Shown: positions 1-64,000 of the stretch, in pieces
Position numbering within the stretch: position 1 is the stretch's first letter
Layout: the number at the start of each line of letters is the position of its first letter
Assembly: GCA_016195405.1 (NCBI GenBank)
Contig: JACPZP010000100.1
Coordinates: forward strand, 124,001-188,000
Direction of reading: 5' to 3'
Length of the DNA stretch: 64,000 nucleotides
Origin: Planctomycetota bacterium
GTDB taxonomy: Bacteria > Planctomycetota > Planctomycetia > Gemmatales > Gemmataceae
Notes under the pieces: model-generated
What the model saw: the letters and a program-made list of their open reading frames with translations, nothing else
Databases searched by the model: none
Told to the model about the DNA's origin: nothing
Program-made: the position numbers and the translations under genes

Positions 1-2361
1 GACCAAGTGAACATGGGCGGTGTATAGATTGGGATCAACGGTCAATGCCTGTTGAAAGGCGACAACAGCTTGTAGGTGGCGGAATTTGGGGAACGTCCGG
101 AACTGCAGGTTGCGCTCCAAGGCAACCTTGGCCATACGAACGTAAGCTTCGCCCAGGGCGAGATAGCTCGCCGGCGACTGCGGATTGGCGGCGATGCCGC
201 GGCGGGCGGCGCGCACCCCAAGGAAAAGGTGCTCGGGCTGCGACTCCTCGCGGCTCGTAAGAAAGAAGGTCGCAACGTTGACGCTGATGCGCTGAGCGTC
301 ATCGCCCTTTTCCTTTTGACGATCGACTCTCACGAGCGAGAAAAAGCCGGTGGTCGGCAAGCCGGCCGACCATGCCAGGCTGTCCGCGGCGGCTACTGGC
401 GCGAGGACGAAGTTGGTCGCCGCCAGCGCGCTCCAAACCTGAAAATTCCGGCGCGCCGTCACGCCGCGCAGCGAGTCGTAGTGGAAAAGGTGAAGATTCG
501 CTTCTTGGGCGAAAGGATCGTCGTCGGCACGCGCCTTGCGGAGCACGTTCCACCATGACGGCGCCTCGGCGTCGCGACCGGACCACGGCGGCGCTACCTG
601 CTCCGGCCGTGGGTGAACGACCCACCGCAAGAAATCGATTTGCAGAGCGGCGAAGCGCGGATCGGGAGCGGCCGGATCGCGCCAGCCGAATATCAACGTC
701 GGACCATCGACGAACAGAAGCGGCCATTCCTCGGAGTTTTGAAAACAGCGGGCAATGGCGCCGGCGAAACGTCCGGGATCCTTGGCATGGATGACCACGT
801 AGCCGATCTTCAACCGGCGCAAGAACTCGCGAAAGACGCGCAACTCGGTGACATCGAGCGGTTTGGGCTCTTGCAGTGCGCCGCGCAAAACCAGCACTTC
901 CCGGGCATTGCTCTCGCTCAAGAGCGACAGGCGGCCATCGTATAACATCTTTTCTCCACCGGAGAAGGCGGCGAAGTAGCTGGCGACGTCGGGCGTGAGG
1001 TTGAAGCCGCGCGCCTCGGGGTTCAGCTTGTCCTCACGACGCCATTGCGCGACCGTCTCGGCTGCCTTTTTGAGGGATGGGTCGGCCACGACGCCAAATC
1101 GGCGCGGCTCCGAGGCGGTCCCCTGAAGCCAACCCGGCCAGCCGGCCGCCAAGAGCAGCACGCATGCCGCACCGACGACGAATCGGCCATAGGCTTCCAA
1201 GCCCGCAAGCGCGCGCGCCTGTCGGGCCGCTTCCTTGGCCACGACGGCTTGCCAGGCGTTTTGCAGATTGCGAGCCGCGATTGGCGCGGACACGATCACG
1301 AAGAATGGAATCGCCCGCGCATTGACCAGACCGATCGCCAGGAAGAAGAGGAAGACTAATAGGTCGGTCATTTGGATACGGCGAAGATTCACCGCAAATG
1401 CAAATAGTTCCAGAACGGCCAGGATCACCAGAGCGATTCCGCCCGGACTTTGCGCCAAAGGTGAAGCCCGAAACGACAAGGCGAGCGGCGACAGAGCGAT
1501 GTCGCGGAACACGAGGTCGTTTGACGACGCGAGCGTGCGGTAGGATTCAAAGAAGCCGAACGATATCGGCAGTTGCCAGATGCGGAAGTGGTGTGGATTG
1601 AGCAGGCAGACGAGGAGGCTGCCGCCGAAGACCACCAACAGCACCCGTGTGCGGCGAGCTTCCTGACCGGCCAGAAACCCGCCGAGAGCGTGGAGGAAAA
1701 TCACCACGGGACCGAGCAGGAACCATTGATCGCAGTTCACCCACAGGACTTGGAGTGCCCACAACGGCCAATACGATCTGGCTGCTCGGAACGCGGAGCC
1801 GGGCGCATCGGAAACTTCCGCTGACCACGATTCGGCCGCCCCGTCGAGGAAGAAGAGGAATAGCGCCAAGAACAGGTAGGACAGAAGCATGGGCCGCGGT
1901 GTCAGCCAGGGCCCCAGTGCTACAAGGGCAAGCAGGGTCGTGCCACAGGCAAGCCACGGGAAAGTGCGAAAGCCGGCGAGGAGGGCCATCAGCCACGCAA
2001 CCGCGCCCAAAAGGATAAGCCTTATCACATCGAGGCCGACGGGGCCAAACCAGTCGAAGGCCTGGGCGGCCAGGAATTCCGCGAACCAAGAAGGATTGGC
2101 GAAGTAGCCGGTGGTGCGCTGCAGCAGCGGATCTTCGCCCAGGGTATAGCGTCCCTCGCTGAACGCTTTGCCAAGTCCAAGATGAAGCCAGAATTCGTGA
2201 TTGCGCGCCGGCGCGCAGGCAAGGATGACCATTAACGCAAGGCACGCACCGGCCAAAAGCGGCCGCGTCCACCGCTTGGGAGCCGAGGCGATGGGCTTGG
2301 GCGCCGAGGGAGCCGAGCTTACCGAGCTTTTGGTGGAAGTCGCGGTGGATGGGACGAGCAT
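1..2361 (-). CDS. Polytopic membrane protein with C-terminal TPR-like region (3' end cut by window edge)
   Basis: The frame is open for 787 codons from an ATG at 2361, immediately preceded by an in-frame TGA, to the window edge, so the C-terminus is missing. After a Ser/Pro/Lys-rich tail of about 30 residues comes a hydrophobic segment and then a luminal-type motif, HEFWLHLGLGKAFSEG, followed by GEDPL. That pattern recalls large planctomycete and Bacteroidetes membrane proteins annotated as mannosyltransferase-like. Several further hydrophobic segments follow to about residue 380. A soluble domain comes next, and near the edge helical text (SYLALGEAYVRMAKVALERN) looks like the start of TPR repeats. 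Substrate and reaction are unknown; glycosyl transfer is inference. It lies 23 nt downstream of holA on the same strand and could be cotranscribed with it. Confidence 0.75.
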   Translation of the reverse strand, partial: MLVPSTATSTKSSVSSAPSAPKPIASAPKRWTRPLLAGACLALMVILACAPARNHEFWLHLGLGKAFSEGRYTLGEDPLLQRTTGYFANPSWFAEFLAAQAFDWFGPVGLDVIRLILLGAVAWLMALLAGFRTFPWLACGTTLLALVALGPWLTPRPMLLSYLFLALFLFFLDGAAESWSAEVSDAPGSAFRAARSYWPLWALQVLWVNCDQWFLLGPVVIFLHALGGFLAGQEARRTRVLLVVFGGSLLVCLLNPHHFRIWQLPISFGFFESYRTLASSNDLVFRDIALSPLALSFRASPLAQSPGGIALVILAVLELFAFAVNLRRIQMTDLLVFLFFLAIGLVNARAIPFFVIVSAPIAARNLQNAWQAVVAKEAARQARALAGLEAYGRFVVGAACVLLLAAGWPGWLQGTASEPRRFGVVADPSLKKAAETVAQWRREDKLNPEARGFNLTPDVASYFAAFSGGEKMLYDGRLSLLSESNAREVLVLRGALQEPKPLDVTELRVFREFLRRLKIGYVVIHAKDPGRFAGAIARCFQNSEEWPLLFVDGPTLIFGWRDPAAPDPRFAALQIDFLRWVVHPRPEQVAPPWSGRDAEAPSWWNVLRKARADDDPFAQEANLHLFHYDSLRGVTARRNFQVWSALAATNFVLAPVAAADSLAWSAGLPTTGFFSLVRVDRQKEKGDDAQRISVNVATFFLTSREESQPEHLFLGVRAARRGIAANPQSPASYLALGEAYVRMAKVALERNLQFRTFPKFRHLQAVVAFQQALTVDPNLYTAHVHLV

Positions 2362-2384
2362 GCGTCAAAGTCCTTGGGTGATTG

Positions 2385-3392
2385 TCAATTCTTCGCGTCT
2401 GCCGAGCCCGTCAGCCGCAATAGGAAGCGCTCCAACAAGGTTCGCTCCGGCAACGGGCTGTCGCCGCGCAAGCCCATGTTCACTTCGAGGAGCCAGTCGT
2501 ATAAGCGATTGGCGCGGCGGCGGCCCAAGTGGCGCAGTTGGCTCTCCGCGCTTTTGAGGGCGAAGGGGGGAACGCCTGCTTTTTCCAAGGAGGCCGTCAA
2601 CGACCCTCCCCCGGCGGACATTCTGGCGGCTTGAGCAAGCCGGCGCAATTGCATGCTGAAGGCGCCCATGATCTTCAGCGACTCCTCGCCCTGGTCCAAG
2701 AGCCTATCGAGAATGCCGAGGGCCTGTGCCGACTGTCCGGCAGCGAGGGCGTCGAAGATCTTCCACGTGCTCTGGGCCCGATTGTTGCCCACCAAACGAT
2801 CGACGTCGGCAGCCTCGATCCGATTGCGCTCGCCGACGAAGATTGCCAGCTTGAGGATTTCCTGATCCAAGAGGCCCATGTCGGCGCCGACCAGGTCCAG
2901 CAACAAGTCTGCGGCCTGGGGCGGCAGCTGTTTTTGATGCTGCGTCTGCGCCCACTCGCCGCACCAGGCGGCCAGCTTGTAGGTCGGAGGCGCCTTGCAA
3001 ACGATGGCGGCGGCGTCGGCGACCATCTTCGCCAGCCGGGTGTTCGACGGCCACGTTTTGACCTCCAGCACGAGCACGCCGCTGGCAGGCAGCGCTGTCA
3101 CGGCCTTCTCCAGTTGACTACGGTAGCGGGTGACAAAAGGATCGGCCCCCTCGACGATCACGATGCGGCGCGGCTGAAAAAACGGCAGCGTGTTCAGCTC
3201 GTCGAAGATGTCGGCGTACTGAGCTTTGTCGCCCGCATAAGTCGAAACGCCCTGATTGTCGCTGTCGGGGCCGAGGGCGCGCCGTCGGATGGCGTTGAGG
3301 ACGCGGCGTTTGAGAAACGCCTCGTCGCCGAAAACGACGTAGAGCGGACCGAGCTTGTCGGCTGATTTGGCAAGGAATTGCAAGCTGTCCAT
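2385..3392 (-). CDS. holA: DNA polymerase III subunit delta
   Basis: A 335-residue protein that looks like HolA, the clamp-loader subunit that opens the beta sliding clamp. The N-terminus PLYVVFGDEAFLKRR matches the family opening (usually YLLxGxDxFL), followed by a PFFQPRRIVIVEGAD strand. The degraded AAA+ fold has no Walker A, as expected for delta. The C-terminal collar region contains NNRAQSTWKIFDALAAG and LRRLAQAARM, typical of family helices. Length is normal (about 340). It is divergent from the exported repeat protein at 3464, with about 70 nt between starts that must hold both promoters. The membrane protein gene follows 23 nt downstream. Confidence is high on motif order and length. 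Confidence 0.9.
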   Translation of the reverse strand: MDSLQFLAKSADKLGPLYVVFGDEAFLKRRVLNAIRRRALGPDSDNQGVSTYAGDKAQYADIFDELNTLPFFQPRRIVIVEGADPFVTRYRSQLEKAVTALPASGVLVLEVKTWPSNTRLAKMVADAAAIVCKAPPTYKLAAWCGEWAQTQHQKQLPPQAADLLLDLVGADMGLLDQEILKLAIFVGERNRIEAADVDRLVGNNRAQSTWKIFDALAAGQSAQALGILDRLLDQGEESLKIMGAFSMQLRRLAQAARMSAGGGSLTASLEKAGVPPFALKSAESQLRHLGRRRANRLYDWLLEVNMGLRGDSPLPERTLLERFLLRLTGSADAKN

Positions 3393-3463
3393 GATGGAAT
3401 TGTAGTGGCGGCTAAGCCTGGAGGCGCTTGGGTGCGACGGCGCTTCTCGATAAGATGTTGGCC

Positions 3464-5443
3464 ATGCGATACTTGCTCATTGTCTGCGTTGCCGGTTTCG
3501 CCGCCATCGGAGTCCGCTCCTCGACTTCACAGACGAGCGACAAGCCGGCTCGACCTTCGCCGGTCGTCCCGATCGTGGCCAAGGACGTGCAACCGCTCAT
3601 CACCGAGCACCTCGCCGAGGCGGAGAAGGCGACGCTGGAGGCGCTCAAAAAGGGCGAGACGATGCCGGCGCTCGGCAAGTTCAAACTCCGCGAGAAGGCG
3701 TTTACCGATCCCTGGGGGGCGCTTGGCGAGGTGGAGAATTGGGCGCTCAGTCTCTTGGAACCCGGTCGGCCAGAGCACCCATTACCCGACGTCATCCACG
3801 ACTTGGGACGATGGCATCATGACAACGCCGAACGAATCCAATTCGTCGACAGACTGCGATTCTACAAATCGTTCGACGATGTCGTCATGATCCGAATTCT
3901 GCCGATGCTGGAAGCCGCGAAAAAGTCTCGTGACAGCGCGTTCAAGCACCTGACGGCTGAAGAACGCCGATTCTTATTCGATCACGCTCCGAAATTCGTA
4001 AAGAACTTTGGCCCGCAACTTGAGGTTAACAAGGAAACGGAGCCAATTCTCCAGGGAGATTTGCGCTTTTGCGAATTGCTCAGCAAAACGAAGTGGAAAA
4101 GCTTGTTTAATGCGTCCAATGACCTTTGTCAGCTTGCCCATCCGGCGTTCTTGAAAATGATCAAAAAAGGCTTTCTCGACAAGCTCGCTCCCATTGCCGA
4201 ACAGGTTCCTGGAGTCACCGGCGATATCCTCTACAAGAAAGAAACGCCGCACGGCCTGATTCTGGTCGGCGGCAAGGGACCGAACACCTACGACCTCAAG
4301 GTCCCCGTCGCGTTGCTCATCGACATCGGCGGCGACGATGTTTACAAAGGCGTCATCGCCTCCAGCTTCGACGATGAGCATCCCAACAGCGTCGTCATCG
4401 ACATGGGCGGCAACGACCTTTATCAGCCGAGCGATTTCGGCTTGGCGACGGGCCGGCTGGGCGTTGGCATTCTGGTCGACATGGACGGCAACGACACCTA
4501 CAAGCTGGCGCCGGGTTGCGGCGGCGTCGGTATCGGCGGAATAGGCGCCTTGGTCGATTGCAAAGGCGACGACACCTACACGGGAACGCGCTTCACCCAG
4601 GGCGCCGCCGTCATGGGCATCGGCCTCCTCTGGGACAAGGAGGGCAACGACACTTACACGAGCCACGGCCTGGCCATCGGCTTCGGCGGACCCGGCGGCG
4701 TCGGCCTCGTTCTCGATTCCGCCGGCAACGATTCGTACCAGTGCGGCAAGCAATATCCTTCCGGCTATAACGCGTCGGATGCGCCGAACGCCAAGCCGGG
4801 CGACCCGGGCTTTCAGTGGGATTGCTTTGGCCTGGGCATGGGGCTGGGCCGGCGCGTCTGGCCGCCCAAGGACGAACACCTCAAATACAATCTCGCCGGC
4901 GGCATCGGTATGGTGATCGACCAAGCCGGCAACGACCGTTATGAAGCATCCAACTTCGGTATGGCATGCGGCTATTTCTTTGGCATCGGCGTGATCCTCG
5001 ATCTGGACGGCAACGATCACTACACGGCGGCCCGCTATGGTCTCTCAGCCGGCGCCCACTATGGCATGGGCCTGTTCGTCGATTACCATGGCAAAGACAC
5101 CTACACGTCGAACGGGCCGACTTACAATTGCGGGGCGTCGTGGGACCGGAGCGTGTTCTTGTTCATCGATGCCGGCAATGACGATGATGAGTATCTGCTC
5201 GAGCGCTCCGGGGGCCTGGGCCGGGCGGATCATGGCTCGTGGGGTGTCTTCTGCGACATGGGCGGCAACGATCGCTACGTGGCGCCGTCCAGCTTCGGTG
5301 AAGCGTTCGACCGCAGTTTGGCGGTTTTCTTCGACCGCGGCGGCAACGACGATTACGAAAAAGCCTATCCGTCCGCGAAACAGCGTCCCGCGAACGGCAA
5401 GACGCATAAGAGCGGCGATGGCGGCCTGTTCGTGGACCGGTGA
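3464..5443 (+). CDS. Exported protein with twelve D-x-G-N-D-x-Y repeats
   Basis: I place the start at ATG 3464 because it gives a clean signal peptide (MRYLLIVCVAGFAAIG); TTG 3428 and ATG 3455 are in-frame alternatives. The mature protein has about 260 residues without repeats, then twelve copies of a motif such as DMGGNDLY, DMDGNDTY, DCKGDDTY, DKEGNDTY, DSAGNDSY, DQAGNDRY, DLDGNDHY and DRGGNDDY, at DNA positions about 4320 to 5340. Spacing is near 26-27 residues, with a longer insert between the sixth and seventh copies. Gly-rich strands separate the motifs. Regular Asp/Asn/Gly clusters suggest a beta-solenoid that binds calcium or displays a surface, but this is not the RTX consensus. No enzyme motif was recognised. 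The gene runs 24 nt ahead of hisI on the same strand. Confidence 0.8.
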   Translation: MRYLLIVCVAGFAAIGVRSSTSQTSDKPARPSPVVPIVAKDVQPLITEHLAEAEKATLEALKKGETMPALGKFKLREKAFTDPWGALGEVENWALSLLEPGRPEHPLPDVIHDLGRWHHDNAERIQFVDRLRFYKSFDDVVMIRILPMLEAAKKSRDSAFKHLTAEERRFLFDHAPKFVKNFGPQLEVNKETEPILQGDLRFCELLSKTKWKSLFNASNDLCQLAHPAFLKMIKKGFLDKLAPIAEQVPGVTGDILYKKETPHGLILVGGKGPNTYDLKVPVALLIDIGGDDVYKGVIASSFDDEHPNSVVIDMGGNDLYQPSDFGLATGRLGVGILVDMDGNDTYKLAPGCGGVGIGGIGALVDCKGDDTYTGTRFTQGAAVMGIGLLWDKEGNDTYTSHGLAIGFGGPGGVGLVLDSAGNDSYQCGKQYPSGYNASDAPNAKPGDPGFQWDCFGLGMGLGRRVWPPKDEHLKYNLAGGIGMVIDQAGNDRYEASNFGMACGYFFGIGVILDLDGNDHYTAARYGLSAGAHYGMGLFVDYHGKDTYTSNGPTYNCGASWDRSVFLFIDAGNDDDEYLLERSGGLGRADHGSWGVFCDMGGNDRYVAPSSFGEAFDRSLAVFFDRGGNDDYEKAYPSAKQRPANGKTHKSGDGGLFVDR

Positions 5444-5467
5444 GAATGTTCAACGGGGAGGCGGTTT

Positions 5468-5842
5468 ATGCATATTGATTTTGAAAAGTCCGGCGGCATG
5501 GTGCCGGCGATCGCCCAGGACGCGGCCACCGGCCAGGTGCTGATGATGGCGTGGATGAACAAGGAAGCGTTCGACGAGACCGTGCGCACCAAGCGTGCCG
5601 TCTACTTCAGCCGTAGCCGCAACAAGCTTTGGCGCAAAGGGGAGGAGTCGGGCAACGTGCAGGAGGTGAAGGAAATCTTCGTCGATTGCGACGCCGACAC
5701 GATTCTGCTGAAGGTTCATCAAATCGGCGGGGCGGCATGTCACGAAGGCTATGCGAGCTGCTTCTTTCGTCGGCTCGATGATGGGCAACTAACGGTGATA
5801 GGCAAACGGATTTTTGATCCCAAGCAGGTTTACAAGAAATAG
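5468..5842 (+). CDS. hisI: Phosphoribosyl-AMP cyclohydrolase
   Basis: A 124-residue HisI that opens the purine ring of PR-AMP, step 3 of histidine biosynthesis. Family features are visible: [14 protein letters not shown] near the N-terminus, then [18 protein letters not shown], the metal-binding VDCDADT segment, and the zinc-ligand pair in [12 protein letters not shown]. The length fits stand-alone HisI without a fused HisE pyrophosphohydrolase domain. The start ATG 5468 follows a GGGGAGG Shine-Dalgarno-like stretch. hisG begins 7 nt after the stop, so the two are certainly cotranscribed. No other his genes are present, so the pathway is scattered in this genome, as in many planctomycetes. 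Confidence 0.95.
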
Positions 5843-5849
5843 GAAGCTC

Positions 5850-6725
5850 ATGTCAGCGATCCTTCGACTCGGTATACCGGCAGGCAGCTTGCAGGAAGCA
5901 ACCGGCGAGTTGTTTCGCAATGCCGGCTACAAAATCACTTACGCCAGCCGCAGTTACTACCCGGCCATCGACGATCCGGAGATCCATTGCACGTTGATTC
6001 GGGCCCAGGAAATGCCGCGCTACGTGCAGGACGGCTCGCTCGATTGCGGCTTGACAGGCTACGACTGGATCTTGGAGAACGACGCCAAGGTCGTCGAGTT
6101 GGCCGAGCTGGTTTTCAGCAAGGTGAGCCGTCGGCCGGTGCGCTGGGTGTTGGCGGTGCCCAACGATTCGCCGATCCATGCGGCCAAGGACCTGGAGGGG
6201 AAGCGCATCGCCACGGAGGTCGTCGGCCTGACGCGGCGCTGGCTGGCGAAGCACGGGGTCACGGCGCAGGTCGAGTTCAGTTGGGGCGCCACGGAAGTCA
6301 AGCCGCCGCGCTTGGCCGACGCCATCGTCGACGTCACCGAGACGGGCAGCTCGCTCAAGGCAAACAATCTGCGCATCGTCGCGGAATTGCTGCAAAGCAC
6401 GACGCGCTTTATCGCCAATGAGAAATCCTACGCTGATCCTTGGAAAAAGGAAAAGATGGACGACCTGGTGTTGATGCTGCAAGGCGCCATGGCCGCCGAG
6501 GGAAAAGTCGGCCTGATGATGAACGTCAACCGCAACGACCTCACCGCCGTCCTCAAGATTCTTCAGGCATTGCAGAATCCGACGATTTCGTCACTGTCCG
6601 ATGAGCACTGGGTGGCCGTCAACACGATTATCGACGAGAACACGGTGCGGCACATCATTCCGCAACTCAAACAGGCGGGCGCGCGGGGCATCGTCGAGTA
6701 TCCGCTCAACAAGATCATCGATTAA
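5850..6725 (+). CDS. hisG: ATP phosphoribosyltransferase, long form
   Basis: HisG catalyses the first committed step of histidine synthesis, joining ATP and PRPP. The start ATG 5850 gives [18 protein letters not shown], the canonical N-terminus (RLGIPKGSL in others); an upstream TTG at 5814 would overlap hisI and is not chosen. Recognisable segments are [13 protein letters not shown], the region before [10 protein letters not shown], and the PRPP-binding stretch [18 protein letters not shown]. At 291 residues it has the extra C-terminal regulatory domain (about residues 215-291, ending [12 protein letters not shown]), so it is the HisZ-independent long form that is normally feedback-inhibited by histidine. 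It is paired with hisI. Confidence 0.95.
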
Positions 6726-6739
6726 CTGCGGTGGCGGGG

Positions 6740-7501
6740 TCAGGTGGTTGGGCCGCGGCGCAGCAGCCGCTTCGCCTCCTTGGCCCAGCGGCGATTGCGG
6801 CGGCGGATCGCGGCGGGATGGTAGGCGTGCTCGGCGAGGGCCTTTTCAAGAAGACGGCGGGCTTCGTCGGGGCGCCCCATGTCCTGAAGCTCTTCGGCGA
6901 GCGTGCATTGGTTTTGCAAAGTCGGCGACATCTTGACAATTTCGCGGCAAACCAGCAACGATTCCTCATGTTCGCTCCGGCAGTCGTGTACTTCACACAT
7001 GAGACGCATGGCTGCGAAATCGGACCAGCGCGGATCGCGCTGGATTAGTCGCGACAGGAGTGGATAGGCGTCGTCGGGCTGACCCAGGCGGAGACGGCAC
7101 AGGGCCATCGCGTAGAGAACTTGGCCGTGGTCCGGCTCGCGCTTGGCAGCCGCCTCCAGGTGCGGCACGGCATCCGTAAAAGCCTCCTGTTGGATCAAGC
7201 GCTGGGCCAGGGCGAGGTGATTGGCCAACGTCGGCGATTGTTCCGCGCGGAAACGCAGCTCCTCCAGCGACGCCGGCCTATGAAACCAGCTGCCGATATC
7301 CAAGCCGCGTCCGCGCCAACGCGGGAGCACTTCGACAACAAAGTAAGCCACAGGTCCAATCATCGGCACGATCAGGATGATCCAGTACCACTTCTGCTCG
7401 CCCCCGGTGCGGAACAAATCGACCAGCATCCAAAGGGTAAATAGAGCCTGAACCGCGGCCAGCGCCGGATAGTCGAAGATGAATTGATAAAGCAGGTGCA
7501 T
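6740..7501 (-). CDS. Membrane-anchored TPR protein with PLDc_N-like N-terminus
   Basis: The chosen start is ATG 7501 (MHLLYQFIFDYP); a TTG at 7540 would add 13 residues. Residues 1-60 hold two hydrophobic helices with a WYWIILIVPMIGPVAYFVVEVLP segment, resembling the short transmembrane module found at the N-terminus of cardiolipin synthases and in stand-alone regulators (PLDc_N). From about residue 70 the protein is helical repeat, with TPR signatures such as LANHLALAQRLIQQEAFTDA and GRPDEARRLLEKAL. The C-terminus is strongly basic (RRRNRRWAKEAKRLLRRG). No catalytic domain is seen. It is convergent with hisG, separated by 14 nt. A scaffold or adaptor role at the membrane is inference. Confidence 0.75.
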   Translation of the reverse strand: MHLLYQFIFDYPALAAVQALFTLWMLVDLFRTGGEQKWYWIILIVPMIGPVAYFVVEVLPRWRGRGLDIGSWFHRPASLEELRFRAEQSPTLANHLALAQRLIQQEAFTDAVPHLEAAAKREPDHGQVLYAMALCRLRLGQPDDAYPLLSRLIQRDPRWSDFAAMRLMCEVHDCRSEHEESLLVCREIVKMSPTLQNQCTLAEELQDMGRPDEARRLLEKALAEHAYHPAAIRRRNRRWAKEAKRLLRRGPTT

Positions 7502-7576
7502 GTCCGGTAAGCTCAACCTGGGCCGATTGATTCCTTGCAATAGTCTATATCAGCATGGTTGAATTCGCGGCAAGAA

Positions 7577-7699
7577 AATGGATTGCATTGCGCGGACGAG
7601 TTTTGCACCCCCTCCCCACGCGCATGCCACTACCGCCTTTGAACGCGCACGCTCGAAATGTTACGATCGGGAAGATGAATGGATTGCATTGCGCGGACG
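7577..7699 (+). repeat. Pair of 22-nt direct repeats, followed by alternating GC/CA tract
   Basis: The same 22 nt (AATGGATTGCATTGCGCGGACG) split as AATGGATTGCA plus TTGCGCGGACG occurs at 7577-7598 and 7678-7699. The second copy runs directly into an alternating purine-pyrimidine tract, about 7698-7721, of repeated GCGCAC units. The pair lies in the 228-nt gap between the divergent membrane TPR gene and the SDR gene, so it sits in the shared promoter region. A duplicated regulator site or a replication-slippage remnant are both possible. Confidence 0.7.
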
Positions 7700-7729
7700 C
7701 GCACGCGCGCACGCGCGCACACCTGGTAA

Positions 7730-8530
7730 ATGACTATGGCCACCGGCCGACTGGCAAATAAGCGCTGTCTGATCGCGGGCGGTTCCACGGGTCTCGGCTT
7801 GGCGGCGGCCCGGCGATTTCTTCAGGAGGGCGCGCGGGTCGTGATCGTCGGCCGCTCCGTGGAGAAAGGGGCGGCCGCGTTTGAATCCTTGCACACTGTG
7901 GGGCCCGTGCAGTTCTTTCCATGCGATGTGAGCGATCCCAAGCTCGTGGAACTCTTGTTTCAGGACAGCATCGCGCACTTGGGCGGGTTGGACGTGCTTT
8001 ACCACGTCGCCGGCATCAGCGGACGCCGCCAGGGCGACGGGCCCTTGCACGAATGCACCGAGGACGGCTGGCAGGCAACGATCGACGCCAACCTCAAGAG
8101 CGTCTTCTTGACCAACCGGGCGGCGCTCCGGCATTTCCTCGAACAGCGTCAAGGGGGCGTCATTCTCAACGTCGCCAGCGTCCTAGGACTTGCGCCGTCG
8201 CCCTACTACTTCGACACCGCCGCTTATACGGCCAGCAAGGGCGGCATTCTTTCTCTGAGCAGGCTGGCGGCGGCGCGCTATGCTCCGGACGGCATTCGCG
8301 TCAACGTGATCGCGCCCGGGCTGATCGATACGCCGATGGCCCAGCGCGCGGTCCACGAACCGGCGATCGCGGCATTCTTGAAGAGCAAACAGCCGCTCAA
8401 GCCCGGTCCGGGACAACCGGAAGACTGCGCCGACGCCGCCGTTTTCCTTTGCAGCGATGAGGCGCGCTTCATCACAGGCGCGGTCTTGCCCGTTGACGGC
8501 GGTTGGTGCGTGAGCGAAGGACAAGCTTGA
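7730..8530 (+). CDS. SDR-family NAD(P)-dependent oxidoreductase
   Basis: A 266-residue classical short-chain dehydrogenase. The Rossmann glycine motif is GGSTGLGLAAARRF near residue 16-29. The cofactor-discriminating strand VVIVGRS has Arg after Gly, favouring NADP(H). The N-AG motif appears as VAGISG. The catalytic Ser lies in NVASVLG and the YxxxK pair in YTASKGG, with the C-terminal PG motif in IAPGLIDTPM. Start ATG 7730 is used; ATG 7736 is an equal candidate. The substrate cannot be read from sequence: FabG-like ketoreductases and sugar or alcohol dehydrogenases share these motifs. It is followed by a palindromic element and RNase D. Confidence 0.85.
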   Translation: MTMATGRLANKRCLIAGGSTGLGLAAARRFLQEGARVVIVGRSVEKGAAAFESLHTVGPVQFFPCDVSDPKLVELLFQDSIAHLGGLDVLYHVAGISGRRQGDGPLHECTEDGWQATIDANLKSVFLTNRAALRHFLEQRQGGVILNVASVLGLAPSPYYFDTAAYTASKGGILSLSRLAAARYAPDGIRVNVIAPGLIDTPMAQRAVHEPAIAAFLKSKQPLKPGPGQPEDCADAAVFLCSDEARFITGAVLPVDGGWCVSEGQA

Positions 8531-8554
8531 AATAAAGTGGTCCAGCATTAGCCC

Positions 8555-8621
8555 GTAGCCGCATTCGCCGGAATGCGGGCATTCCGCGGGCGACTCCCCG
8601 CATTCTGGCGAATGCGGCTAC
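8555..8621. repeat. Palindromic intergenic element (25-bp arms)
   Basis: Arms at 8555-8579 and 8597-8621 are reverse complements with one mismatch in 25 (GTAGCCGCATTCGCC...), around a 17-nt spacer. It lies between the SDR stop (8530) and the RNase D start (8654) and would fold into a strong RNA hairpin. No U-tract follows, so a role as simple intrinsic terminator is doubtful. It resembles dispersed REP-type repeats. Confidence 0.85.
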
Positions 8622-8653
8622 AATTCGGCTACAACGTGCTAACTTTACAACAG

Positions 8654-9880
8654 ATGGAAGAGCCGAAACAGATTCTGATCTCAGATCCAAAGTCCCTCGC
8701 TCAATGTTGCGATCATCTGCGCCAGTGCCGGCGCTTCGGGTTCGATACCGAGTTCATCGGCGAAAAGAGCTACCATCCGGAATTGTGCTTGATCCAGGTC
8801 GCCGCCGCCGACACGCTCTACTTGATCGATCCATTCGCCTTCGACTCTCTGGAACCGTTCTGGAATGTCGTCGTCGACCCGGCCATTCAGGTAGTAGTCC
8901 ACGCCGGCCGCGAAGAAGTGCGGCTCTGCCATTATTGGAGCGGGCAGACGCCGGGCAATTTGTTCGATCTGCAAATCGCGGCCGGCCTTGTCGGTCTGCC
9001 TTATCCGCTCGGGCACGGGTCTTTGGTTGCGCAGGTCTTAGGCGTCAAGTTAGGAAAAGGTGAAACGCTGACCGCTTGGAACACACGCCCTCTAACCGCC
9101 GCGCAGGTTCAATACGCATACGACGATGTTCGATATTTGCTGCCGCTTTGTCAGGAATTGGGGTCGCGTTTGGAGCTTATGGGCCGCGGCGCCTGGGCGG
9201 AGGAGGAGTTCGCCCGCCTGAGAAGCCAATCTACGCCGGACGAGGACGGCCTCGCGGTCAATGCCGAGAAATGGCGGAAGCTGAAAGGATCAAGCTCATT
9301 TGAGCGGCGCCGCCTCGCCGTCCTGCGTGAGTTGTTCTTCTGGCGCGAGCGCACGGCCCTGGAGGTGAATCGGCCGCCGCGCACCGTGGTTCGCGACGAT
9401 CTTCTGGTCGAGATTACGCGCCGCAATCCCAAGAGCGTGAAAGACTTAATCCCTGTGCGCGGCCTGGCGAAAAGACACCTCGAAGACATCTTCCGCGCTG
9501 TCGAAGCCGGCCGGGCCATACCGCCGGAGGAATGCCCCGAGCCATTCCGGCGCGACGAAGATCCGCCACAAGTGAGCCTCGCGGTCAATCTGTTGGCGGC
9601 GAACTTGGCGTACCTGTCGGCCAAACACCAGATTGCCGGCAACCTCATCGCCACGACGGGCGACCTGAAAGCCCTGGTGCGGTCGCACATGCAGAAAGGC
9701 GAAATTCCCACCGCGCGAACTCCGGTCGCTAACGCTCCCGGCTCGCTTCTCAGTGAAGGTTGGCGCCGCACGCACTTTCTGCCGCAGCTAATTGCGATGT
9801 TGGAAGGACGAATGGCGCTGCGGCTTGGCGATTTGAGTAGCGAGACGCCGGTGGAAGTATTCGAGCTAAAGGACGGCTAG
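8654..9880 (+). CDS. rnd: Ribonuclease D-like 3'-5' exonuclease with HRDC domain
   Basis: The start is set at ATG 8654 (MEEPKQILIS); upstream in-frame codons run through the palindromic element and are unlikely to be translated. The DEDD exonuclease domain spans about residues 5-200: motif I FDTEFIGEKSY (D31, E33), motif II HAGREEVRL (around residue 83) and motif III YAYDDVRYLLPL. In motif II the usual aspartate is glutamate (E88). An HRDC domain follows at about 215-310 (FFWRERTALEVNRPPRTV, VKDLIPVRGL). Residues about 356-365 (TPVANAPGS) are encoded by a palindromic repeat shared with 43036-43064, apparently inserted in frame. Family role: 3' trimming of tRNA and other stable RNA precursors. 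Confidence 0.9.
   Translation: MEEPKQILISDPKSLAQCCDHLRQCRRFGFDTEFIGEKSYHPELCLIQVAAADTLYLIDPFAFDSLEPFWNVVVDPAIQVVVHAGREEVRLCHYWSGQTPGNLFDLQIAAGLVGLPYPLGHGSLVAQVLGVKLGKGETLTAWNTRPLTAAQVQYAYDDVRYLLPLCQELGSRLELMGRGAWAEEEFARLRSQSTPDEDGLAVNAEKWRKLKGSSSFERRRLAVLRELFFWRERTALEVNRPPRTVVRDDLLVEITRRNPKSVKDLIPVRGLAKRHLEDIFRAVEAGRAIPPEECPEPFRRDEDPPQVSLAVNLLAANLAYLSAKHQIAGNLIATTGDLKALVRSHMQKGEIPTARTPVANAPGSLLSEGWRRTHFLPQLIAMLEGRMALRLGDLSSETPVEVFELKDG
9718..9746 (+). repeat. Repeat half-element inserted in frame in rnd
   Basis: This segment (ACTCCGGTCGCTAACGCT... ending GGCTCGC) matches the right arm of the palindromic element at 42996-43064 with one difference over 28 nt. Here it is translated as TPVANAPGS within RNase D, in a region where the family has no conserved residues. 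The matching left arm is absent, so it is a half-element or a decayed copy. Confidence 0.8.
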
Positions 9881-10054
9881 ATCTCTTGAATCTCATAAAT
9901 CTATAAATCTCATAAATCTCTTGAATCTCATTTGGTGGGCATCTTGTGGGATTTAAGCGTGTGGTGTGACGTGAGAGGATGATGAAACGGCTACCGACGC
10001 GACTTAAGCCCGCACGCTCGAAGACTCGCGTGCGGGCTTGGGAATAAGGCGCAC
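9881..10054. repeat. AT-rich short repeats and a 12-bp hairpin downstream of rnd
   Basis: Immediately after the rnd stop, AATCTCATAAATCT-type units are repeated several times (about 9889-9932), in contrast to the GC-rich surroundings. Further on, arms AAGCCCGCACGC (10006-10017) and GCGTGCGGGCTT (10028-10039) form a perfect 12-bp stem with a 10-nt loop. There is no coding potential. The hairpin may cooperate with the terminator at 10055. Confidence 0.7.
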
Positions 10055-10090
10055 GAAAAAACCCACGGAGGTGGCTCCGTGGGTTTTTTC
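10055..10090. terminator. Bidirectional intrinsic terminator between rnd and the VWA gene
   Basis: A perfect 16-bp stem (10055-10070 with 10075-10090) closes on a GTGG loop. The stem begins with six A and ends with six T, so it can act as a U-tract terminator in both directions. It is placed between two convergent genes, 15 nt from the stop of the VWA gene. Confidence 0.9.
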
Positions 10091-10104
10091 TTACTTAAGC
10101 TTCA

Positions 10105-13100
10105 CTACGGGTTTGCGCCCGGGATGAGCGGCAGGTTGACGGCGGGACGTGAGCCGTTGCCGACCGTCTGGAAGACCGGCTGCAGGACCAGGTTGGCGTT
10201 GCCGCCCGACAGGCGGACTTGGGCGGTCATGTTCATCGCCGAGCTGTTGAGCGAGGTCATCTGCGACTGATAGGTCGGCGCCTCTTTTGCCTTGGCGCCC
10301 GTGCTGGGACCGGTTGGGATGACGGAATTCGGAATAACCGCGTTCGGCGTGCCCGCTCCGCCGCGCGGTCCGGCGCCGCCGGAGAAGTCCGGATGGGCCA
10401 ACTCGCGCAGCCTGACCAGCGGATTGGTGGTCGTTTGCTCCTTGGCAGCCTGCTTGGGCTGCGCCGGTGGAGGCACGGTCGCCAATTCGGTGCGGCGGCC
10501 ACTGGCCAGGTGGACCTTGATGGATTGCTTCTGGTCGAGGCGGACGATTTCCAACCTCTTGACTTCCTTCGCGGTGCCGTAATTCTGGATGATCTCCAAC
10601 CGGGCGCGGTTGCCCAGAGGCTGGCCCCAGTTCCGGCGAACCGTGATCTCGTAGTCGCCCACAAATGCCTGGGCGGCTATATAGGAAGCCTTGGTCATGT
10701 GCAAGAGATCGGTGCCGAGGAAAGTCCCGCCGCCCGGAGTCTGATGCTGCCGCGAAGAGCAAGTGCTGCCCGCGGGCTCTTTGACTTCCAGTTCCAGATC
10801 GGCTGTCTCGCCGGCCGGAGTCTCCCAGGTCAGGTTGACCATGAGGTCTCGCTGTTTGAGCTGGGTCAAGGCCTGATTCAGACGATCCGCTTCGGTCTGA
10901 CGATTTTCCTTGGCGAGCGTGCGCGTCAGATCCTTCAAGAGATCGTGCGCCTTCGTATGGAGGGTCAGATTGTCGGTAGGCCAATCCTGACTCACCAATC
11001 GGCCGACGGCCCATTCCATCGCCTTGGCGTCTTTGCCGAAATCAGCTCCGGCGTAGACGAGGGCTTCCGTATACGGCTGGGCGAGGTTCGGCTCCAGCTG
11101 GGCGGCCTGGCGGCAGAAGGCCAGGGCGCGATCGAATTGCTTGTGTTCCGCCATCGTGCGGGCGGCTTCGAGGAAGCCCTGTGCGTCCTTGGGATCGAGG
11201 GCGACCGCCGATAGCCGGGCCCGGCGAATTTCCTCCTTGTCGCCGTTCGAGGCTTCCAGAGCGACGGCCAGGGCTTCATAGACCCAGGGGCGGACGACGA
11301 TGCCCTTGCGCAAATTCGCCTTAAGGAACTCGGCCGCGTGATCGAACTTGCCGGCCTCGAAAAGGAAGTCCGCGGTGGCGACGATGACGCCGGGATCGAC
11401 ACCTTCCTTGGCGAGGGCTTCGTTCCAAATCTTGGTTGGATCGAGTACTTCCTTGGGTTTGGCCTTGGGATCGATCTTGACGACCTGGTTCGCGTTTTTG
11501 AGGACCTTGGGATTATTGCCGCCGCCATTGCCCGCGACTTTGATTTCGCCCTTGCCACCGATCACATCCAGGCCACGACCCCCATCCAACCATGCGCCCT
11601 CGACGCGTTTTTGCTTACCGCCGATGATGCCGCCGGTGAGCGAGGTATGGATTCTCGAGGTGCCGCGCACAATCAGGGCGAGCGCGGGCGGGAAGAACTC
11701 GATGGTGTTGGCTTCGCGGATGTCAGCCGGTCCGCCTTCACTGACCGGAACGGGAGGAGGGCCGCCGCCCATCATGCCGAACATGCCGCCCATGTTGCCG
11801 AACTGCCCGCCCGCGCCGACCCCTCCGCCGAACGGGAAGAAGACGTTTTGCTGGAACGGGTTGGGCTGTTGGGTGACGAACCATTCGCCAGGCGCGACCA
11901 CCTTGGTGATGGTGGAGATGAGGCTGACGGCCTGGCTAGCGCCAAGCGCGCCGAGAGAGCCGTTGAAGCCGCCCTGGAATGAGCCGCCCTGGAAGCTGCC
12001 GGGGACGCCCTGGAAGCCGCCGATGGAGCCGAAGCCGAAAGCCCCGGCGCCGGCAGCGCCGAACTGACCGAAATTGCCACCGCCGAAGCCGCCGGCGCCG
12101 AATTGGCCGAGTTGGCCGCCGAAGCCGCCGGCGCCGAACTGACCGCCGAAGCCGCCGGCGCCGAATTGGCCGCCGAAGCCGCCGGCGCCGAATTGGCCGC
12201 CGAAGCCGCCGATCTGGCCGCCGATCTGGCCGCCGAAGCCACCGCCGAAGCCACCGATTTGGCCGCCGATTTGGCCACCGAAGCCGCCGCCGCCAAAGCC
12301 GATCTGACCTTGGAAGCCGCCGCCGCCCTGGAAGAAATTGCTCTGGCCGCCGGTCTGGCTGATGGGGATCACGAGATCGCCCACTGGGTAGACGCGGAGG
12401 ACCTTCTGGCGGGCCTGCCGTTCGTTGGTGGTGATTTCAATGAAGTTGCGGCGGATCAGGTAGGTGGCGTTGTTCGTCGGCACCTGAGACAAGGCGAGAC
12501 GCAGGAACGTCGCCGCCGGCATCCACTTCGGAAACGGCTGAAACTTCACCGAGGCTTCGTAGATATCCGGAGCGTCTGGGTTTTCTTCCTTGAAAGCCGC
12601 GCTGTCGATGAGGATGGGCAGCTCCATGTTTTTGGCCTGGAATTTCTCGTAAAGCAGGCCGAGAGCTTCCTTGAGCGTCATCGGATTTAGGAAGTCTTTC
12701 ATTTCGACCTTTTCAGAGAGATATTTCTCAATTTGCTTCGCCTCCTTGAGCCCTACCGGATCGTCGGGCAGGGAGCTGACCTCATACTGGCCCTTGCGTA
12801 TATCGCGGATGGCCTTCCACGTGGCCAAGGGCGGGAAGTAGATGCCGGGCTCGTCCGGGTAGGGGACGTGCGATTTTTCGACTTCGAGGTAGACGGCCAA
12901 AAATCGTTCTTCACGCAGCCGTTTCAGGTCTTGCTGCTTGCGGAGGTTGTAACCCGCCAAGGTCTGGTCGTAGGCGGCCTTGGCTACCACGGGAATAGGC
13001 TGGTTCTTGAGCCGGGCGTCGGCAGCCATGCCTTCCAATGCGTAGATAAGATCGTGCTTGGTTTTCTCCTCGACGCGGGCCAACCACATCAGGCTCTTGT

Positions 13101-14949
13101 AAACCCGGAACTGCGCCTCGACGCGTTGCTCGAAGGTTCGTCTTTGCGCTTCCTTATTGGTCTCTTCCTGAATTGCGACGATTATGCTCGTTTGTTCGGC
13201 TTTGCGCTGCTTGATATTCCGGCCCTGGATCGAGGCTTCGCGCAGGCCGGTTTCGAGGCGCGACAAAAGGGCGCCGCGAACGCGCTCGCTGAGATCGGGG
13301 TGATCGGTGACGCGGGAGAGAGTGACACGCAGCAGCTCGAGGGCGCCGTCAGGGTCGTTGCTCAATTCCTTGCGGGCTTGGCGAAGATTGGCGTCCACGA
13401 TTTGTGACAGTTTTTGCTCTTCAATGATCATGCGGTCGCGGTGGGCCTGCAGGAGATCGTCGCCGCGATTGGGCTGGCCCGCGCCGGCCCCTGCTTTTGG
13501 ATCCTGCTCGAGCTTCGCGATCTGGGTCAATTCGGTCGCGGTCCAGCGGACTACGCCGTTGATCTTCTGGATCTTCTGGCCTTTGCGGCTGACCTTCTCG
13601 GCCTCTTGGATCATCTCGCGGGTAAGCTTGCCGCTCTTGAGATTGGAAACAACCTTGGTGCCCGCGGCCGCTTCGGCATCGTTCGGATCGATCCGCAGAG
13701 CGTCTGCATAGAGCGCCAGGGCCGCTTGCAGCTCGTTTTTTTCGATAGCGATCTGGGCGGCAAGGAGCTGTTCTTGACGGTAGAGCCGGGTCTGTTCGAA
13801 AGCGAAGGCGAGTGCGCGGTCGGCGCGGATCATCGCAGGCTGGGCCTTGGCCCGAGCCCACTGCGTGAACATGCTGTTGAGGAAGTAATTGTCCAGCTCC
13901 GGGTCCGGCACCTTGTGCTCGGCAACTGCAATGAATTGGCCGGCGCCGCCCGGAACTTCACCGGAGACGCTGTACTTGATCGTGGCGGCTTGTTTCATGC
14001 GACCGACGACCAAGGTCGCGGCGTCGCTGCGCAACGGCGGCAGCTGGTGCGGGTAGGCCTCGATGATCTCGGGTGGCAGCGTAAGCTTGGCGCCGTACAT
14101 CACAGGAACGTCGAACGCTTTATGAAAGCGCTCTACCGCAGTTTCGAAAGGCTCTTCGCCGACTTTGACGCGGAGGACCGAGCCGCCAGTGCCGGTGGCG
14201 AAGCCGTGCAAGTTTTCGGGATTCAGATTGATGCCCAGCGGGACCGAAAACAGGCTGATTCTCGCGTCGACCATGTCCTTGTTGAGGTTGTTGCGGTCCA
14301 GGGTGGTGACAGGATCGTGGGTGCTTTGACCGTCGCCAAGGAACAGCAAGATACGCTGCCGCTTGGGGGCGCCGTCAAAGGACTTGATCGCTTGCGCAAT
14401 GCCGTGCTTGAGGTCGGCGGTGCCGCCGGCCCACTCCTTGTTGGCCAGTTCGTCGAGCGCTCGGACCAGCTTGCTAGCGCCGGCGGCGTCTTGCGGGGAT
14501 ACGAAGCCATTGGTCAAGCACCTGGTGGCAGCCGGCGTGCTGGCCACCCAGATGGAAATCTGGTCGTCGTGTTTGGACTTCTTGGCATCCTCAAAGAGCT
14601 GCTTTGCGATTTGCTGTGAGGCAATCCAAGGCTCGCCGGCCTGTCCCGCGGAAGCCGAGATCATTACGAGATAATCACGGCTGCGGCGCGTAGCCGGCGC
14701 CTCGAGTTTGGGTTGCACTTGGAGAGCGAAGAGATTGTCGCCCTTCAAGGTGCGATAAGTGACCATGGCGCCGTGAGCGAACTTCGATTCGGCCAGCGCG
14801 CTTTCGGCGGGTTGGAGTTGAAGTTGGGAACGAGCCGCTGGGAGTTGCTTGGACGCGGGCGGATCGCCACCCCAGATACGAGAGGAACTCACGAGAGCCA
14901 AGAGGCCGAGGACGCCCAAGACCCCCAAGAGCCGGCGCGAAATGGTCAT
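10105..14949 (-). CDS. Giant exported VWA/TPR protein with STN-like module and Gly/Gln-rich linker
   Basis: A 1614-residue protein with a hydrophobic N-terminus (LLGVLGVLGLLALVSSS) that serves as signal peptide or anchor. Residues about 90-260 form a von Willebrand A-type domain (YLVMISASAGQAGEP in the MIDAS strand position, LLFLGDGQSTHD later); the first MIDAS motif, normally DxSxS, is degenerate (SASAG). TPR-like helices follow (ALALYADALRIDPNDAEAAA), then a coiled coil. An STN/secretin-N-like segment (TYLIRRNFIEITTNERQ, then RVYPVGDLV) ends near residue 855. Residues about 860-1005 are Gly/Gln/Phe repeats. The C-terminal third carries more TPR text and a strand-rich domain (LELEVKEPAGS, GDYEITVRRNW) reminiscent of DUF2135. 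The role is unknown; a cell-envelope scaffold is inference. Confidence 0.8.
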   Translation of the reverse strand: MTISRRLLGVLGVLGLLALVSSSRIWGGDPPASKQLPAARSQLQLQPAESALAESKFAHGAMVTYRTLKGDNLFALQVQPKLEAPATRRSRDYLVMISASAGQAGEPWIASQQIAKQLFEDAKKSKHDDQISIWVASTPAATRCLTNGFVSPQDAAGASKLVRALDELANKEWAGGTADLKHGIAQAIKSFDGAPKRQRILLFLGDGQSTHDPVTTLDRNNLNKDMVDARISLFSVPLGINLNPENLHGFATGTGGSVLRVKVGEEPFETAVERFHKAFDVPVMYGAKLTLPPEIIEAYPHQLPPLRSDAATLVVGRMKQAATIKYSVSGEVPGGAGQFIAVAEHKVPDPELDNYFLNSMFTQWARAKAQPAMIRADRALAFAFEQTRLYRQEQLLAAQIAIEKNELQAALALYADALRIDPNDAEAAAGTKVVSNLKSGKLTREMIQEAEKVSRKGQKIQKINGVVRWTATELTQIAKLEQDPKAGAGAGQPNRGDDLLQAHRDRMIIEEQKLSQIVDANLRQARKELSNDPDGALELLRVTLSRVTDHPDLSERVRGALLSRLETGLREASIQGRNIKQRKAEQTSIIVAIQEETNKEAQRRTFEQRVEAQFRVYKSLMWLARVEEKTKHDLIYALEGMAADARLKNQPIPVVAKAAYDQTLAGYNLRKQQDLKRLREERFLAVYLEVEKSHVPYPDEPGIYFPPLATWKAIRDIRKGQYEVSSLPDDPVGLKEAKQIEKYLSEKVEMKDFLNPMTLKEALGLLYEKFQAKNMELPILIDSAAFKEENPDAPDIYEASVKFQPFPKWMPAATFLRLALSQVPTNNATYLIRRNFIEITTNERQARQKVLRVYPVGDLVIPISQTGGQSNFFQGGGGFQGQIGFGGGGFGGQIGGQIGGFGGGFGGQIGGQIGGFGGQFGAGGFGGQFGAGGFGGQFGAGGFGGQLGQFGAGGFGGGNFGQFGAAGAGAFGFGSIGGFQGVPGSFQGGSFQGGFNGSLGALGASQAVSLISTITKVVAPGEWFVTQQPNPFQQNVFFPFGGGVGAGGQFGNMGGMFGMMGGGPPPVPVSEGGPADIREANTIEFFPPALALIVRGTSRIHTSLTGGIIGGKQKRVEGAWLDGGRGLDVIGGKGEIKVAGNGGGNNPKVLKNANQVVKIDPKAKPKEVLDPTKIWNEALAKEGVDPGVIVATADFLFEAGKFDHAAEFLKANLRKGIVVRPWVYEALAVALEASNGDKEEIRRARLSAVALDPKDAQGFLEAARTMAEHKQFDRALAFCRQAAQLEPNLAQPYTEALVYAGADFGKDAKAMEWAVGRLVSQDWPTDNLTLHTKAHDLLKDLTRTLAKENRQTEADRLNQALTQLKQRDLMVNLTWETPAGETADLELEVKEPAGSTCSSRQHQTPGGGTFLGTDLLHMTKASYIAAQAFVGDYEITVRRNWGQPLGNRARLEIIQNYGTAKEVKRLEIVRLDQKQSIKVHLASGRRTELATVPPPAQPKQAAKEQTTTNPLVRLRELAHPDFSGGAGPRGGAGTPNAVIPNSVIPTGPSTGAKAKEAPTYQSQMTSLNSSAMNMTAQVRLSGGNANLVLQPVFQTVGNGSRPAVNLPLIPGANP
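12080..12195 (-). repeat. 27-nt tandem repeats encoding QFGAGGFGG
   Basis: Copies of a CCGCCGAAGCCGCCGGCGCC-initiated unit start at 12080, 12116, 12143 and 12170; the last three are exactly 27 nt apart. On the coding (minus) strand they encode GGFGGQFGA-type repeats. Flanking GGQIGG repeats (about 12200-12300) are shorter and related. Such near-identical units are prone to slippage, so repeat number may vary between strains. Confidence 0.85.
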
Positions 14950-15436
14950 TTTCCAGACTCCCCTATGGTTGATGCACTGAGCGGCCCTGCCCCGGCGCCT
15001 CTCAGTCTAGTTTCCATCCGTCAATTCTAAAGGATGCCATCCTTAGTTTGCCAGTGGATTTTCAGGTTTTCCTCGCCTTAAGTCCGCTTTGAATCGAATC
15101 TTGGCCCGCAGACGTTGATTATTACGCTCGCTTGGAATTCCAAGCACAACACGATTTTCTATTAGGTCCCGCGAGCCGCGCAGGACCGGTCCGGCTCGGC
15201 TCGCCGGACCTACTGACAAGCTCCCTTGACCGATTGAAAAACAATCGGGTAGCTTTGAAAGCCCCGGCATTTATGCGCGATCGATTCAGCGTGTGTTCGG
15301 GTGGAGACGTTGCCTCCCATCCCGCGGTGGTAATGGAAAACGATCCGTGAAGAAAAACTTGCGCGAACGGCGAGGAATTTGCCCTGTTGTGTAGGTCTAT
15401 ACGCTTGTTCCGATAAGGAAAGGAAGCCATTCAACA
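14950..15436. other. 487-nt intergenic region between divergent VWA gene and gmd
   Basis: No credible gene was seen. It must contain both divergent promoters. It holds one 50-nt palindromic element (15163-15212, listed separately). The remaining sequence shows short open frames on both strands with no ribosome site or family resemblance. Confidence 0.6.
15163..15212. repeat. 50-nt palindromic element, copy 1
   Basis: It begins TAGGTCCCGC and ends CCGGACCTA, with GGACCGG near the middle. By eye 41 of 50 positions match the element at 53041-53090, and both copies are exactly 50 nt. The ends are inverted (TAGGTCC/GGACCTA). Both copies lie in the gap between divergent genes. Confidence 0.85.
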
Positions 15437-16405
15437 ATGCGGAGGGCTCTCGTTACCGGCATCACCGGACAAGATGGCTGCCATCTCGCGGAATTGCTTC
15501 TGAGCAAGGGCTACCGGGTTTTCGGCTCGGTTCGAGCGACGGGCTCAAGACTGAACGGGGCGCTCGCGGATTCGGTCACTTGTTTGGCCGTGGATTACAG
15601 GGACGACTCGTGCTTTCTCAAAGTTCTGGAGGAAATCCGTCCAGACGAAATCTACAATCTCGCGTCGATCAGCTTCGTTCCCGCCAGCTGGCGCGACCCC
15701 GCCATGACGGCCGAATTCATGACTGTTGGACTGACTCGTTTGTTAGAGGCGGTGCGTACGACATGCCCGAAAACCCGCGTATTCCAGGCGTCCAGCAGCG
15801 AGATGTTCGGCAAGGCCAAGCAAGCGCCCCAATCGGAAGCGACTCCATTCCACCCGCGCAACCCTTACGGCATTGCCAAGGTCTATGGCCATCAGCTGGC
15901 CGTCAACTACCGTGAAACTTATGGCCTTTTCGTGTGCTCGGGAATCCTGTTCAATCATGAAGGGCCCAGGCGCCGACTGGAGTTCGTGACGCGGAAGATC
16001 ACGCACACGGCGGCTCGCATCCGTCTGGGCATGGCGAGCGAGCTGCGCTTGGGCAACTTGGAGTCTCGGCGCGACTGGGGCTACGCGGGGGATTTCGTGC
16101 GGTCGATGTGGCTCATGCTTCAACAAGAGCGGGCGGACGACTTCGTCATCGGCACCGGTGAAACCCACACCGTGGAGGAGTTCGTTCGCATTGCTTTTGA
16201 GTGCCTCGACCTTGACTGGCGAAGCTACGTAGTGGTCGATCCGGAATTCTATCGGCCTTTGGAGCCGGAACTCCTCGTTGCTGACGAAAGCAAGGCGCGG
16301 CGGACGCTGGGCTGGCAGCCGGAGGTCGGCTTCGAAGAAATGGTGCGGATGATGGTGCAGTCGGACCTGGCGCTTTTGCAAACGAATCCTTCACAAGCCG
16401 CATGA
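15437..16405 (+). CDS. gmd: GDP-mannose 4,6-dehydratase-like NDP-sugar dehydratase
   Basis: A 322-residue extended SDR. The N-terminus RRALVTGITGQDGCHLAELL is the Gmd signature (ITGQDG...L), with NADP-type glycine motif. The catalytic segment is SSSEMFG followed by the YGIAK active-site Tyr and Lys, after SEATPFHPRNPY, typical of Gmd. FNHEGPRR and the RDWGYAGDFV box complete the family pattern. Gmd converts GDP-mannose to GDP-4-keto-6-deoxymannose, precursor of fucose and rhamnose-type sugars. It is somewhat shorter than typical Gmd (about 345-370) and the C-terminal KPSEVD-type motif is reduced to LVADESKARRTLGW, so a related reductase (Rmd) is possible. manA follows 15 nt downstream, which supports a mannose pathway. 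Confidence 0.85.
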   Translation: MRRALVTGITGQDGCHLAELLLSKGYRVFGSVRATGSRLNGALADSVTCLAVDYRDDSCFLKVLEEIRPDEIYNLASISFVPASWRDPAMTAEFMTVGLTRLLEAVRTTCPKTRVFQASSSEMFGKAKQAPQSEATPFHPRNPYGIAKVYGHQLAVNYRETYGLFVCSGILFNHEGPRRRLEFVTRKITHTAARIRLGMASELRLGNLESRRDWGYAGDFVRSMWLMLQQERADDFVIGTGETHTVEEFVRIAFECLDLDWRSYVVVDPEFYRPLEPELLVADESKARRTLGWQPEVGFEEMVRMMVQSDLALLQTNPSQAA

Positions 16406-16420
16406 CAATGGTGGGAACTG

Positions 16421-17419
16421 ATGCTGCCAACTTCACTGGACACGCCGCTGCGGTTTGAGCCGTTTTTTCGTCCGATGCCGTGGGGCGGGCGCGACCTGCA
16501 TGCACGACTTGCAAAGGATTTGCCTACTTCCGACCCGTACGGCGAATCGTGGGAGATCAGCGATCACCCGCAGCACCGGAGCGTTACCGCGGAAGGAACG
16601 CGAAAAGGCCAGTCGATTCGCGCGCTGATGGAGGAGTGTCCGCGGGAGTTGCTCGGAAACGCCGCCGGCAAGCATCAGACTTTTCCATGGCTGTTCAAGT
16701 TCCTCGACGCATGCGATTGGCTTTCGGTGCAGGTTCATCCCGATGAAGGGACCGTCGCATCCTTGTGGCCGGGAGAGGGACCTAAGTCCGAGGCATGGTT
16801 TATTCTCGACGCCCGCCCAGGAAGCCGTGTCTACGCCGGCCTGCGGCCGGGAATTGGCCCAGAAGAGTTTCGGGCGGCGCTCCTCTCAGGAACGGCGACA
16901 CAATGCTTGCACGATCTGCAACCGCGTCCGGGCGACTGTCTTTATCTTCCGGCGGGGACCGTTCACGCGATCGGCGGCGGCGTGTTGTTCGCGGAAATCC
17001 AGCAAACCAGTGACGCCACGTTTCGGCTATTCGATTGGAACCGGCGCGCTAGCCTCGGCAAGCCGCGTCAGCTGCATATCGACAAGGGCATGGCGGCGAT
17101 CCATTGGGACCAGGGACAAAAGACACCGGTACATGTCGAAGGTTTCAGCCTTACGAACGGCGGAGGAGGTCCGGCCACGACGAGCCGCGAGCTGGTTCGG
17201 TCGCCATACTTTCACCTTGATTTTCTACAGGCGAGCGAACCATTTCCTGTGGGCGGGAAGGGAAGACTGCAGGCGATCATGGTCTTTTCGGGGCGGGCAG
17301 TTCTGGATAGCGGCGAGCAATTAGCGGCGGGGCAAGTCTGGCTTTTTCCGGCAGCGATGCGGGAACGTCAATGCAGGCCGTTGATGGCGCTAGCGGGGAT
17401 GCTCTGCACGCTGCCCTGA
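16421..17419 (+). CDS. manA: Mannose-6-phosphate isomerase, class I
   Basis: A 332-residue type I phosphomannose isomerase of the cupin fold, interconverting fructose-6-P and mannose-6-P. The N-terminus RFEPFFRPMPWGGRDLHARL matches the family opening (..P..WGG..L), and GESWEISDHP follows. Zinc ligands are expected in SVQVHPDE (Gln, His) and in LPAGTVHAIGGGVLFAEIQQTSD (His). The ATG at 16421 is 15 nt after gmd, consistent with an operon that feeds GDP-mannose. The missing steps, phosphomannomutase and GDP-mannose pyrophosphorylase, are not in this window. Confidence 0.92.
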   Translation: MLPTSLDTPLRFEPFFRPMPWGGRDLHARLAKDLPTSDPYGESWEISDHPQHRSVTAEGTRKGQSIRALMEECPRELLGNAAGKHQTFPWLFKFLDACDWLSVQVHPDEGTVASLWPGEGPKSEAWFILDARPGSRVYAGLRPGIGPEEFRAALLSGTATQCLHDLQPRPGDCLYLPAGTVHAIGGGVLFAEIQQTSDATFRLFDWNRRASLGKPRQLHIDKGMAAIHWDQGQKTPVHVEGFSLTNGGGGPATTSRELVRSPYFHLDFLQASEPFPVGGKGRLQAIMVFSGRAVLDSGEQLAAGQVWLFPAAMRERQCRPLMALAGMLCTLP

Positions 17420-17424
17420 GTTAT

Positions 17425-18687
<1,263 letters not shown>

Positions 18688-18722
18688 TGCGAAAACGCCT
18701 AACCCTGGCAGAGCTGGAGGGG

Positions 18723-19298
18723 TCAACCGGCGGCCAAAGTCTCGCGGTAGCGCCGTGTCTCCCGGCTCAAAGCCATGTAGATGAAGTAGGCAAGCAGCAG
18801 ATCGAGGACCTTGTCAAGATAGGAACCGACGAATGGAATCCAGGCCAGCGGAAACCAAAAGGCCGAAAGCAGAATCGCAACCAAGCATGCCCACACGACG
18901 AGGTGCGTCGTCCAGGCCAATCGGTGACGCCGATCGAACAGCATGCGCCACAAAAGACGAGCCGAGGCGATCATGTCAACGAGCAGCCAGGGAGCGCGCG
19001 GCGGAGTCGCGCGCGAGAGGGACGCTGGATCATCGTCGAAAGCGTGCGGCGGGCTGGCGCTTTGCCGCGGTGATTCTGCCGTCACCTTTTCGGCGTGCTC
19101 GGAGTCCTTCGCTTTCAGCTGCAAGCGCTCCATCACCTTGAGCGCCACGCGATTTTCGAGGGATTGTGTATCCTGGAGATCACTGACGGCGTTCTCGAGG
19201 CGCCCGACGCGATGCTCCAACTCCAGCATCGCGGCCGAAGAAAGCGCCGTATGGACTGGCGGCAGTAAGTGTTCCGGAAGCGTCGCAGGCTCGCTCAT
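18723..19298 (-). CDS. Small coiled-coil membrane protein, unknown function
   Basis: A 191-residue protein starting at ATG 19298 (MSEPATLPEH). Residues about 20-60 have heptad character (LELEHRVGRLENAVSDLQD). A polar Ser/Pro-rich linker follows, and two hydrophobic segments near the C-terminus (THLVVWACLVAILLSAFWFP and VLDLLLAYFIYMAL) anchor it. No catalytic motif or known domain was recognised. Its stop overlaps or abuts the plsY start, so translation may be coupled, hinting at membrane function. Confidence 0.65.
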   Translation of the reverse strand: MSEPATLPEHLLPPVHTALSSAAMLELEHRVGRLENAVSDLQDTQSLENRVALKVMERLQLKAKDSEHAEKVTAESPRQSASPPHAFDDDPASLSRATPPRAPWLLVDMIASARLLWRMLFDRRHRLAWTTHLVVWACLVAILLSAFWFPLAWIPFVGSYLDKVLDLLLAYFIYMALSRETRRYRETLAAG

Positions 19299-19336
19299 GG
19301 CACAATTCACGACTAGACAGCATTCTCCACCTAATT

Positions 19337-20326
19337 CTACTTCGCCAAAATAGTGCTGGTCTTGTCGGGAGTTGGAAATTCCTTGGGGATCGGCAAGGTC
19401 ACAGATCCGGTAGCGGCCCACTCCGTCCCGCGGGCTAACGTGGTGAGGAAGCCGATGCAGCGCATGCCGTTCAGGTCGTGGCCCATCGGCGTGTGGAAGA
19501 CGCGGCCTTTGCCGTAGTCCACAGTCCAGATCATCGGCTCGTGCGCCTTGGTCCCCTTGGAGAACGCAGTCGCCAAGATATGGACGTTTTCGATTGGGCC
19601 GCGCAGGTTGTCGTACAACTCGTCGTCGTTGTGGAGCCATTCGCGGGGCATGTCCTTGGTCACGGGATGGGAGGCGTCGCGCATGGTGACTTGGAATTTG
19701 CCGGAGTAGCGATGGCCGGACCCGTCGCCCTGGCCTTTGGAAACGCGCACCTCTTTGCCGTCATCCTCAAGGATCAGGCGCTCGCCGTAATTCTTGTCGC
19801 GCCAGCCCATGCCGATCATCTGGTTGTATTCTTTCCAGCCGCCGAAGGAATTGTTGGCCGCATGCACGATGACCAGGCCGATCGTGCCCTCCTTGAGAGC
19901 AAGATCGAGAGCGTCGTTGGTTTGCTTGGGCCAGCTGTCGCCGTTGTAATTGCTCAATACGACTTGGTATTTGCCGAAATCCGGCTGGAATTTAACCATT
20001 TCAGCGCGATATTTTACGTCTGCTTCCTTGAACGCGGCGAGCGCTTCGTTATGCTTCGCGAGCTCGGCTGGATCGTCGGTCTTCGGCTTCTGTGGACTGG
20101 CGGGACGGCTCGGTGACGTTGCCACGTCCACCACGAAGCGGCCCGTGTCTTCGAGCGCCTTTTTCATGAACGGCGACGTCGCGCGCCAATTGTGATTGTT
20201 TTGGCCGTCAATCAAGAGAACCCGGATCTTCTCTTGCTTATTTCCCGCCGCCATCTCCGGCGTTTTCCCGGCGATGATGGCAAGACCGGCAAGTGCCAAC
20301 AGCCCGCAACCCCGATGTCGCAGCAT
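19337..20326 (-). CDS. Exported ThuA-like domain protein
   Basis: A 329-residue protein with an N-terminal signal-like stretch (GLLALAGLAIIAG). The ThuA/trehalose-utilisation fold, related to class I glutamine amidotransferases, is visible: RVLLIDGQNNHNWRAT at the start, VVLSNYNGDSWP, LVIVHAANNSFGGW, HPVTKDMPREW, HNDDELYDNL and the closing GKGRVFHTPMGHDLNGM. The last block is highly characteristic of planctomycete ThuA proteins. No nucleophile Cys is seen at the amidotransferase elbow, so a hydrolytic role is not assured. Family members are linked to sugar catabolism, here presumably periplasmic. Confidence 0.85.
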   Translation of the reverse strand: MLRHRGCGLLALAGLAIIAGKTPEMAAGNKQEKIRVLLIDGQNNHNWRATSPFMKKALEDTGRFVVDVATSPSRPASPQKPKTDDPAELAKHNEALAAFKEADVKYRAEMVKFQPDFGKYQVVLSNYNGDSWPKQTNDALDLALKEGTIGLVIVHAANNSFGGWKEYNQMIGMGWRDKNYGERLILEDDGKEVRVSKGQGDGSGHRYSGKFQVTMRDASHPVTKDMPREWLHNDDELYDNLRGPIENVHILATAFSKGTKAHEPMIWTVDYGKGRVFHTPMGHDLNGMRCIGFLTTLARGTEWAATGSVTLPIPKEFPTPDKTSTILAK

Positions 20327-20448
20327 TGCAACCCCCCGTCGAACGTGTGAATTACCGGCATCAGCCGGAGACGCAGCGGCTGAAAACAGAGCTTCACCGG
20401 ATTATCGCAGAATGGAACCGGAAAGCAATAAGCCAAAGTAAACGCGAG

Positions 20449-20490
20449 GCGCCGCGCGGCATCTGCCAACAAGCAGAGGCCGCGCGGCGC
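20449..20490. repeat. GC-rich hairpin downstream of the HU gene
   Basis: Perfect 11-bp arms GCGCCGCGCGG (20449-20459) and CCGCGCGGCGC (20480-20490), with an inner TCTGC/GCAGA pairing. It lies about 90 nt past the HU stop and ahead of the ThuA start on the same strand, so it could terminate or insulate HU transcription. No U-run is present. Confidence 0.6.
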
Positions 20491-20582
20491 TCGGAAGGGA
20501 AGCTGGTCTTGAAGGCTGGCGGTGCGTCCGCGCTGAGATGGCGCACACGCCGCGAGTCCAACTCAATTAGATGGCCCCGAAA

Positions 20583-20897
20583 TCACAGCACCATTTCCTT
20601 CAAGGCCTTAAGAGGATACGCCTTGACGACGGTTCGTTTGGGCTTGGCCTTGATCATAATGGTTTCGCCGGTCTGCGGATTGCGGCCCATACGCTCCTTG
20701 GTGGCGGGCTTCTCGACTCGCTTGATTTTGAGCAGCCCGGGCACCGTGAATATGCCGGAGCCTTTCTTGCCGACCTGCTGCTTGATGTAGTTGGCGAGTT
20801 CGTCGAACACGAGAGCCACCTGCTTGCGGCTCAGGTCCGTCCGCTTCGCCAGTTCGAGGAAGATCTCGCTCTTGGTAGCCGACTTCACCTTGTTCAT
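20583..20897 (-). CDS. HU/IHF-family DNA-binding protein
   Basis: A 104-residue histone-like protein. The N-terminus TKSEIFLELAKRTDLSRKQVALVFDEL is the HU dimerisation helix pair. The beta-arm region has ERMGRNPQTGETIMI, the conserved GRNP-TG-I signature. It differs from typical HU after this: the arm tip contains KAKPKRTVVKAYP, and the core strand is GIFTVPGLLKIKR rather than GFGTF. It has a slightly long N-terminus. The start ATG 20897 follows GAGGG. An excellent promoter lies upstream at 20957-20985. The role is nucleoid compaction and architectural DNA bending. It is a single gene, not part of an operon. Confidence 0.92.
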   Translation of the reverse strand: MNKVKSATKSEIFLELAKRTDLSRKQVALVFDELANYIKQQVGKKGSGIFTVPGLLKIKRVEKPATKERMGRNPQTGETIMIKAKPKRTVVKAYPLKALKEMVL

Positions 20898-20956
20898 TGA
20901 TTTGCCCTCAAGAGAACCTTGATGAAAAGGACATGCCGTCCACTCTTCAAGAGGGC

Positions 20957-20985
20957 AGAGTAGAAATCCGTTTCACGAATGTCAA
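20957..20985 (-). promoter_or_regulatory. Sigma-70-type promoter of the HU gene
   Basis: On the minus strand a perfect -35 TTGACA (20985-20980) is followed after exactly 17 nt by a -10 TACTCT (20962-20957). An A/T-rich tract upstream (about 20986-21001, T-rich on this strand) could be an UP element. Distance from the -10 to the HU ATG is about 60 nt. It is the best promoter match I found in the window. Confidence 0.8.
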
Positions 20986-21244
20986 TCAAATAATAAAAAA
21001 AAGCCGCATTTTCCGCGGATTTCCTCGCAGCTGAGGAGTTTCCTGCATCTGCTTGCGAGCAAAAGGCCTTAGGGTCGCCGCCCGCGCGGTCGCGGCAGCG
21101 CGATTCCGCCACCCGGCGTCGCCCTTGATGGGGCCGGCAGCTGGCGCTTTTGCTAGATCAGTTTCTATCAAGCCCGCGGGCTACCAAACCACCCACGCAG
21201 GCTCGCTGCGCTCGCCTGCGGCTTGTACGATTTCTGTGAGCAAC
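20986..21244. other. Intergenic region upstream of HU and the MDR gene
   Basis: Apart from the HU promoter just before it and the hairpin at 21197-21219, I see no gene in this stretch. An in-frame extension of the MDR gene upstream to about 21053 exists but contains the hairpin and lacks family similarity, so it is treated as non-coding. Confidence 0.55.
21197..21219. repeat. Hairpin with conserved TCGCTGCGCTC loop, copy 1
   Basis: Stem GCAGGC (21197-21202) with GCCTGC (21214-21219) closes the 11-nt loop TCGCTGCGCTC. The same loop sits on different stems at 38720-38730 and 40254-40264, and inverted at 40210-40220. It is located 25 nt ahead of the MDR start. Confidence 0.75.
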
Positions 21245-22255
21245 ATGAAAGCCGTCCTCTTCGATCGCTTCGGTGAACCCGCGGAAGTACTGCGCGTCGG
21301 TGATGCGGCCGCCCAAGAACCGGGACGAAATGAAGTGTGCGTCCGCATGATCCTGAGCCCGATCAACCCCTCGGACCTGTTGGTCGTACGCGGACAATAT
21401 GGCCGCCTACCCGCGCTGCCGGCCACTCCGGGTTTCGAAGGCGTCGGAATCATTGACGCGGTCGGTCCCGGCTTTTTCAAGCGTTTGCGCGGCCTGCGGC
21501 CAGGCCGTCGCGTCGCCGCGCTCAACGGCCAGGGCGGCAACTGGCGGGAATTCGTGATCCTGCCGGCGCGGCAGGCCGTGCCACTAGCCGATGATATCCC
21601 TGATGAGCAGGCGGCTTCTTTCTTTGTCAACCCCGCCACGGCGCTCGTGATGATCCAAGACGTGCTGCGCGTTCGGCCAGGCGACTGGCTCCTCCAAACC
21701 GCTGCTGGAAGTGCGCTGGGACAGATGGTTGTTCGGTTGGGAAGGCGCCTTGGTTTTCGCACGATCAACGTCGTGCGCCGAAACGAAACCGCCGAAGAGC
21801 TGCTTCGCCTGGGCGCCGATGAGGTGATTGCGACCGATCGGGAGCGCGTCGAGGACCGCGTCCGAACCATCACGAAGGGCGCCGGCGTCAGGTTCGCCCT
21901 TGATGCCGTCGGCGGCGAAACTGGTTTGATCGCGGTACGCAGTCTTGGCGTGGGTGGACGGATGCTCGTCTACGGAACGCTTTCCAACCAACCGATCCCG
22001 GTCGATCCGCGCTTGCTCATTGCCGGGCAAAAACGCATCGAAGGCTTCTGGCTTTCCGAATGGATGCAGGCGCAAGGGGTGCTGACAATTCTCAGGCTCT
22101 TTCGCCGCATTCACGCGATGATGCGCGTGGGGATCTTGACCACTCCCGTGCAAGCGACCTATGCTCTTGAGCACATCGGCGAGGCGGTTCGCGCCGCCGA
22201 CAAACCGGGTCGCAGCGGCAAGATCCTACTTAAACTGAGCCCCGCGTCAGGGTGA
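21245..22255 (+). CDS. MDR-family oxidoreductase resembling enoyl-ACP/CoA reductase (MECR/ETR type)
   Basis: The start ATG 21245 gives MKAVLFDRFGEPAEVLRVGD, the usual N-terminus of zinc-free MDR enzymes. ILSPINPSDLLVVRGQYG followed by LPATPGFEGVGIIDAVG is the signature of the 2-enoyl thioester reductase/quinone reductase group, and no structural-zinc cysteines are present. The nucleotide-binding stretch LLQTAAGSALGQMVVRLGRRLG follows, and the Arg-rich VVRRNE suggests NADPH. At 336 residues the length is normal. Probable role: NADPH-dependent reduction of 2-enoyl thioesters or quinones. Substrate is inferred only from family resemblance. No operon partner; the PH-domain gene is 77 nt downstream. 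Confidence 0.82.
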   Translation: MKAVLFDRFGEPAEVLRVGDAAAQEPGRNEVCVRMILSPINPSDLLVVRGQYGRLPALPATPGFEGVGIIDAVGPGFFKRLRGLRPGRRVAALNGQGGNWREFVILPARQAVPLADDIPDEQAASFFVNPATALVMIQDVLRVRPGDWLLQTAAGSALGQMVVRLGRRLGFRTINVVRRNETAEELLRLGADEVIATDRERVEDRVRTITKGAGVRFALDAVGGETGLIAVRSLGVGGRMLVYGTLSNQPIPVDPRLLIAGQKRIEGFWLSEWMQAQGVLTILRLFRRIHAMMRVGILTTPVQATYALEHIGEAVRAADKPGRSGKILLKLSPASG

Positions 22256-22331
22256 AACGTCCATTGCTAAGAGCCGCGTTTTTCATAGATAATGGATGCT
22301 ATCGCCCCATGGATCAGCCCCACATTGACGA

Positions 22332-22850
22332 GTGAAAGCAACGCGGCGCATGATCGATTTTCGTCAGCTAGCGGTGACAGGCGTGGTGTCCCCTGAGATG
22401 GGTGAGGCGCGTATCCGCGAGGTCTGGCCTAGCGTGGCCAGTTCGGCCGGTGTGGCCGGCTTGGGTAAGACACTTACGCGCACCATCCTCCTGGCGCCTT
22501 TAGGCTGGTTGCTGATGGCCGGCGCCTACTTCGGCAAGGTCATGCCATTTCTGGCCCGGCGTTATACGCTCACCAACCGCCGCGTGATGATTCGCAAGGG
22601 TTGGAAGGGCGTCGTCCATCAGGAGGTAGCGCTTGGCAAGATCGACGACGTACGCCTTAAAGCCGACGACAACACCGACTTTTTCCGGGCCGCTACGCTG
22701 GAGATTGTCTCGGATGGACAAACGGCAATGATCATGCCCGGCGTGCCCGACCCCGAGTCCTTCCGCCAGGCCATTCTCAACACGCGCAACGCTTGGGTTC
22801 CCGGCATGGCCAAGCGCTGGCCGTTCCTCGCCGCCAGCGCGGCCAAGTAA
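22332..22850 (+). CDS. Membrane PH-domain (bPH2/DUF304-like) protein
   Basis: A 172-residue protein. One or two hydrophobic helices lie around residues 45-75 (ILLAPLGWLLMAGAYFGKVMPFLA). The following segment RRYTLTNRRVMIRKGWKGVVHQEVALGKIDDVRL is the classic bacterial PH (DUF304) pattern, in which YTLTNRRV is diagnostic. It ends with a short strand and helix (FRQAILNTRNAW). A GTG at 22332 is used as start; ATG 22350 would remove six residues. Function is unknown; related proteins (YdbS/YdbT) contribute to envelope stress resistance. It lies 23 nt upstream of ilvE but no functional link is evident. Confidence 0.82.
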   Translation: MKATRRMIDFRQLAVTGVVSPEMGEARIREVWPSVASSAGVAGLGKTLTRTILLAPLGWLLMAGAYFGKVMPFLARRYTLTNRRVMIRKGWKGVVHQEVALGKIDDVRLKADDNTDFFRAATLEIVSDGQTAMIMPGVPDPESFRQAILNTRNAWVPGMAKRWPFLAASAAK

Positions 22851-22873
22851 GATGCTTCCTGACAAGGTGTTCC

Positions 22874-23731
22874 ATGACTCCCAAGGTCTACGTCAACGGC
22901 AAGTTCTTCGACAAGCCCGACGCCAAGATCAGCGTTTACGATCACGGCTTGCTCTATGGCGACGGCGTCTTCGAAGGGATCCGCATCTACGAAGGCAAGG
23001 TTTTCCGGCTCAAGGAGCACGTCGATCGCCTCTTCGAGAGCGCCCGTGCCATTAAGCTGGAAATCCCGCTCAGCCGTTCGCAGATGATGGAAGCGATCCA
23101 GAGCACCGTGAACGCCAACAACAAGAAAAATGGTTACATCCGCCCCGTCGTCACGCGCGGCGCCGGCACCTTGGGCCTCGACCCGCGCAAGACCACCGAT
23201 CCGCAGGTCATCGTCATCGTCGACGACATTACGATGTACCCGGCGGAGCTTTATGAGAACGGCATGGAGATCGCAACGGTTGCCACCATCCGCAACCACC
23301 CAGCCGCCCTCAATCCTAGGGTCAAATCACTCAACTACCTCAACAATATCCTCGCTAAGCTGGAAGGGATACAGGCCGGCTGCCTCGAGTGCTTGATGCT
23401 CAACCACAAGGGCGAGATCTCCGAGTGTTCCGGCGACAACATCTTTCTTGTCAAACACGGCATCTTGCGCACGCCGTCCATCGATTCCGGCATTCTCGAA
23501 GGCATCACCCGCAACGCGGTCCTAGAGCTTGCGCGCGACGCCGGAATTAGCGCGCAAGAACTGGCTTTGACTCGACATGACGTCCTCACTGCCGACGAGT
23601 GTTTCCTGACCGGCACGGCGGCCGAGGTCATTCCCGTCACCAAATGCGACGGCCGGCCCATCGGCGCCGGCAAGCCCGGCCCGATCACACGCCAGCTGCG
23701 TGAAGCGTTTCACAAGCTTGTGCGGCAATAG
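22874..23731 (+). CDS. ilvE: Class IV PLP aminotransferase, branched-chain type
   Basis: A 285-residue protein from ATG 22874 (MTPKVYVNGKFFDK). SVYDHGLLYGDGVFEGIRIY is the fold-type IV signature. The PLP-binding lysine lies in RVKSLNYLNNILAKLEG. GEISECSGDNIFLVK and the TGTAAEVIPV box are conserved. It most resembles the short archaeal and planctomycete IlvE (about 285-290 residues) that transfers amino groups between Leu/Ile/Val and 2-oxoglutarate. D-amino acid transaminase and ADC lyase are relatives, but the GIRIYEGKVF...EHVDRLFESA pattern favours IlvE. It is followed 31 nt later by usp. Confidence 0.88.
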   Translation: MTPKVYVNGKFFDKPDAKISVYDHGLLYGDGVFEGIRIYEGKVFRLKEHVDRLFESARAIKLEIPLSRSQMMEAIQSTVNANNKKNGYIRPVVTRGAGTLGLDPRKTTDPQVIVIVDDITMYPAELYENGMEIATVATIRNHPAALNPRVKSLNYLNNILAKLEGIQAGCLECLMLNHKGEISECSGDNIFLVKHGILRTPSIDSGILEGITRNAVLELARDAGISAQELALTRHDVLTADECFLTGTAAEVIPVTKCDGRPIGAGKPGPITRQLREAFHKLVRQ

Positions 23732-23762
23732 CCGACGGCAATAGCCCACGGCGACAGCGCCA

Positions 23763-24236
23763 ATGATCGTTCTCCACCGCATTCTCGTGCCGACCGACTT
23801 CAGCGAGCACGCGCGCCAGGCCGTGAAGTATGCCGCTGCCTTCGCGGAAAAGTTTGGCGCGGAGATTCACCTCCTTCACGTTCTGCAGGATCTCGCTATC
23901 TACCAGCCGGATGCCGTCACCATCGGTCCGCCGGTTGTGCCGCCCTTGGCGCAACTCGCCGCCGCCGCCCGGACTTCTCTGGAACGCTTTATTGCGGACA
24001 ACAAGCTGGAACGACTTGCCGTCCAGCAGGAGGTGCGCGAAGGAACTCCGGTTGAGGAGATCATCGAATTCGCCGCTGAGAAAGACATTGACCTGATTAT
24101 TCTCGGCACGCACGGTCGAGGCTGGCTCGCTCATGTCCTTCTAGGCAGTGTCGCCGAGAAAGTGGTCCGCAAAGCGCCCTGTCCCGTGCTTACCGTGAGG
24201 CTAGCGGAACATGAGTTCGTCAAGCCGGACGAGTAG
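23763..24236 (+). CDS. Universal stress protein, UspA family
   Basis: A 157-residue single-domain Usp. The N-terminus RILVPTDFSEHARQAVKYAAAFA is the conserved first strand and helix with DFS in place. The C-terminal nucleotide-binding motif G-x2-G-x9-G-S/T is intact in GTHGRGWLAHVLLGSVAEKV, followed by KAPCPVLTVR. It is therefore expected to bind ATP. A loop insert around residues 45-75 (YQPDAVTIGPPVVPPLAQ) matches other bacterial USPs. The physiological role is stress adaptation in general; nothing in the context narrows it. Confidence 0.93.
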   Translation: MIVLHRILVPTDFSEHARQAVKYAAAFAEKFGAEIHLLHVLQDLAIYQPDAVTIGPPVVPPLAQLAAAARTSLERFIADNKLERLAVQQEVREGTPVEEIIEFAAEKDIDLIILGTHGRGWLAHVLLGSVAEKVVRKAPCPVLTVRLAEHEFVKPDE

Positions 24237-24338
24237 GGCTGAGAATCGTGCCCACTTTTCCTTTGCATTTCTGAAACGATCACCCGACAATCAAGCCTTC
24301 GACACCCACCCCGTTTCCTCTCAAGTCAAAGGTGCAAC

Positions 24339-25376
24339 ATGAAGCGTCTGTTTGCGGCGGCGCCCTTTGCGGCGTGCCTGTTCGCCCTGTCGTTGTCGAG
24401 CGCTCATTCGGACGATCCGAAGCCAAAGAAGATTCTCGCGGCGGCCAACGAAAAAGACGCCGGCGAGGATTTCCAGATTCAAGGCGACTATATCGGCATG
24501 CACAAGAGCGACAAAGTCGCCGCCCAAGTCATCGCCAAGGGCGAAGGCAAATTCGTGGTCAACCTGCTGAAGGGCGGTTTGCCCGGCGACGGCTGGGACG
24601 GCAAAACCAAACACACGTTCGACGCCAAGTCGGAAGGCGGCAAGACCAGCTTCAATAACAAGGAATTCGCAGGGACCATCGCCGGCGGCAAAATGACGGT
24701 CACTAAAGGCGATGAGAACGCCAGCCTGGAGCGCGTCATTCGCAAAAGCTCTACGCTGAACGCCAAACCGCCGACGGGAGCCGTGGTGCTCTTCGACGGC
24801 AAGTCGCTGGACCACTGGACCAAGGGCGACCGCAAGACCGCGGCCCACTGGAAGCTTCTCGACGACGGCAGCATGCAAGTGCCCGGAGGCGGCGATATCT
24901 ATAGCAAGGAAAAGTTCAAGGATTTCACGCTGCACGTCGAGTTTTGCCTGCCGTTCATGCCACACGCCAGCGGCCAAGGTCGGGCCAACAGCGGCGTCTA
25001 CCTGCAGGACCGTTACGAAGTGCAAGTGCTCGATAGCTTCGGGCTAAAGGGGCTCGACAACGAATGCGCGGGCATTTACAGCCAGTTCGCTCCCAAAGTC
25101 AACATGTGCTTTCCGCCCTTGAGCTGGCAAACCTATGACATTGACTTCATCGCCGCACGTTATGAAAACGAAAAACGCATCAAGCCGGCCATCGTCACCA
25201 TCCGGCATAACGGCGTCATCGTCCATGAGAATCAAGAGATCAAAGGCCCAACCGGCGGCGGCGACAAGGAAGAGGACACGCCCGGCGGCATCCACCTGCA
25301 AGACCACGGCAACCCGCTCATGTACCGCAACATCTGGGTCGTCGAGAAGAATTCGTCCAGAAGAAATCTTGAATAA
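24339..25376 (+). CDS. Exported DUF1080 (3-keto-disaccharide hydrolase-like) protein
   Basis: A 345-residue protein with signal peptide (LFAAAPFAACLFALSLSSAHS). Residues about 25-135 form an extra N-terminal region (GDYIGMHKSDKVAAQVIAKG, then AGTIAGGKMTVTKGDENASL) repeatedly seen in planctomycete relatives. The DUF1080 domain begins at about residue 143 with VVLFDGKSLDHWTKGD, the strongest family mark, then KDFTLHVEFCLPF, SGVYLQDRYEVQVLDSFG and the closing GGIHLQDHGNPLMYRNIWV. The fold is a concanavalin-like jelly roll; some members hydrolyse 3-keto-glycosides. No catalytic residue can be assigned from sequence alone. Confidence 0.88.
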   Translation: MKRLFAAAPFAACLFALSLSSAHSDDPKPKKILAAANEKDAGEDFQIQGDYIGMHKSDKVAAQVIAKGEGKFVVNLLKGGLPGDGWDGKTKHTFDAKSEGGKTSFNNKEFAGTIAGGKMTVTKGDENASLERVIRKSSTLNAKPPTGAVVLFDGKSLDHWTKGDRKTAAHWKLLDDGSMQVPGGGDIYSKEKFKDFTLHVEFCLPFMPHASGQGRANSGVYLQDRYEVQVLDSFGLKGLDNECAGIYSQFAPKVNMCFPPLSWQTYDIDFIAARYENEKRIKPAIVTIRHNGVIVHENQEIKGPTGGGDKEEDTPGGIHLQDHGNPLMYRNIWVVEKNSSRRNLE

Positions 25377-25400
25377 ACGGCGACCGCCCGCAAGTCTCTC

Positions 25401-25471
25401 GTTTAGCCCCGGTTCGCAGAACCTGGCGGGCACTGACCCACCAAGCCCGCTTCTGCGAAACGGGGCTAAAC
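25401..25471. repeat. GTTTAGC-ended palindromic element
   Basis: Outer arms at 25401-25421 and 25451-25471 (GTTTAGCCCCGGTTCGCAGAA and its complement, 20 of 21 paired) plus an inner GCGGGC/GCCCGC pairing give a long hairpin. It lies 24 nt after the DUF1080 stop. The GTTTAGC ends are shared with the element at 43693-43762, with a different interior. Confidence 0.8.
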
Positions 25472-25516
25472 GCTTGACGTCTAACGCTTTTGCATCTCAT
25501 CTCATTGGAGCGCACC

Positions 25517-25588
25517 ATGACTCGCACCATGACTCGCACCATGACTCGCACCATGACTCGCACCATGACTCGCACCATGACTCGCACG
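25517..25588 (+). repeat. Six 12-bp tandem repeats (ATGACTCGCACC) at the S10 peptidase start
   Basis: Six in-frame copies, the last ending CACG, encode (MTRT)6. Each copy starts with ATG, so each carries a potential initiation codon. A GGAG ribosome site at 25507-25510 points to the first ATG (25517). Changing the copy number would alter N-terminal length and charge without shifting the frame. Confidence 0.95.
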
Positions 25589-27088
25589 ATGACGGCATGT
25601 TTCCTAATAATTGCCCTCGCCAACGGCAGCATCGCCCAGGAAGGCAAGGACGCCAAGGAAAGTAAGGATGCCGCCTTGCGCCTCAAAGAGCAAGCGGTCA
25701 AGACCAAGCACTCAATTCAGCTCGGCGGCCAGAAGCTCGAGTACGAAGCCACCGCCGGCACGATCCTACTTAAGGAGGAAGAGGGCAAGCCGATGGCCAG
25801 CTTCTTCTATGTCGCCTACACGAAGCTCAACTCAGACCTCGCTAAGCGGCCCATCACGTTTAGCTTCAACGGCGGCCCCGGCTCCTCCTCCGTCTGGCTG
25901 CACATGGGCGCTTATGGTCCCAAGCGCGTGCTTCTGTCCGACGAGGGCGAGGCCCTGAAACCGCCGGCGCGCATCGTCGATAACGAAGGCTCGATCCTCG
26001 ACGTCACCGATCTCGTATTTATCGATCCAGTCAGCACCGGCTTTAGCCGCGCCGCAGAGGAAAAGGACGCCAAGAAATTCCATGGCGTCGAAGAGGACCT
26101 GCAAGCCGTCGGCGAGTTCATCCGCCTGTACTCCACGCGCAACGGCCGCTGGCAATCGCCCAAATACCTTTCGGGCGAAAGCTACGGCACCACCCGCGCC
26201 GCCGCCCTGGTGCAGCAGATGCAGAGCCGGCACGCCATGAGCTTCAATGGCGTCATCCTGGTTTCGGCCGTCCTCAACTTCGAGACCATCGCCTTCAACG
26301 ACGGCAACGATCTGCCCTACCCACTCTTCCTGCCCGGCTACACTGCGACGGCCTGGCATCACAAGAAGCTGAGCCAGTCATTTCCAAGCGATCTGAAAAC
26401 CATGCTGGCCGAGGTGGAGAAGTTTGCCGTCGAGGAATACACGGTGGCCCTCATGAAAGGCAGCACGCTATCAGACGCAGAACGCCAGAACGTCGCCCGC
26501 AAGCTCGCGTTTTTCACGGGCCTTTCGGAGGACTACATTCTGCGGGCCGATCTCCGCATCGACGGCCAACGCTTCATGCGCGAGCTGCTCCGCAAGGACG
26601 GCGCCACCGTCGGCCGCTTCGACAGCCGCTACGCGGGCAAATCCGGCAACAACAACGCGGAGCGTCCCGACACCGATTTCAGCTACCATGCCGTACACGG
26701 GCCGTACAGCACCGCGCTGCAAACCTATCTGCGCCAGGACCTGAACTTCCAGAGCGATCTGCCCTACGAAATTCTCACGGGCCGGGTGCAACCGTGGAAC
26801 TACGGCGCTGCCGCCAACAACCGCTACCTGAACGTCGCTCCGCGGCTGCGCGACGCCATGACGGCGAACAAGTATCTGCGCGTGTTCGTGGCCAACGGGT
26901 ATTACGACCTCGCGACACCCTATTTCGCCACTGAGTACACCTTCAACCACCTGGGCGGCGACAAATCGCTGTCCGAGCGCGTGACCATGGGCTTCTACGA
27001 AGCCGGCCACATGATGTACACGCACCGGCCATCGCTGCGGAAGCTGCGCGAGGATTTGACCAAGTTCTACGGGTCGGGAACGAATTGA
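25517..27088 (+). CDS. Exported serine carboxypeptidase (S10 family)
   Basis: A 523-residue alpha/beta-hydrolase-fold peptidase. The N-terminus is (MTRT)6 followed by the hydrophobic core ACFLIIALANGSIAQ, so the repeat supplies the positively charged n-region of the signal peptide. Family landmarks: SFNGGPGSSSVWLHMGAYGP (oxyanion region), DPVSTGFS, nucleophile Ser in GESYGTTRAAAL, Asp in NGYYDLATPY, and His in EAGHMMYTH. S10 enzymes release C-terminal residues from peptides at acid pH; bacterial ones are usually periplasmic. The length is usual. The start is chosen at the first repeat ATG, which has the only ribosome site; ATG 25589 would leave a signal peptide with no basic residue. Confidence 0.9.
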   Translation: MTRTMTRTMTRTMTRTMTRTMTRTMTACFLIIALANGSIAQEGKDAKESKDAALRLKEQAVKTKHSIQLGGQKLEYEATAGTILLKEEEGKPMASFFYVAYTKLNSDLAKRPITFSFNGGPGSSSVWLHMGAYGPKRVLLSDEGEALKPPARIVDNEGSILDVTDLVFIDPVSTGFSRAAEEKDAKKFHGVEEDLQAVGEFIRLYSTRNGRWQSPKYLSGESYGTTRAAALVQQMQSRHAMSFNGVILVSAVLNFETIAFNDGNDLPYPLFLPGYTATAWHHKKLSQSFPSDLKTMLAEVEKFAVEEYTVALMKGSTLSDAERQNVARKLAFFTGLSEDYILRADLRIDGQRFMRELLRKDGATVGRFDSRYAGKSGNNNAERPDTDFSYHAVHGPYSTALQTYLRQDLNFQSDLPYEILTGRVQPWNYGAAANNRYLNVAPRLRDAMTANKYLRVFVANGYYDLATPYFATEYTFNHLGGDKSLSERVTMGFYEAGHMMYTHRPSLRKLREDLTKFYGSGTN

Positions 27089-27137
27089 GTGCTGCGCTTC
27101 GGGCCAATCGGCGAAAAACGTGCAAATCGGGGAAGCA

Positions 27138-28451
27138 CTACGCGCGCTGCCGCCAAAGCTGTTCGAAGTATGGTTGCCGCCGTTGGCGCAGCGCTTCTTC
27201 GCTGTAGAGCCTTTCAGCCAGCCAGCACATGCCTTCGCGCAGTTGAGTGACCGTCATTTTCTTGGGAACGAAATTAACGTCGAAAAGCGTGCACAGGTCC
27301 CAGCGCGTAGGCTCCAGAAGACGGCCTTCGCTCAATAGCCGATCGTAAAGCGGCGTGCCGGGGAACGGCGTCAGCACCGTGATTTGCACGTCGTAGAGGG
27401 GCGCGCGGTTGGCGAAATCGAGGACCTCTTCGAAAATGGCCGGCGACTGGCGGTCCAGTCCGAGAACAAAGCAGCCATTGACGGTGATCCCCTTGGCTTG
27501 AATGCGACGGATCGCGTCGATGTAACCGGTACACCGACGGCTTTTGAAATTCGCCCGCATCTCGATGCCTTCCAGAGCGCTTTGGTCGGGGCTTTCCAGG
27601 CCGATCAGCACCTGACGGCAGCGGGCCTGTCGCATGAGGTGCAAGAGTTCCTCATCGTCGGCGACGGAAATATCGGTCTCGGTGAACCAGGGCACGCCAA
27701 GGGGAATCAAAGCCCGGCACAATTCCTTGCCCCAGTCATGATCGACGAAGGTGTTGTCATCCGCGAACTCGAGAAAGGGCCGTTTGCGAAGACCTTTAAT
27801 CGCTTGAATGTCGCGGACCACCGCCGGCACCGGACGCTTCCGATACGGTTCCTGAAGCATCACATTGGAGGCGCAGAAGTCGCACCGCCAGGGACAGCCG
27901 CGCGTGGTCTGAACCGGGAATCGGGAATACGGTCGCCTGCCCAGGAGGTCGTAACGTGGCACCGGCAACGAGCGGACATCGACGGACGGAAAGTCGCGTG
28001 CGTTCCAGGTTCTAGGCGTGGCGCCTCCGGCGATGGCATTGACCGCGGTGGGCCAGGTCCTTTCCCCTTCCCCCACGAAGACTTGATCCGCATGGGCAAG
28101 CGCCTCGTCGGGCCGCACCGACACGTGCAAGCCGCCCATGGCCACGCGGACGCCGGCGCGGCGGAGACGATCGGCCACGGCATAGGCTTCGAAGACTTGG
28201 GCGGAGAAAGTGTTGATCGCCACGAAGTCGCACGCATATACCTCGGCCGGTTCTCTGCCGTCGCCCTCGGCCTCGAAGTAACGAAGCTCGTGGCCCGGCG
28301 GGGTGCAAGCGGCCAGATACAAAAGGCCAAGACTGGGAAGGGAGCTGAGGACTCTGCCGCGTTCTTGGACGCCGGGCAAAGTCATCCCCAACTCGAGCAG
28401 CTTGGCGTCGTGGGCACGGAGGCCGCTCATGGCCAAAAAGCCGATTTTCAT
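27138..28451 (-). CDS. B12-binding radical SAM protein
   Basis: A 437-residue protein. Residues 1 to about 150 have the cobalamin-binding Rossmann-like pattern (GLLYLAACTPPGHELRYFEAE, VAINTFSAQVFEAYAVAD, VAMGGLHVSVRPDEAL, VFVGEGERTWP); the DxHxxG base-off motif is not seen. The 4Fe4S radical SAM motif CxxxCxxC is in TRGCPWRCDFCASN, about residue 188. FLEFADDNTF and VLIGLESPDQSALEG fit the TIM-barrel core, with LTPFPGTPLYDRL near the C-terminus. This is the BchE/hopanoid-methylase-like class; substrate unknown. It is convergent with the S10 gene with a 49-nt gap and starts just after small membrane genes on the same strand. Confidence 0.88.
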   Translation of the reverse strand: MKIGFLAMSGLRAHDAKLLELGMTLPGVQERGRVLSSLPSLGLLYLAACTPPGHELRYFEAEGDGREPAEVYACDFVAINTFSAQVFEAYAVADRLRRAGVRVAMGGLHVSVRPDEALAHADQVFVGEGERTWPTAVNAIAGGATPRTWNARDFPSVDVRSLPVPRYDLLGRRPYSRFPVQTTRGCPWRCDFCASNVMLQEPYRKRPVPAVVRDIQAIKGLRKRPFLEFADDNTFVDHDWGKELCRALIPLGVPWFTETDISVADDEELLHLMRQARCRQVLIGLESPDQSALEGIEMRANFKSRRCTGYIDAIRRIQAKGITVNGCFVLGLDRQSPAIFEEVLDFANRAPLYDVQITVLTPFPGTPLYDRLLSEGRLLEPTRWDLCTLFDVNFVPKKMTVTQLREGMCWLAERLYSEEALRQRRQPYFEQLWRQRA

Positions 28452-28481
28452 GGGCAGGTCCGCATCAAGAGCAATTGCGCA

Positions 28482-28865
28482 TTATGGGCCCATCCGCAAG
28501 GTCTGAATGACGGCGACGATCAGGAGGGCCACCGGGATCGGGAACAGGTATCGAAAGCCGCTCCGCCACGAGGAGAGAAAGCAGACTGCGGGCATGCCGA
28601 GGCCGCCCAAGAGGAAGCCGAAGGAAGCGACGTCAACCTGTGACGCCGATGGGGCAACCGTCGCTTTTGCCGCCACGGGCGAAAGGGCGTAGAGGATATT
28701 GATCATGCCCAGGGCCGCCAGAGCGATGTGGCCGAGACGAACGAGCCGGCGGCGGAACGACCCATAGCCTCCCAGAAAGTCGTCTCGATGGAAAAAGAGC
28801 CCAAGAAACGCGCCCGAAACGAAGGCGGTTAAAATCATTCCCCAGCCGAAAGACCAGTTCATCAT
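28482..28865 (-). CDS. Small integral membrane protein, unknown
   Basis: A 127-residue protein with about four hydrophobic segments (GMILTAFVSGAFLGLFF, HIALAALGMINILYALSP, FGFLLGGLGMPAVCFLSS and FPIPVALLIVAVIQTLRM). No motif was recognised. It ends 30 nt ahead of the radical SAM gene and follows another small membrane gene, so all three may be one transcript. The function cannot be inferred. Confidence 0.65.
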   Translation of the reverse strand: MMNWSFGWGMILTAFVSGAFLGLFFHRDDFLGGYGSFRRRLVRLGHIALAALGMINILYALSPVAAKATVAPSASQVDVASFGFLLGGLGMPAVCFLSSWRSGFRYLFPIPVALLIVAVIQTLRMGP

Positions 28866-28915
28866 GCGTTAGTCATTGTAGCGCGTCAAATGGTTGCGCG
28901 CTACAGGATTCGGCA

Positions 28916-29293
28916 TTAAGCGGCGAGGCGTTTTCGATAGGCCAGCAAAAAAAGAACGAACATGGCGGCGTCGATGATCGCGAAAGGCTTGAACAAAAGC
29001 GGACAATCCGTGGTTGCCCAGTAATACGCCACAAGCCCCGTGTAGGCCAGTTTAAGGAGCAACCCAAAAGGCATGAGGTTGCGATTGGCCACCGGATCAA
29101 AGGCGACCGCGAAGAACATGATTCCAAAGACGATCAAGAGCAGGGCGCCGAACTGAATGTATGCCCAATGATTGGGCTGGGGCACGCCGGCAGTTTCGAA
29201 GAGCTGAGGGCCGAAAAGGAGGAATGCCAAGCCGATCAGGAAATCATAAAGCGCGGCGACGAGGAATATCCAGCGGACGGTTGGAAGCGACAT
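28916..29293 (-). CDS. Small four-helix membrane protein, unknown
   Basis: A 125-residue, four-helix membrane protein (IFLVAALYDFLIGLAFLLFG, YIQFGALLLIVFGIMFFAV, LMPFGLLLKLAYTGLVAYYW, PFAIIDAAMFVLFLLAY). The even spacing and small loops suggest a complete, compact fold. The name of the family is not recognised. It lies between the AAA/DUF4143 gene and the previous small membrane gene, all on the minus strand. Confidence 0.7.
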   Translation of the reverse strand: MSLPTVRWIFLVAALYDFLIGLAFLLFGPQLFETAGVPQPNHWAYIQFGALLLIVFGIMFFAVAFDPVANRNLMPFGLLLKLAYTGLVAYYWATTDCPLLFKPFAIIDAAMFVLFLLAYRKRLAA

Positions 29294-29308
29294 AGCGTGG
29301 TCCTCTTG

Positions 29309-30460
29309 CTATTTGTTATATCGTTTGGCGTCACCGACGAGTTCACCTAGCGGTACGACTTCAACCCTTTGGCCCAGCGCGTAGCGAAGTTCGCCGGGAT
29401 AGACCACCAAAAGCCGATCCAATTTCAGGTCATTAAGAGCGATCCGCATCGACGGCGTCAAAGTGGGGGCGTCCATGCGTTTACACTCGATCCCCAGGCG
29501 GCGGCCACGCTTGAACAGGAGCAAATCGATTTCGGCGCCCTGATGCGTGGCCCAGAAGTAGGCTTCGTCGGGGCGCAGCGCCTTGAGCACTTCTTCCACG
29601 GCGTAGCCTTCCCAGGAGGCGCCGACCTTGGGATGAAGCTCCAAGCTGCGCTGGTCGGCAACGCCGAGGAGCGCGTGCAAGAGGCCGCTGTCACGCACGT
29701 AGATCTTTGGCGCCTTGACCTGCCGCTTGCTGATATTCTCGAACCAGGGCGGGAGCTGGCGGAGCATGAAGACGCCGGTCAACAGATCGAGGTAGCGGCA
29801 TACGGTGGCTTCACTGACGGCCAAAGCGCGCGCCAACTCGGTCGCGTTCCAAATTTGGGCGTGGTAGTGCGCCACCATGTTCCAAAAACGGCGCAGGGCG
29901 ATCGCCGGAAACTCGATGCCAAGTTGGGGTATGTCGCGTTCCAGGAAGGTCTGCAGGAATTGGCGGCGCCAGGCGACGGAGTCGTTTTCACTTCGAGCCG
30001 TGTAAGCCCGGGGGAAGCCGCCGCGCAGCCAGTGACGAGTTTGGGCGTTTTGGCCCAAATCCGCCAAACGAAACCCCTCCAGGTGCACGGTTTCCAAGCG
30101 GCCGGCCAGCGTTTCCGAGGATTGCCGGAGCAGATCGGGCGAAGCGCTGCCCAAGATCAAAAAGCGAGCGCGAAGCGGCTTGCGGTCCGAAAGCACGCGC
30201 AGAAGCGGGAACAATTCCGGTCGGCGTTGAATTTCATCGATGACCACAAGCCCTTTGAGCGGGCGCAGCGCCGTAGCCGGCTCACTCAAGCGCGCCAGAC
30301 TGAGAGGGTCTTCGAGATCAAAATAGTTAAGCGAGTCGGTGCGAACAAACTGCCGGGCCAGCGTTGTCTTGCCGCATTGACGGGGCCCGAGCAAGGCCAC
30401 CACCCGGCTTCGCTTGAGGGCCAAGCGTACGAGCCCGATGTCTGTTATTCGATCAATCAT
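29309..30460 (-). CDS. AAA_14/DUF4143 ATPase
   Basis: A 383-residue protein from ATG 30460 (MIDRITDIGLVRLAL). Walker A is LLGPRQCGKTTLARQF; Walker B is GLVVIDEIQRRPELFPLL. GSASPDLLRQSSETLAGR resembles the sensor segment. From about residue 190 the DUF4143 domain follows: winged-helix text NATELARALAVSEATVCRYLDLL, then the nuclease-like VRDSGLLHALLGV and EVDLLL-type segment (GAEIDLLLFKRGRRLGIECK). These ATPases are common in bacteria and archaea and of uncertain role; several are suspected to act in DNA or toxin-type systems. It lies 68 nt downstream of the ubiquitin-type operon across a perfect inverted repeat. Confidence 0.88.
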   Translation of the reverse strand: MIDRITDIGLVRLALKRSRVVALLGPRQCGKTTLARQFVRTDSLNYFDLEDPLSLARLSEPATALRPLKGLVVIDEIQRRPELFPLLRVLSDRKPLRARFLILGSASPDLLRQSSETLAGRLETVHLEGFRLADLGQNAQTRHWLRGGFPRAYTARSENDSVAWRRQFLQTFLERDIPQLGIEFPAIALRRFWNMVAHYHAQIWNATELARALAVSEATVCRYLDLLTGVFMLRQLPPWFENISKRQVKAPKIYVRDSGLLHALLGVADQRSLELHPKVGASWEGYAVEEVLKALRPDEAYFWATHQGAEIDLLLFKRGRRLGIECKRMDAPTLTPSMRIALNDLKLDRLLVVYPGELRYALGQRVEVVPLGELVGDAKRYNK

Positions 30461-30473
30461 CCTTGAATCGTAT

Positions 30474-30512
30474 ACCATGAAATTCCGTCACACGATGGCG
30501 GAATTTCATGGT
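30474..30512. promoter_or_regulatory. Perfect 14-bp inverted repeat upstream of the AAA_14 gene
   Basis: Arms ACCATGAAATTCCG (30474-30487) and CGGAATTTCATGGT (30499-30512) are exact complements around 11 nt. It fills the gap between the last gene of the ubiquitin-type operon (stop at 30528) and the ATPase start (30460). The AT-containing arms and position suit an operator or an operon-end hairpin. An upstream in-frame ATG (30478) lies inside the left arm. Confidence 0.75.
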
Positions 30513-30527
30513 GCGTCAGTTAGCGCC

Positions 30528-31796
30528 TTATTTCTCCAACAGGCTTCCCAGTTTCTCGCGGAGTTGCTCTTCGGCGGCGGGCGACCAAGCGAAGGGATCG
30601 GCGGGGACGAAGCCGCCTTCGCTGTTGAAAGTGGCGCTGGAGGCTGGAGCCAGAGGCAAGACACCGAGCACTTGCTTGCCCAGGCGCAGCTCGAACTGGC
30701 GGACCTGCTCCAGCTCGGCCATGTCGAGCGTTCCGGGGACGAAGGGCACGGGGCCATCGCTGATCAGCACTTCTTGCTCCTGAAGGAGCGGCGGCTGGAC
30801 GGCGCCTTTCACCAGGGCACGCACCTCAAAAGCGCATACACCCGCCATGCCTTGCTCCGTGCTGGAGATGAGGAAGCACGGCCCGGCGCGGCAGATGTTT
30901 TTGCCCTCCGACAAGATTCGCTCCATGCGCAGAACTCCCTTGCCGTCCTGAACCACGAAGCGGGTGGAAGCCAGCCTCAGCGAGCGCTGAAACTGCGTCT
31001 TGGAGATCGCCCGGATTTTGTGCGTGGCCAGCGGCATGTCGTCGGCCAGCCACACAATCTCCCAGGCGCCCAGTCGGCGCGGACGCGGAAAACTGGCGCT
31101 CACCAGCGCCTGGCGTGACGCCAATTGCGTGGCGGACAGGTGCAGCGGCACGCATTTGACGACGTCCCTATCGGAAGAGTGCCATGAGGCGCTGGGCGAT
31201 GAGGAACTGGGCGATGAGGCGCCGTGCGCGCGCGCGTTATGAGAGTGGATGCGGCGCAACTGCACGCGGAGGCCGCAATCAAGAATCGGCGCCAGGCTGG
31301 TGCCGCTCTCTAAAACCGCGGAGATCACCAGGCCCTGGCATTGGCTGCCCACAAACGTGCGGCAGGCCACGGTCTGATCGCCCAGCCGGACGCCGACCGT
31401 CGGCAGCTCGAGCGACAGTTTCGCCAGGAAGTCGGCCTCGTCGATGACGGGCAAAGTCACCTGCCCGAGCGAACGTTCGCGCCAACACAATTCCGCCAGA
31501 GTTGTGGTCGCCGGCGCCGGGACCCGAAAGGACACGCGCACGCTGTCCGGTTCTCCGGTCTCCGTCCAGGATTCCGGAGGGATGTCGTTCTTGCGTCCCC
31601 CCAGCCGAAGAGAGAATTCCGTGCGGCTGCGTGGCGTCTGCTTGGGGAAGTGAACGGTGCCGTGGACGCAGACCGCTTCGGCATTCCAGGGGATGGGCTC
31701 GTTGGCGAAGGACAGGCCGGCCTTATCCCAGGCGTAATGCAACGAATCCGGCTGGGGGCCGCCGCCGTGCCGGAAGAGTGGCCAGAAATCACGCAT
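30528..31796 (-). CDS. Unknown protein encoded at the end of the E1/E2/JAB operon
   Basis: A 422-residue protein not assigned to a family. Its ATG overlaps the E1 stop by 8 nt (ATGCGTGA), so it is translationally coupled and almost certainly part of the system. The sequence is mostly strand-rich without signal peptide or membrane helix. Segments such as TEFSLRLGGRKND, SVRVSFRVPAPATTTLAEL and GAWEIVWLADDMPLATHKI suggest repeated beta-sandwich domains. A low-complexity Ser/His/Ala linker lies near residues 185-205 (ASSPSSSSPSASWHSSDRD). The C-terminus is AAEEQLREKLGSLLEK, with no di-glycine. It could be the conjugation target, a recognition factor or effector; this is inference only. Confidence 0.75.
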   Translation of the reverse strand: MRDFWPLFRHGGGPQPDSLHYAWDKAGLSFANEPIPWNAEAVCVHGTVHFPKQTPRSRTEFSLRLGGRKNDIPPESWTETGEPDSVRVSFRVPAPATTTLAELCWRERSLGQVTLPVIDEADFLAKLSLELPTVGVRLGDQTVACRTFVGSQCQGLVISAVLESGTSLAPILDCGLRVQLRRIHSHNARAHGASSPSSSSPSASWHSSDRDVVKCVPLHLSATQLASRQALVSASFPRPRRLGAWEIVWLADDMPLATHKIRAISKTQFQRSLRLASTRFVVQDGKGVLRMERILSEGKNICRAGPCFLISSTEQGMAGVCAFEVRALVKGAVQPPLLQEQEVLISDGPVPFVPGTLDMAELEQVRQFELRLGKQVLGVLPLAPASSATFNSEGGFVPADPFAWSPAAEEQLREKLGSLLEK

Positions 31797-32619
31797 GGCC
31801 GAGTCGCGCTAGGGCTTGATCCAGGGCGTCATCGAGGTTCTCGGGCGTACTCGGAGCCGACCGGCAAATCAAGCAGTTGGCCGATCGGGCAATGCGGAAG
31901 CGATAGGGGCGATACGCCTCGTCAAAAACGTCAGGAACTTTTTCCAGAGTGAGAAGCAGACTCGTGAACCCCGGTTCGAAGGGCTGCGAAGGCGCGAGCG
32001 CCAGGTTCGCCAAGAGAGCGAGGGTTAACTGCGCGTGCAAACCGGCGATCGCTCCTATTGAGGCTTTGCTCGCTGGAACGGTGACCTCATGAACCGCTCC
32101 TCCCGGCTGGGAGTAATCGGGCGCTTTAGGTTTATCGACGGTGACGCTGCGCTGCAAATGGCCGGCGACGCATCCATAACAAGGTCCGCCGGGCACGAAC
32201 CAATGGACGAAACCGCCGATGCCGCCGCTCAAGACTTCGCCCAAGGTCCAAGGCTTTTGGTGACGGCGCATGAGGGCATCCCAGTGGAACTTGGCCGGCT
32301 CGGTGTCCACGGCGCAGATGCCCAAGTCCGCCGCCGCCGCCGCATCCTCAATGTCGTTGGCCGCCTTCGAATCGAACAGGTCGACTTCGAGGACATGAAT
32401 CTCTAGGTCCGGCCTGCGTTCCCGGAGCCATTGTTCCGCGAGCCGGGCTTTGCTTTGGCCGACGGCGGACAACGGAAAGAGATGCCGCGCCACATTGTGC
32501 GGCTTATAGACATCGGGCTCGATAAGGGTCACGCGGCCGACGCGTTCGTCGCGGCAAACCATATCGAGCACCGGCATCCCGCCGCTGCCCGCGCCGACCT
32601 GGATGAGGTGATACATCAT
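31789..32619 (-). CDS. E1-like ThiF-family adenylating enzyme of a ubiquitin-type operon
   Basis: A 276-residue single-domain E1/ThiF/MoeB fold. The ATP site is VGAGSGG (G9-G14), with EPDVYKPHNVARH (D36, N42, R45) as the conserved Asp/Asn/Arg elements, GQSKA (K57) and ICAVDTEP (D105). A structural zinc site is present as C147xxC150 and C249xxC252. Between the cysteine pairs there is no other Cys, so the transthiolation cysteine found in ThiF and canonical E1 is missing at its usual place. Helix SIGAIAGLHAQLTLALLANL matches the E1 C-terminal helix. Its start overlaps the E2 stop (ATGA). It would activate a C-terminal carboxylate by adenylation; the acceptor thiol might be that of the E2. Confidence 0.9.
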   Translation of the reverse strand: MMYHLIQVGAGSGGMPVLDMVCRDERVGRVTLIEPDVYKPHNVARHLFPLSAVGQSKARLAEQWLRERRPDLEIHVLEVDLFDSKAANDIEDAAAAADLGICAVDTEPAKFHWDALMRRHQKPWTLGEVLSGGIGGFVHWFVPGGPCYGCVAGHLQRSVTVDKPKAPDYSQPGGAVHEVTVPASKASIGAIAGLHAQLTLALLANLALAPSQPFEPGFTSLLLTLEKVPDVFDEAYRPYRFRIARSANCLICRSAPSTPENLDDALDQALARLGHA

Positions 32620-33041
32620 TTCGCCTCAGGCAATGGCCAGTCGCCGGTTTCGTGCCATATCTCGTAACAAGCCAGCCAGCGCCAGGCGGCCTGAATGGCG
32701 AAGACGCACGTGAATTTGCCCGGATCCCAGCGGCTCGTCTGCCGGGTGCTTCCTTGCCGCCACAAGCACAACGTCTGCCCTTCCAGCATGTGCGGACAAG
32801 TCTTGAGATACGTGAGCACGCGCGTCTCCGGCGGCACCATGGGATAAGTCGACAAGAGCCGCGTCTCCAAGTCATAGGCGTTGTGCATCGGTTTGAGCCG
32901 ATAACCCAGGGCCAGGGAGTTCCCCTGGCGCGCGACCCGAATCTTGAACTCCGGGTCGCGGTCCTGGTTATAGCGCTCGATGACCGGAATCTCCACGGTC
33001 AAAAGGCGGCGCTTGCCGGTTTCGGTGTCGAGAAGGCCCAT
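32616..33041 (-). CDS. E2-like (UBC-fold) conjugating protein
   Basis: A 141-residue protein with the E2 pattern. After an N-terminal helix and strands (FKIRVARQGNSLALGYRL) comes YPMVPPETRV, equivalent to the YPxxPP loop. It is followed by HMLEGQTLCLW (H84, catalytic candidate C92) and WDPGKF (W105), matching the eukaryotic HPN...G.ICL...W.P layout. The C-terminal helix WRWLACYEIWHETGDWP resembles bacterial E2-like proteins of CBASS and Bil-type loci. It is 4 nt after the 60-residue gene and overlaps the E1 gene by 4 nt. The role is to carry the activated polypeptide as thioester. Assignment is by motif order, not by search. Confidence 0.85.
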   Translation of the reverse strand: MGLLDTETGKRRLLTVEIPVIERYNQDRDPEFKIRVARQGNSLALGYRLKPMHNAYDLETRLLSTYPMVPPETRVLTYLKTCPHMLEGQTLCLWRQGSTRQTSRWDPGKFTCVFAIQAAWRWLACYEIWHETGDWPLPEAK

Positions 33042-33045
33042 CTTT

Positions 33046-33228
33046 TCAATAATGACAGGGCACGGATTTGATCGCGGAGATCACTTCGTCGTCCGTGATT
33101 TCCTCGGTCGTGCCCGCAAAGCTGGTGTCGCGGCGGTCGAGGAGGATGGCGGTATTCTTCTCCGCGTTGCCGCGCAAGGCGCCGATGAGCTGGCGGCGTT
33201 CCGTGTCATTGAGTGGCCGAAAATCCAT
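33046..33228 (-). CDS. 60-residue acidic protein of the E1/E2/JAB operon
   Basis: A small gene with a good ribosome site (GAAGGGAGACGATC before ATG 33228). It is followed after 4 nt by the E2 gene and sits 40 nt after the JAB gene. The sequence reads MDFRPLNDTERRQLIGAL at the N-terminus and ends EEITDDEVISAIKSVPCHY. It is too short for a typical beta-grasp fold and lacks a C-terminal Gly-Gly. The N-terminus is probably helical. It could be a target or degron-like substrate of the operon, an adaptor, or a highly reduced modifier. No homologue was recognised. Confidence 0.7.
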   Translation of the reverse strand: MDFRPLNDTERRQLIGALRGNAEKNTAILLDRRDTSFAGTTEEITDDEVISAIKSVPCHY

Positions 33229-33268
33229 GATCGTCTCCCTTCCCCTTGGAAAGAAAAGTTCTGATACG

Positions 33269-34273
33269 TTACTTCACACTTCGTGCCGCCTCCCGTGCGA
33301 GTTCGGCGAGAATTAAGTACACCGCTCGGTCCACCGGTTCCTCTTCCGGATCCACGGCTCTAACGGCGCCATCCTCCTCCACGAGAAAGCGCGCCTCTTC
33401 GCCGTCGAGGACGATCCGAAGGTAGCTCTTGGGCGCGGCGAGCGGCAATCGCAAGGTCAGGTCTTTCTCGTTTGCCTCGAAGACCACGCTGGCTTGTTGG
33501 CGGCAAAGGCGGTCGAGCGGTCCCGCATGGCGCTCCAATATGTGCCAAAGCGGATGAAGCGGGCGGGCCAGGTCGGGGCCCAGCGTCATTTCCACCGGAA
33601 GTTTGCGATAACGCTCATCATTCTTGCAAAGAGCGTACCAGGTGAAGCACATATCGCCCATGATCTGGCGATGGATCTCGGGCTTTTGCAGAATGCTAAA
33701 ATCCGGGTTATTCTCCACGTCGGCCGTGCCGATGCCGAAGACGCCGTCGCCGCCGCGAAGCTGTCCGACCCACTGGCTGTCGCCTTGATAATCGCTGTCG
33801 CTGGGATGCCGCAGGCTGCCTGGATGCGTGTGAAAGACGCCGAGCAGCACCAAACGCTTGTCCCATTGACGGACAATGCGGCTGGCGATCGCCTGGGCGT
33901 TGCTGTTGAAGCGAATATGAGCGACGCCCGCGCTGCGCTGCGTGCCAGCGGGCAAGGTTGCCAGCGCCACCGCCTCGGTCTCCTCGCGCCGGCCTAGAAT
34001 CACCCAACCGATTTCCTCATCGCCGCGCGCGCCCGTGCGATGCTCGGCATATTCTTCAAACAAAGTGCGGCAGACTTGATCGGTGATGACAAGACGTTCG
34101 AGCCGATTGTATGATCGTGGAGAAGGAGGGCCGAGCAATTCCACAGAGGGAAGGCCGTCGCCCTTGAAAGAGTGGTTCCAATCCACCAGGAACCGCCGCG
34201 CCGTGCTGACCAGGGCTCGCAACATCCTCGCCCTCCGCGACGGAAGCCCAACCGGCTTCCCTGCCTGCCTCAT
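33269..34273 (-). CDS. JAMM/JAB-domain metalloprotease (deubiquitinase-like) of a ubiquitin-type operon
   Basis: The start is ATG 34273, which has a GGAGG ribosome site 8 nt upstream; in-frame starts at 34291 and a TTG at 34315 are less likely. This gives 334 residues. After a basic N-terminal region, the MPN/JAB domain spans about 60-220. The zinc site is complete: acidic residue in DEEIGWVILGR (E86 or E87), H148-x-H150 in VFHTHPG, and S158-x-x-D161 in HPSDSD, i.e. HxHx7SxxD. A further C-terminal domain (about 230-334) is strand-rich (ANEKDLTLRLPLAAPKSYLR). It is the first gene of the operon. Expected role: removal or processing of a conjugated C-terminus. Confidence 0.92.
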   Translation of the reverse strand: MRQAGKPVGLPSRRARMLRALVSTARRFLVDWNHSFKGDGLPSVELLGPPSPRSYNRLERLVITDQVCRTLFEEYAEHRTGARGDEEIGWVILGRREETEAVALATLPAGTQRSAGVAHIRFNSNAQAIASRIVRQWDKRLVLLGVFHTHPGSLRHPSDSDYQGDSQWVGQLRGGDGVFGIGTADVENNPDFSILQKPEIHRQIMGDMCFTWYALCKNDERYRKLPVEMTLGPDLARPLHPLWHILERHAGPLDRLCRQQASVVFEANEKDLTLRLPLAAPKSYLRIVLDGEEARFLVEEDGAVRAVDPEEEPVDRAVYLILAELAREAARSVK

Positions 34274-34342
34274 CTGAACCGCCTCCATCATAGCCAGGGA
34301 GCTGCGTCCTGTCAAAGACAGTAGTCGGCTGCGTCTGGAGTC

Positions 34343-34376
34343 AGACTTCCGAAGTCTCCAAGACTTCGGAAGTCTT
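34343..34376. repeat. 15-bp hairpin with T-run between mmuM and the JAB operon
   Basis: Arms AGACTTCCGAAGTCT (34343-34357) and its complement (34361-34375) have a 3-nt loop and are followed on the plus strand by a T-run. On the minus strand, where mmuM and the operon are read, a hairpin forms but without a U-tract after it. It lies in the 113-nt gap and may partly separate mmuM from the operon. Confidence 0.7.
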
Positions 34377-34385
34377 TTTGGGACT

Positions 34386-34405
34386 GTCAGGAATGGAATC
34401 CTGAC
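34386..34405. repeat. Palindromic repeat overlapping the mmuM stop codon
   Basis: Inverted arms GTCAGGA/TCCTGAC around ATGGAA. Read on the minus strand it encodes the last residues of MmuM (GFHS) and its TGA stop. A repeat insertion has probably replaced the native C-terminus end. Confidence 0.65.
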
Positions 34406-35337
34406 CTACAAGCCTTTGCGATCGCGCGGATCGTGTCGGGCGTCGTTCGACAACAACCGCCGATGAGCCGCGCGCCGGCGTTGTGCCAGCGCTTGGCGGC
34501 CGCGCCCCAATCGAGCGGGTCGGCGCCGTCGATCCAGCAGCGTCTTTCGGCGTCCCAAGATTCGCCGCTGTTGGGATATGCCAAGAGCGGCTTAGATGTG
34601 ACGTTGGCCAGCGAACGCAACAGCCCCTCCACGAAACGAGGCGGCGTGCAGTTGATCCCGACCGCGACGATGTTCGGCGATTTGGCAGCGACCGCCACGC
34701 ACGCGGCCAGCGTCTCGCCGTGACAGACGTGACGCTCATCGCGGCAACTAAAGCTCATCCAAGCCGGCGTTTCGGGAAACTCCTCGAGCAAACGCTCCAG
34801 CGCCTCGGCTTCCGCCCGGCAGGGAATCGTCTCACACGCAATGAGATCCGCGCCGCTCTCGGCCAACACCTGTAGTCGCGGCCGATGCCAATCACGAAGC
34901 TGGGCCATGGACAAGCCGTAATCGCCGCGGTATTCCGAGCCGTCGTGCAGCGTCGCTCCGTAACAGCCGACGGACGCGGCAACCAGCGGTCGCGGTGAAC
35001 AATTCGTGCGATTCGCCAAGAACTTCTCCCGCGCCTCCTGGGCGAGGCGAATGCTGAGCCGCATCAAATCGGCAGCCTGCTCTCGATCCAAGCTGCGCCG
35101 GGCGAATCCTTCGAAGCTCGTCTGATAGCTGGCGGTGGTGATGACGTCGGCGCCGGCCTCGAGATAATCGAGATGTACCTGGCGGATGAGGTCTGGATTC
35201 TCCAAGAGGAGCTTAGCGGACCAGAGGGGATCGCGCAAATCGGCTCCGCGGCGTTCCACCTCCGTGGCGAGTGCCCCGTCGAGAATCACGAATTCTTTGC
35301 ACTCGAGGAACGGTTGGAGCGGATTGTTCATATTCAT
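34387..35337 (-). CDS. mmuM: Homocysteine S-methyltransferase
   Basis: A 316-residue Pfam S-methyl_trans protein. The N-terminus [18 protein letters not shown] matches the family opening (LDGGLxTxLE..G). Zinc-ligand cysteines appear in GINCTPP and [14 protein letters not shown]. The pattern [30 protein letters not shown] is highly conserved. It transfers methyl from S-methylmethionine or SAM to homocysteine to make methionine, independent of B12. Tandem ATGs at 35337 and 35331 are both possible starts. The stop falls in a palindromic repeat. It is upstream of the JAB operon on the same strand but has no evident functional link. Confidence 0.92.
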
Positions 35338-35411
35338 GAAGGGCGCGCGAAACCGCCGAGCGAGCTACTATGCCGCAGCCTGTTAGATATCGTTAGCCAC
35401 GTAAGAACTGC

Positions 35412-35924
35412 TCATTCCGTGAGTTGCCGGAGCACATCCATGGCCGTCACCACACCGATCAGGATGCCTTCCTCGTCCACCACGAACAGGCGGTGTACGT
35501 GCAGGGCCAGCATTTCCTTGATGACTTTCACGGCCGGCGTGTCGGGCGCCACGGCGAAGATAGCCGGCGTCATGAGGTCGCGCACGGTCGTCTGGTCGAC
35601 GTTCTCGACCTGGAAGCCAGGCATCGGTTCGCCTTTGCGCGTCTTCAGGTCCTGCTCATAGAAATAAGTCGGCCCCGGCGCGAGGTAGTCGACCTTCTCG
35701 CGATCGTGAACCAGCAGGTCGCCACGGCTCAAAACGCCGACAGGCCGGCCGGCCTCATCGATCACCGGGGCGGCGCTGAAGCCCTTGTCGGTCAGAAGCA
35801 CGATCGCCTCGCGGATGTTGGCGTCAGCGCGAAGCGAGATCGGGTTGGGCACCATCAGGTCGGTCGCGGTTTCGGCGCGGAGATGCATGGTGGCCCGGGC
35901 GGGTACATCCAAGGTGCGGATCAT
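35412..35924 (-). CDS. Tandem CBS-domain protein
   Basis: A 170-residue protein composed of two CBS domains. The first has ATDLMVPNPISLRADANIREAI and ends FSAAPVIDEAGRPVGVLSRGDLL. The second begins TVRDLMTPAIFAVAPDTPAVKV and ends HVHRLFVVDEEGILIGVVTAMDVL. The pair forms a Bateman module that binds adenosine nucleotides or SAM. Between the domains is an insert of about 30 residues (DYLAPGPTYFYEQDLKTRKG). No attached catalytic domain is present, so it is probably a regulator of another protein. Confidence 0.92.
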   Translation of the reverse strand: MIRTLDVPARATMHLRAETATDLMVPNPISLRADANIREAIVLLTDKGFSAAPVIDEAGRPVGVLSRGDLLVHDREKVDYLAPGPTYFYEQDLKTRKGEPMPGFQVENVDQTTVRDLMTPAIFAVAPDTPAVKVIKEMLALHVHRLFVVDEEGILIGVVTAMDVLRQLTE

Positions 35925-36042
35925 GACTGCGCCCTCGCAAGAGATGGGTCAATACGGGCAATGTGAGTGGAAGGGATATACGTGTATTGAACAGCTGGCG
36001 GCGCGCGTTTGCAATTGAAAAATCCGGCTATCGCCTGTTTGG

Positions 36043-36810
36043 CTATTTCGCAGCCATTCGCAGCGCCCCGTCCAAGCGGATCACTTCGCCGTTGAGCATT
36101 TCGTTTTCGATGATGTGCCGGGCCAAGGCCGCGAATTCCTCGGGCTTACCCAGCCGCGAGGGGAACGGCACCTGCTGGCCCAGCGAAATCCGCGCGGGCT
36201 CGGGCAAGCCGGCCAAAAGCGGCGTGTCGAAAATGCCCGGGGCGATCGCCAGGACGCGAATGCCGAGGCGGGCCAGCTCGCGGGCGATGGGAAGCGTCAT
36301 TCCGACCACACCGCCCTTCGATGCCGAGTACGCCGCCTGGCCAATCTGCCCTTCGAAAGCCGCCACCGACGCCGTGCTGATGAGAACGCCGCGCTCACCG
36401 CTGGGGCTGGGGGCGTTGCGGCTCATCGCCTCCGCGGCCAGGCGGATGACATTGAAGGTGCCTACCAGATTGATGTTGATGACCTTGGCGAAGGCGGCGA
36501 GCGGATGCGGCCCGGTTTTGCCCAGGACCTTCTCGGCGATGGCGATCCCGGCGCATTGGATCGAGCCGTGCAAGCCGCCGAACGTGTCGCAGGCCAGCTT
36601 GATCGCCGATTGGACGCTGGCTTCGTCGGTCACGTCGGCGCGGGCGAACCGAACCTTCGCGCCCAGCTCGCCGGCGAGGGATTTTCCTTTGTCCTCATTG
36701 AGGTCGGCGATGACGACGTTGCCGCCTGCCTGAGCCAACAAGCGCACGCAGGCACCGCCCAGACCCGAAGCGCCGCCGCTGACGAGGAAGGCATTGCCGG
36801 AAATGTTCAT
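36043..36810 (-). CDS. HSD10-like short-chain 3-hydroxyacyl-CoA dehydrogenase
   Basis: The start ATG 36810 gives [20 protein letters not shown], and 255 residues in all. The glycine motif GGASGLGGA and NAD-type [11 protein letters not shown] are present. [49 protein letters not shown] and [14 protein letters not shown] match the type 2 3-hydroxyacyl-CoA dehydrogenase (HSD17B10/HADH2) pattern closely, including the N-x-x-G-x-x-N-V-I-R block. It would oxidise short 3-hydroxyacyl-CoAs with NAD in beta-oxidation of fatty or branched acids. Upstream in-frame codons to 37047 lack similarity and are excluded. Confidence 0.9.
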
Positions 36811-36937
36811 AGGGTCCGTTATATGGCAAGGGCCCGCTTTGGGCGGCATGCTGTGCCTCAAAACCTGGGCTGCGAACATCGCGTGGAATGCTGCGGCATG
36901 GTAAGATATTTCCGCACTTGCTCGGAGAGTATCACGC

Positions 36938-38620
36938 TTGAAACGAATCCTGCGAAATTGGCGTTGGATAGCGCGCGGCGGCTTGGCTGTCGGGCTGGGG
37001 ATTGCTCTATACATGGTGATGGGCCCGGTCGAGCGCTGGACCGTCAAGATAGATGAGAATGAAGAGGATCAATTCGCGCTCACACCAGATGGAACGCGCG
37101 TAATATGCCAACGATTCGCACCGACTAAGTGGGACGGACCGCGCCGTTTGCGCGATGGGGCGACGGGCGAAGTGCTGGCGGAATTCGCAGGGAAGGACCG
37201 TGCCTACGAGGCTCCCTGTAGCATGCTGCTTTCCTCCGGGCACATCCCTTGGCCGCCCTACCATTTAGGCAAGCGTTTTTGGATCGGTGTCCCTAAGGAT
37301 GATCTCAGGACGCTTGATGTGTTCGACCTACGCTCTGGCGAAGTGCACGCGCTGGAACTGAAACCGATCGCAAACACGCTGAGAGGTTCGGAAGTCATAA
37401 TCGCACCAACCGAGGACACGATGGCGATTGTCACAGAGGAAACGTCAAATAATGAAGGAATGGCGGAGAACCCTCGCGGTGTTGTGCATCTTTTCGCACT
37501 GCCCGGCGGCGAGCATCTCGTTGACTTAGATGTGCAATACACAAACGATGAAGTCCTTCCCGCGCAGTTCGCTCTCGACGGGTCTCTTTTTCTTTATTCG
37601 GCCCCCAATGTGAGCAAGCCGGAAGTTCACATCTGGGATGCTGAAAGGCGATGTAAGGCCGGGGTGATTTCCACGGAAGCGAAAACCTGGAACTTGAGCC
37701 AGAATGGCCGTTTTCTCCTGGCCGCCGGCAGAGATGGTCGGACGAAAATTTGGGACCTGTTGGAGTCGAAGCATTCCGAACCGGCGCATGTGCTTCCGGC
37801 CGGATTCGGGCCGAATTGGCTCACCGTCTCGCGCAATAGTAACGCAATCGCGGACTGGGTTTTTGAACCCGAGATAGTTTTTTGGCACCGGAAAACCGGG
37901 GAGGTCGGCATTGTAAGTCTTCCTCCACGCGAAAGCGAGCATGCTGTCGGAACATCTTGGGCCGTTTTTTCGCCGGATGAAACTTTGTTCGCTGTTATTC
38001 GCGCTGACGGTGAGGCGAACAAAATCCAACTGACCGTCATTGATGTGTTCAAGCGCGAGGTCCTCTGGAGTATATCGGGGTGCGATCCTCGGCCGCTTTC
38101 TTGCTTCGGGGCCGACAACACGGTGTTCGTGGTGCGCGATTGCGAAGCTCAGGTGCGCAATGCTCATTCCGGGAAAGTGCTCGGTTTATTTCGGCTGCCC
38201 GGCTCAACGTATTCAGCTCCTCTTAGTGGGAATGGTCAATTCGCATTAGTCGACAGCGTAGGCGCGCCGCCAGAAGATTTGCAAACGCGAGTTTTTACTT
38301 TTCTGAATGATTGGCTTAACGCCGGGATTAGCATCAATAATTCGCGGCTGCTCGTTATTGATCTCGGAAGCCACCGTGAAGTATTCGATCTCACCAATTC
38401 GAGCGTGCAATCGCTTCAGCTGTCAGAGGACGGACGCACGCTGCTCACGGTGCATGGAGACGAAGCCGGCGTTTATCTCCGGAGTTGGGACGTGCCCGCG
38501 CGCCGGGCGTGGTTGACGATCGTCGGCATTCCGGCGGGCGTGTTTTTGTTGTTGGCGGTGGTCGGCGGGTGGCGGGATCGGCGACGAGCAAAGCGTACTG
38601 CTAGTAGTGTAGCAGCTTGA
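36938..38620 (+). CDS. TM-beta-propeller-TM protein (paralogue of the 47.9-49.5 kb gene)
   Basis: A 560-residue protein starting at TTG 36938, with GGAG upstream; the first ATG (37013) would remove the membrane helix. One helix near the N-terminus ([16 protein letters not shown]) and one near the C-terminus ([19 protein letters not shown]) followed by a basic tail (RDRRRAKR) bracket a soluble region of WD40-like strands: [58 protein letters not shown]. No enzymatic motif. It could sense or scaffold at the envelope. It shares layout with the protein at 47859-49514. Confidence 0.75.
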
Positions 38621-38707
38621 ACGCCTCAAATTGCGTGGCACGTGAAGCACCACGGGGCAAGCCCGTGGCATCACGCAATCGGGCGGCGTATGATGTTAAT
38701 GCCCGTT

Positions 38708-38742
38708 AAGCCCACAGATTCGCTGCGCTCATCTGTGGGCTT
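38708..38742. repeat. Hairpin with conserved TCGCTGCGCTC loop, copy 2
   Basis: Arms AAGCCCACAGAT (38708-38719) and ATCTGTGGGCTT (38731-38742) form a perfect 12-bp stem around TCGCTGCGCTC. It precedes the DUF1501 start by 18 nt. A second small hairpin (CCACGGG/CCCGTGG) lies at 38650-38668. Confidence 0.8.
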
Positions 38743-38760
38743 GGCGCGCTTGGGGTGAAT

Positions 38761-40185
38761 ATGTTTCTCTCACGGCGTGACATGTTCCGCACTGCCGGCG
38801 CCGGTTTCGCCTCGCTGGCTCTCATCGACATTTTGTCTCGCGACGGCTTCTTCGCGCAAGAGCCGCAGCGATCCGCCAATCCGCTGGCCCCGCGGCCGCC
38901 GCACTTTCCGGCCCGCGCAAAGCATGCCGTTTTCCTGTTCATGAACGGCGCTCCCAGCCAGGTCGACACCTTCGATCCCAAGCCGGCGCTTGACCGCTAT
39001 CACAATCGGCCCTATCGCGGCCGCACTCCAGTCGGGTCCAACGGCCGGCCCGTCGGCAACCTGATGCAGACGCCGTTCACCTTCCGTAACTACGGTCAAT
39101 CGGGCTTGGAGATCAGCAGCCTGTTCCCGCATACGTCGCGCTATGCCGACGATCTCTGCGTCATCCGCTCGCTTCACACCGACACGGCGGCCCATGCTTC
39201 CGGCTGTCTACAGATGAACACCGGAAGCGTGCAGATCGGCAAACCGAGCCTCGGCGCCTGGCTCAGCTACGGCCTGGGCACCGAGAACGACAGCCTGCCG
39301 AGCTTCGTGGTCATGACCGATCCACGCGGAGGACCGATCTCGTCAGCCTCGAATTGGACAGCCGGCTTCATGCCCGCCGCCTACCAGGGGACGCTGTTCC
39401 GCAGCCAAGGGAATCCGCTTCTCGATCTCGCCAATCCTCCGGGCACGTCGGCGCGGACGCAGCGTCATGCGCTCGATCTCTTGAACGAACTGAATCAGGA
39501 ACATCAACGCACCCGCCCCGGCGATAGCGAACTTACCGCTCGCATCGAATCCTACGAACTGGCGTTTCGCATGCAAACTCGTGCCGCCCAGGTGGTCGAT
39601 CTATCGCGCGAGGAAGAACGCACGCGCGAGATGTATGGCCTCAACAATCGACTGACCGCCGACTTTGGCCGCAAATGCCTGATCACGTGCCGGCTGCTTG
39701 AGTCGGGTGTGCGCTTCGTTCAACTTTACTCCGGCGGCGGGCACCTGGAAGACACCTGGGACGGCCATTCCGATTGCATCACCAACCATCGCATCCATGC
39801 CGGCGAGACGGACCAGCCGATCGCCGCGCTGATCACCGATCTCAAGCGCACCGGTCTGTGGGACGAGACTCTGCTAATTTGGGGCGGCGAGTTTGGACGA
39901 ACGCCGACCAGCGAAGGCGTGGGCCGGCCGGGGCGCGACCATAATCCCTTCGGCTTCTCGATGTGGCTGGCCGGCGCCGGCGTCAAAGGCGGCCAGGCCA
40001 TCGGCGCCACGGATGAACTCGGCTTCAACGCCGTGGAAGAGCCGCACCACGTCTCCGACCTGCACGCCACCATCCTGCACTTGATGGGCCTGGATCATCG
40101 CCGGCTGACCTACCTGTACCAAGGACTGGATCAACGGTTGACGGGCGTGACGCCGCGCGAAGTCATCAGTGAAGTCCTTGAATAA
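38761..40185 (+). CDS. Tat-exported DUF1501 protein
   Basis: The start is ATG 38761, giving MFLSRRDMFRTAGAGFASLAL, a twin-arginine signal peptide (SRRDMF), and 474 residues. The body is DUF1501, an alkaline-phosphatase-superfamily domain. Seen are HAVFLFMNGAPSQVDTFDPK (near the metal/catalytic start), LCVIRSLHTDTAAHASGCL, FVQLYSGGGHLEDTWDGHSD, LIWGGEFGRTPTSEGVGRPGRDHNPFGFSMWLAGAGVKGG and HHVSDLHATILHLMGLDHRRLTY. DUF1501 genes often pair with DUF1549/DUF1553 cytochrome-like partners in planctomycetes; none is adjacent here. A role as a secreted sulfatase or hydrolase is unproven. It is flanked on both sides by hairpins of the same family. Confidence 0.93.
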   Translation: MFLSRRDMFRTAGAGFASLALIDILSRDGFFAQEPQRSANPLAPRPPHFPARAKHAVFLFMNGAPSQVDTFDPKPALDRYHNRPYRGRTPVGSNGRPVGNLMQTPFTFRNYGQSGLEISSLFPHTSRYADDLCVIRSLHTDTAAHASGCLQMNTGSVQIGKPSLGAWLSYGLGTENDSLPSFVVMTDPRGGPISSASNWTAGFMPAAYQGTLFRSQGNPLLDLANPPGTSARTQRHALDLLNELNQEHQRTRPGDSELTARIESYELAFRMQTRAAQVVDLSREEERTREMYGLNNRLTADFGRKCLITCRLLESGVRFVQLYSGGGHLEDTWDGHSDCITNHRIHAGETDQPIAALITDLKRTGLWDETLLIWGGEFGRTPTSEGVGRPGRDHNPFGFSMWLAGAGVKGGQAIGATDELGFNAVEEPHHVSDLHATILHLMGLDHRRLTYLYQGLDQRLTGVTPREVISEVLE

Positions 40186-40200
40186 GATTTTCCCCACAAA

Positions 40201-40273
40201 CCCCGGGATGAGCGCAGCGAATCCTGGGCGTAACGTCGCATCACCCCCAGGATTCGCTGCGCTCATCCTGGGG
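40201..40273. repeat. Double hairpin with conserved loop, copies 3 and 4 (inverted pair)
   Basis: Two hairpins in opposite orientation: 40201-40228 carries the loop as its complement, and 40246-40273 carries TCGCTGCGCTC (40254-40264) on stem CCCAGGAT/ATCCTGGG. The two 28-nt halves are also complementary to each other (27 of 28). It starts 15 nt after the DUF1501 stop. Confidence 0.85.
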
Positions 40274-40287
40274 CTTGGATAATTCTG

Positions 40288-41316
40288 ATGTCTTCACTTA
40301 CCACCGAGCAATTACGTGCCCGCATCGCCCATCTTCCGCGCGTCTCCCTTGCGCATCTGCCGACGCCGCTCGAAGAGGCCCCGCGCTTCTCCCGGCAACT
40401 CAAAGGCCCGCGCGTTTGGATCAAGCGCGACGACTGCACCGGCCTCTACTTCGGCGGCAATAAGACGCGGCATAACGAGTTCCTCCTTGCCGATGCGCTG
40501 GAGCGCAAGGCCGACGTGCTCGTCTGGGGCGCGGGCGTGCAGTCGAATAACTGCCGGCAAACCGCGGCGGCCTGCAATAAGCTCGGGCTCGATTGTGTTC
40601 TCTACCTCAGCCGGGCCGCTCACAACGACGATGTTCAAGGAAACCTGCTCCTCGATCACTTGATGGGCGCGGAAATACACATTATCGACGAGCCGCTCGG
40701 ACCACTGCTCGATGAGGCGCTGCTGAAGGCGTCGGCCGAGTTGGCACAAGCGGGGCGGCGGCCTTATGTATGGGACCGCGTCCCCGGCCGGCCGCTCGCC
40801 GCAGTCAGCTACGCCCTTTGCCTTGCGGAAATGCTCGAACAATTCCAGGAGAAGGATATCCACCCAACCGCCATCTATGCGGCTGCCGCGGGAGCCACCG
40901 GCGCGGGCCTTGTCTTGGGCAAAGCGATTTTAGGATGGCACGGCAAGATCAAGCTGCTGTGCCCGATTCTGTGGCCGTGGGACATTGCCGCCGACTTGGC
41001 GGAAGTGGCCAATGACGCCGCCAAGCTGCTCGAATTGCCGCATCGCGTGACCTCCCGCGACGTCGATGTGCGCACCGACTTTATCGGCCCAGGCTATGGT
41101 CAAATCACTCCGGCGGGAAGCGAGGCGATCAAACTGATCGCGCGCAGTGAAGGCATCCTCCTCGACCCCGTGTATACGGCCAAAGCCATGGCAGGCTTCA
41201 TCCACGACGTTCGCCATGGGATGTACAAGTCGGATGAAATCGTCGTCTTCATGCACACCGGCGGCACCCCGGCGGTGTTCGCCTACCGCGACGAACTCCT
41301 CGGCAAATCCCATTGA
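40288..41316 (+). CDS. PLP-dependent D-cysteine desulfhydrase / ACC-deaminase family enzyme
   Basis: A 342-residue fold-type II PLP protein. The N-terminal HLPTPLEEAPRFSRQLKGPRVWIKRDDCTGL is typical, and the PLP-binding lysine is in GGNKTRHNEFLLADAL. GVQSNNCRQTAAAC follows, where D-cysteine desulfhydrases and ACC deaminases have GGVQSNH; here Asn-Cys replaces Asn-His. AAAGATGAGLVLG binds the phosphate. Close relatives degrade D-cysteine to pyruvate, H2S and ammonia, or open 1-aminocyclopropane-1-carboxylate. The two cannot be told apart safely. The FMHTGGTPAVFAY C-terminus supports the family. Confidence 0.87.
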   Translation: MSSLTTEQLRARIAHLPRVSLAHLPTPLEEAPRFSRQLKGPRVWIKRDDCTGLYFGGNKTRHNEFLLADALERKADVLVWGAGVQSNNCRQTAAACNKLGLDCVLYLSRAAHNDDVQGNLLLDHLMGAEIHIIDEPLGPLLDEALLKASAELAQAGRRPYVWDRVPGRPLAAVSYALCLAEMLEQFQEKDIHPTAIYAAAAGATGAGLVLGKAILGWHGKIKLLCPILWPWDIAADLAEVANDAAKLLELPHRVTSRDVDVRTDFIGPGYGQITPAGSEAIKLIARSEGILLDPVYTAKAMAGFIHDVRHGMYKSDEIVVFMHTGGTPAVFAYRDELLGKSH

Positions 41317-41487
41317 TCCGTCAAGATCGTTGGGCGTTCTGGGAAAACTGTAGGGCCAATGCAACGCGGCGCAAGTCGTGCCATGCCGCTGCGTTCTCCT
41401 TCGGAGCTTTTCCCTGGCGTGCGCGCGCCGCAACGGGTAGAGTAAACAGGTAATGGGGAACGCTCTGCACAAGAGAGGAGCCCAATC

Positions 41488-42645
41488 ATGTCGCTCGTGC
41501 GTGGCCTAATTCTGACGGCCCTGTTGGCCGCTCTGCCTTCGGCCGCTGTGGCCCAAAACCTCGATGACATCCTCAACCGCGACCGCTTGCTCGTGCAGAA
41601 GCTCTTCGACGAGGTCAATAAAGCCGTTGAGAAGTCGCGCACGCTGCAGAAGAACGAGCCGGCCAAGGCACGAGTTGTTCTCGAAGAAGCGCTCGCCAAG
41701 ATTCAGGGCAGCGAAAATTGCCCGGAGGACCAGAAAGCCCTCTTGCGCCGCCGGGTCAATACCCGAATGACCGACATCAACAATCAACTCCGCGAAGTGA
41801 TGCTCGCGGCTGAGGAAGCGGTCCGCAAAGAGGCGGACAAAGCGAAACGGGAAAACAACACCGGTCCGCCGAAGAATCCCAGCGACGTCGCCAAGAACGC
41901 GATTGTGACCATGAAAGATCAGCTTGCGGCCCATGAGCGCATCCGTTCGGGGGCGGCGAAGGGCCGTCTCGGCGTGCTCAATCAGTTGACCGAATCGGTA
42001 GTCCCCATGGAGGGCAGCCTTGAGTATCCGAAGTATTGGGCCCAGCTGACGGAAAATCGCAAGGTCGTCACCGGCCAAAAGCTGGCTGACAAGGAAATCG
42101 CCATGCTCAAGGCGCTCAATTCCACGTTGTCGGTCGATTTCAACAAGACGCCTTTCCGAGAGGTGATTGACTACTTGAACGAGAAGACCGGCCAGACAAT
42201 TTATGCCGACGAACCTTCTCTCAAAGACGCCAACGTCGAGTACGACGACCCGGTGACTTTCAAGGTCAAGAAAGTCACCCTGCGGACCGTTCTGCGCAAA
42301 GTCCTCGCTGATAAGGGACTGAGCTACATCTTACGAGACGGGAACATCGAGATCGTCACCATCCAGAAAGCCCGCGAAACCATGGTCGTGCGGGCTTACC
42401 CCATCAGCGATCTGGTCGGCTCGGGCAGCCCGGAGATGTATGGGCCTTTCGTCGCCTATCAGATTCGCATGCAGAACGTGCAGATTCTCATCAACAATAT
42501 TCAGACCGCGATCGATCCCAGCCTGTGGGAGCCTCAAGGCGGTCCCGGCCGCATCACCTACAACGAAGCGGCCAACGCCCTGTTGATCCGCGCCCCAGCC
42601 GAAATGCATTACATGATGGGCGGCGGCAGCCTCATGGGACGATGA
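41488..42645 (+). CDS. Exported protein with coiled coil and STN/secretin-N-like domain
   Basis: A 385-residue protein with signal peptide (LILTALLAALPSAAVAQ). Residues about 25-140 are charged and helical (KLFDEVNKAVEKSRTLQK; EEAVRKEADKAKREN). Residues about 205-295 form an STN/secretin-N-like domain: LSVDFNKTPFREVIDYLNEK, then VTFKVKKVTLRTVLRKVLAD, LSYILRDGNIEIVTIQKA. Then VVRAYPISDLVG and a last segment (QILINNIQTAIDPSLWEPQGG) follow. This is the same module as in the 1614-residue VWA protein (ATYLIRRNFIEITT..RVYPVGDLV). STN domains occur in secretins and TonB-dependent systems; the rest of the apparatus is not seen. Probable envelope protein. Confidence 0.75.
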   Translation: MSLVRGLILTALLAALPSAAVAQNLDDILNRDRLLVQKLFDEVNKAVEKSRTLQKNEPAKARVVLEEALAKIQGSENCPEDQKALLRRRVNTRMTDINNQLREVMLAAEEAVRKEADKAKRENNTGPPKNPSDVAKNAIVTMKDQLAAHERIRSGAAKGRLGVLNQLTESVVPMEGSLEYPKYWAQLTENRKVVTGQKLADKEIAMLKALNSTLSVDFNKTPFREVIDYLNEKTGQTIYADEPSLKDANVEYDDPVTFKVKKVTLRTVLRKVLADKGLSYILRDGNIEIVTIQKARETMVVRAYPISDLVGSGSPEMYGPFVAYQIRMQNVQILINNIQTAIDPSLWEPQGGPGRITYNEAANALLIRAPAEMHYMMGGGSLMGR

Positions 42646-42660
42646 CTTGGGTCCTCTGAC

Positions 42661-42990
42661 ATGAGCTTGTATTTTCCGACGGCTCAAGAACGCAAACGAC
42701 GAACCATCTTTCCCGGCGTGAACATCAACACGTGCGCGGCCGAGAAAATGATGCTTTCCTACGCCGAGTTGGAAGCGGGCGCCGTCGTCGGCGAGCACAG
42801 TCATCCCCACGAACAAGTCGGCCTGGTGATCAGCGGCAAAGCGACGTTCTGGATCGGCGGCGAAGAGAAAACCCTCGGCCCCGGCGACATGTTCCGCATT
42901 CCCGGAAACGTCAAGCATCGCGTCGTCGCCCTGGAAGGTCTGGTTCGCATCCTCGATATCTTTCATCCCATCCGCGAAGACTACCTGTAA
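42661..42990 (+). CDS. Small cupin-domain protein
   Basis: A 109-residue single cupin fold. Motif 1 is EHSHPHEQVGLVISGKATFWIGGEEKTL and motif 2 GPGDMFRIPGNVKHRVVAL. The three histidines in SHPHEQ plus the later KHRV are likely metal ligands. The start ATG 42661 comes 15 nt after the STN-protein stop. Cupins of this size occur as oxygenases, isomerases or sugar-binding regulators. Substrate unknown. Confidence 0.85.
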   Translation: MSLYFPTAQERKRRTIFPGVNINTCAAEKMMLSYAELEAGAVVGEHSHPHEQVGLVISGKATFWIGGEEKTLGPGDMFRIPGNVKHRVVALEGLVRILDIFHPIREDYL

Positions 42991-42995
42991 CGCAT

Positions 42996-43064
42996 GGCGA
43001 GCCGGGGTGTCAGCGACTGGAGTATTCCGGAAAAAACTCCGGTCGCCAACGCTCCCGGCTCGCC
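42996..43064. repeat. Palindromic element with GGCGAGCCGGG ends
   Basis: Left arm 42996-43023 (starting GGCGAGCCGGGG) and right arm 43036-43064 (ending GGCTCGCC) are an imperfect inverted repeat. The right arm matches the segment inside rnd at 9718-9746. It lies in the gap between the cupin stop (42990) and dcd. Confidence 0.8.
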
Positions 43065-43137
43065 GGACCCTTCCCGTTTTTTGGCCGATCCCCACAATAA
43101 CAGCAACCCGTTCCACTTCGTTCACGGAGGTTGCATC

Positions 43138-43689
43138 ATGGGGCTCTTGGCCGATTGGCAAATCAAGCGTGACGTCAAGATCGAGCCGTTCGCCGATGAA
43201 TCGCTTCGGCCCGGCGTGATCTCGTACGGCGTTTCCAGCTACGGCTACGACGTCCGCGTCGGCCGGCATTTCAAAGTTTTTACCAACGTCTATGGCGCCA
43301 TCATCGATCCCAAGAAGTTCGACCCAAGCGCTTTCGTGGACATCGAAGCCGATTTCTGCGTCATCCCGCCCAACAGCTTCGCACTTGCCGAAACGGTGGA
43401 GTACTTCGAAATTCCGCGCGACGTGCTGGCCACTTGCCTGGGAAAGTCGACGTACGCTCGCTGCGGCATCATCGTCAACGTGACGCCGTTGGAGCCCGAA
43501 TGGCGCGGCCGCATCACCATGGAGATCAGTAACACGACGCCCTTGCCCGCCAAGATCTACGCCAATGAAGGCATCGCGCAGATTCTCTTCTTCCGCGCCG
43601 ACCAGGTGTGCGAGAAGAGCTACGCGGACAAGAAGGGGAAATACCAGGATCAGAAGGGGCTGACGTTGCCGTTCGTGGTGAAGGGCTAG
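43138..43689 (+). CDS. dcd: dCTP deaminase
   Basis: The start is ATG 43138, 7 nt after a GGAGG ribosome site; earlier in-frame codons run through the palindromic element and are excluded. This gives 183 residues, matching the family length. Signature segments: [17 protein letters not shown] (family GxSSYGYD), [20 protein letters not shown], and the catalytic stretch [23 protein letters not shown], with the glutamate of PLEPEW in the deaminase position. [10 protein letters not shown] and the C-terminal [18 protein letters not shown] also fit. It makes dUTP from dCTP for dTTP synthesis. The next gene, acnA, is convergent. Confidence 0.95.
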
Positions 43690-43692
43690 CGC

Positions 43693-43762
43693 CGTTTAGC
43701 GGGGAGCCGCAGGCGACCGCGGGCCGCGCCTAACGCAGTCGCCTACGGCTCCCCGCTAAACG
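43693..43762. repeat. CGTTTAGC-ended palindromic element between dcd and acnA
   Basis: Arms 43693-43717 and 43738-43762 (25 nt, 24 paired) with a 20-nt loop. It lies between two convergent stops (43689 and 43767), so it can act as a shared transcription end. The ends match those at 25401-25471. Confidence 0.85.
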
Positions 43763-43766
43763 AAAA

Positions 43767-46484
<2,718 letters not shown>

Positions 46485-46578
46485 GGCTTGTGTTCCTTTC
46501 GTTTCGCGCTCAATCGGCGACACTGTCATTGTAAACATCGTTTAGCCGCGAGCCAGCGGCGAGCGCGGGCTTGTGGCG

Positions 46579-46633
46579 GCCGCTTTACGTTTCGCGCTCC
46601 CAGAGTTGTTTCCGAGCGCGAAACGCAAGCGGC
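46579..46633. repeat. Imperfect hairpin upstream of the BCS1-like gene
   Basis: Arms 46579-46599 and 46614-46633, with a perfect inner 12 bp (CGTTTCGCGCTC/GAGCGCGAAACG). A GTTTAGCCGCGAG stretch just before (46549-46561) resembles the end of the GTTTAGC family. It lies in the divergent acnA/AAA intergenic region. Confidence 0.7.
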
Positions 46634-46702
46634 GGATGTTTCAAAATGACAGTCGTGAAACCGTCGTATACAATGGGGGTTGCCGTTTTTCCTGGAGCAC
46701 CC

Positions 46703-47695
46703 ATGGATTTGAATGACTTTGGCACCCAGGTTTCCAACAACAACAATCGACACACGCACGATGCCGTGCACTATCAGCAGCGCGAACTCTATGCACCGGC
46801 CGAGATGGTCAATCGGCCTTGCCAATGGAAAGTGGTCCAAGCGGGCGTGTTCGAAGTCTGCGGCACCACCGCGCGCCACCTGCCGCCGGGCGCTTATGGC
46901 TGCACCCTGAATCAATACGGTGAAGTGCAGATCAACCACCGCGATCTTCAAGTCGACGATCTTATCGATTTCGCCGAAAGCCTGCCCGGCAAGATTCTCG
47001 AAGAGATCGAAACCTTTTGGACGCTGGGCGACACCTTCCAGCGCTACGGCTATCTGCACCGCCGCGGCTATCTCTTGTATGGCCCGCAAGGTTCGGGCAA
47101 GAGTTCCGTCGTCCATCAAGTGGTGCATCGCATCATCAGCAAGAGCCACGTCGCCATCTTCTGCGAGCACCCCGGTTTTTTGACGCGGGCCATGGAAGTG
47201 TTCCGCAAGATCGAGCCGGATCGGCCGCTGGTTTGCATCTTCGAGGACATCGACGCCATTATCGAAGAGTACGGCGACAGCGAATTGTTGGCCTGGCTGG
47301 ACGGCTCGCACCAGATCAACAAGGTCATCAACATCGCGACGACGAACTATCCGGAGCGCCTTGACCGCCGCATCGTTTCGCGTCCGCGGCGATTCGACCG
47401 AATCATCAAGATCGAGTCGCCGACTGCCGGCATGCGCGAGACCTATCTCAAGAAGAAGTTGCCGGAATTGGTCGAGAAAGGCGAGTTGGGCTTGTGGGTG
47501 AAATTGACGGACGGCCTGTCGTTTGCCGCCCTCGCGGAGTTGGTTATCAGCGTCGCCTGCTTAGGCAACAACCTGGAAGACACGATCAAGCTCTTACGCC
47601 AGCTCGACGATCAGCATCCGTCGAGCAAAGAATTCGACCGGCCAGGGGGAATGGGCTTCGCGTTGCCCGACGGAACGCGGCGGATCAGCAGTTAA
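46703..47695 (+). CDS. BCS1-like AAA ATPase
   Basis: The start ATG 46703 (MDLNDFGTQVS) has GGAG 6 nt upstream, giving 330 residues. An N-terminal domain (about 1-120; PCQWKVVQAGVFEVCGT) precedes the AAA module. Walker A is LLYGPQGSGKSS, Walker B is LVCIFEDIDAII, sensor 1 is INIATTNYPERLD and the arginine finger region is RRIVSRPRRFDR. The HRRGYLLYGPQGSGK context is characteristic of Bcs1-type ATPases, which in mitochondria translocate a folded Fe-S protein. In bacteria their role is less known. No membrane helix is visible. It is divergent from acnA. Confidence 0.88.
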   Translation: MDLNDFGTQVSNNNNRHTHDAVHYQQRELYAPAEMVNRPCQWKVVQAGVFEVCGTTARHLPPGAYGCTLNQYGEVQINHRDLQVDDLIDFAESLPGKILEEIETFWTLGDTFQRYGYLHRRGYLLYGPQGSGKSSVVHQVVHRIISKSHVAIFCEHPGFLTRAMEVFRKIEPDRPLVCIFEDIDAIIEEYGDSELLAWLDGSHQINKVINIATTNYPERLDRRIVSRPRRFDRIIKIESPTAGMRETYLKKKLPELVEKGELGLWVKLTDGLSFAALAELVISVACLGNNLEDTIKLLRQLDDQHPSSKEFDRPGGMGFALPDGTRRISS

Positions 47696-47858
47696 TGGTG
47701 CGACTCCTCCAAAAGGGCGAGATCTTTTCCCGTCCTCTTCCGGTTCCGCCCTACCTACGATTCTTTGATTTTGCTTCATTCGCTGACACACACCCACATG
47801 GTGAAATGAGTGTTTCGTTCATGAAATGAAACCGGCAGCGGCTCGCAGCGTTGCAAAC

Positions 47859-49514
47859 TCAAGCTATCAAATGATTAGGGCGCTTTGCCCTCAGCCGTTT
47901 CTGCTTCCGGTAGCTCCGAATCCGCCAGATAGCAACGATCGTCCCCAAGCCGAGAGGAATGCCAATGATCCAGTGCCACGGCTTATGGCGAGGCAATGCC
48001 CACCCCTGAATCAAGGCGCCGTCCTTTCCGCAGTCAATCGCAGTGGCACAGAGTCGGCCATCATTGCTGATAATGAACTGGTCGGCGAGCATAACGTCGG
48101 GGTCTACTTGGGATGTGAATTCCTGATCTTCTAGCACGACGATGCGATCAACGACCGTTCCGGCCGTACTCCGACCACGCGAATGAGCGAACCGCATCGC
48201 CTTGTTCAGCCAAGTTAACTCGCCTCTTTCGCGATATACGCTGGCCCTGATCGTGAATCGCCGATTTCGGCTCACGCAACCTGTCGAGCCTCCCCGGCAC
48301 AAAGGACGAAGATAGCTGTCTTGGACCTGACCGGTTTTCGTATCGACAATCCACTTCCTTTCAGAATCACCTTCCGTTCCGACCAAAATCACGCCTCGCG
48401 AATCGAAACCGCGAATGGTAACGTCTCCCTCAATCATCCACAGTAGACGGCCCGAGGCCGTTTCACGCATTTCAACGCCGCGCGTATCATTCCACACAAG
48501 GAGTTGCTCGCCATCGGGTGAGAAATCCCACACACGACATTCACGGTCAACGTCGAACTGGCTTAGGAGCACTCCCTCCCGAACATTCCAGATTTCAAGG
48601 TGCGGACCCGCGCTGTGAATGAACGCCAGAAGCGTTCCGTCGCGCGATAACTTGTAAAAATCGTACGGGTGTGCCTCTTCCTCGAGCACGTCCGGAATGT
48701 ACCGATCATGTAGCGGTTTTCGAGGACCTAGTTCCGCAGTTTTCTTCCCAAGGCGCAAGTTCCATGCCGCGAAGTACGAGCGCGGTTTTCGATCTGACGG
48801 CGTCCAAAGAAGCACCGTATCTCCGGCGGCGGCGCCCATGACCTGCTTTCCGGGCACGGGAGAAGAAGCCGCCGCTTGCCGCTGTTTGCGGTCCCAAACC
48901 CAGATCTGATCTGGGTTGGACATCGCGATGAGAACGTAGTGGGCCGTAATGACAGGTGTGTACCGAATCCTGCGTGCCGGAACACTTGCGAGCTTATCCC
49001 CGGTTTCGGCATCCATGAGGACAACGTCGTCTTTTGTTGACACGATCGCGAGGTCGCCTTCCTCACTGAAGCGGATCTCCGACGCGGAACGAGGCAGATT
49101 GGAAATCAGCGGGCCCTGGACTGCGCGGGTAGGCCAGAGCAAATCTATTCTGTACTCCGACCAGCGATCGGCTCCTACCGTTTCGTCGCCCGTATTCAGC
49201 AACTCGACAAAGCGCTCATTCGGGCCGACGTTGAAAAGACGAAACGATTTTATTTCCTTCCCCGTCACGGCGTCCCGCACCACGAGCAGATTCTGATTGC
49301 CACGCAATTCATAGGTTGTCAACTGCTCGCAATCCGGGAGAAAGGCACCGAGTCTAACGGATTGTTCGCTTCCGATTGACCAGAGCGGCTGTGGCGTCAG
49401 GAACCAATAGAGCCCAGAGCCAACGAGGCCAAGCGTTCCAAGAAAGAACACCCCGCTCATCGTCGATTCAGGAAAACGCCAGAATAACAAGCGGCAGATA
49501 AAGGATTTGGCCAT
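47859..49514 (-). CDS. TM-beta-propeller-TM protein (paralogue of the 36.9-38.6 kb gene)
   Basis: A 551-residue protein. A helix near the N-terminus (SGVFFLGTLGLVGSGLYWFL) and one near the C-terminus (WHWIIGIPLGLGTIVAIW), followed by a basic tail (SYRKQKRLRAKR), enclose WD40-like repeats: LLVVRDAVTGKEIKSF, VVLMDAETGDKLASV, IWVWDRKQRQAAA, LEIWNVREGVLLSQFD, VEMRETASGRLLWMIEG. Layout and length match the other paralogue, with IIGIPLG versus IVGIPAG at the last helix. No catalytic motif. The 163-nt gap to the AAA gene stop is empty. Confidence 0.75.
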   Translation of the reverse strand: MAKSFICRLLFWRFPESTMSGVFFLGTLGLVGSGLYWFLTPQPLWSIGSEQSVRLGAFLPDCEQLTTYELRGNQNLLVVRDAVTGKEIKSFRLFNVGPNERFVELLNTGDETVGADRWSEYRIDLLWPTRAVQGPLISNLPRSASEIRFSEEGDLAIVSTKDDVVLMDAETGDKLASVPARRIRYTPVITAHYVLIAMSNPDQIWVWDRKQRQAAASSPVPGKQVMGAAAGDTVLLWTPSDRKPRSYFAAWNLRLGKKTAELGPRKPLHDRYIPDVLEEEAHPYDFYKLSRDGTLLAFIHSAGPHLEIWNVREGVLLSQFDVDRECRVWDFSPDGEQLLVWNDTRGVEMRETASGRLLWMIEGDVTIRGFDSRGVILVGTEGDSERKWIVDTKTGQVQDSYLRPLCRGGSTGCVSRNRRFTIRASVYRERGELTWLNKAMRFAHSRGRSTAGTVVDRIVVLEDQEFTSQVDPDVMLADQFIISNDGRLCATAIDCGKDGALIQGWALPRHKPWHWIIGIPLGLGTIVAIWRIRSYRKQKRLRAKRPNHLIA

Positions 49515-49587
49515 TCGTGGAATTTGACTCTAAGAATTTCGGAAGCTACGGCTTTCATACTCCCGATCATACTCCGCTCACACAAAC

Positions 49588-49622
49588 AAAAAAGGGCTGT
49601 TCATCGGGAGATGAACAGCCCT
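49588..49622 (-). terminator. Intrinsic terminator of the Tyr/Pro-rich protein gene
   Basis: On the minus strand a perfect 12-bp stem (AGGGCTGTTCAT with ATGAACAGCCCT) closes on a 6-nt loop and is followed by six U. It lies 22 nt past the gene stop. Confidence 0.92.
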
Positions 49623-49644
49623 GGCGTTCGCCTTGTGGCGAGAA

Positions 49645-50058
49645 TCAGTATGGGTAGGGATACGGGTATGGCGGATACGTCGGGTATGCCGGATACGGCG
49701 AACTGAGGCCGTACGAGTAGTTTGGCGTGTTGGCCGGGCTGCCCATGTATTGATAGCTGTTCGTGATCGGGTTGAAGTACACCGAGTGGTAGGCGCCTGC
49801 GACGTAGGGCGTCATCGTTGTGCCGGAGTTGTAGAACGAGGTGGCGCCGTACGGTCCCGGTGCAAGTCCCGAGTTGTAGTAGCTTCGATAGCCGTAGGGC
49901 GACACGAACGTCGTCGAATTGAACACCGGGGGGCCGTAGTAGTAAGGCGCCGGCGCGTAGCCGTAATTGCGGTTCATGTACCGATACTGGGCGTGGCTTA
50001 CGCCAGGCACGGCTGCAAGAGCAACGCAGGCGACGAGTGCGGCAAACAAATATCGCAT
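49645..50058 (-). CDS. Exported Tyr/Pro-rich small protein
   Basis: The start ATG 50058 has a strong AGGAGG site and yields a signal peptide (MRYLFAALVACVALAAVPGVSHA) with 137 residues in total. The mature part is dominated by Tyr, Pro, Ser, Gly and Asn: YRYMNRNYGYAPAPYYYG, YGYRSYYNSGLAPGP, ending in YPAYPTYPPYPYPYPY. No domain was recognised. Similar Tyr-rich exported proteins are frequent in planctomycetes, with presumed structural roles in the envelope. It has its own terminator. The 233-nt region upstream must hold its promoter. Confidence 0.8.
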   Translation of the reverse strand: MRYLFAALVACVALAAVPGVSHAQYRYMNRNYGYAPAPYYYGPPVFNSTTFVSPYGYRSYYNSGLAPGPYGATSFYNSGTTMTPYVAGAYHSVYFNPITNSYQYMGSPANTPNYSYGLSSPYPAYPTYPPYPYPYPY

Positions 50059-50291
50059 GATTTTCCTCCTTCGTGTTATCAAGCCATAACCGCAACAACT
50101 GTGCCAAAAGCGGTTACACGGCGTGAGTGCTGAAACTAGACGATCCAAACGGCTGAAATTGCGCAAAAAACGCGGTTTGCCGACTGATGCATTAAGCGAT
50201 TTCAAACACGCCTGATGCAAAATAACACAACCGAAAGCCATGGGGCTAGGGACATTGTCGGGAGGCTTGAGCGCCGAGACTTCGAGATTCT

Positions 50292-52994
50292 TTATCTCAC
50301 AGTTGACTCGCTGCTCATCACAGTAAGGTAGAACTGCCCCATTCCGCCATCGAATGCAGTTGCGATGATGCGGTACTGCCCTGAAGCCTTCGGGTGAAAA
50401 ATGATGCGGGCGTTGCGATTCCCGAGGCTGTCGTTGTCCTCAGCGAGGATTCTGTTATTGGCATCAACCAAGAGCAAGTAGGCGTCGAACGCCTTACTCT
50501 TGAGCGTGATATGGTACGTTTTTCCCACTTCGAGCTGAACCGGGTAGATCTTCACTCGTGTTCCTGGTTTAAACTTCTTGTCCGTGGTCTGGGGGTCGCC
50601 GACGGTAAGGGCGTCGCTTATGTCTTGCAGAATCTGATTGACCGGAGGTGATTGCTGTGGAATTTGCAGATTCTTGGGATTGCCGAGCGAGCGCTTGACC
50701 TCAATGTCGAAGGCGCCGACCACGCGGAGATCACTCTCCGGGATATCCGCTTCCGTGATTATGGCCATTTTGGCATGGGAGACGAAACCACCAGAGAGGT
50801 CGAACGTCATTTTGCCGGACACTTTACCGTCAATCAGGTTTTTCATCACGCCCCGGCCGTGCAGGCGGCCGACCAGGGAGGCCAACGCTTCATTGCGGCC
50901 TTCCTTGGTCCGGGTGCCTTCGTAGGTGCAAATGAGGGCAAGATCATCGGTCTCGACCCGATCACCCAGATTGATTATCATGGGCATGGTCGCTTGCCAA
51001 GTATCTCCCGCTTTGAGGGCGCGGTTGGGTGGCGGCATGGTGATGCAGCCTGCTTCATAGACATTGCAGATGTCGCCATAGAAATAACGGATTAACTTTC
51101 GGATTTGCTCCGGTACGCTCGCGCTTACCTCGGTGTCCTCACGGTCAATGACCTTGTTCGTTCGGTCTAAGACAAAAACGGGCGGAATGAGTTTCAGCAA
51201 CCTCGTGACTTCGGGATCGACCGGCTTCTTGTTTTCGTCAAGCTCGAAGTAGACATCGAGCGGTCCTATGCCTGTCCTAGCGACGGCGCCCTTGGCATCG
51301 GGCGAGACGCGCTCGATCATGTCGAGTTCCGTCTTCCATGCGAACGATTTCTTGCTGTTGCCCTTTAGGACCGAGGTGCTGACGGAGCTCTTGAGTTGAA
51401 GCGTCCGATACTCTTGAGCGTTGAACTGCACCTTGAGGCTGGCGCTTTTGCGCTCCAGCGGCGTGAGGTCCTTGATTGCCCTGGCCGGACCCCAGAGATT
51501 CGTTTTTTCGTTCGTCGTGGTCACGGGTTGAACCCAGACCACCTTGCCTGCCGGAACTTTGGGCAGAAGGATGTTGCCGCTGGCGAATCCATTCTCGTAG
51601 GTGACTTTGTGCGTTTCGCGCTGGCTGTCGCCGTCGCTCGCTACCGGTTTGACCAGGGAGGGCGGCCGGTCGCGTCCGGCGTCGCCAGTCCAGACTTCGA
51701 CGCGCAAGTCCTTGATCCGCTTCATGGGGTCGAGAAACGTGAACTCGACGGGAACGCGAACTTTGCCGCCATCGATGTAAGGCTCGCGCCGGTTGTCGTC
51801 GAGAAGCCGGCCCGCCATGGCGCGGGTGACGTGATCGGAGGGAATGGCGAAGACGATCGGCGTCCCGGGAATGCCTGCCACGGAAACGCCGATCAGGTCG
51901 CCATTTCCATTGACCACGGGGCCTCCGGAATTGCCCGGATGCATGCCGCCGTTGCACTGGACGCGATCCAGGGCGCCCATGGCGTCTTTGCGCAGGCTCG
52001 AGACGCTCGATTCATTTACCGTGACGTTCTTGCCGAGACGCGACCCGAACGGAAAGCCGAAAATGAAGACCTTTTGCGTCTCGCGCAAGCCCTGACTCGT
52101 TTCAATCTTGAGCGGCTGCGGCATTTTTCCCTGCGTCTCGGGCACGCGCAAAAAGGCCAGGTCACTGCCGCTGTCGACGCCCAACACGTTGCCGCTGAGC
52201 TGAAATTCGTTCAGCTCGCCGCTGTTGACCACCACCGTCGCCTGCGCCGGCATGCGGCTTCGAGCTTGCAGCATGCCAAGCACGTGCGCGTTGGTCACCA
52301 CCAGGCCCGGCTCGGCAAAGAACCCGCTTCCCTCGGCCATCAGTCCGGTCGGCGTGGTCACCTTAATATGGACCGTGGCTTTTTTTACTCGCTCCACCAC
52401 TTCGACGGGGATCTGGTCCGGTTGCTGCTTGACCGGAGCCGGCTGCGCGTTGACAAACGGTGGCGGCTGCCCTACGAACCTCGGTTTCGTCGTCCTGTCC
52501 GGGGCATTCAGAGATATCACCAAAACGACAACCAAGGCTACGAGTAGCAAGCCGCCGCCGCCCAGGGCAAAAATCCATACCAGGGGACTGGTGGCGGATT
52601 TGTGCCGTGACTTCTTATGGCGGCGCGGAGGGCCATCGTCGTCGCGATCTCTTGGATCGCGGTCTCTGCTGTCGCGGTCTCTGTTGTCGCGGTCTCTGCC
52701 GTCGCGATCCCTCACGTCTCGACTCGAGGCGCCCGCCCGGATTCGACTCTTGCTCGAATCACGGTCGTCGTCCCAGTCGCGCTGGTCCGCGCGCCCCGGG
52801 TCCGTTCGGGAACGCGGCCTGCGCTCCTCCTGAATGGCGTCTTCGTAATCGCGTTCGTCGTTGTCGCGCGGGCGCGTGCCGCCGGAGACCTGCAAAGGCT
52901 TGTCGCAACCGCGGCAGACAACGCGTTTGCCGCGTTTGTCTTCGCCCACGTCCATGGATTTGCCGCAACTCGGACAGGTGACGCGAATCGCCAT
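50292..52994 (-). CDS. Membrane-anchored trypsin-like protease with zinc finger and charged linker
   Basis: A 900-residue protein. Residues 1-40 hold an MJ0042-like finger (CPSCGKSMDVGEDKRGKRVVCRGC). Residues about 45-135 are highly charged, with near-repeats of RDRD (DNA 52641-52713). A helix follows (LVWIFALGGGGLLLVALVVVLVI). The PA-clan protease domain spans about 195-395, with catalytic His in VTNAHVLG, Asp in GSDLAFLRV and Ser in HPGNSGGPV. The rest (about 400-780) is strand-rich of unknown fold, and the last 95 residues resemble a pre-peptidase C-type beta domain (LEVGKTYHITLKSKAFDAYL ... YRIIATAFDGGMGQFYLTV). Orientation suggests the finger is cytoplasmic and the protease extracytoplasmic. 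It is divergent from the next gene. Confidence 0.88.
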   Translation of the reverse strand: MAIRVTCPSCGKSMDVGEDKRGKRVVCRGCDKPLQVSGGTRPRDNDERDYEDAIQEERRPRSRTDPGRADQRDWDDDRDSSKSRIRAGASSRDVRDRDGRDRDNRDRDSRDRDPRDRDDDGPPRRHKKSRHKSATSPLVWIFALGGGGLLLVALVVVLVISLNAPDRTTKPRFVGQPPPFVNAQPAPVKQQPDQIPVEVVERVKKATVHIKVTTPTGLMAEGSGFFAEPGLVVTNAHVLGMLQARSRMPAQATVVVNSGELNEFQLSGNVLGVDSGSDLAFLRVPETQGKMPQPLKIETSQGLRETQKVFIFGFPFGSRLGKNVTVNESSVSSLRKDAMGALDRVQCNGGMHPGNSGGPVVNGNGDLIGVSVAGIPGTPIVFAIPSDHVTRAMAGRLLDDNRREPYIDGGKVRVPVEFTFLDPMKRIKDLRVEVWTGDAGRDRPPSLVKPVASDGDSQRETHKVTYENGFASGNILLPKVPAGKVVWVQPVTTTNEKTNLWGPARAIKDLTPLERKSASLKVQFNAQEYRTLQLKSSVSTSVLKGNSKKSFAWKTELDMIERVSPDAKGAVARTGIGPLDVYFELDENKKPVDPEVTRLLKLIPPVFVLDRTNKVIDREDTEVSASVPEQIRKLIRYFYGDICNVYEAGCITMPPPNRALKAGDTWQATMPMIINLGDRVETDDLALICTYEGTRTKEGRNEALASLVGRLHGRGVMKNLIDGKVSGKMTFDLSGGFVSHAKMAIITEADIPESDLRVVGAFDIEVKRSLGNPKNLQIPQQSPPVNQILQDISDALTVGDPQTTDKKFKPGTRVKIYPVQLEVGKTYHITLKSKAFDAYLLLVDANNRILAEDNDSLGNRNARIIFHPKASGQYRIIATAFDGGMGQFYLTVMSSESTVR
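52641..52713 (-). repeat. About 15-nt near-repeats encoding RDRDxRDRD
   Basis: Units such as GTCGCGGTCTCTGTT recur with small changes, encoding Arg-Asp repeats on the coding strand. The tract shows typical slippage-prone periodicity and lies just before the membrane helix of the protease. Confidence 0.75.
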
Positions 52995-53394
52995 GGTGAA
53001 GCCCTCGCCTGGGGGATTCTGCGGATCCGTTGCCAGCCCGTAGGTCCCGCCTGCCGTGCGGGACCGGCCCGGCTCGGAAATCCGGACCTAAATGTGCAAT
53101 TCAAGGATTTATTGAGATTACCGTGGCAATTGGCGGCTCGCAAGTCGAATTCGGCAGTACCCCGTTTTTGCGGGCCCGGCGCTCATCCAAGGTCGCCAGC
53201 CATACGGAATTTCTCGGTATCCTGAAATCTACACCCCAAGGCGCGGTTGGGCAAGAAGCCGGCCTTCCTCAGAGACGACCTGCGTAATTCGGGCCGCAAG
53301 CAAATCTCCGGCGATTCATACAATCCCAACGGACAAACGTTTTTGGCGTTTCGCGTTCCGCAGGGGCGTTCAGCCGGAAAGGGAAATAGCAGGC
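52995..53394. other. 400-nt divergent intergenic region
   Basis: Between the protease and the exported unknown. It holds the second copy of the 50-nt palindrome (53041-53090). No credible gene was seen; small open frames on both strands lack ribosome sites and family resemblance. Confidence 0.6.
53041..53090. repeat. 50-nt palindromic element, copy 2
   Basis: TAGGTCCCGC...GGACCGGCCCGGCTCGG...CCGGACCTA, the same length and 41/50 identity with 15163-15212. It is placed between two divergent genes, like copy 1. Confidence 0.85.
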
Positions 53395-54390
53395 ATGCGA
53401 TGGCTTGGGTGGTTTTGCATTGTCGGCTTGCTGTCCAGTTTTGCGGCATTGCCAGCCCAGTCCGGGGGGAAGGAAAAATCGCCGCTCGAACTTCAGGAGA
53501 CCGCTGAATACCTGCAAATCGATACGGACGCCCTTCAAGCCCGCATCCGCAAGAAGGGCTACGTCAGCGGCCTGGCCGCGGGATCGTTTCTGGACAAGAA
53601 AACCGGCGCCCGCGACGATGGCTTCGGCCTGCACATCATGGACTTTCTGCTCGCTCCCGGCTGGCGCGACGATGGATACGGGCGCGACCCAAAAGTTCAT
53701 GGCAACCTACCCAAGCATTATGTCGAAGGCCCGCAAGTCTGCACGCAAGCCAAGGAACTAAAGCCCGAAATCATCAAAGGCGACGGCTTCGTGGCAGTCC
53801 GGCTGAAGTTCCGCTTTACCGAGCCAGGCAAAGGCTTCAAGGCCGGCTCATTGTGGGAGCAATCGCTCGTGTTCCAACCGGGCGTGCGCTACGTGCTGTG
53901 TAGCGAGCAGATCACGAGCGCTAACGACGTCGACAATCTGCTCTACCGCATCGACATGCCCGGCCACATCCGCCACAAGAACGGCGACATGTTCTCGCAG
54001 GTGTATCTCAGCTATCACGGCACGATCAAAGCCGAAGTATTCAATAAGGACTTCGCCCCCGACGAGCGCTTCCTCTACCAACGCAAGGAAGGAAAGACGC
54101 CGGAGCGGATGATTCGCGCCTACCAGGTGAAGGTGGACGGCAAACCGGGGCCGTGGATGGCGGGCATGACGCTCGATCCCGCGGCAGTGGCGGAAGCGTG
54201 GTGCCACCAGCGCGGCTACGTCTGCTTCATCCAGGAACTACACGGCAAGAAAGTGAAAGCCGGCGAGACTTTCGGAGCGGCATACATTGTCGGCTATTTC
54301 GACGATATTCCCGCCATGGAAAAGGCGTACGATCGCTACAAGGGGGCGACGCGGATTGAGGTGGATGAGAAGGGATTTCGGGTGAAGTAG
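53395..54390 (+). CDS. Exported protein, unknown function
   Basis: A 331-residue protein with signal peptide (LGWFCIVGLLSSFAALPAQS). The mature part has strands and aromatic-rich segments (LHIMDFLLAPGWRDDGYGRD, LLYRIDMPGHIRHKNGDMF, WMAGMTLDPAAVAEAWCHQRG) consistent with a carbohydrate-binding or epimerase-like beta-sandwich, but no catalytic motif is recognised. The start ATG 53395 has a weak AGGG site. It is 35 nt ahead of the SMI1/KNR4 gene, without evident link. Confidence 0.7.
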   Translation: MRWLGWFCIVGLLSSFAALPAQSGGKEKSPLELQETAEYLQIDTDALQARIRKKGYVSGLAAGSFLDKKTGARDDGFGLHIMDFLLAPGWRDDGYGRDPKVHGNLPKHYVEGPQVCTQAKELKPEIIKGDGFVAVRLKFRFTEPGKGFKAGSLWEQSLVFQPGVRYVLCSEQITSANDVDNLLYRIDMPGHIRHKNGDMFSQVYLSYHGTIKAEVFNKDFAPDERFLYQRKEGKTPERMIRAYQVKVDGKPGPWMAGMTLDPAAVAEAWCHQRGYVCFIQELHGKKVKAGETFGAAYIVGYFDDIPAMEKAYDRYKGATRIEVDEKGFRVK

Positions 54391-54425
54391 CGCTTCCAAT
54401 TTTGCTTTCGTGACCCGAGGAAGAA

Positions 54426-55739
54426 ATGTTTGTCATTCGGCGTCGTGCCCGTACCCCTGCCCCGGTCGGCGATTCATGGAAGCGCCTCGAGCGCTGGCTC
54501 GATCAACACTTTCCCAGAGGCTTATCGAATCTGCGTTCAGGTGCTTCGGTGGAGGATCTGGATCGCCTCGAAAAAGCGATCGGCCAGAAACTCCCCGAAG
54601 ATGTACGGCAATCTTGGCTGCTCCATGACGGCGAAAAAGAGGCATGTCAAGGCGTAATCTTCCGTCACTGGCTTCAAGCCGTCCATGGCATTTGCCGCGA
54701 CTGGAAGTGTTGGCAAGATATTCTCCCCGATCAAGAAGCACATCCAGACTGGTGGAATCTTTATTCCTATGGATCCTTCCCGGAAGGAGCAATTCAACAT
54801 TTGTACGTAACAAAAGGCTGGATTCCGCTGCACGACTGGGATGGTTGGTGCATCGGAGTGGATTTGAACCCAGGTCCCAATGGCATCTCAGGGCAGGTCA
54901 TCGAGTTCGGAAGACATGCGGAACAAAAATGCGTGCTCGCGTTGAGTTGGGCACATTTCCTGGAGGACGTCGCCGACGAACTTGAAGCGGGGCATTTCAC
55001 TCTCGAGTTGTCGGCTGACGGTGAATTGGCGACGTTTTGTCATTTGGAAGGCGGTACTGGACCTGATTTCGTTGCCCGAGGATATCGCTCCTGGGCCAAG
55101 GCCAAGTTGCCGCGCAAATTCCAACTTGCCAAGTCAGCTCCCAGAGCTGTTGAAAGGGAACCATCGGAGGAGCAACGAGCCGGCTCTATCGAAGTCGTGC
55201 GGGGTTTTCTGCAAACAATGTACGAGTGGGAGGTACATTGGCTAACGCGACGGCCATTGCAGCCGCTGGGATTAATACGCGCTGAAGAAGAGCGAGGCAC
55301 ACTTACACAAGTCTATACCGCCTCAAACTGCTCCGGTCGCGCCGAGCGTGTTTTTGGCTCCAAGTATCAACAGATTCAGAAGGAATTTGTGCTGGAAGGA
55401 CGAGTTTACGACGAAGCGATGGCACAGAAAAGAGCTATTCTGATGCGATTCGCGCCTGCGGTTGTCGCTCCCGAATTATTCGTGCAAACCGATCCACCAA
55501 CATTCGATCCAGAAAAGAACACGATTGAGGAAGTGCGGGCATTATCTCCAACGCACTCCGTCGTGTATTTGGTTCCTCTTCGATCGTGGTCCCTTGGTCG
55601 TTCGGTGGTTCCGAAGCCAAAACTGCCGTATGTGTGCGAGCAAATTAGGTACCACGTTGTGCTTCGGAATTCTCAATGGGTTATTCAATCTCGCGAAATC
55701 AGATATCAACGCGAGATCTATCACAAGCTTTCATTCTGA
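54426..55739 (+). CDS. SMI1/KNR4 (SUKH)-like protein with an additional C-terminal domain
   Basis: A 437-residue protein with a GAGGAAG ribosome site before ATG 54426. The N-terminal half (about 30-190) has the SUKH pattern: GASVEDLDRLEKAIGQKLPEDVRQSWLLHDG, WIPLHDWDGWCIGVDLNPGP, then CVLALSWAHFLEDVADELEAG. SUKH proteins are often immunity proteins of toxin systems. The C-terminal half (about 260-437; RVYDEAMAQKRAILMRFAP, YHVVLRNSQWVIQSREIRY) looks NTF2-like but is unassigned. No toxin gene is adjacent, so the immunity role is not supported by context. It is convergent with a Uma2 gene. Confidence 0.82.
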   Translation: MFVIRRRARTPAPVGDSWKRLERWLDQHFPRGLSNLRSGASVEDLDRLEKAIGQKLPEDVRQSWLLHDGEKEACQGVIFRHWLQAVHGICRDWKCWQDILPDQEAHPDWWNLYSYGSFPEGAIQHLYVTKGWIPLHDWDGWCIGVDLNPGPNGISGQVIEFGRHAEQKCVLALSWAHFLEDVADELEAGHFTLELSADGELATFCHLEGGTGPDFVARGYRSWAKAKLPRKFQLAKSAPRAVEREPSEEQRAGSIEVVRGFLQTMYEWEVHWLTRRPLQPLGLIRAEEERGTLTQVYTASNCSGRAERVFGSKYQQIQKEFVLEGRVYDEAMAQKRAILMRFAPAVVAPELFVQTDPPTFDPEKNTIEEVRALSPTHSVVYLVPLRSWSLGRSVVPKPKLPYVCEQIRYHVVLRNSQWVIQSREIRYQREIYHKLSF

Positions 55740-55767
55740 CGTTGCAGGCCACGGGCGGGCTGCGCCA

Positions 55768-56361
55768 CTATCCTTCGTCGCCAGACTCGGGAGAAAACTC
55801 CACACCATCGTAAACCTCCGCAAGCGGCAACTCGATGCCGATATCGCTGAAGGGAAGGATGGCGCTCAGCCCTTCATGGATACCTCGCACAAACCCGTTC
55901 TCGGTGCGGCGAAACGCCACGACGGCCGCCGTTTCTTGTTCCACCATGACGTACGTGCCGAGCGACGGAATGCTCAAGTAGGCGTCTTTCTTTTCTCCCT
56001 CGTCGATGCGCCGCGTCGCGCGCGACAGAACTTCAAAGATCGCCACCGGCTCGTCCTGATAGGAATCCCCTTGCGCATTGGGCCTGCACACGACCGACGC
56101 GTCCGGATAGTAGAACCTTACGTGAGTAGGAAAGCGGATGCGAATCTTCGTGTCTGAGTTGAACGGCCGGCATGATTGGCCGCGCAATCGTCCGTGTAAT
56201 GCGCCCAGGATGTTCGTGGCGATGATGTTGTGCGCATTGCGCGCGCCCGCCATCGCATAGACGACGCCGCCGAGGTACTCATGCTTGACCGGCGAAACGA
56301 GTTCGCCCGCGAGGTAGTCATCCGGAGAAACGAGGTTTAATTTCTTGGCTGCGGAAGTCAT
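55768..56361 (-). CDS. Uma2-family (DUF820) putative endonuclease, copy 1
   Basis: The start ATG 56361 gives MTSAAKKLNLVSPDDYLAGE and 197 residues. The PD-(D/E)XK-like Uma2 pattern is present: YLAGELVSPVKHEYLGGVVYAMAG, DTKIRIR, RFYYPDASVVC and EPVAIFEVLSRATRRIDEGEKKDAYLSIPSLGTYVMVEQE. The Asp in YPDASVV, Glu in IFEVLS and the later Lys line up with the nuclease-type active site. Uma2 copies are very numerous in planctomycetes and cyanobacteria; function is largely unproven, and mobility is suspected. It follows gyrB on the same strand. Confidence 0.9.
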   Translation of the reverse strand: MTSAAKKLNLVSPDDYLAGELVSPVKHEYLGGVVYAMAGARNAHNIIATNILGALHGRLRGQSCRPFNSDTKIRIRFPTHVRFYYPDASVVCRPNAQGDSYQDEPVAIFEVLSRATRRIDEGEKKDAYLSIPSLGTYVMVEQETAAVVAFRRTENGFVRGIHEGLSAILPFSDIGIELPLAEVYDGVEFSPESGDEG

Positions 56362-56442
56362 GCATGGATAATAATCGGCGAATCCCTTGTCGGCAATGCC
56401 GTCCGAGATTCTTGATGGATCGCAAGGCTTCCAATCTTCCAA

Positions 56443-58371
56443 TTAGACATCCAACTCTTCCGCCGCCAGCTGTGCCGCCGAATCCATAATAAACCGGTAG
56501 CGCGACGCCGGATCTTTGCCCAAGAGTTCCACAAACGTCTTGTCCGCTTCCAGGTTCGAATCAACCGCAACTTGCAGGAGCGTCCGTTTGCGCGGATCGA
56601 GCGTCGTCTCAGCCAGCGTCTTGGGCAACATCTCGCCCAGTCCTTTGAATCGCGTGATCTCCGGCTTCGCGTTGGCGCGCAGGTCGGCGAGGATGTCTTC
56701 CTTGTGAGCGTCGTCACGGGCCCAGAACGTTTCTTTGCCGACGTCAATGCGATAGAGCGGCGGCTGGGCGATATAGAGGTGTCCCTTGCGGATCAGCTCG
56801 GTCATGTGCCGGAAAAAGAACGTCAAGAGCAAGGTCGTGATGTGATGGCCGTCGGCGTCGGCGTCCATGAGCAGGATGATCTTGCCGTAGCGCAGGCCGC
56901 TGAGATTGAACCTATCGCCTGCGCTCGTGCCGATGGCGGTCACCATGTCTTGCAACTCTTGATTAGCCAGCACTTTACCAAGCGCCAAGCCTTCCGAGTT
57001 GAGGATCTTGCCGCGCAGGGGCAGCACTGCCTGGGTGATGTTGTTGCGGCCTTGCTTGGTCGAGCCGCCGGCCGAGTCGCCTTCGACGATGAATAGCTCC
57101 GACTCCTCCAGATCGGTCGATTTGCAATCGGCCAGCTTGCCCGGCAGATTGAGCCGGCGCTGCGTCACCGATTTTCGCTTGATCTCCTGGGCGGCCTCTC
57201 GCGACGCCAGCCGCGCCTTCGCCGCCAGCACGATCCGCCCCACAATCTGATCGGCGGCCGTCATGTTGGCATTGAGCCAGGCCTCCAGAGCCGGTCGGAC
57301 GAAGTTGTCGACCGTGGCCGCCATCTCGGGGTTGTTGAGCTTCTCCTTGGTCTGCCCCTGAAACATCGGCTCGCGCACGAAGATTGACAGAACGCCGACG
57401 ATGCCTTCGCGGATGTCCTCGGCCGAGATGGTGACGCCCTTGGCCTTGACCTCGTGCGTCTCCATGAAGTTGCGGATCGCCCTGACGATGCCGCCCTTGA
57501 AGCCGGTCTCGTGGGTGCCGCCGGCGATGGTGCGGATGCCGTTGACGTAGCTGCGGAAGCTCTCGTCGGTCGATTCGGTCCATTGCAGGGCCAGCTCCAT
57601 CTTGTCGGCGCCCTCTTTCTTGAGAAGGAACGGCGTCTCGTTCACCGGCGGCTTTTGGCTTTCGGAAACCAGGCGGGCGAGAAACTCCGGAATCCCGCCC
57701 GGATGGGTAAGGTCGAACGTCTCCTTGGTCGCCTCGTTTTTGAAGCTGATCGCCAGCCCGCTGTGGATATACGACATGTCCTCCAAATGCGACTTGATCC
57801 ACTCCGGGTCGAAGTGCGTCGTCTTGAAGATGTCCGGATCTGGCTCGAAGTAGATGACTGTGCCGTGTCCGCGGAAAGGCCCGACCTTTTCGAGCGCACT
57901 TGCCGTCTTGCCGCGCTTGAACGTCTGCTGCCACTCATGGCCGTCGCGGCGAATGTTGGCGACCAGCTTCTTCGAGAGCGCGTTCACGACCGATGAACCG
58001 ACGCCGTGCAGACCGCCGGAGTGGATATAGTTGCCGCCTTCGCCGAATTTGGCTCCGGAGTGCAGCGTCGTCAGAATCAGCTCCAACGCCGGCTTCTTGT
58101 ACTTGGGATGATTGTCGACCGGGATGCCGCGGCCATTGTCGGTCACCGTCACGGAATCGCCCGACTTATGCAGGACGACACTGATCGAGTCGGCGAATCC
58201 GTTGAGGTACTCATCGACCGCGTTATCGACGATTTCCCAAACCAGATGGTGCAGACCCTTCTTATCCGGATCGCCGATGTACATCGACGGCCGGCGCCTG
58301 ACCGGCTCGAGGCCTTCGAGGACGGAAATGTCTTTGGCGGTATAGGTGGCGGCGGCTGGCATGAAATCCAT
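56443..58371 (-). CDS. gyrB: DNA gyrase / topoisomerase IV subunit B
   Basis: A 642-residue type IIA topoisomerase ATPase subunit. Bergerat fold: VWEIVDNAVDEYL, VTDNGRGIPV, GGLHGVGSSVVNALS, and QTFKRGK. The TOPRIM domain holds EGDSAGGSTKQGRN and the metal site LMDADADGHH; QRRLNLPGKLADC precedes it. SSxxG GHKL residues are intact. At 642 residues it lacks the long insertion found in some GyrB, and resembles both short GyrB and ParE (PLRGKILNSEG). A start at 58362 would drop three residues. The partner gyrA is just upstream, separated by a Uma2 gene. Confidence 0.92.
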   Translation of the reverse strand: MDFMPAAATYTAKDISVLEGLEPVRRRPSMYIGDPDKKGLHHLVWEIVDNAVDEYLNGFADSISVVLHKSGDSVTVTDNGRGIPVDNHPKYKKPALELILTTLHSGAKFGEGGNYIHSGGLHGVGSSVVNALSKKLVANIRRDGHEWQQTFKRGKTASALEKVGPFRGHGTVIYFEPDPDIFKTTHFDPEWIKSHLEDMSYIHSGLAISFKNEATKETFDLTHPGGIPEFLARLVSESQKPPVNETPFLLKKEGADKMELALQWTESTDESFRSYVNGIRTIAGGTHETGFKGGIVRAIRNFMETHEVKAKGVTISAEDIREGIVGVLSIFVREPMFQGQTKEKLNNPEMAATVDNFVRPALEAWLNANMTAADQIVGRIVLAAKARLASREAAQEIKRKSVTQRRLNLPGKLADCKSTDLEESELFIVEGDSAGGSTKQGRNNITQAVLPLRGKILNSEGLALGKVLANQELQDMVTAIGTSAGDRFNLSGLRYGKIILLMDADADGHHITTLLLTFFFRHMTELIRKGHLYIAQPPLYRIDVGKETFWARDDAHKEDILADLRANAKPEITRFKGLGEMLPKTLAETTLDPRKRTLLQVAVDSNLEADKTFVELLGKDPASRYRFIMDSAAQLAAEELDV

Positions 58372-58427
58372 TCCTAAGAGTCAACAATCCATGCCTACGA
58401 TCGTGAATTCCGTTGCTGATTGAGTAA

Positions 58428-58985
58428 TCAAGCGAAGACTTCGTCCACAGCGATGCGCCAGCCCGGAACTGCCGGCTCAGCATCGGCGATTTGGCCACGA
58501 CGAAAGACGGCGGGGTGATCTGGATCAGTCTTTTTGTAGGCAGTAATCGTCGCCGCAATGGGGTCCACATCCCAAACGATCGTGGTCCCCGCAGCGAAGT
58601 ACTCCTCTCTTTTGGCGATGATCGCGGATTCGGCTGCGGCCGTGTAGTCGGACTCACTTCGAACCTCTGCCGCAAACGTAGGAGGACCGTTCACAAAGCG
58701 CATCAAATCAGATGGCAATGGTCCGTCATAATAAGAGGCGTCGGGGGAAAAGGACTCTCGCCCCGAAGGCATCTCGGGGACGGCAAACCCCATATTATCC
58801 GTGAATGCTTTACCTCTTTTTCTTTTTGCGACAAAGGCACGCAGGCTCACGTAGATATTGGCCGCAACTTCATTGGGTCGAATGCCAGTGGCCATATACT
58901 CCACGATCCTTCCGCCGATCAACTCGGCCTTTCCCTCGGTTCGATAAAGATCGTCCAGAGTCGCCCTTTGACTGACTGTTGACAT
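58428..58985 (-). CDS. Uma2-family (DUF820) putative endonuclease, copy 2
   Basis: The start ATG 58985 gives MSTVSQRATLDDLYRTEGK and 185 residues. Family marks: KAELIGGRIVEYMATG, SFSPDASYYDG, PTFAAEVRSESDY and IIAKREEYFAAGTTIVWDVDP. The SPDAS-x-V-type strand and EVRS strand carry the presumed metal ligands, followed by KREEYF with the expected Lys. It sits between gyrA (upstream) and gyrB (downstream) on the same strand, 57 nt before gyrB and 41 nt after gyrA, an insertion within an otherwise natural topoisomerase pair. It is quite different from copy 1. Confidence 0.88.
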   Translation of the reverse strand: MSTVSQRATLDDLYRTEGKAELIGGRIVEYMATGIRPNEVAANIYVSLRAFVAKRKRGKAFTDNMGFAVPEMPSGRESFSPDASYYDGPLPSDLMRFVNGPPTFAAEVRSESDYTAAAESAIIAKREEYFAAGTTIVWDVDPIAATITAYKKTDPDHPAVFRRGQIADAEPAVPGWRIAVDEVFA

Positions 58986-59025
58986 TGCTTTGTCCTCGCT
59001 CGAACAACAATAACGCTCTTCTATT

Positions 59026-61383
59026 CTAATCGAAAAGCAGGCGCCCGTTGCCATTCTGCCCGTTCTTCTTCCCCTCCAGCGCCTCCCAATCCACGAGTTG
59101 TATCGCCGGCGGGATCACGCGGACGAAGCTCGTTCGTTTCACCGCTTCCCAGCCTTTGCCGCCGCGCGAGGTCGTGTCGTGCCGGCCGGTGAATTCCATC
59201 GTGCGGTCGCCCGTCGTCACCACTTGTATCTGGTCGCTGGGCCGCACGATCAAGCCGCCGCCTAAACACACGTCGCCCTCCTCGAGCTTGATGCCGATCA
59301 CGCCTTTGCCGACGCCCGAGAGGATGTTGATTTCGTTGACCTCAAAGTGCAAGACGTGGCCTTCCTGCGACACCAGAAAGATGCTCTTTTCGTCGCCGAG
59401 CACGGTCGCCATCACCGCGCGGTCGCCGTCGTTGAGCTTCACGTAGCGACGGCCCAGCTTGTTCGACTCGGTGCGATACGGGGCCAACGGCGTTCGCAGC
59501 GTCATGCCTTGGGCGGTGACCACCAAGAGATACGGGCCGGCCGGATCGTGTTTCGTCTCGGGCCTAGTCTCGGCAGGGGTGAAGCGCTCATCCGTGGTGA
59601 CGGCGGCGATGAGCTTCGCCTGCTCGCCAAGCTTGAAGAACTTCGCCACCGGCTCGCCGTAGCCGGAGCTGGCCGGCACCTCGTTGATGCGCATGGTGCA
59701 AGCGGCGCCGTCGTCGGCGAAGAAAATGACGTGGTCAAGCGTGCTGCCGGGCGCGACGGCGATGACCTCGTCCCCTTCGCGCACCCGCGTCCCCTCGACC
59801 GACGCCAGCCGGCCGACGCGCTTGATCCAACCGTCGCGGGTCAGCACCACGTTGGAGTTTTCTTTGACAATGTAGGCTTCGGGGTCGAATTCCGGCGTCT
59901 CTTCGCCTGAGCTGATCTTGGTCCGCCGTCGGCCGCCGTATTTTTCGCCAATTTCGGCCAGCTCCTTTTTGACCACGCCCCAAAGCTTACGCGTCGAACT
60001 GAGGATGTCTTCGATCTCCTCCGCTTGCTTCTTCTTCTCGCGCAATTCGTCGAGTATCTTGCGGATTTCCATCTGGGCGATGCGGTAAAGCTGCGCGTCG
60101 AGGATTGCCGTCGTCTGCTCCTCATCCAAATCGAACGCTTTCATCAGCTTCTCGGCGGCGTCGCTTTTTCCTTGGCTTTCGCGGATGATCTTGATCGCCT
60201 TGTCGAGGGAATTGAAGACGATCTTGAAGCCCTGAAGAATGTGGATGCGCCGCTTGAGCTGCTCCAGCTCGTACTCGAAGCGCTCGCGAACCGTCTCCAG
60301 GCGGAAGTCGAGGAAGTGACGAAGGATTTCTTGCAGACTGAGGCGGGCGGGCTTCGGCTTGCCGTCGGCGTCGGGCACGAGGCAGGTCATGTTGACCGGA
60401 AAGTTCTGCTGGCAAGCCGTGTGCTTGTAGAGATACGCCATCACCATTTCGGCATCGGCGTCCTGCTTGATGTCGAGCGCGATCCGCAGACCGACCTTGT
60501 CGTTCGATTCGTTGGTGAGCCCGGTGAGCTGCGGCAGCTTTTTGAGTTCGATGATCTCGCCGATTTCGCCTTCGAGCGCGCCTTTGTTGACCGCGTAAGG
60601 TATCGACGTGATGATGACCTGCTTCTTGCGTGCCGACTCCTCGACTTCCCACTCCGCTTGCACGCGGATGCTGCCTTGCCCATCCTCGTAGATCTTGCGC
60701 AGCGTTCGCCGATCGGTGACGACCTTGCCGCCCAGGGGAAAGTCGGGCCCCTTCAGCCGATCGAGAAGCTGGGCCGTGCTGGCGTCGCGGTTGTCGATGA
60801 GATGGATCGCCGCCTGCACCACGTCGCCCAAGTTGTGCGGCGGCATGTTGGTGGCCATGCCGACCGCGATGCCGGAGGAGCCGTTAACCAGTACATTTGG
60901 AAACTGCGCCGGCAGCACGGTCGGCTCATCACGCGTGCCGTCGTAGGTGAGCCGCATCGGCACCGTCTTCTGCCGCAGCTCGGACATCAGATGTTCGGCA
61001 ATCGCGGTCAGCTTCGCTTCGGTGTAACGTTGGTGCGCTGGGGCATCGCCATCGACCGAGCCGAAGTTGCCGTGCCCATCCACCAACGGCTCACGCATGA
61101 TCCAGCTCTGCGACATGCGGACAAGAGCGTCGTATATCGCCATGTCGCCATGCGGGTGATATTTGCCCATGACCTCGCCGGTGATGCGGGCGCACTTGCT
61201 GGGCCGGCGGTCGGCGTGAAGCTGCAGCTCGTGGTGCATGCAGTAGAGGATGCGGCGCTGCACCGGCTTCAAGCCATCGCGCACGTCCGGCAACGCGCGC
61301 GAAGTGATGACCGAGAGGGCGTAAGTCAAATACCGGCGACGGGTTTCTTCAACAATCGAAGCGGGATGAATTGTTTCCGCCAT
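59026..61383 (-). CDS. gyrA: DNA gyrase / topoisomerase IV subunit A
   Basis: The start ATG 61383 gives MAETIHPASIVEETRRRYLTYAL and 785 residues. The winged-helix domain has LPDVRDGLKPVQRRIL, and the catalytic tyrosine is Y120 in AHQRYTEAKL. In the quinolone-determining segment HPHGDMAIYDALVRMSQ, methionine (M81) stands where E. coli GyrA has Ser83; the aspartate equivalent to D87 is present (D85). The tower and coiled coil follow, then a C-terminal beta-pinwheel with VIFFADDGAACTM and GKSIFLVSQEGH-type blades. A GyrA-box-like TSRGGKG is found near the C-terminus instead of the canonical QRRGGKG at blade 1. Whether it is gyrase or topo IV is therefore unsettled. Confidence 0.92.
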   Translation of the reverse strand: MAETIHPASIVEETRRRYLTYALSVITSRALPDVRDGLKPVQRRILYCMHHELQLHADRRPSKCARITGEVMGKYHPHGDMAIYDALVRMSQSWIMREPLVDGHGNFGSVDGDAPAHQRYTEAKLTAIAEHLMSELRQKTVPMRLTYDGTRDEPTVLPAQFPNVLVNGSSGIAVGMATNMPPHNLGDVVQAAIHLIDNRDASTAQLLDRLKGPDFPLGGKVVTDRRTLRKIYEDGQGSIRVQAEWEVEESARKKQVIITSIPYAVNKGALEGEIGEIIELKKLPQLTGLTNESNDKVGLRIALDIKQDADAEMVMAYLYKHTACQQNFPVNMTCLVPDADGKPKPARLSLQEILRHFLDFRLETVRERFEYELEQLKRRIHILQGFKIVFNSLDKAIKIIRESQGKSDAAEKLMKAFDLDEEQTTAILDAQLYRIAQMEIRKILDELREKKKQAEEIEDILSSTRKLWGVVKKELAEIGEKYGGRRRTKISSGEETPEFDPEAYIVKENSNVVLTRDGWIKRVGRLASVEGTRVREGDEVIAVAPGSTLDHVIFFADDGAACTMRINEVPASSGYGEPVAKFFKLGEQAKLIAAVTTDERFTPAETRPETKHDPAGPYLLVVTAQGMTLRTPLAPYRTESNKLGRRYVKLNDGDRAVMATVLGDEKSIFLVSQEGHVLHFEVNEINILSGVGKGVIGIKLEEGDVCLGGGLIVRPSDQIQVVTTGDRTMEFTGRHDTTSRGGKGWEAVKRTSFVRVIPPAIQLVDWEALEGKKNGQNGNGRLLFD

Positions 61384-61697
61384 CAAACGAACTCCGACGG
61401 ACATCCTGTCGAGGACTTCCTGTCAATGAGAAGGGAATTATACAAAAGGGCCGGATGGGGCTGAAAGGTTGGTCTTTCCGTGTGTGGGGGTATGTGAGTG
61501 TGGCACCGTGGCGCCGAGGTCAACAATTATCCGTAAGTAACATGTGGCTAAGGTGTTAAGCAGAGGACCTCAGCGCCAAACTGCTTGGCGCCGATGGCGC
61601 CGTCATGTCGCACCAAGGCGGTCGTGGAGAGCCACGCATTCATTGCCCGCGAAGTGTGGCCGGGGCTGAGCTTTGCGAAGCCCCGGCCTCCCATCGG
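61384..61697. other. 314-nt intergenic region upstream of gyrA
   Basis: No gene was recognised. It has a hairpin at 61658-61688 (GGCCGGGGCT/AGCCCCGGCC) just past the M32 peptidase stop, and must contain the gyrA promoter on the minus strand. Short inverted repeats of GGCGCC occur near 61510-61605. Confidence 0.6.
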
Positions 61698-63203
61698 CTA
61701 TCTGATCTCATACAACTCGGCGTACTTCTGGCGCAAATACTTCAGCAGCGGCCCGTGGCTCAAAGGCCGCCCCGTGATGCGCCGGCACAATTCGCGCGGC
61801 CGGTACTTCTGGCCGCGGCGATGCACGTTGTCGTTGAGCCAGGTTTTCAGCCCGGCGAAATCGCCGCGCCGGAAATCGTCATCCAAATTGCCCAGGTCCT
61901 TTCGCGCTTGCTCCATCAATTGTGCCGCGTAGAGATTGCCTAGCGTATACGTTGGAAAATAGCCGAGCCCGCCCATGCTCCAATGGATGTCTTGCAAGCA
62001 TCCTTGGGCATCGGAAGGCGGCGTCAATTCGAAGGACTGGCGGAACTTCTCGTTCCAAGCGCCCGGCACGTCGCGCGGGTTGAGGTCGCCGCGGATCAGC
62101 GCCTGCTCCAGCTCAAACCGCACGATAATGTGCATGTTGTAGTTCGCCTCATCCGCTTCCACACGGATGAAGGAGCGCTCGACGTTGTTGATGGCGAACA
62201 GCCAATCGTCGAGCGACACGTCATCCATCGTGCCGGGGAAGGACTGCTTAAGGCGGGGGAAGAAGTGCTCCCAGAACGGCCGCCCGCGTCCCACCTGGTT
62301 CTCCCAGAGCCGCGATTGCGATTCGTGAATGCCGAGCGACACCGCGCTGCCCATCGGCGTGCCGAAATGGTCGGCATCAAGGCCCTGGTCGTAGATGCCG
62401 TGGCCCGCTTCGTGGAGGATACCGAAGAATCCTTGGTTGAATTCGCGCGGGTGAAAGCGCGTGGTCAGCCGGCAATCTCCTGGGCCGATGCCGCTGCAGA
62501 AGGGATGCACGGTGGTGTCGAGCCGTCCTGAGGTGAAGTCGAAGCCGATCGCCGCCGCCGCCGATTGCCCGAACAAATGCTGGCGATCGAGCGCGTAATC
62601 GCGACTTAGAATGTCCTTGCGAGGTTTCTTCTTCGCCGAAGTTACCTCTTGCACCAGCGGCACGAGATCCTTGCGCAGTTCGGCGAAGACCTTCGTGATT
62701 TCCGAGGCCGTCGCGCCCGGCTCGTATTCGTCCAAGAGCGCGTCATACGGCGATTCTTTGAAGCCGATGGCCTGCGCCTCCTGGCGTTTGAGGTGCACGA
62801 CCTTTTCCAGCCACGGAGCGAAGGCCGCGAAGTCGTTGTCCTTGCGAGCCTCTTGCCAGACATTCTGGGCGCGCGTGGTGACGCGCGCCAATTCCTCAAC
62901 GAGCGACTCCGGCAGCTTGACGGCCCTATCGTAAACCCGGCGGATTTCGCGAATGTTGACGGCTTGTACCGATTCGTCGTCCTTGACCAAAGGCGATTGC
63001 TCCAGCTTGATGAGTAGCTCACCGATGCGGCGGTCGGTGAGCTTCTGATGGCACAATTTCGCGAGAAGCGCCATCTGCTCGGCTCGATGCGCGGAGCCCC
63101 TAGGCGGCATGTAGGTGCGTTCGTCCCAACCGACCAAGCCGCCGATCGATTCGAGGAGCCGGGTTTCTTTGAAGCGTTGAATCAACTCGTCGTAGGCTTC
63201 CAC
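61698..63203 (-). CDS. Carboxypeptidase Taq (M32 family)
   Basis: A 501-residue cytosolic zinc carboxypeptidase. The start is GTG 63203, 6 nt after GGAGAG, giving MEAYDELIQRFKETRLLES. The HEXXH motif is ILHEAGHGIYDQGL, with IHESQSRLWENQ in the position of the third ligand; both are typical of M32. VHPFCSGIGPGDCRLTTRF matches the conserved HPF...DxRxTTRY block, and RVEADEANYNMHIIVRFELE is also diagnostic. Length about 500 is normal. It removes C-terminal residues with broad specificity. No operon partner. Confidence 0.95.
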   Translation of the reverse strand: MEAYDELIQRFKETRLLESIGGLVGWDERTYMPPRGSAHRAEQMALLAKLCHQKLTDRRIGELLIKLEQSPLVKDDESVQAVNIREIRRVYDRAVKLPESLVEELARVTTRAQNVWQEARKDNDFAAFAPWLEKVVHLKRQEAQAIGFKESPYDALLDEYEPGATASEITKVFAELRKDLVPLVQEVTSAKKKPRKDILSRDYALDRQHLFGQSAAAAIGFDFTSGRLDTTVHPFCSGIGPGDCRLTTRFHPREFNQGFFGILHEAGHGIYDQGLDADHFGTPMGSAVSLGIHESQSRLWENQVGRGRPFWEHFFPRLKQSFPGTMDDVSLDDWLFAINNVERSFIRVEADEANYNMHIIVRFELEQALIRGDLNPRDVPGAWNEKFRQSFELTPPSDAQGCLQDIHWSMGGLGYFPTYTLGNLYAAQLMEQARKDLGNLDDDFRRGDFAGLKTWLNDNVHRRGQKYRPRELCRRITGRPLSHGPLLKYLRQKYAELYEIR

Positions 63204-63230
63204 GTAGAACTCTCCGATGTGTGTGAATTT

Positions 63231-63366
63231 GGAGTGCGGTGATTAATCACCGCTTTAGGATTTTCGGATCTTGGGGGCTTAGTCGTCGAGCGTCCTCGAT
63301 TTTAAGGCCCGTTTCGCTGCGCACGCGGCTCAAAAATCCTAAAGCGGGCACCAGTTCCCGCACTCC
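63231..63366. repeat. Long imperfect palindrome with internal perfect palindrome
   Basis: Arms 63231-63264 and 63333-63366 share GGAGTGCGG ... CCGCTTTAGGATTTT in inverted orientation. Inside the left arm GCGGTGATTAATCACCGC (63236-63253) is a perfect 18-nt palindrome. It lies between the M32 start and the acyltransferase stop, on the minus strand; the arms may form a large cruciform. Confidence 0.8.
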
Positions 63367-63379
63367 ATATCCAAAAAAT

Positions 63380-64000
63380 CTAATGCGTGGCAACGTCGAT
63401 GGTGTCATCATGCTTGCGGACCGACTCAGCCAAGACGCGAAGCCGTTCGCGCAAATCCTCCAGCGTACTGTCGCCGTTCATGACTTCGCCGAAGACGACG
63501 CGAATGCGCGGTTTGCGTTCGCCTTGGTCGATGGCGCCGCAGAAGACCGGAACCAGAGGCGCTTGCCCGCGAAACTCGTCGAAAAGTTTCGCCAGCTCCG
63601 GCGTCACTTGGCCGTCGATCCCCAAGGCAAGCATGTTCCCTTGGGAGAAGGCGGCGCGGGCCCGATCTTCCGCGGTTTCCAACCCGCTGCTGGCGGAAAG
63701 CAAGACTAGGCTTGAGCGTCGCGCCAACGAACTCAGGATGGACCAGTCGCCGTCGCAGGCCGGATCGGTCAAGACGACCGTGGTGTAGCGGTCCGTCGCC
63801 GAGATCAGTTGCAGGCTGTTTTCCAGGCGGTCGCAATTGGAGGCCAATAAGACCGGGCCGCTCGTGGGAAGGTGCTGCATGCCGGTCGCCCGAAGCTTAA
63901 ACCGGCCAAGGCTGCGCGCCCAGAACAGGGTGCGAACCAGGAAGTCGGGCAACTTGCGGACCAAGAGAATGAGGATGCCCAGCGTCATCAGAGCGGCGCC
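63380..64000 (-). CDS. C-terminal part of an MFS/acyltransferase-type protein (5' end cut by window edge)
   Basis: The frame stays open to the right edge, so the start is missing. Visible: a hydrophobic end (LMTLGILILLVRKLPDFLVR) like the last helix of a transporter, then an acyltransferase-like domain. It aligns with PlsC proteins by LPTSGPVLLASN, GNMLALGIDGQ and PLVPVFCGAIDQGERKPRIRVVFGEVM. The first PlsC motif, normally NHxxxxD, is here NCDRLEN, so both catalytic residues appear replaced. The combination recalls lysophospholipid transporter-acyltransferase fusions (LplT-Aas). It may be an inactive or altered acyltransferase. Confidence 0.7.
   Translation of the reverse strand, partial: GAALMTLGILILLVRKLPDFLVRTLFWARSLGRFKLRATGMQHLPTSGPVLLASNCDRLENSLQLISATDRYTTVVLTDPACDGDWSILSSLARRSSLVLLSASSGLETAEDRARAAFSQGNMLALGIDGQVTPELAKLFDEFRGQAPLVPVFCGAIDQGERKPRIRVVFGEVMNGDSTLEDLRERLRVLAESVRKHDDTIDVATH

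Follow-up and report, generated by a model that had tools for sequence, protein, structure and literature searches.

The 60-residue protein encoded at positions 33046–33228 (minus strand) of the analysed DNA (a stretch of 64,000 nucleotides from a Planctomycetota genome, hereafter the window) is an obligate, adjacent partner of an E2-like enzyme and is co-inherited with this E2, an E1-like enzyme and the product of a further gene, termed gene D. Based on our findings we put the probability at roughly 0.55 that this 60-mer is the modifier of a dedicated conjugation cascade of the Gemmatales, with a fold other than β-grasp and with a terminal Tyr. The protein would then probably represent a novel type of ubiquitin-like tag that has been drawn into the conflict between viruses and their hosts.

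The gene is part of a compact operon on the minus strand with the order JAB, 60-mer, E2, E1 and gene D. The initial annotation had described the open reading frame as a small gene with a strong ribosome site, enclosed by a JAB and an E2 gene at distances of 40 and 4 nt, and all of this was confirmed. The reading frame (product MDFRPLNDTERRQLIGALRGNAEKNTAILLDRRDTSFAGTTEEITDDEVISAIKSVPCHY) is preceded by a purine-rich, Shine-Dalgarno-like GGGAGA 5' of its ATG (33234–33239, minus strand), similar sites are found upstream of nearly all homologues, and the gaps to the JAB stop and to the E2 start comprise 40 nt (33229–33268) and 4 nt (33042–33045), respectively. The JAB/JAMM peptidase (33269–34315, minus strand) matches Pfam Prok-JAB (7.4e-10) and has a C-terminal extension of ~150 residues. 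The E2-like protein of 141 residues (32616–33041, minus strand) is detected by the PADLOC E2 model (E=7e-10) and weakly by UQ_con and Prok-E2_B, and the E1/ThiF-like protein of 276 residues (31789–32619, minus strand) by Pfam ThiF (2.3e-17). Gene D (30528–31796, minus strand) encodes 422 residues, and the E2/E1 and E1/D gene pairs each overlap by a few bases. A candidate operon promoter, i.e. a match to the sigma-70-like consensus (TTGACA-17-TATGAT), is located at the 5' end of the JAB reading frame (34287–34315, minus strand). As it coincides with the annotated, uncertain TTG start and as conservation of JAB begins only around residue 70–80, the true JAB start probably lies downstream. Upstream of JAB the window contains a homocysteine S-methyltransferase gene (34387–35337), which adjoins the operon in several other loci, too.

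Both E1 and E2 score with the PADLOC CBASS E1/E2 models. In the E2 alignment Cys92 (codon 32766–32768, minus strand), which according to the E2 motif is the presumed catalytic residue, and His84, located eight residues upstream, are both invariant (22/22 each), i.e. by sequence the E2 possesses a catalytic cysteine. UFC1 is among its weak matches. The E1 alignment shows invariant ATP-site residues (G9xG11, D36, N42, R45, K57, D105), marking the enzyme, as far as can be judged from its sequence, as competent for adenylation, and its nearest relatives of solved structure are UBA5 (E=5e-9), MccB (E~1e-7) and MoeB; UBA5 and MccB adenylate C-termini. Invariant cysteines of E1 are limited to C102 and the conserved Zn tetrad C147/C150/C249/C252. 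C102 occupies what we take to be the position of the DCTDN cysteine of MoeB/ThiF, next to the adenylation Asp, and thus E1 has no recognisable thioester cysteine. JAB contains a conserved JAMM motif (H162-x-H164-x7-S172-x2-D175). Gene D belongs to no Pfam family; its AF2 model consists of tandem β-sandwiches (pLDDT 86.3), for which Foldseek returned distant Ig-like tandem proteins (best E 4e-5, low TM-score).

The relatives of the window's genome are Gemmataceae/Gemmatales planctomycetes according to their record titles, and 32 of the 59 contain full-length 60-mer homologues with 53–85% identity. Throughout the order the 60-mer is present in 73 of 102 genomes, and the E1 and E2 profiles match the same 73, the E2 profile giving one additional weak, partial match in G006. 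Genomes without E2 lack the other genes of the system as well. Gene D is also found in 73 genomes, being missed once, where the contig ends within the operon, and gained once, as a fragment. JAB is encoded in 52 of the 73 system-positive genomes and in none outside them; of the 21 genomes devoid of it, 16 belong to genus g17, whose system-positive members all lack the gene, and 5 do not. In 64 named loci, which were fetched independently by E2 alone, the 60-mer gene is located immediately 5' of E2 in every case, so that it is never absent from syntenic operons; absence from most of them would have refuted the initial annotation. The neighbourhood conserved across these loci consists of only five genes. 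Moreover, E1 together with D, or JAB, has been relocated in several genomes while the 60-mer and E2 genes remain adjacent, defining 60-mer plus E2 and E1 plus D as tight pairs. The 60-mer, E2, E1 and D form one functional unit with JAB as an accessory. Besides the window's own copy no homologue of the 60-mer was detected in 392 genomes of the phylum, i.e. outside the order, none was found on plasmids, and a stand-alone copy was never encountered in the bacterial genomes searched. In genus g17 (e.g. G446 and G462), about half of the system-positive members match the E1 profile over no more than its first ~205 positions, which suggests an altered C-terminal part of E1. Three genomes of this genus (G449, G450, G453; G450 is only 65% complete) are without E1, E2, D and 60-mer, and the system has seemingly been lost there as a whole.

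Among 61 aligned 60-mers the hexamer of lowest entropy is the C-terminal SVPCHY (residues 55–60; codons 33049–33066, minus strand), with a mean of 0.17 bits as compared to 1.31 bits for residues 7–52. The initial annotation had proposed to test whether the last residues are more conserved than the rest, and this is the case. S55, V56, P57, H59 and Y60 do not vary at all and residue 58 is C, V, S or T. His and Tyr occupy positions 59 and 60 in 61/61 sequences and Gly occurs solely inside optional extensions, so a terminus without Gly-Gly, initially noted for the single sequence with its SVPCHY end, is a feature of the family, which lacks the C-terminal Gly or Gly-Gly of ubiquitin-like modifiers. 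The codons of the invariant tail residues make use of many synonyms, and we thus attribute the conservation to selection and not to recent ancestry. The N-terminal MDFRPL is the second-lowest hexamer (0.25 bits) and nearly as conserved as the tail, and consequently conservation alone does not single out chemistry at the C-terminus. The 61 sequences contain no invariant lysine or cysteine (K54 is K, R or Q, and the others vary), and there is thus no support for an acceptor lysine or for Cys58 acting in metal binding or as a thiol. We also considered SVPxHY as a common leader or tag in bacteria of the order and rejected this, since an exact degenerate DNA pattern gave a single match per genome in 61 genomes, in each case the operon copy. 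Control patterns gave no matches, and leaders of looser sequence might escape a pattern as strict as this one. A motif profile run over the 392 phylum genomes gave weak partial matches only, apart from the window's own.

At 12 of the 64 loci the protein continues for 1–6 residues past HY (A, G, AG, AGV, AGI, KL, GR or AVVSGQ). All 12 are among the 48 JAB-containing loci and none among the 16 JAB-less ones (Fisher p=0.028, phylogeny ignored; independent events are few, with some 7 lineages bearing tails and a small number of JAB losses). Confinement of the extensions to JAB-containing genomes is the pattern expected of a precursor that is trimmed by JAB.

The AF2 model based on the 61 sequences (pLDDT 86.6, pTM 0.59) comprises a helix (residues 8–24), two strands (27–30 and 37–41) and a second helix (46–54), followed by an extended tail. 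The fold is thus predicted to be α-β-β-α, a compact body with a free tail, which agrees with the earlier view that the protein is no β-grasp domain. Such an architecture, if the model is correct, would speak for a modifier. Foldseek searches of the model against PDB and BFVD yielded no match at E<=0.001, profile matches in the PDB were all weak and looked like chance, Pfam, NCBIfam and PADLOC hold no family for the 60-mer, and comparison of the 61 members with Pfam remained at chance level.

Copies of the 60-mer also occur in phages. LR756511.1 (595 kb) is the sole record of a phage collection with a homologue, a stand-alone copy (L117:12001-12183) of the form MEFRPL...AIKSVPVHY with its own Shine-Dalgarno-like site and with phage-type neighbours, i.e. 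DNA ligase, sigma factor, ParB and ADP-ribosylglycohydrolase; no E1 or E2 homologue was detected in this collection. IMG/VR contributes three more stand-alone copies on contigs L119 (33 kb), L120 (235 kb) and L121 (47 kb; tail SVPCHYGSV). L120 and L121 carry phage-type genes, whereas L119, having no PHROG support, is less certain. When viral contigs were scanned with E2, none was detected on these three (operon genes were examined within the fetched stretches). In total, the 60-mer stands by itself on four phage contigs, with bodies that are about 54–72% identical to the nearest host copy and with the SVP[CV]HY tail intact. A 9.9-kb IMG/VR contig (L116/L118) that carries the JAB-60-mer-E2-E1 operon is probably bacterial and was set aside.

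In another phage contig, IMGVR_UViG_3300032893_000179, which encodes terminase, portal, major head protein and head protease, the element formed by helix 2 and the tail is found near the N-terminus of four proteins (L122:7884-8480, 8492-9094 and 13413-14441; L124:8007-8900), where leaders of about 49–58 residues end in a motif similar to [ST]DxEVxxAI[KR][ST]VPxH[YFH] and are followed by unrelated bodies. A fifth such protein (SVPEHY-ATARYQ) is located on contig 3300047160_003073 (L123:1-1302). The bodies that were tested have no PHROG matches, and we refer to these proteins as structural-region proteins because their genes are surrounded by those for head and tail. The underlying pattern scan of viral contigs also produced several unrelated chance frames. 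Phages thus possess the 60-mer, or just the C-terminal half of it, but not the enzymes. This suggests that the tail element is the part recognised by the host enzymes and that the pathway is involved in the conflict of phage and host, in which phages may use the element as decoy, for hijacking or as cleavable leader. On contig IMGVR_UViG_3300032893_000179, an intein-like (Hint) segment seems, by eye, to split a head-morphogenesis-like protein (L124:11124-13211).

The initial annotation had proposed the 60-mer as a modifier or target. The proposal gains from the inseparability of the 60-mer from E2 and E1, from the constrained tail and from the phage copies that retain it, but the CBASS precedent on which it drew is weaker than stated (see below). 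We tentatively envisage a dedicated E1/E2 pathway in which the α-β-β-α 60-mer is activated via its C-terminal Tyr by an E1 without thioester cysteine and which is exploited by phages, some carrying the modifier alone and one fusing the C-terminal element to several structural-region proteins as a leader that is cleaved off or serves as decoy; we rate this full scheme slightly below an even chance. In our preferred reading of the 60-mer as modifier, E1 would adenylate the tyrosine carboxylate, and the acyl group would be passed to Cys92 of E2, probably straight from the adenylate, a route we propose because no thioester cysteine is recognisable in E1. E2 would then attach the modifier to its targets, with the Ig-like D protein possibly acting as adaptor or scaffold. 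JAB would trim the C-terminal extensions of those precursors that have them, may remove the tag again, and would be dispensable where the 60-mer gene already ends at HY. Against a modifier stand the bulky C-terminal Tyr, which is unlike known substrates of ubiquitin-type E1 enzymes and of a kind that Cap2 of CBASS rejects, and the lack of a recognisable catalytic cysteine in E1. Instead of an E1 thioester, either an MccB-like direct use of the acyl-adenylate or a direct transfer from E1-AMP to Cys92 of E2 would have to be invoked.

Several known systems share single traits with the Gemmatales operon. Pup/UBact is a modifier of about 60 residues without β-grasp fold, and Pup, which is disordered, is ligated by PafA via a C-terminal Glu/Gln; the Gemmatales 60-mer, in contrast, is linked to E1 and E2 genes, is predicted to be folded and ends in HY instead of a GGE/GGQ-type terminus. 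MccB, which the E1 profile matches, also has the ThiF fold and adenylates the C-terminus of a peptide that does not end in Gly; its substrate MccA, a heptapeptide, is the precursor of an antibiotic, and no E2 takes part in the reaction. The UFM1 pathway (UBA5-UFC1) resembles the Gemmatales system in its minimal E1, the UBA5 family providing the nearest solved structure, but UFM1 is a Gly-ended β-grasp protein and the catalytic cysteine of UBA5 is not recognised in the Gemmatales E1.

In type II CBASS, Cap2 (E1-E2) and Cap3 (JAB) act on the C-terminus of the cyclase, a non-β-grasp protein without Gly-Gly (PMC10097602, PMC11153139), and it was from this conjugation that the initial annotation had concluded that no Gly-Gly is needed. 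The argument holds as far as a non-β-grasp substrate without Gly-Gly is concerned. It fails, however, for the last residue, which in Cap2 substrates must be Gly, with Ala tolerated, as Ser, Val, Arg and Trp abolish conjugation (PMC10097602). Thus, CBASS does not by itself predict the Tyr end common to all Gemmatales 60-mers. Further differences from type II CBASS are the separate genes for E1 and E2, an E1 in which no thioester cysteine is recognisable, the absence of a CD-NTase cyclase or effector (five genes recur in the 64 loci, and D has no Pfam match), and inheritance throughout the order, as is typical of housekeeping loci. Bacterial operons for ubiquitin-like proteins (rows 6a-6e of Iyer et al. 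2006; Bil; Bub) are similar in that they combine compact E1/E2/JAB genes with a small protein in the position of the ubiquitin-like protein. Row 6d, with standalone E1, E2 and JAB plus a small gene, has a similar layout, but encodes an α-helical protein and a β-grasp protein whose terminal Gly is conserved, whereas the Gemmatales operon encodes the Tyr-ended α-β-β-α protein of 60 residues and the Ig-like D protein; the word planctomyc* is absent from the main text of this paper (PMC1779556). E2-type enzymes in Planctomycetes were reported earlier (Arcas et al. 2013, as cited in PMC5493775). A description of a 60-residue modifier of this kind or of its phage copies was not found in the literature searched.

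The main rival to a conjugated modifier is a non-covalent cofactor, i.e. a small E2- and/or E1-binding subunit whose MDFRPL and SVPxHY ends dock into conserved pockets and which positions E2 or a different modifier without ever being conjugated. The fact that it is E2 which the gene adjoins in 64/64 loci, conservation of both ends, and a Tyr terminus combined with an E1 devoid of a recognisable thioester cysteine, both unusual for a modifier, would fit such a subunit. We nevertheless consider it unlikely, as no other candidate modifier is conserved among the five recurring genes and as C-terminal extensions and stand-alone phage copies are explained more easily by a processed modifier. Similarity of E1 to MccB (E~1e-7) would also be compatible with a RiPP-like precursor, from which an MccB-like E1 activates the C-terminal Tyr or a short peptide and JAB releases it, yielding a small molecule or redox cofactor. 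The extreme C-terminal conservation resembles that of core peptides, and the -CHY/-VHY end is reminiscent of Tyr-ended precursors such as MftA. This is improbable, however, in view of a 60-mer predicted to be a folded domain with conserved N-terminus, of 64 loci without any further conserved biosynthetic or maturation gene, and of the 21 genomes that lack JAB but keep the remaining genes; moreover, we know of no dedicated E2 in RiPP pathways.

The obligate linkage to the enzymes could alternatively mean that the 60-mer is their main substrate, a dedicated target modified with another, unlinked modifier, and the copies of the element close to the N-termini of structural-region proteins of phages might then mimic an acceptor. 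As the 60-mer has no invariant lysine, which makes a lysine acceptor unlikely, and as no β-grasp gene is conserved nearby, we regard this as slightly less probable again. Finally, small size and the lack of a Pfam, NCBIfam or PADLOC family are what a passenger, e.g. a small regulator or a toxin/antitoxin-like gene co-transcribed by chance, would show, but the perfect co-occurrence of 60-mer, E1 and E2 over 102 genomes, even where E1 and D are unlinked, and the fact that the 60-mer is never alone in the bacterial genomes searched render this very improbable.

If the cascade indeed operates in this way, E1/E2 chemistry would require neither the β-grasp fold nor a glycine at the end, not even where the modifier is a dedicated one, and this would bear on the origin and diversification of ubiquitin-type conjugation. 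With five small genes, inherited across an order with cultured members, the system is directly testable, and the phage copies provide a natural handle on its function. Elsewhere in the window, a carboxypeptidase-like reading frame (25490–25600) begins with an N-terminal run of RTMT repeats, and its start may have been wrongly placed within a tandem repeat.
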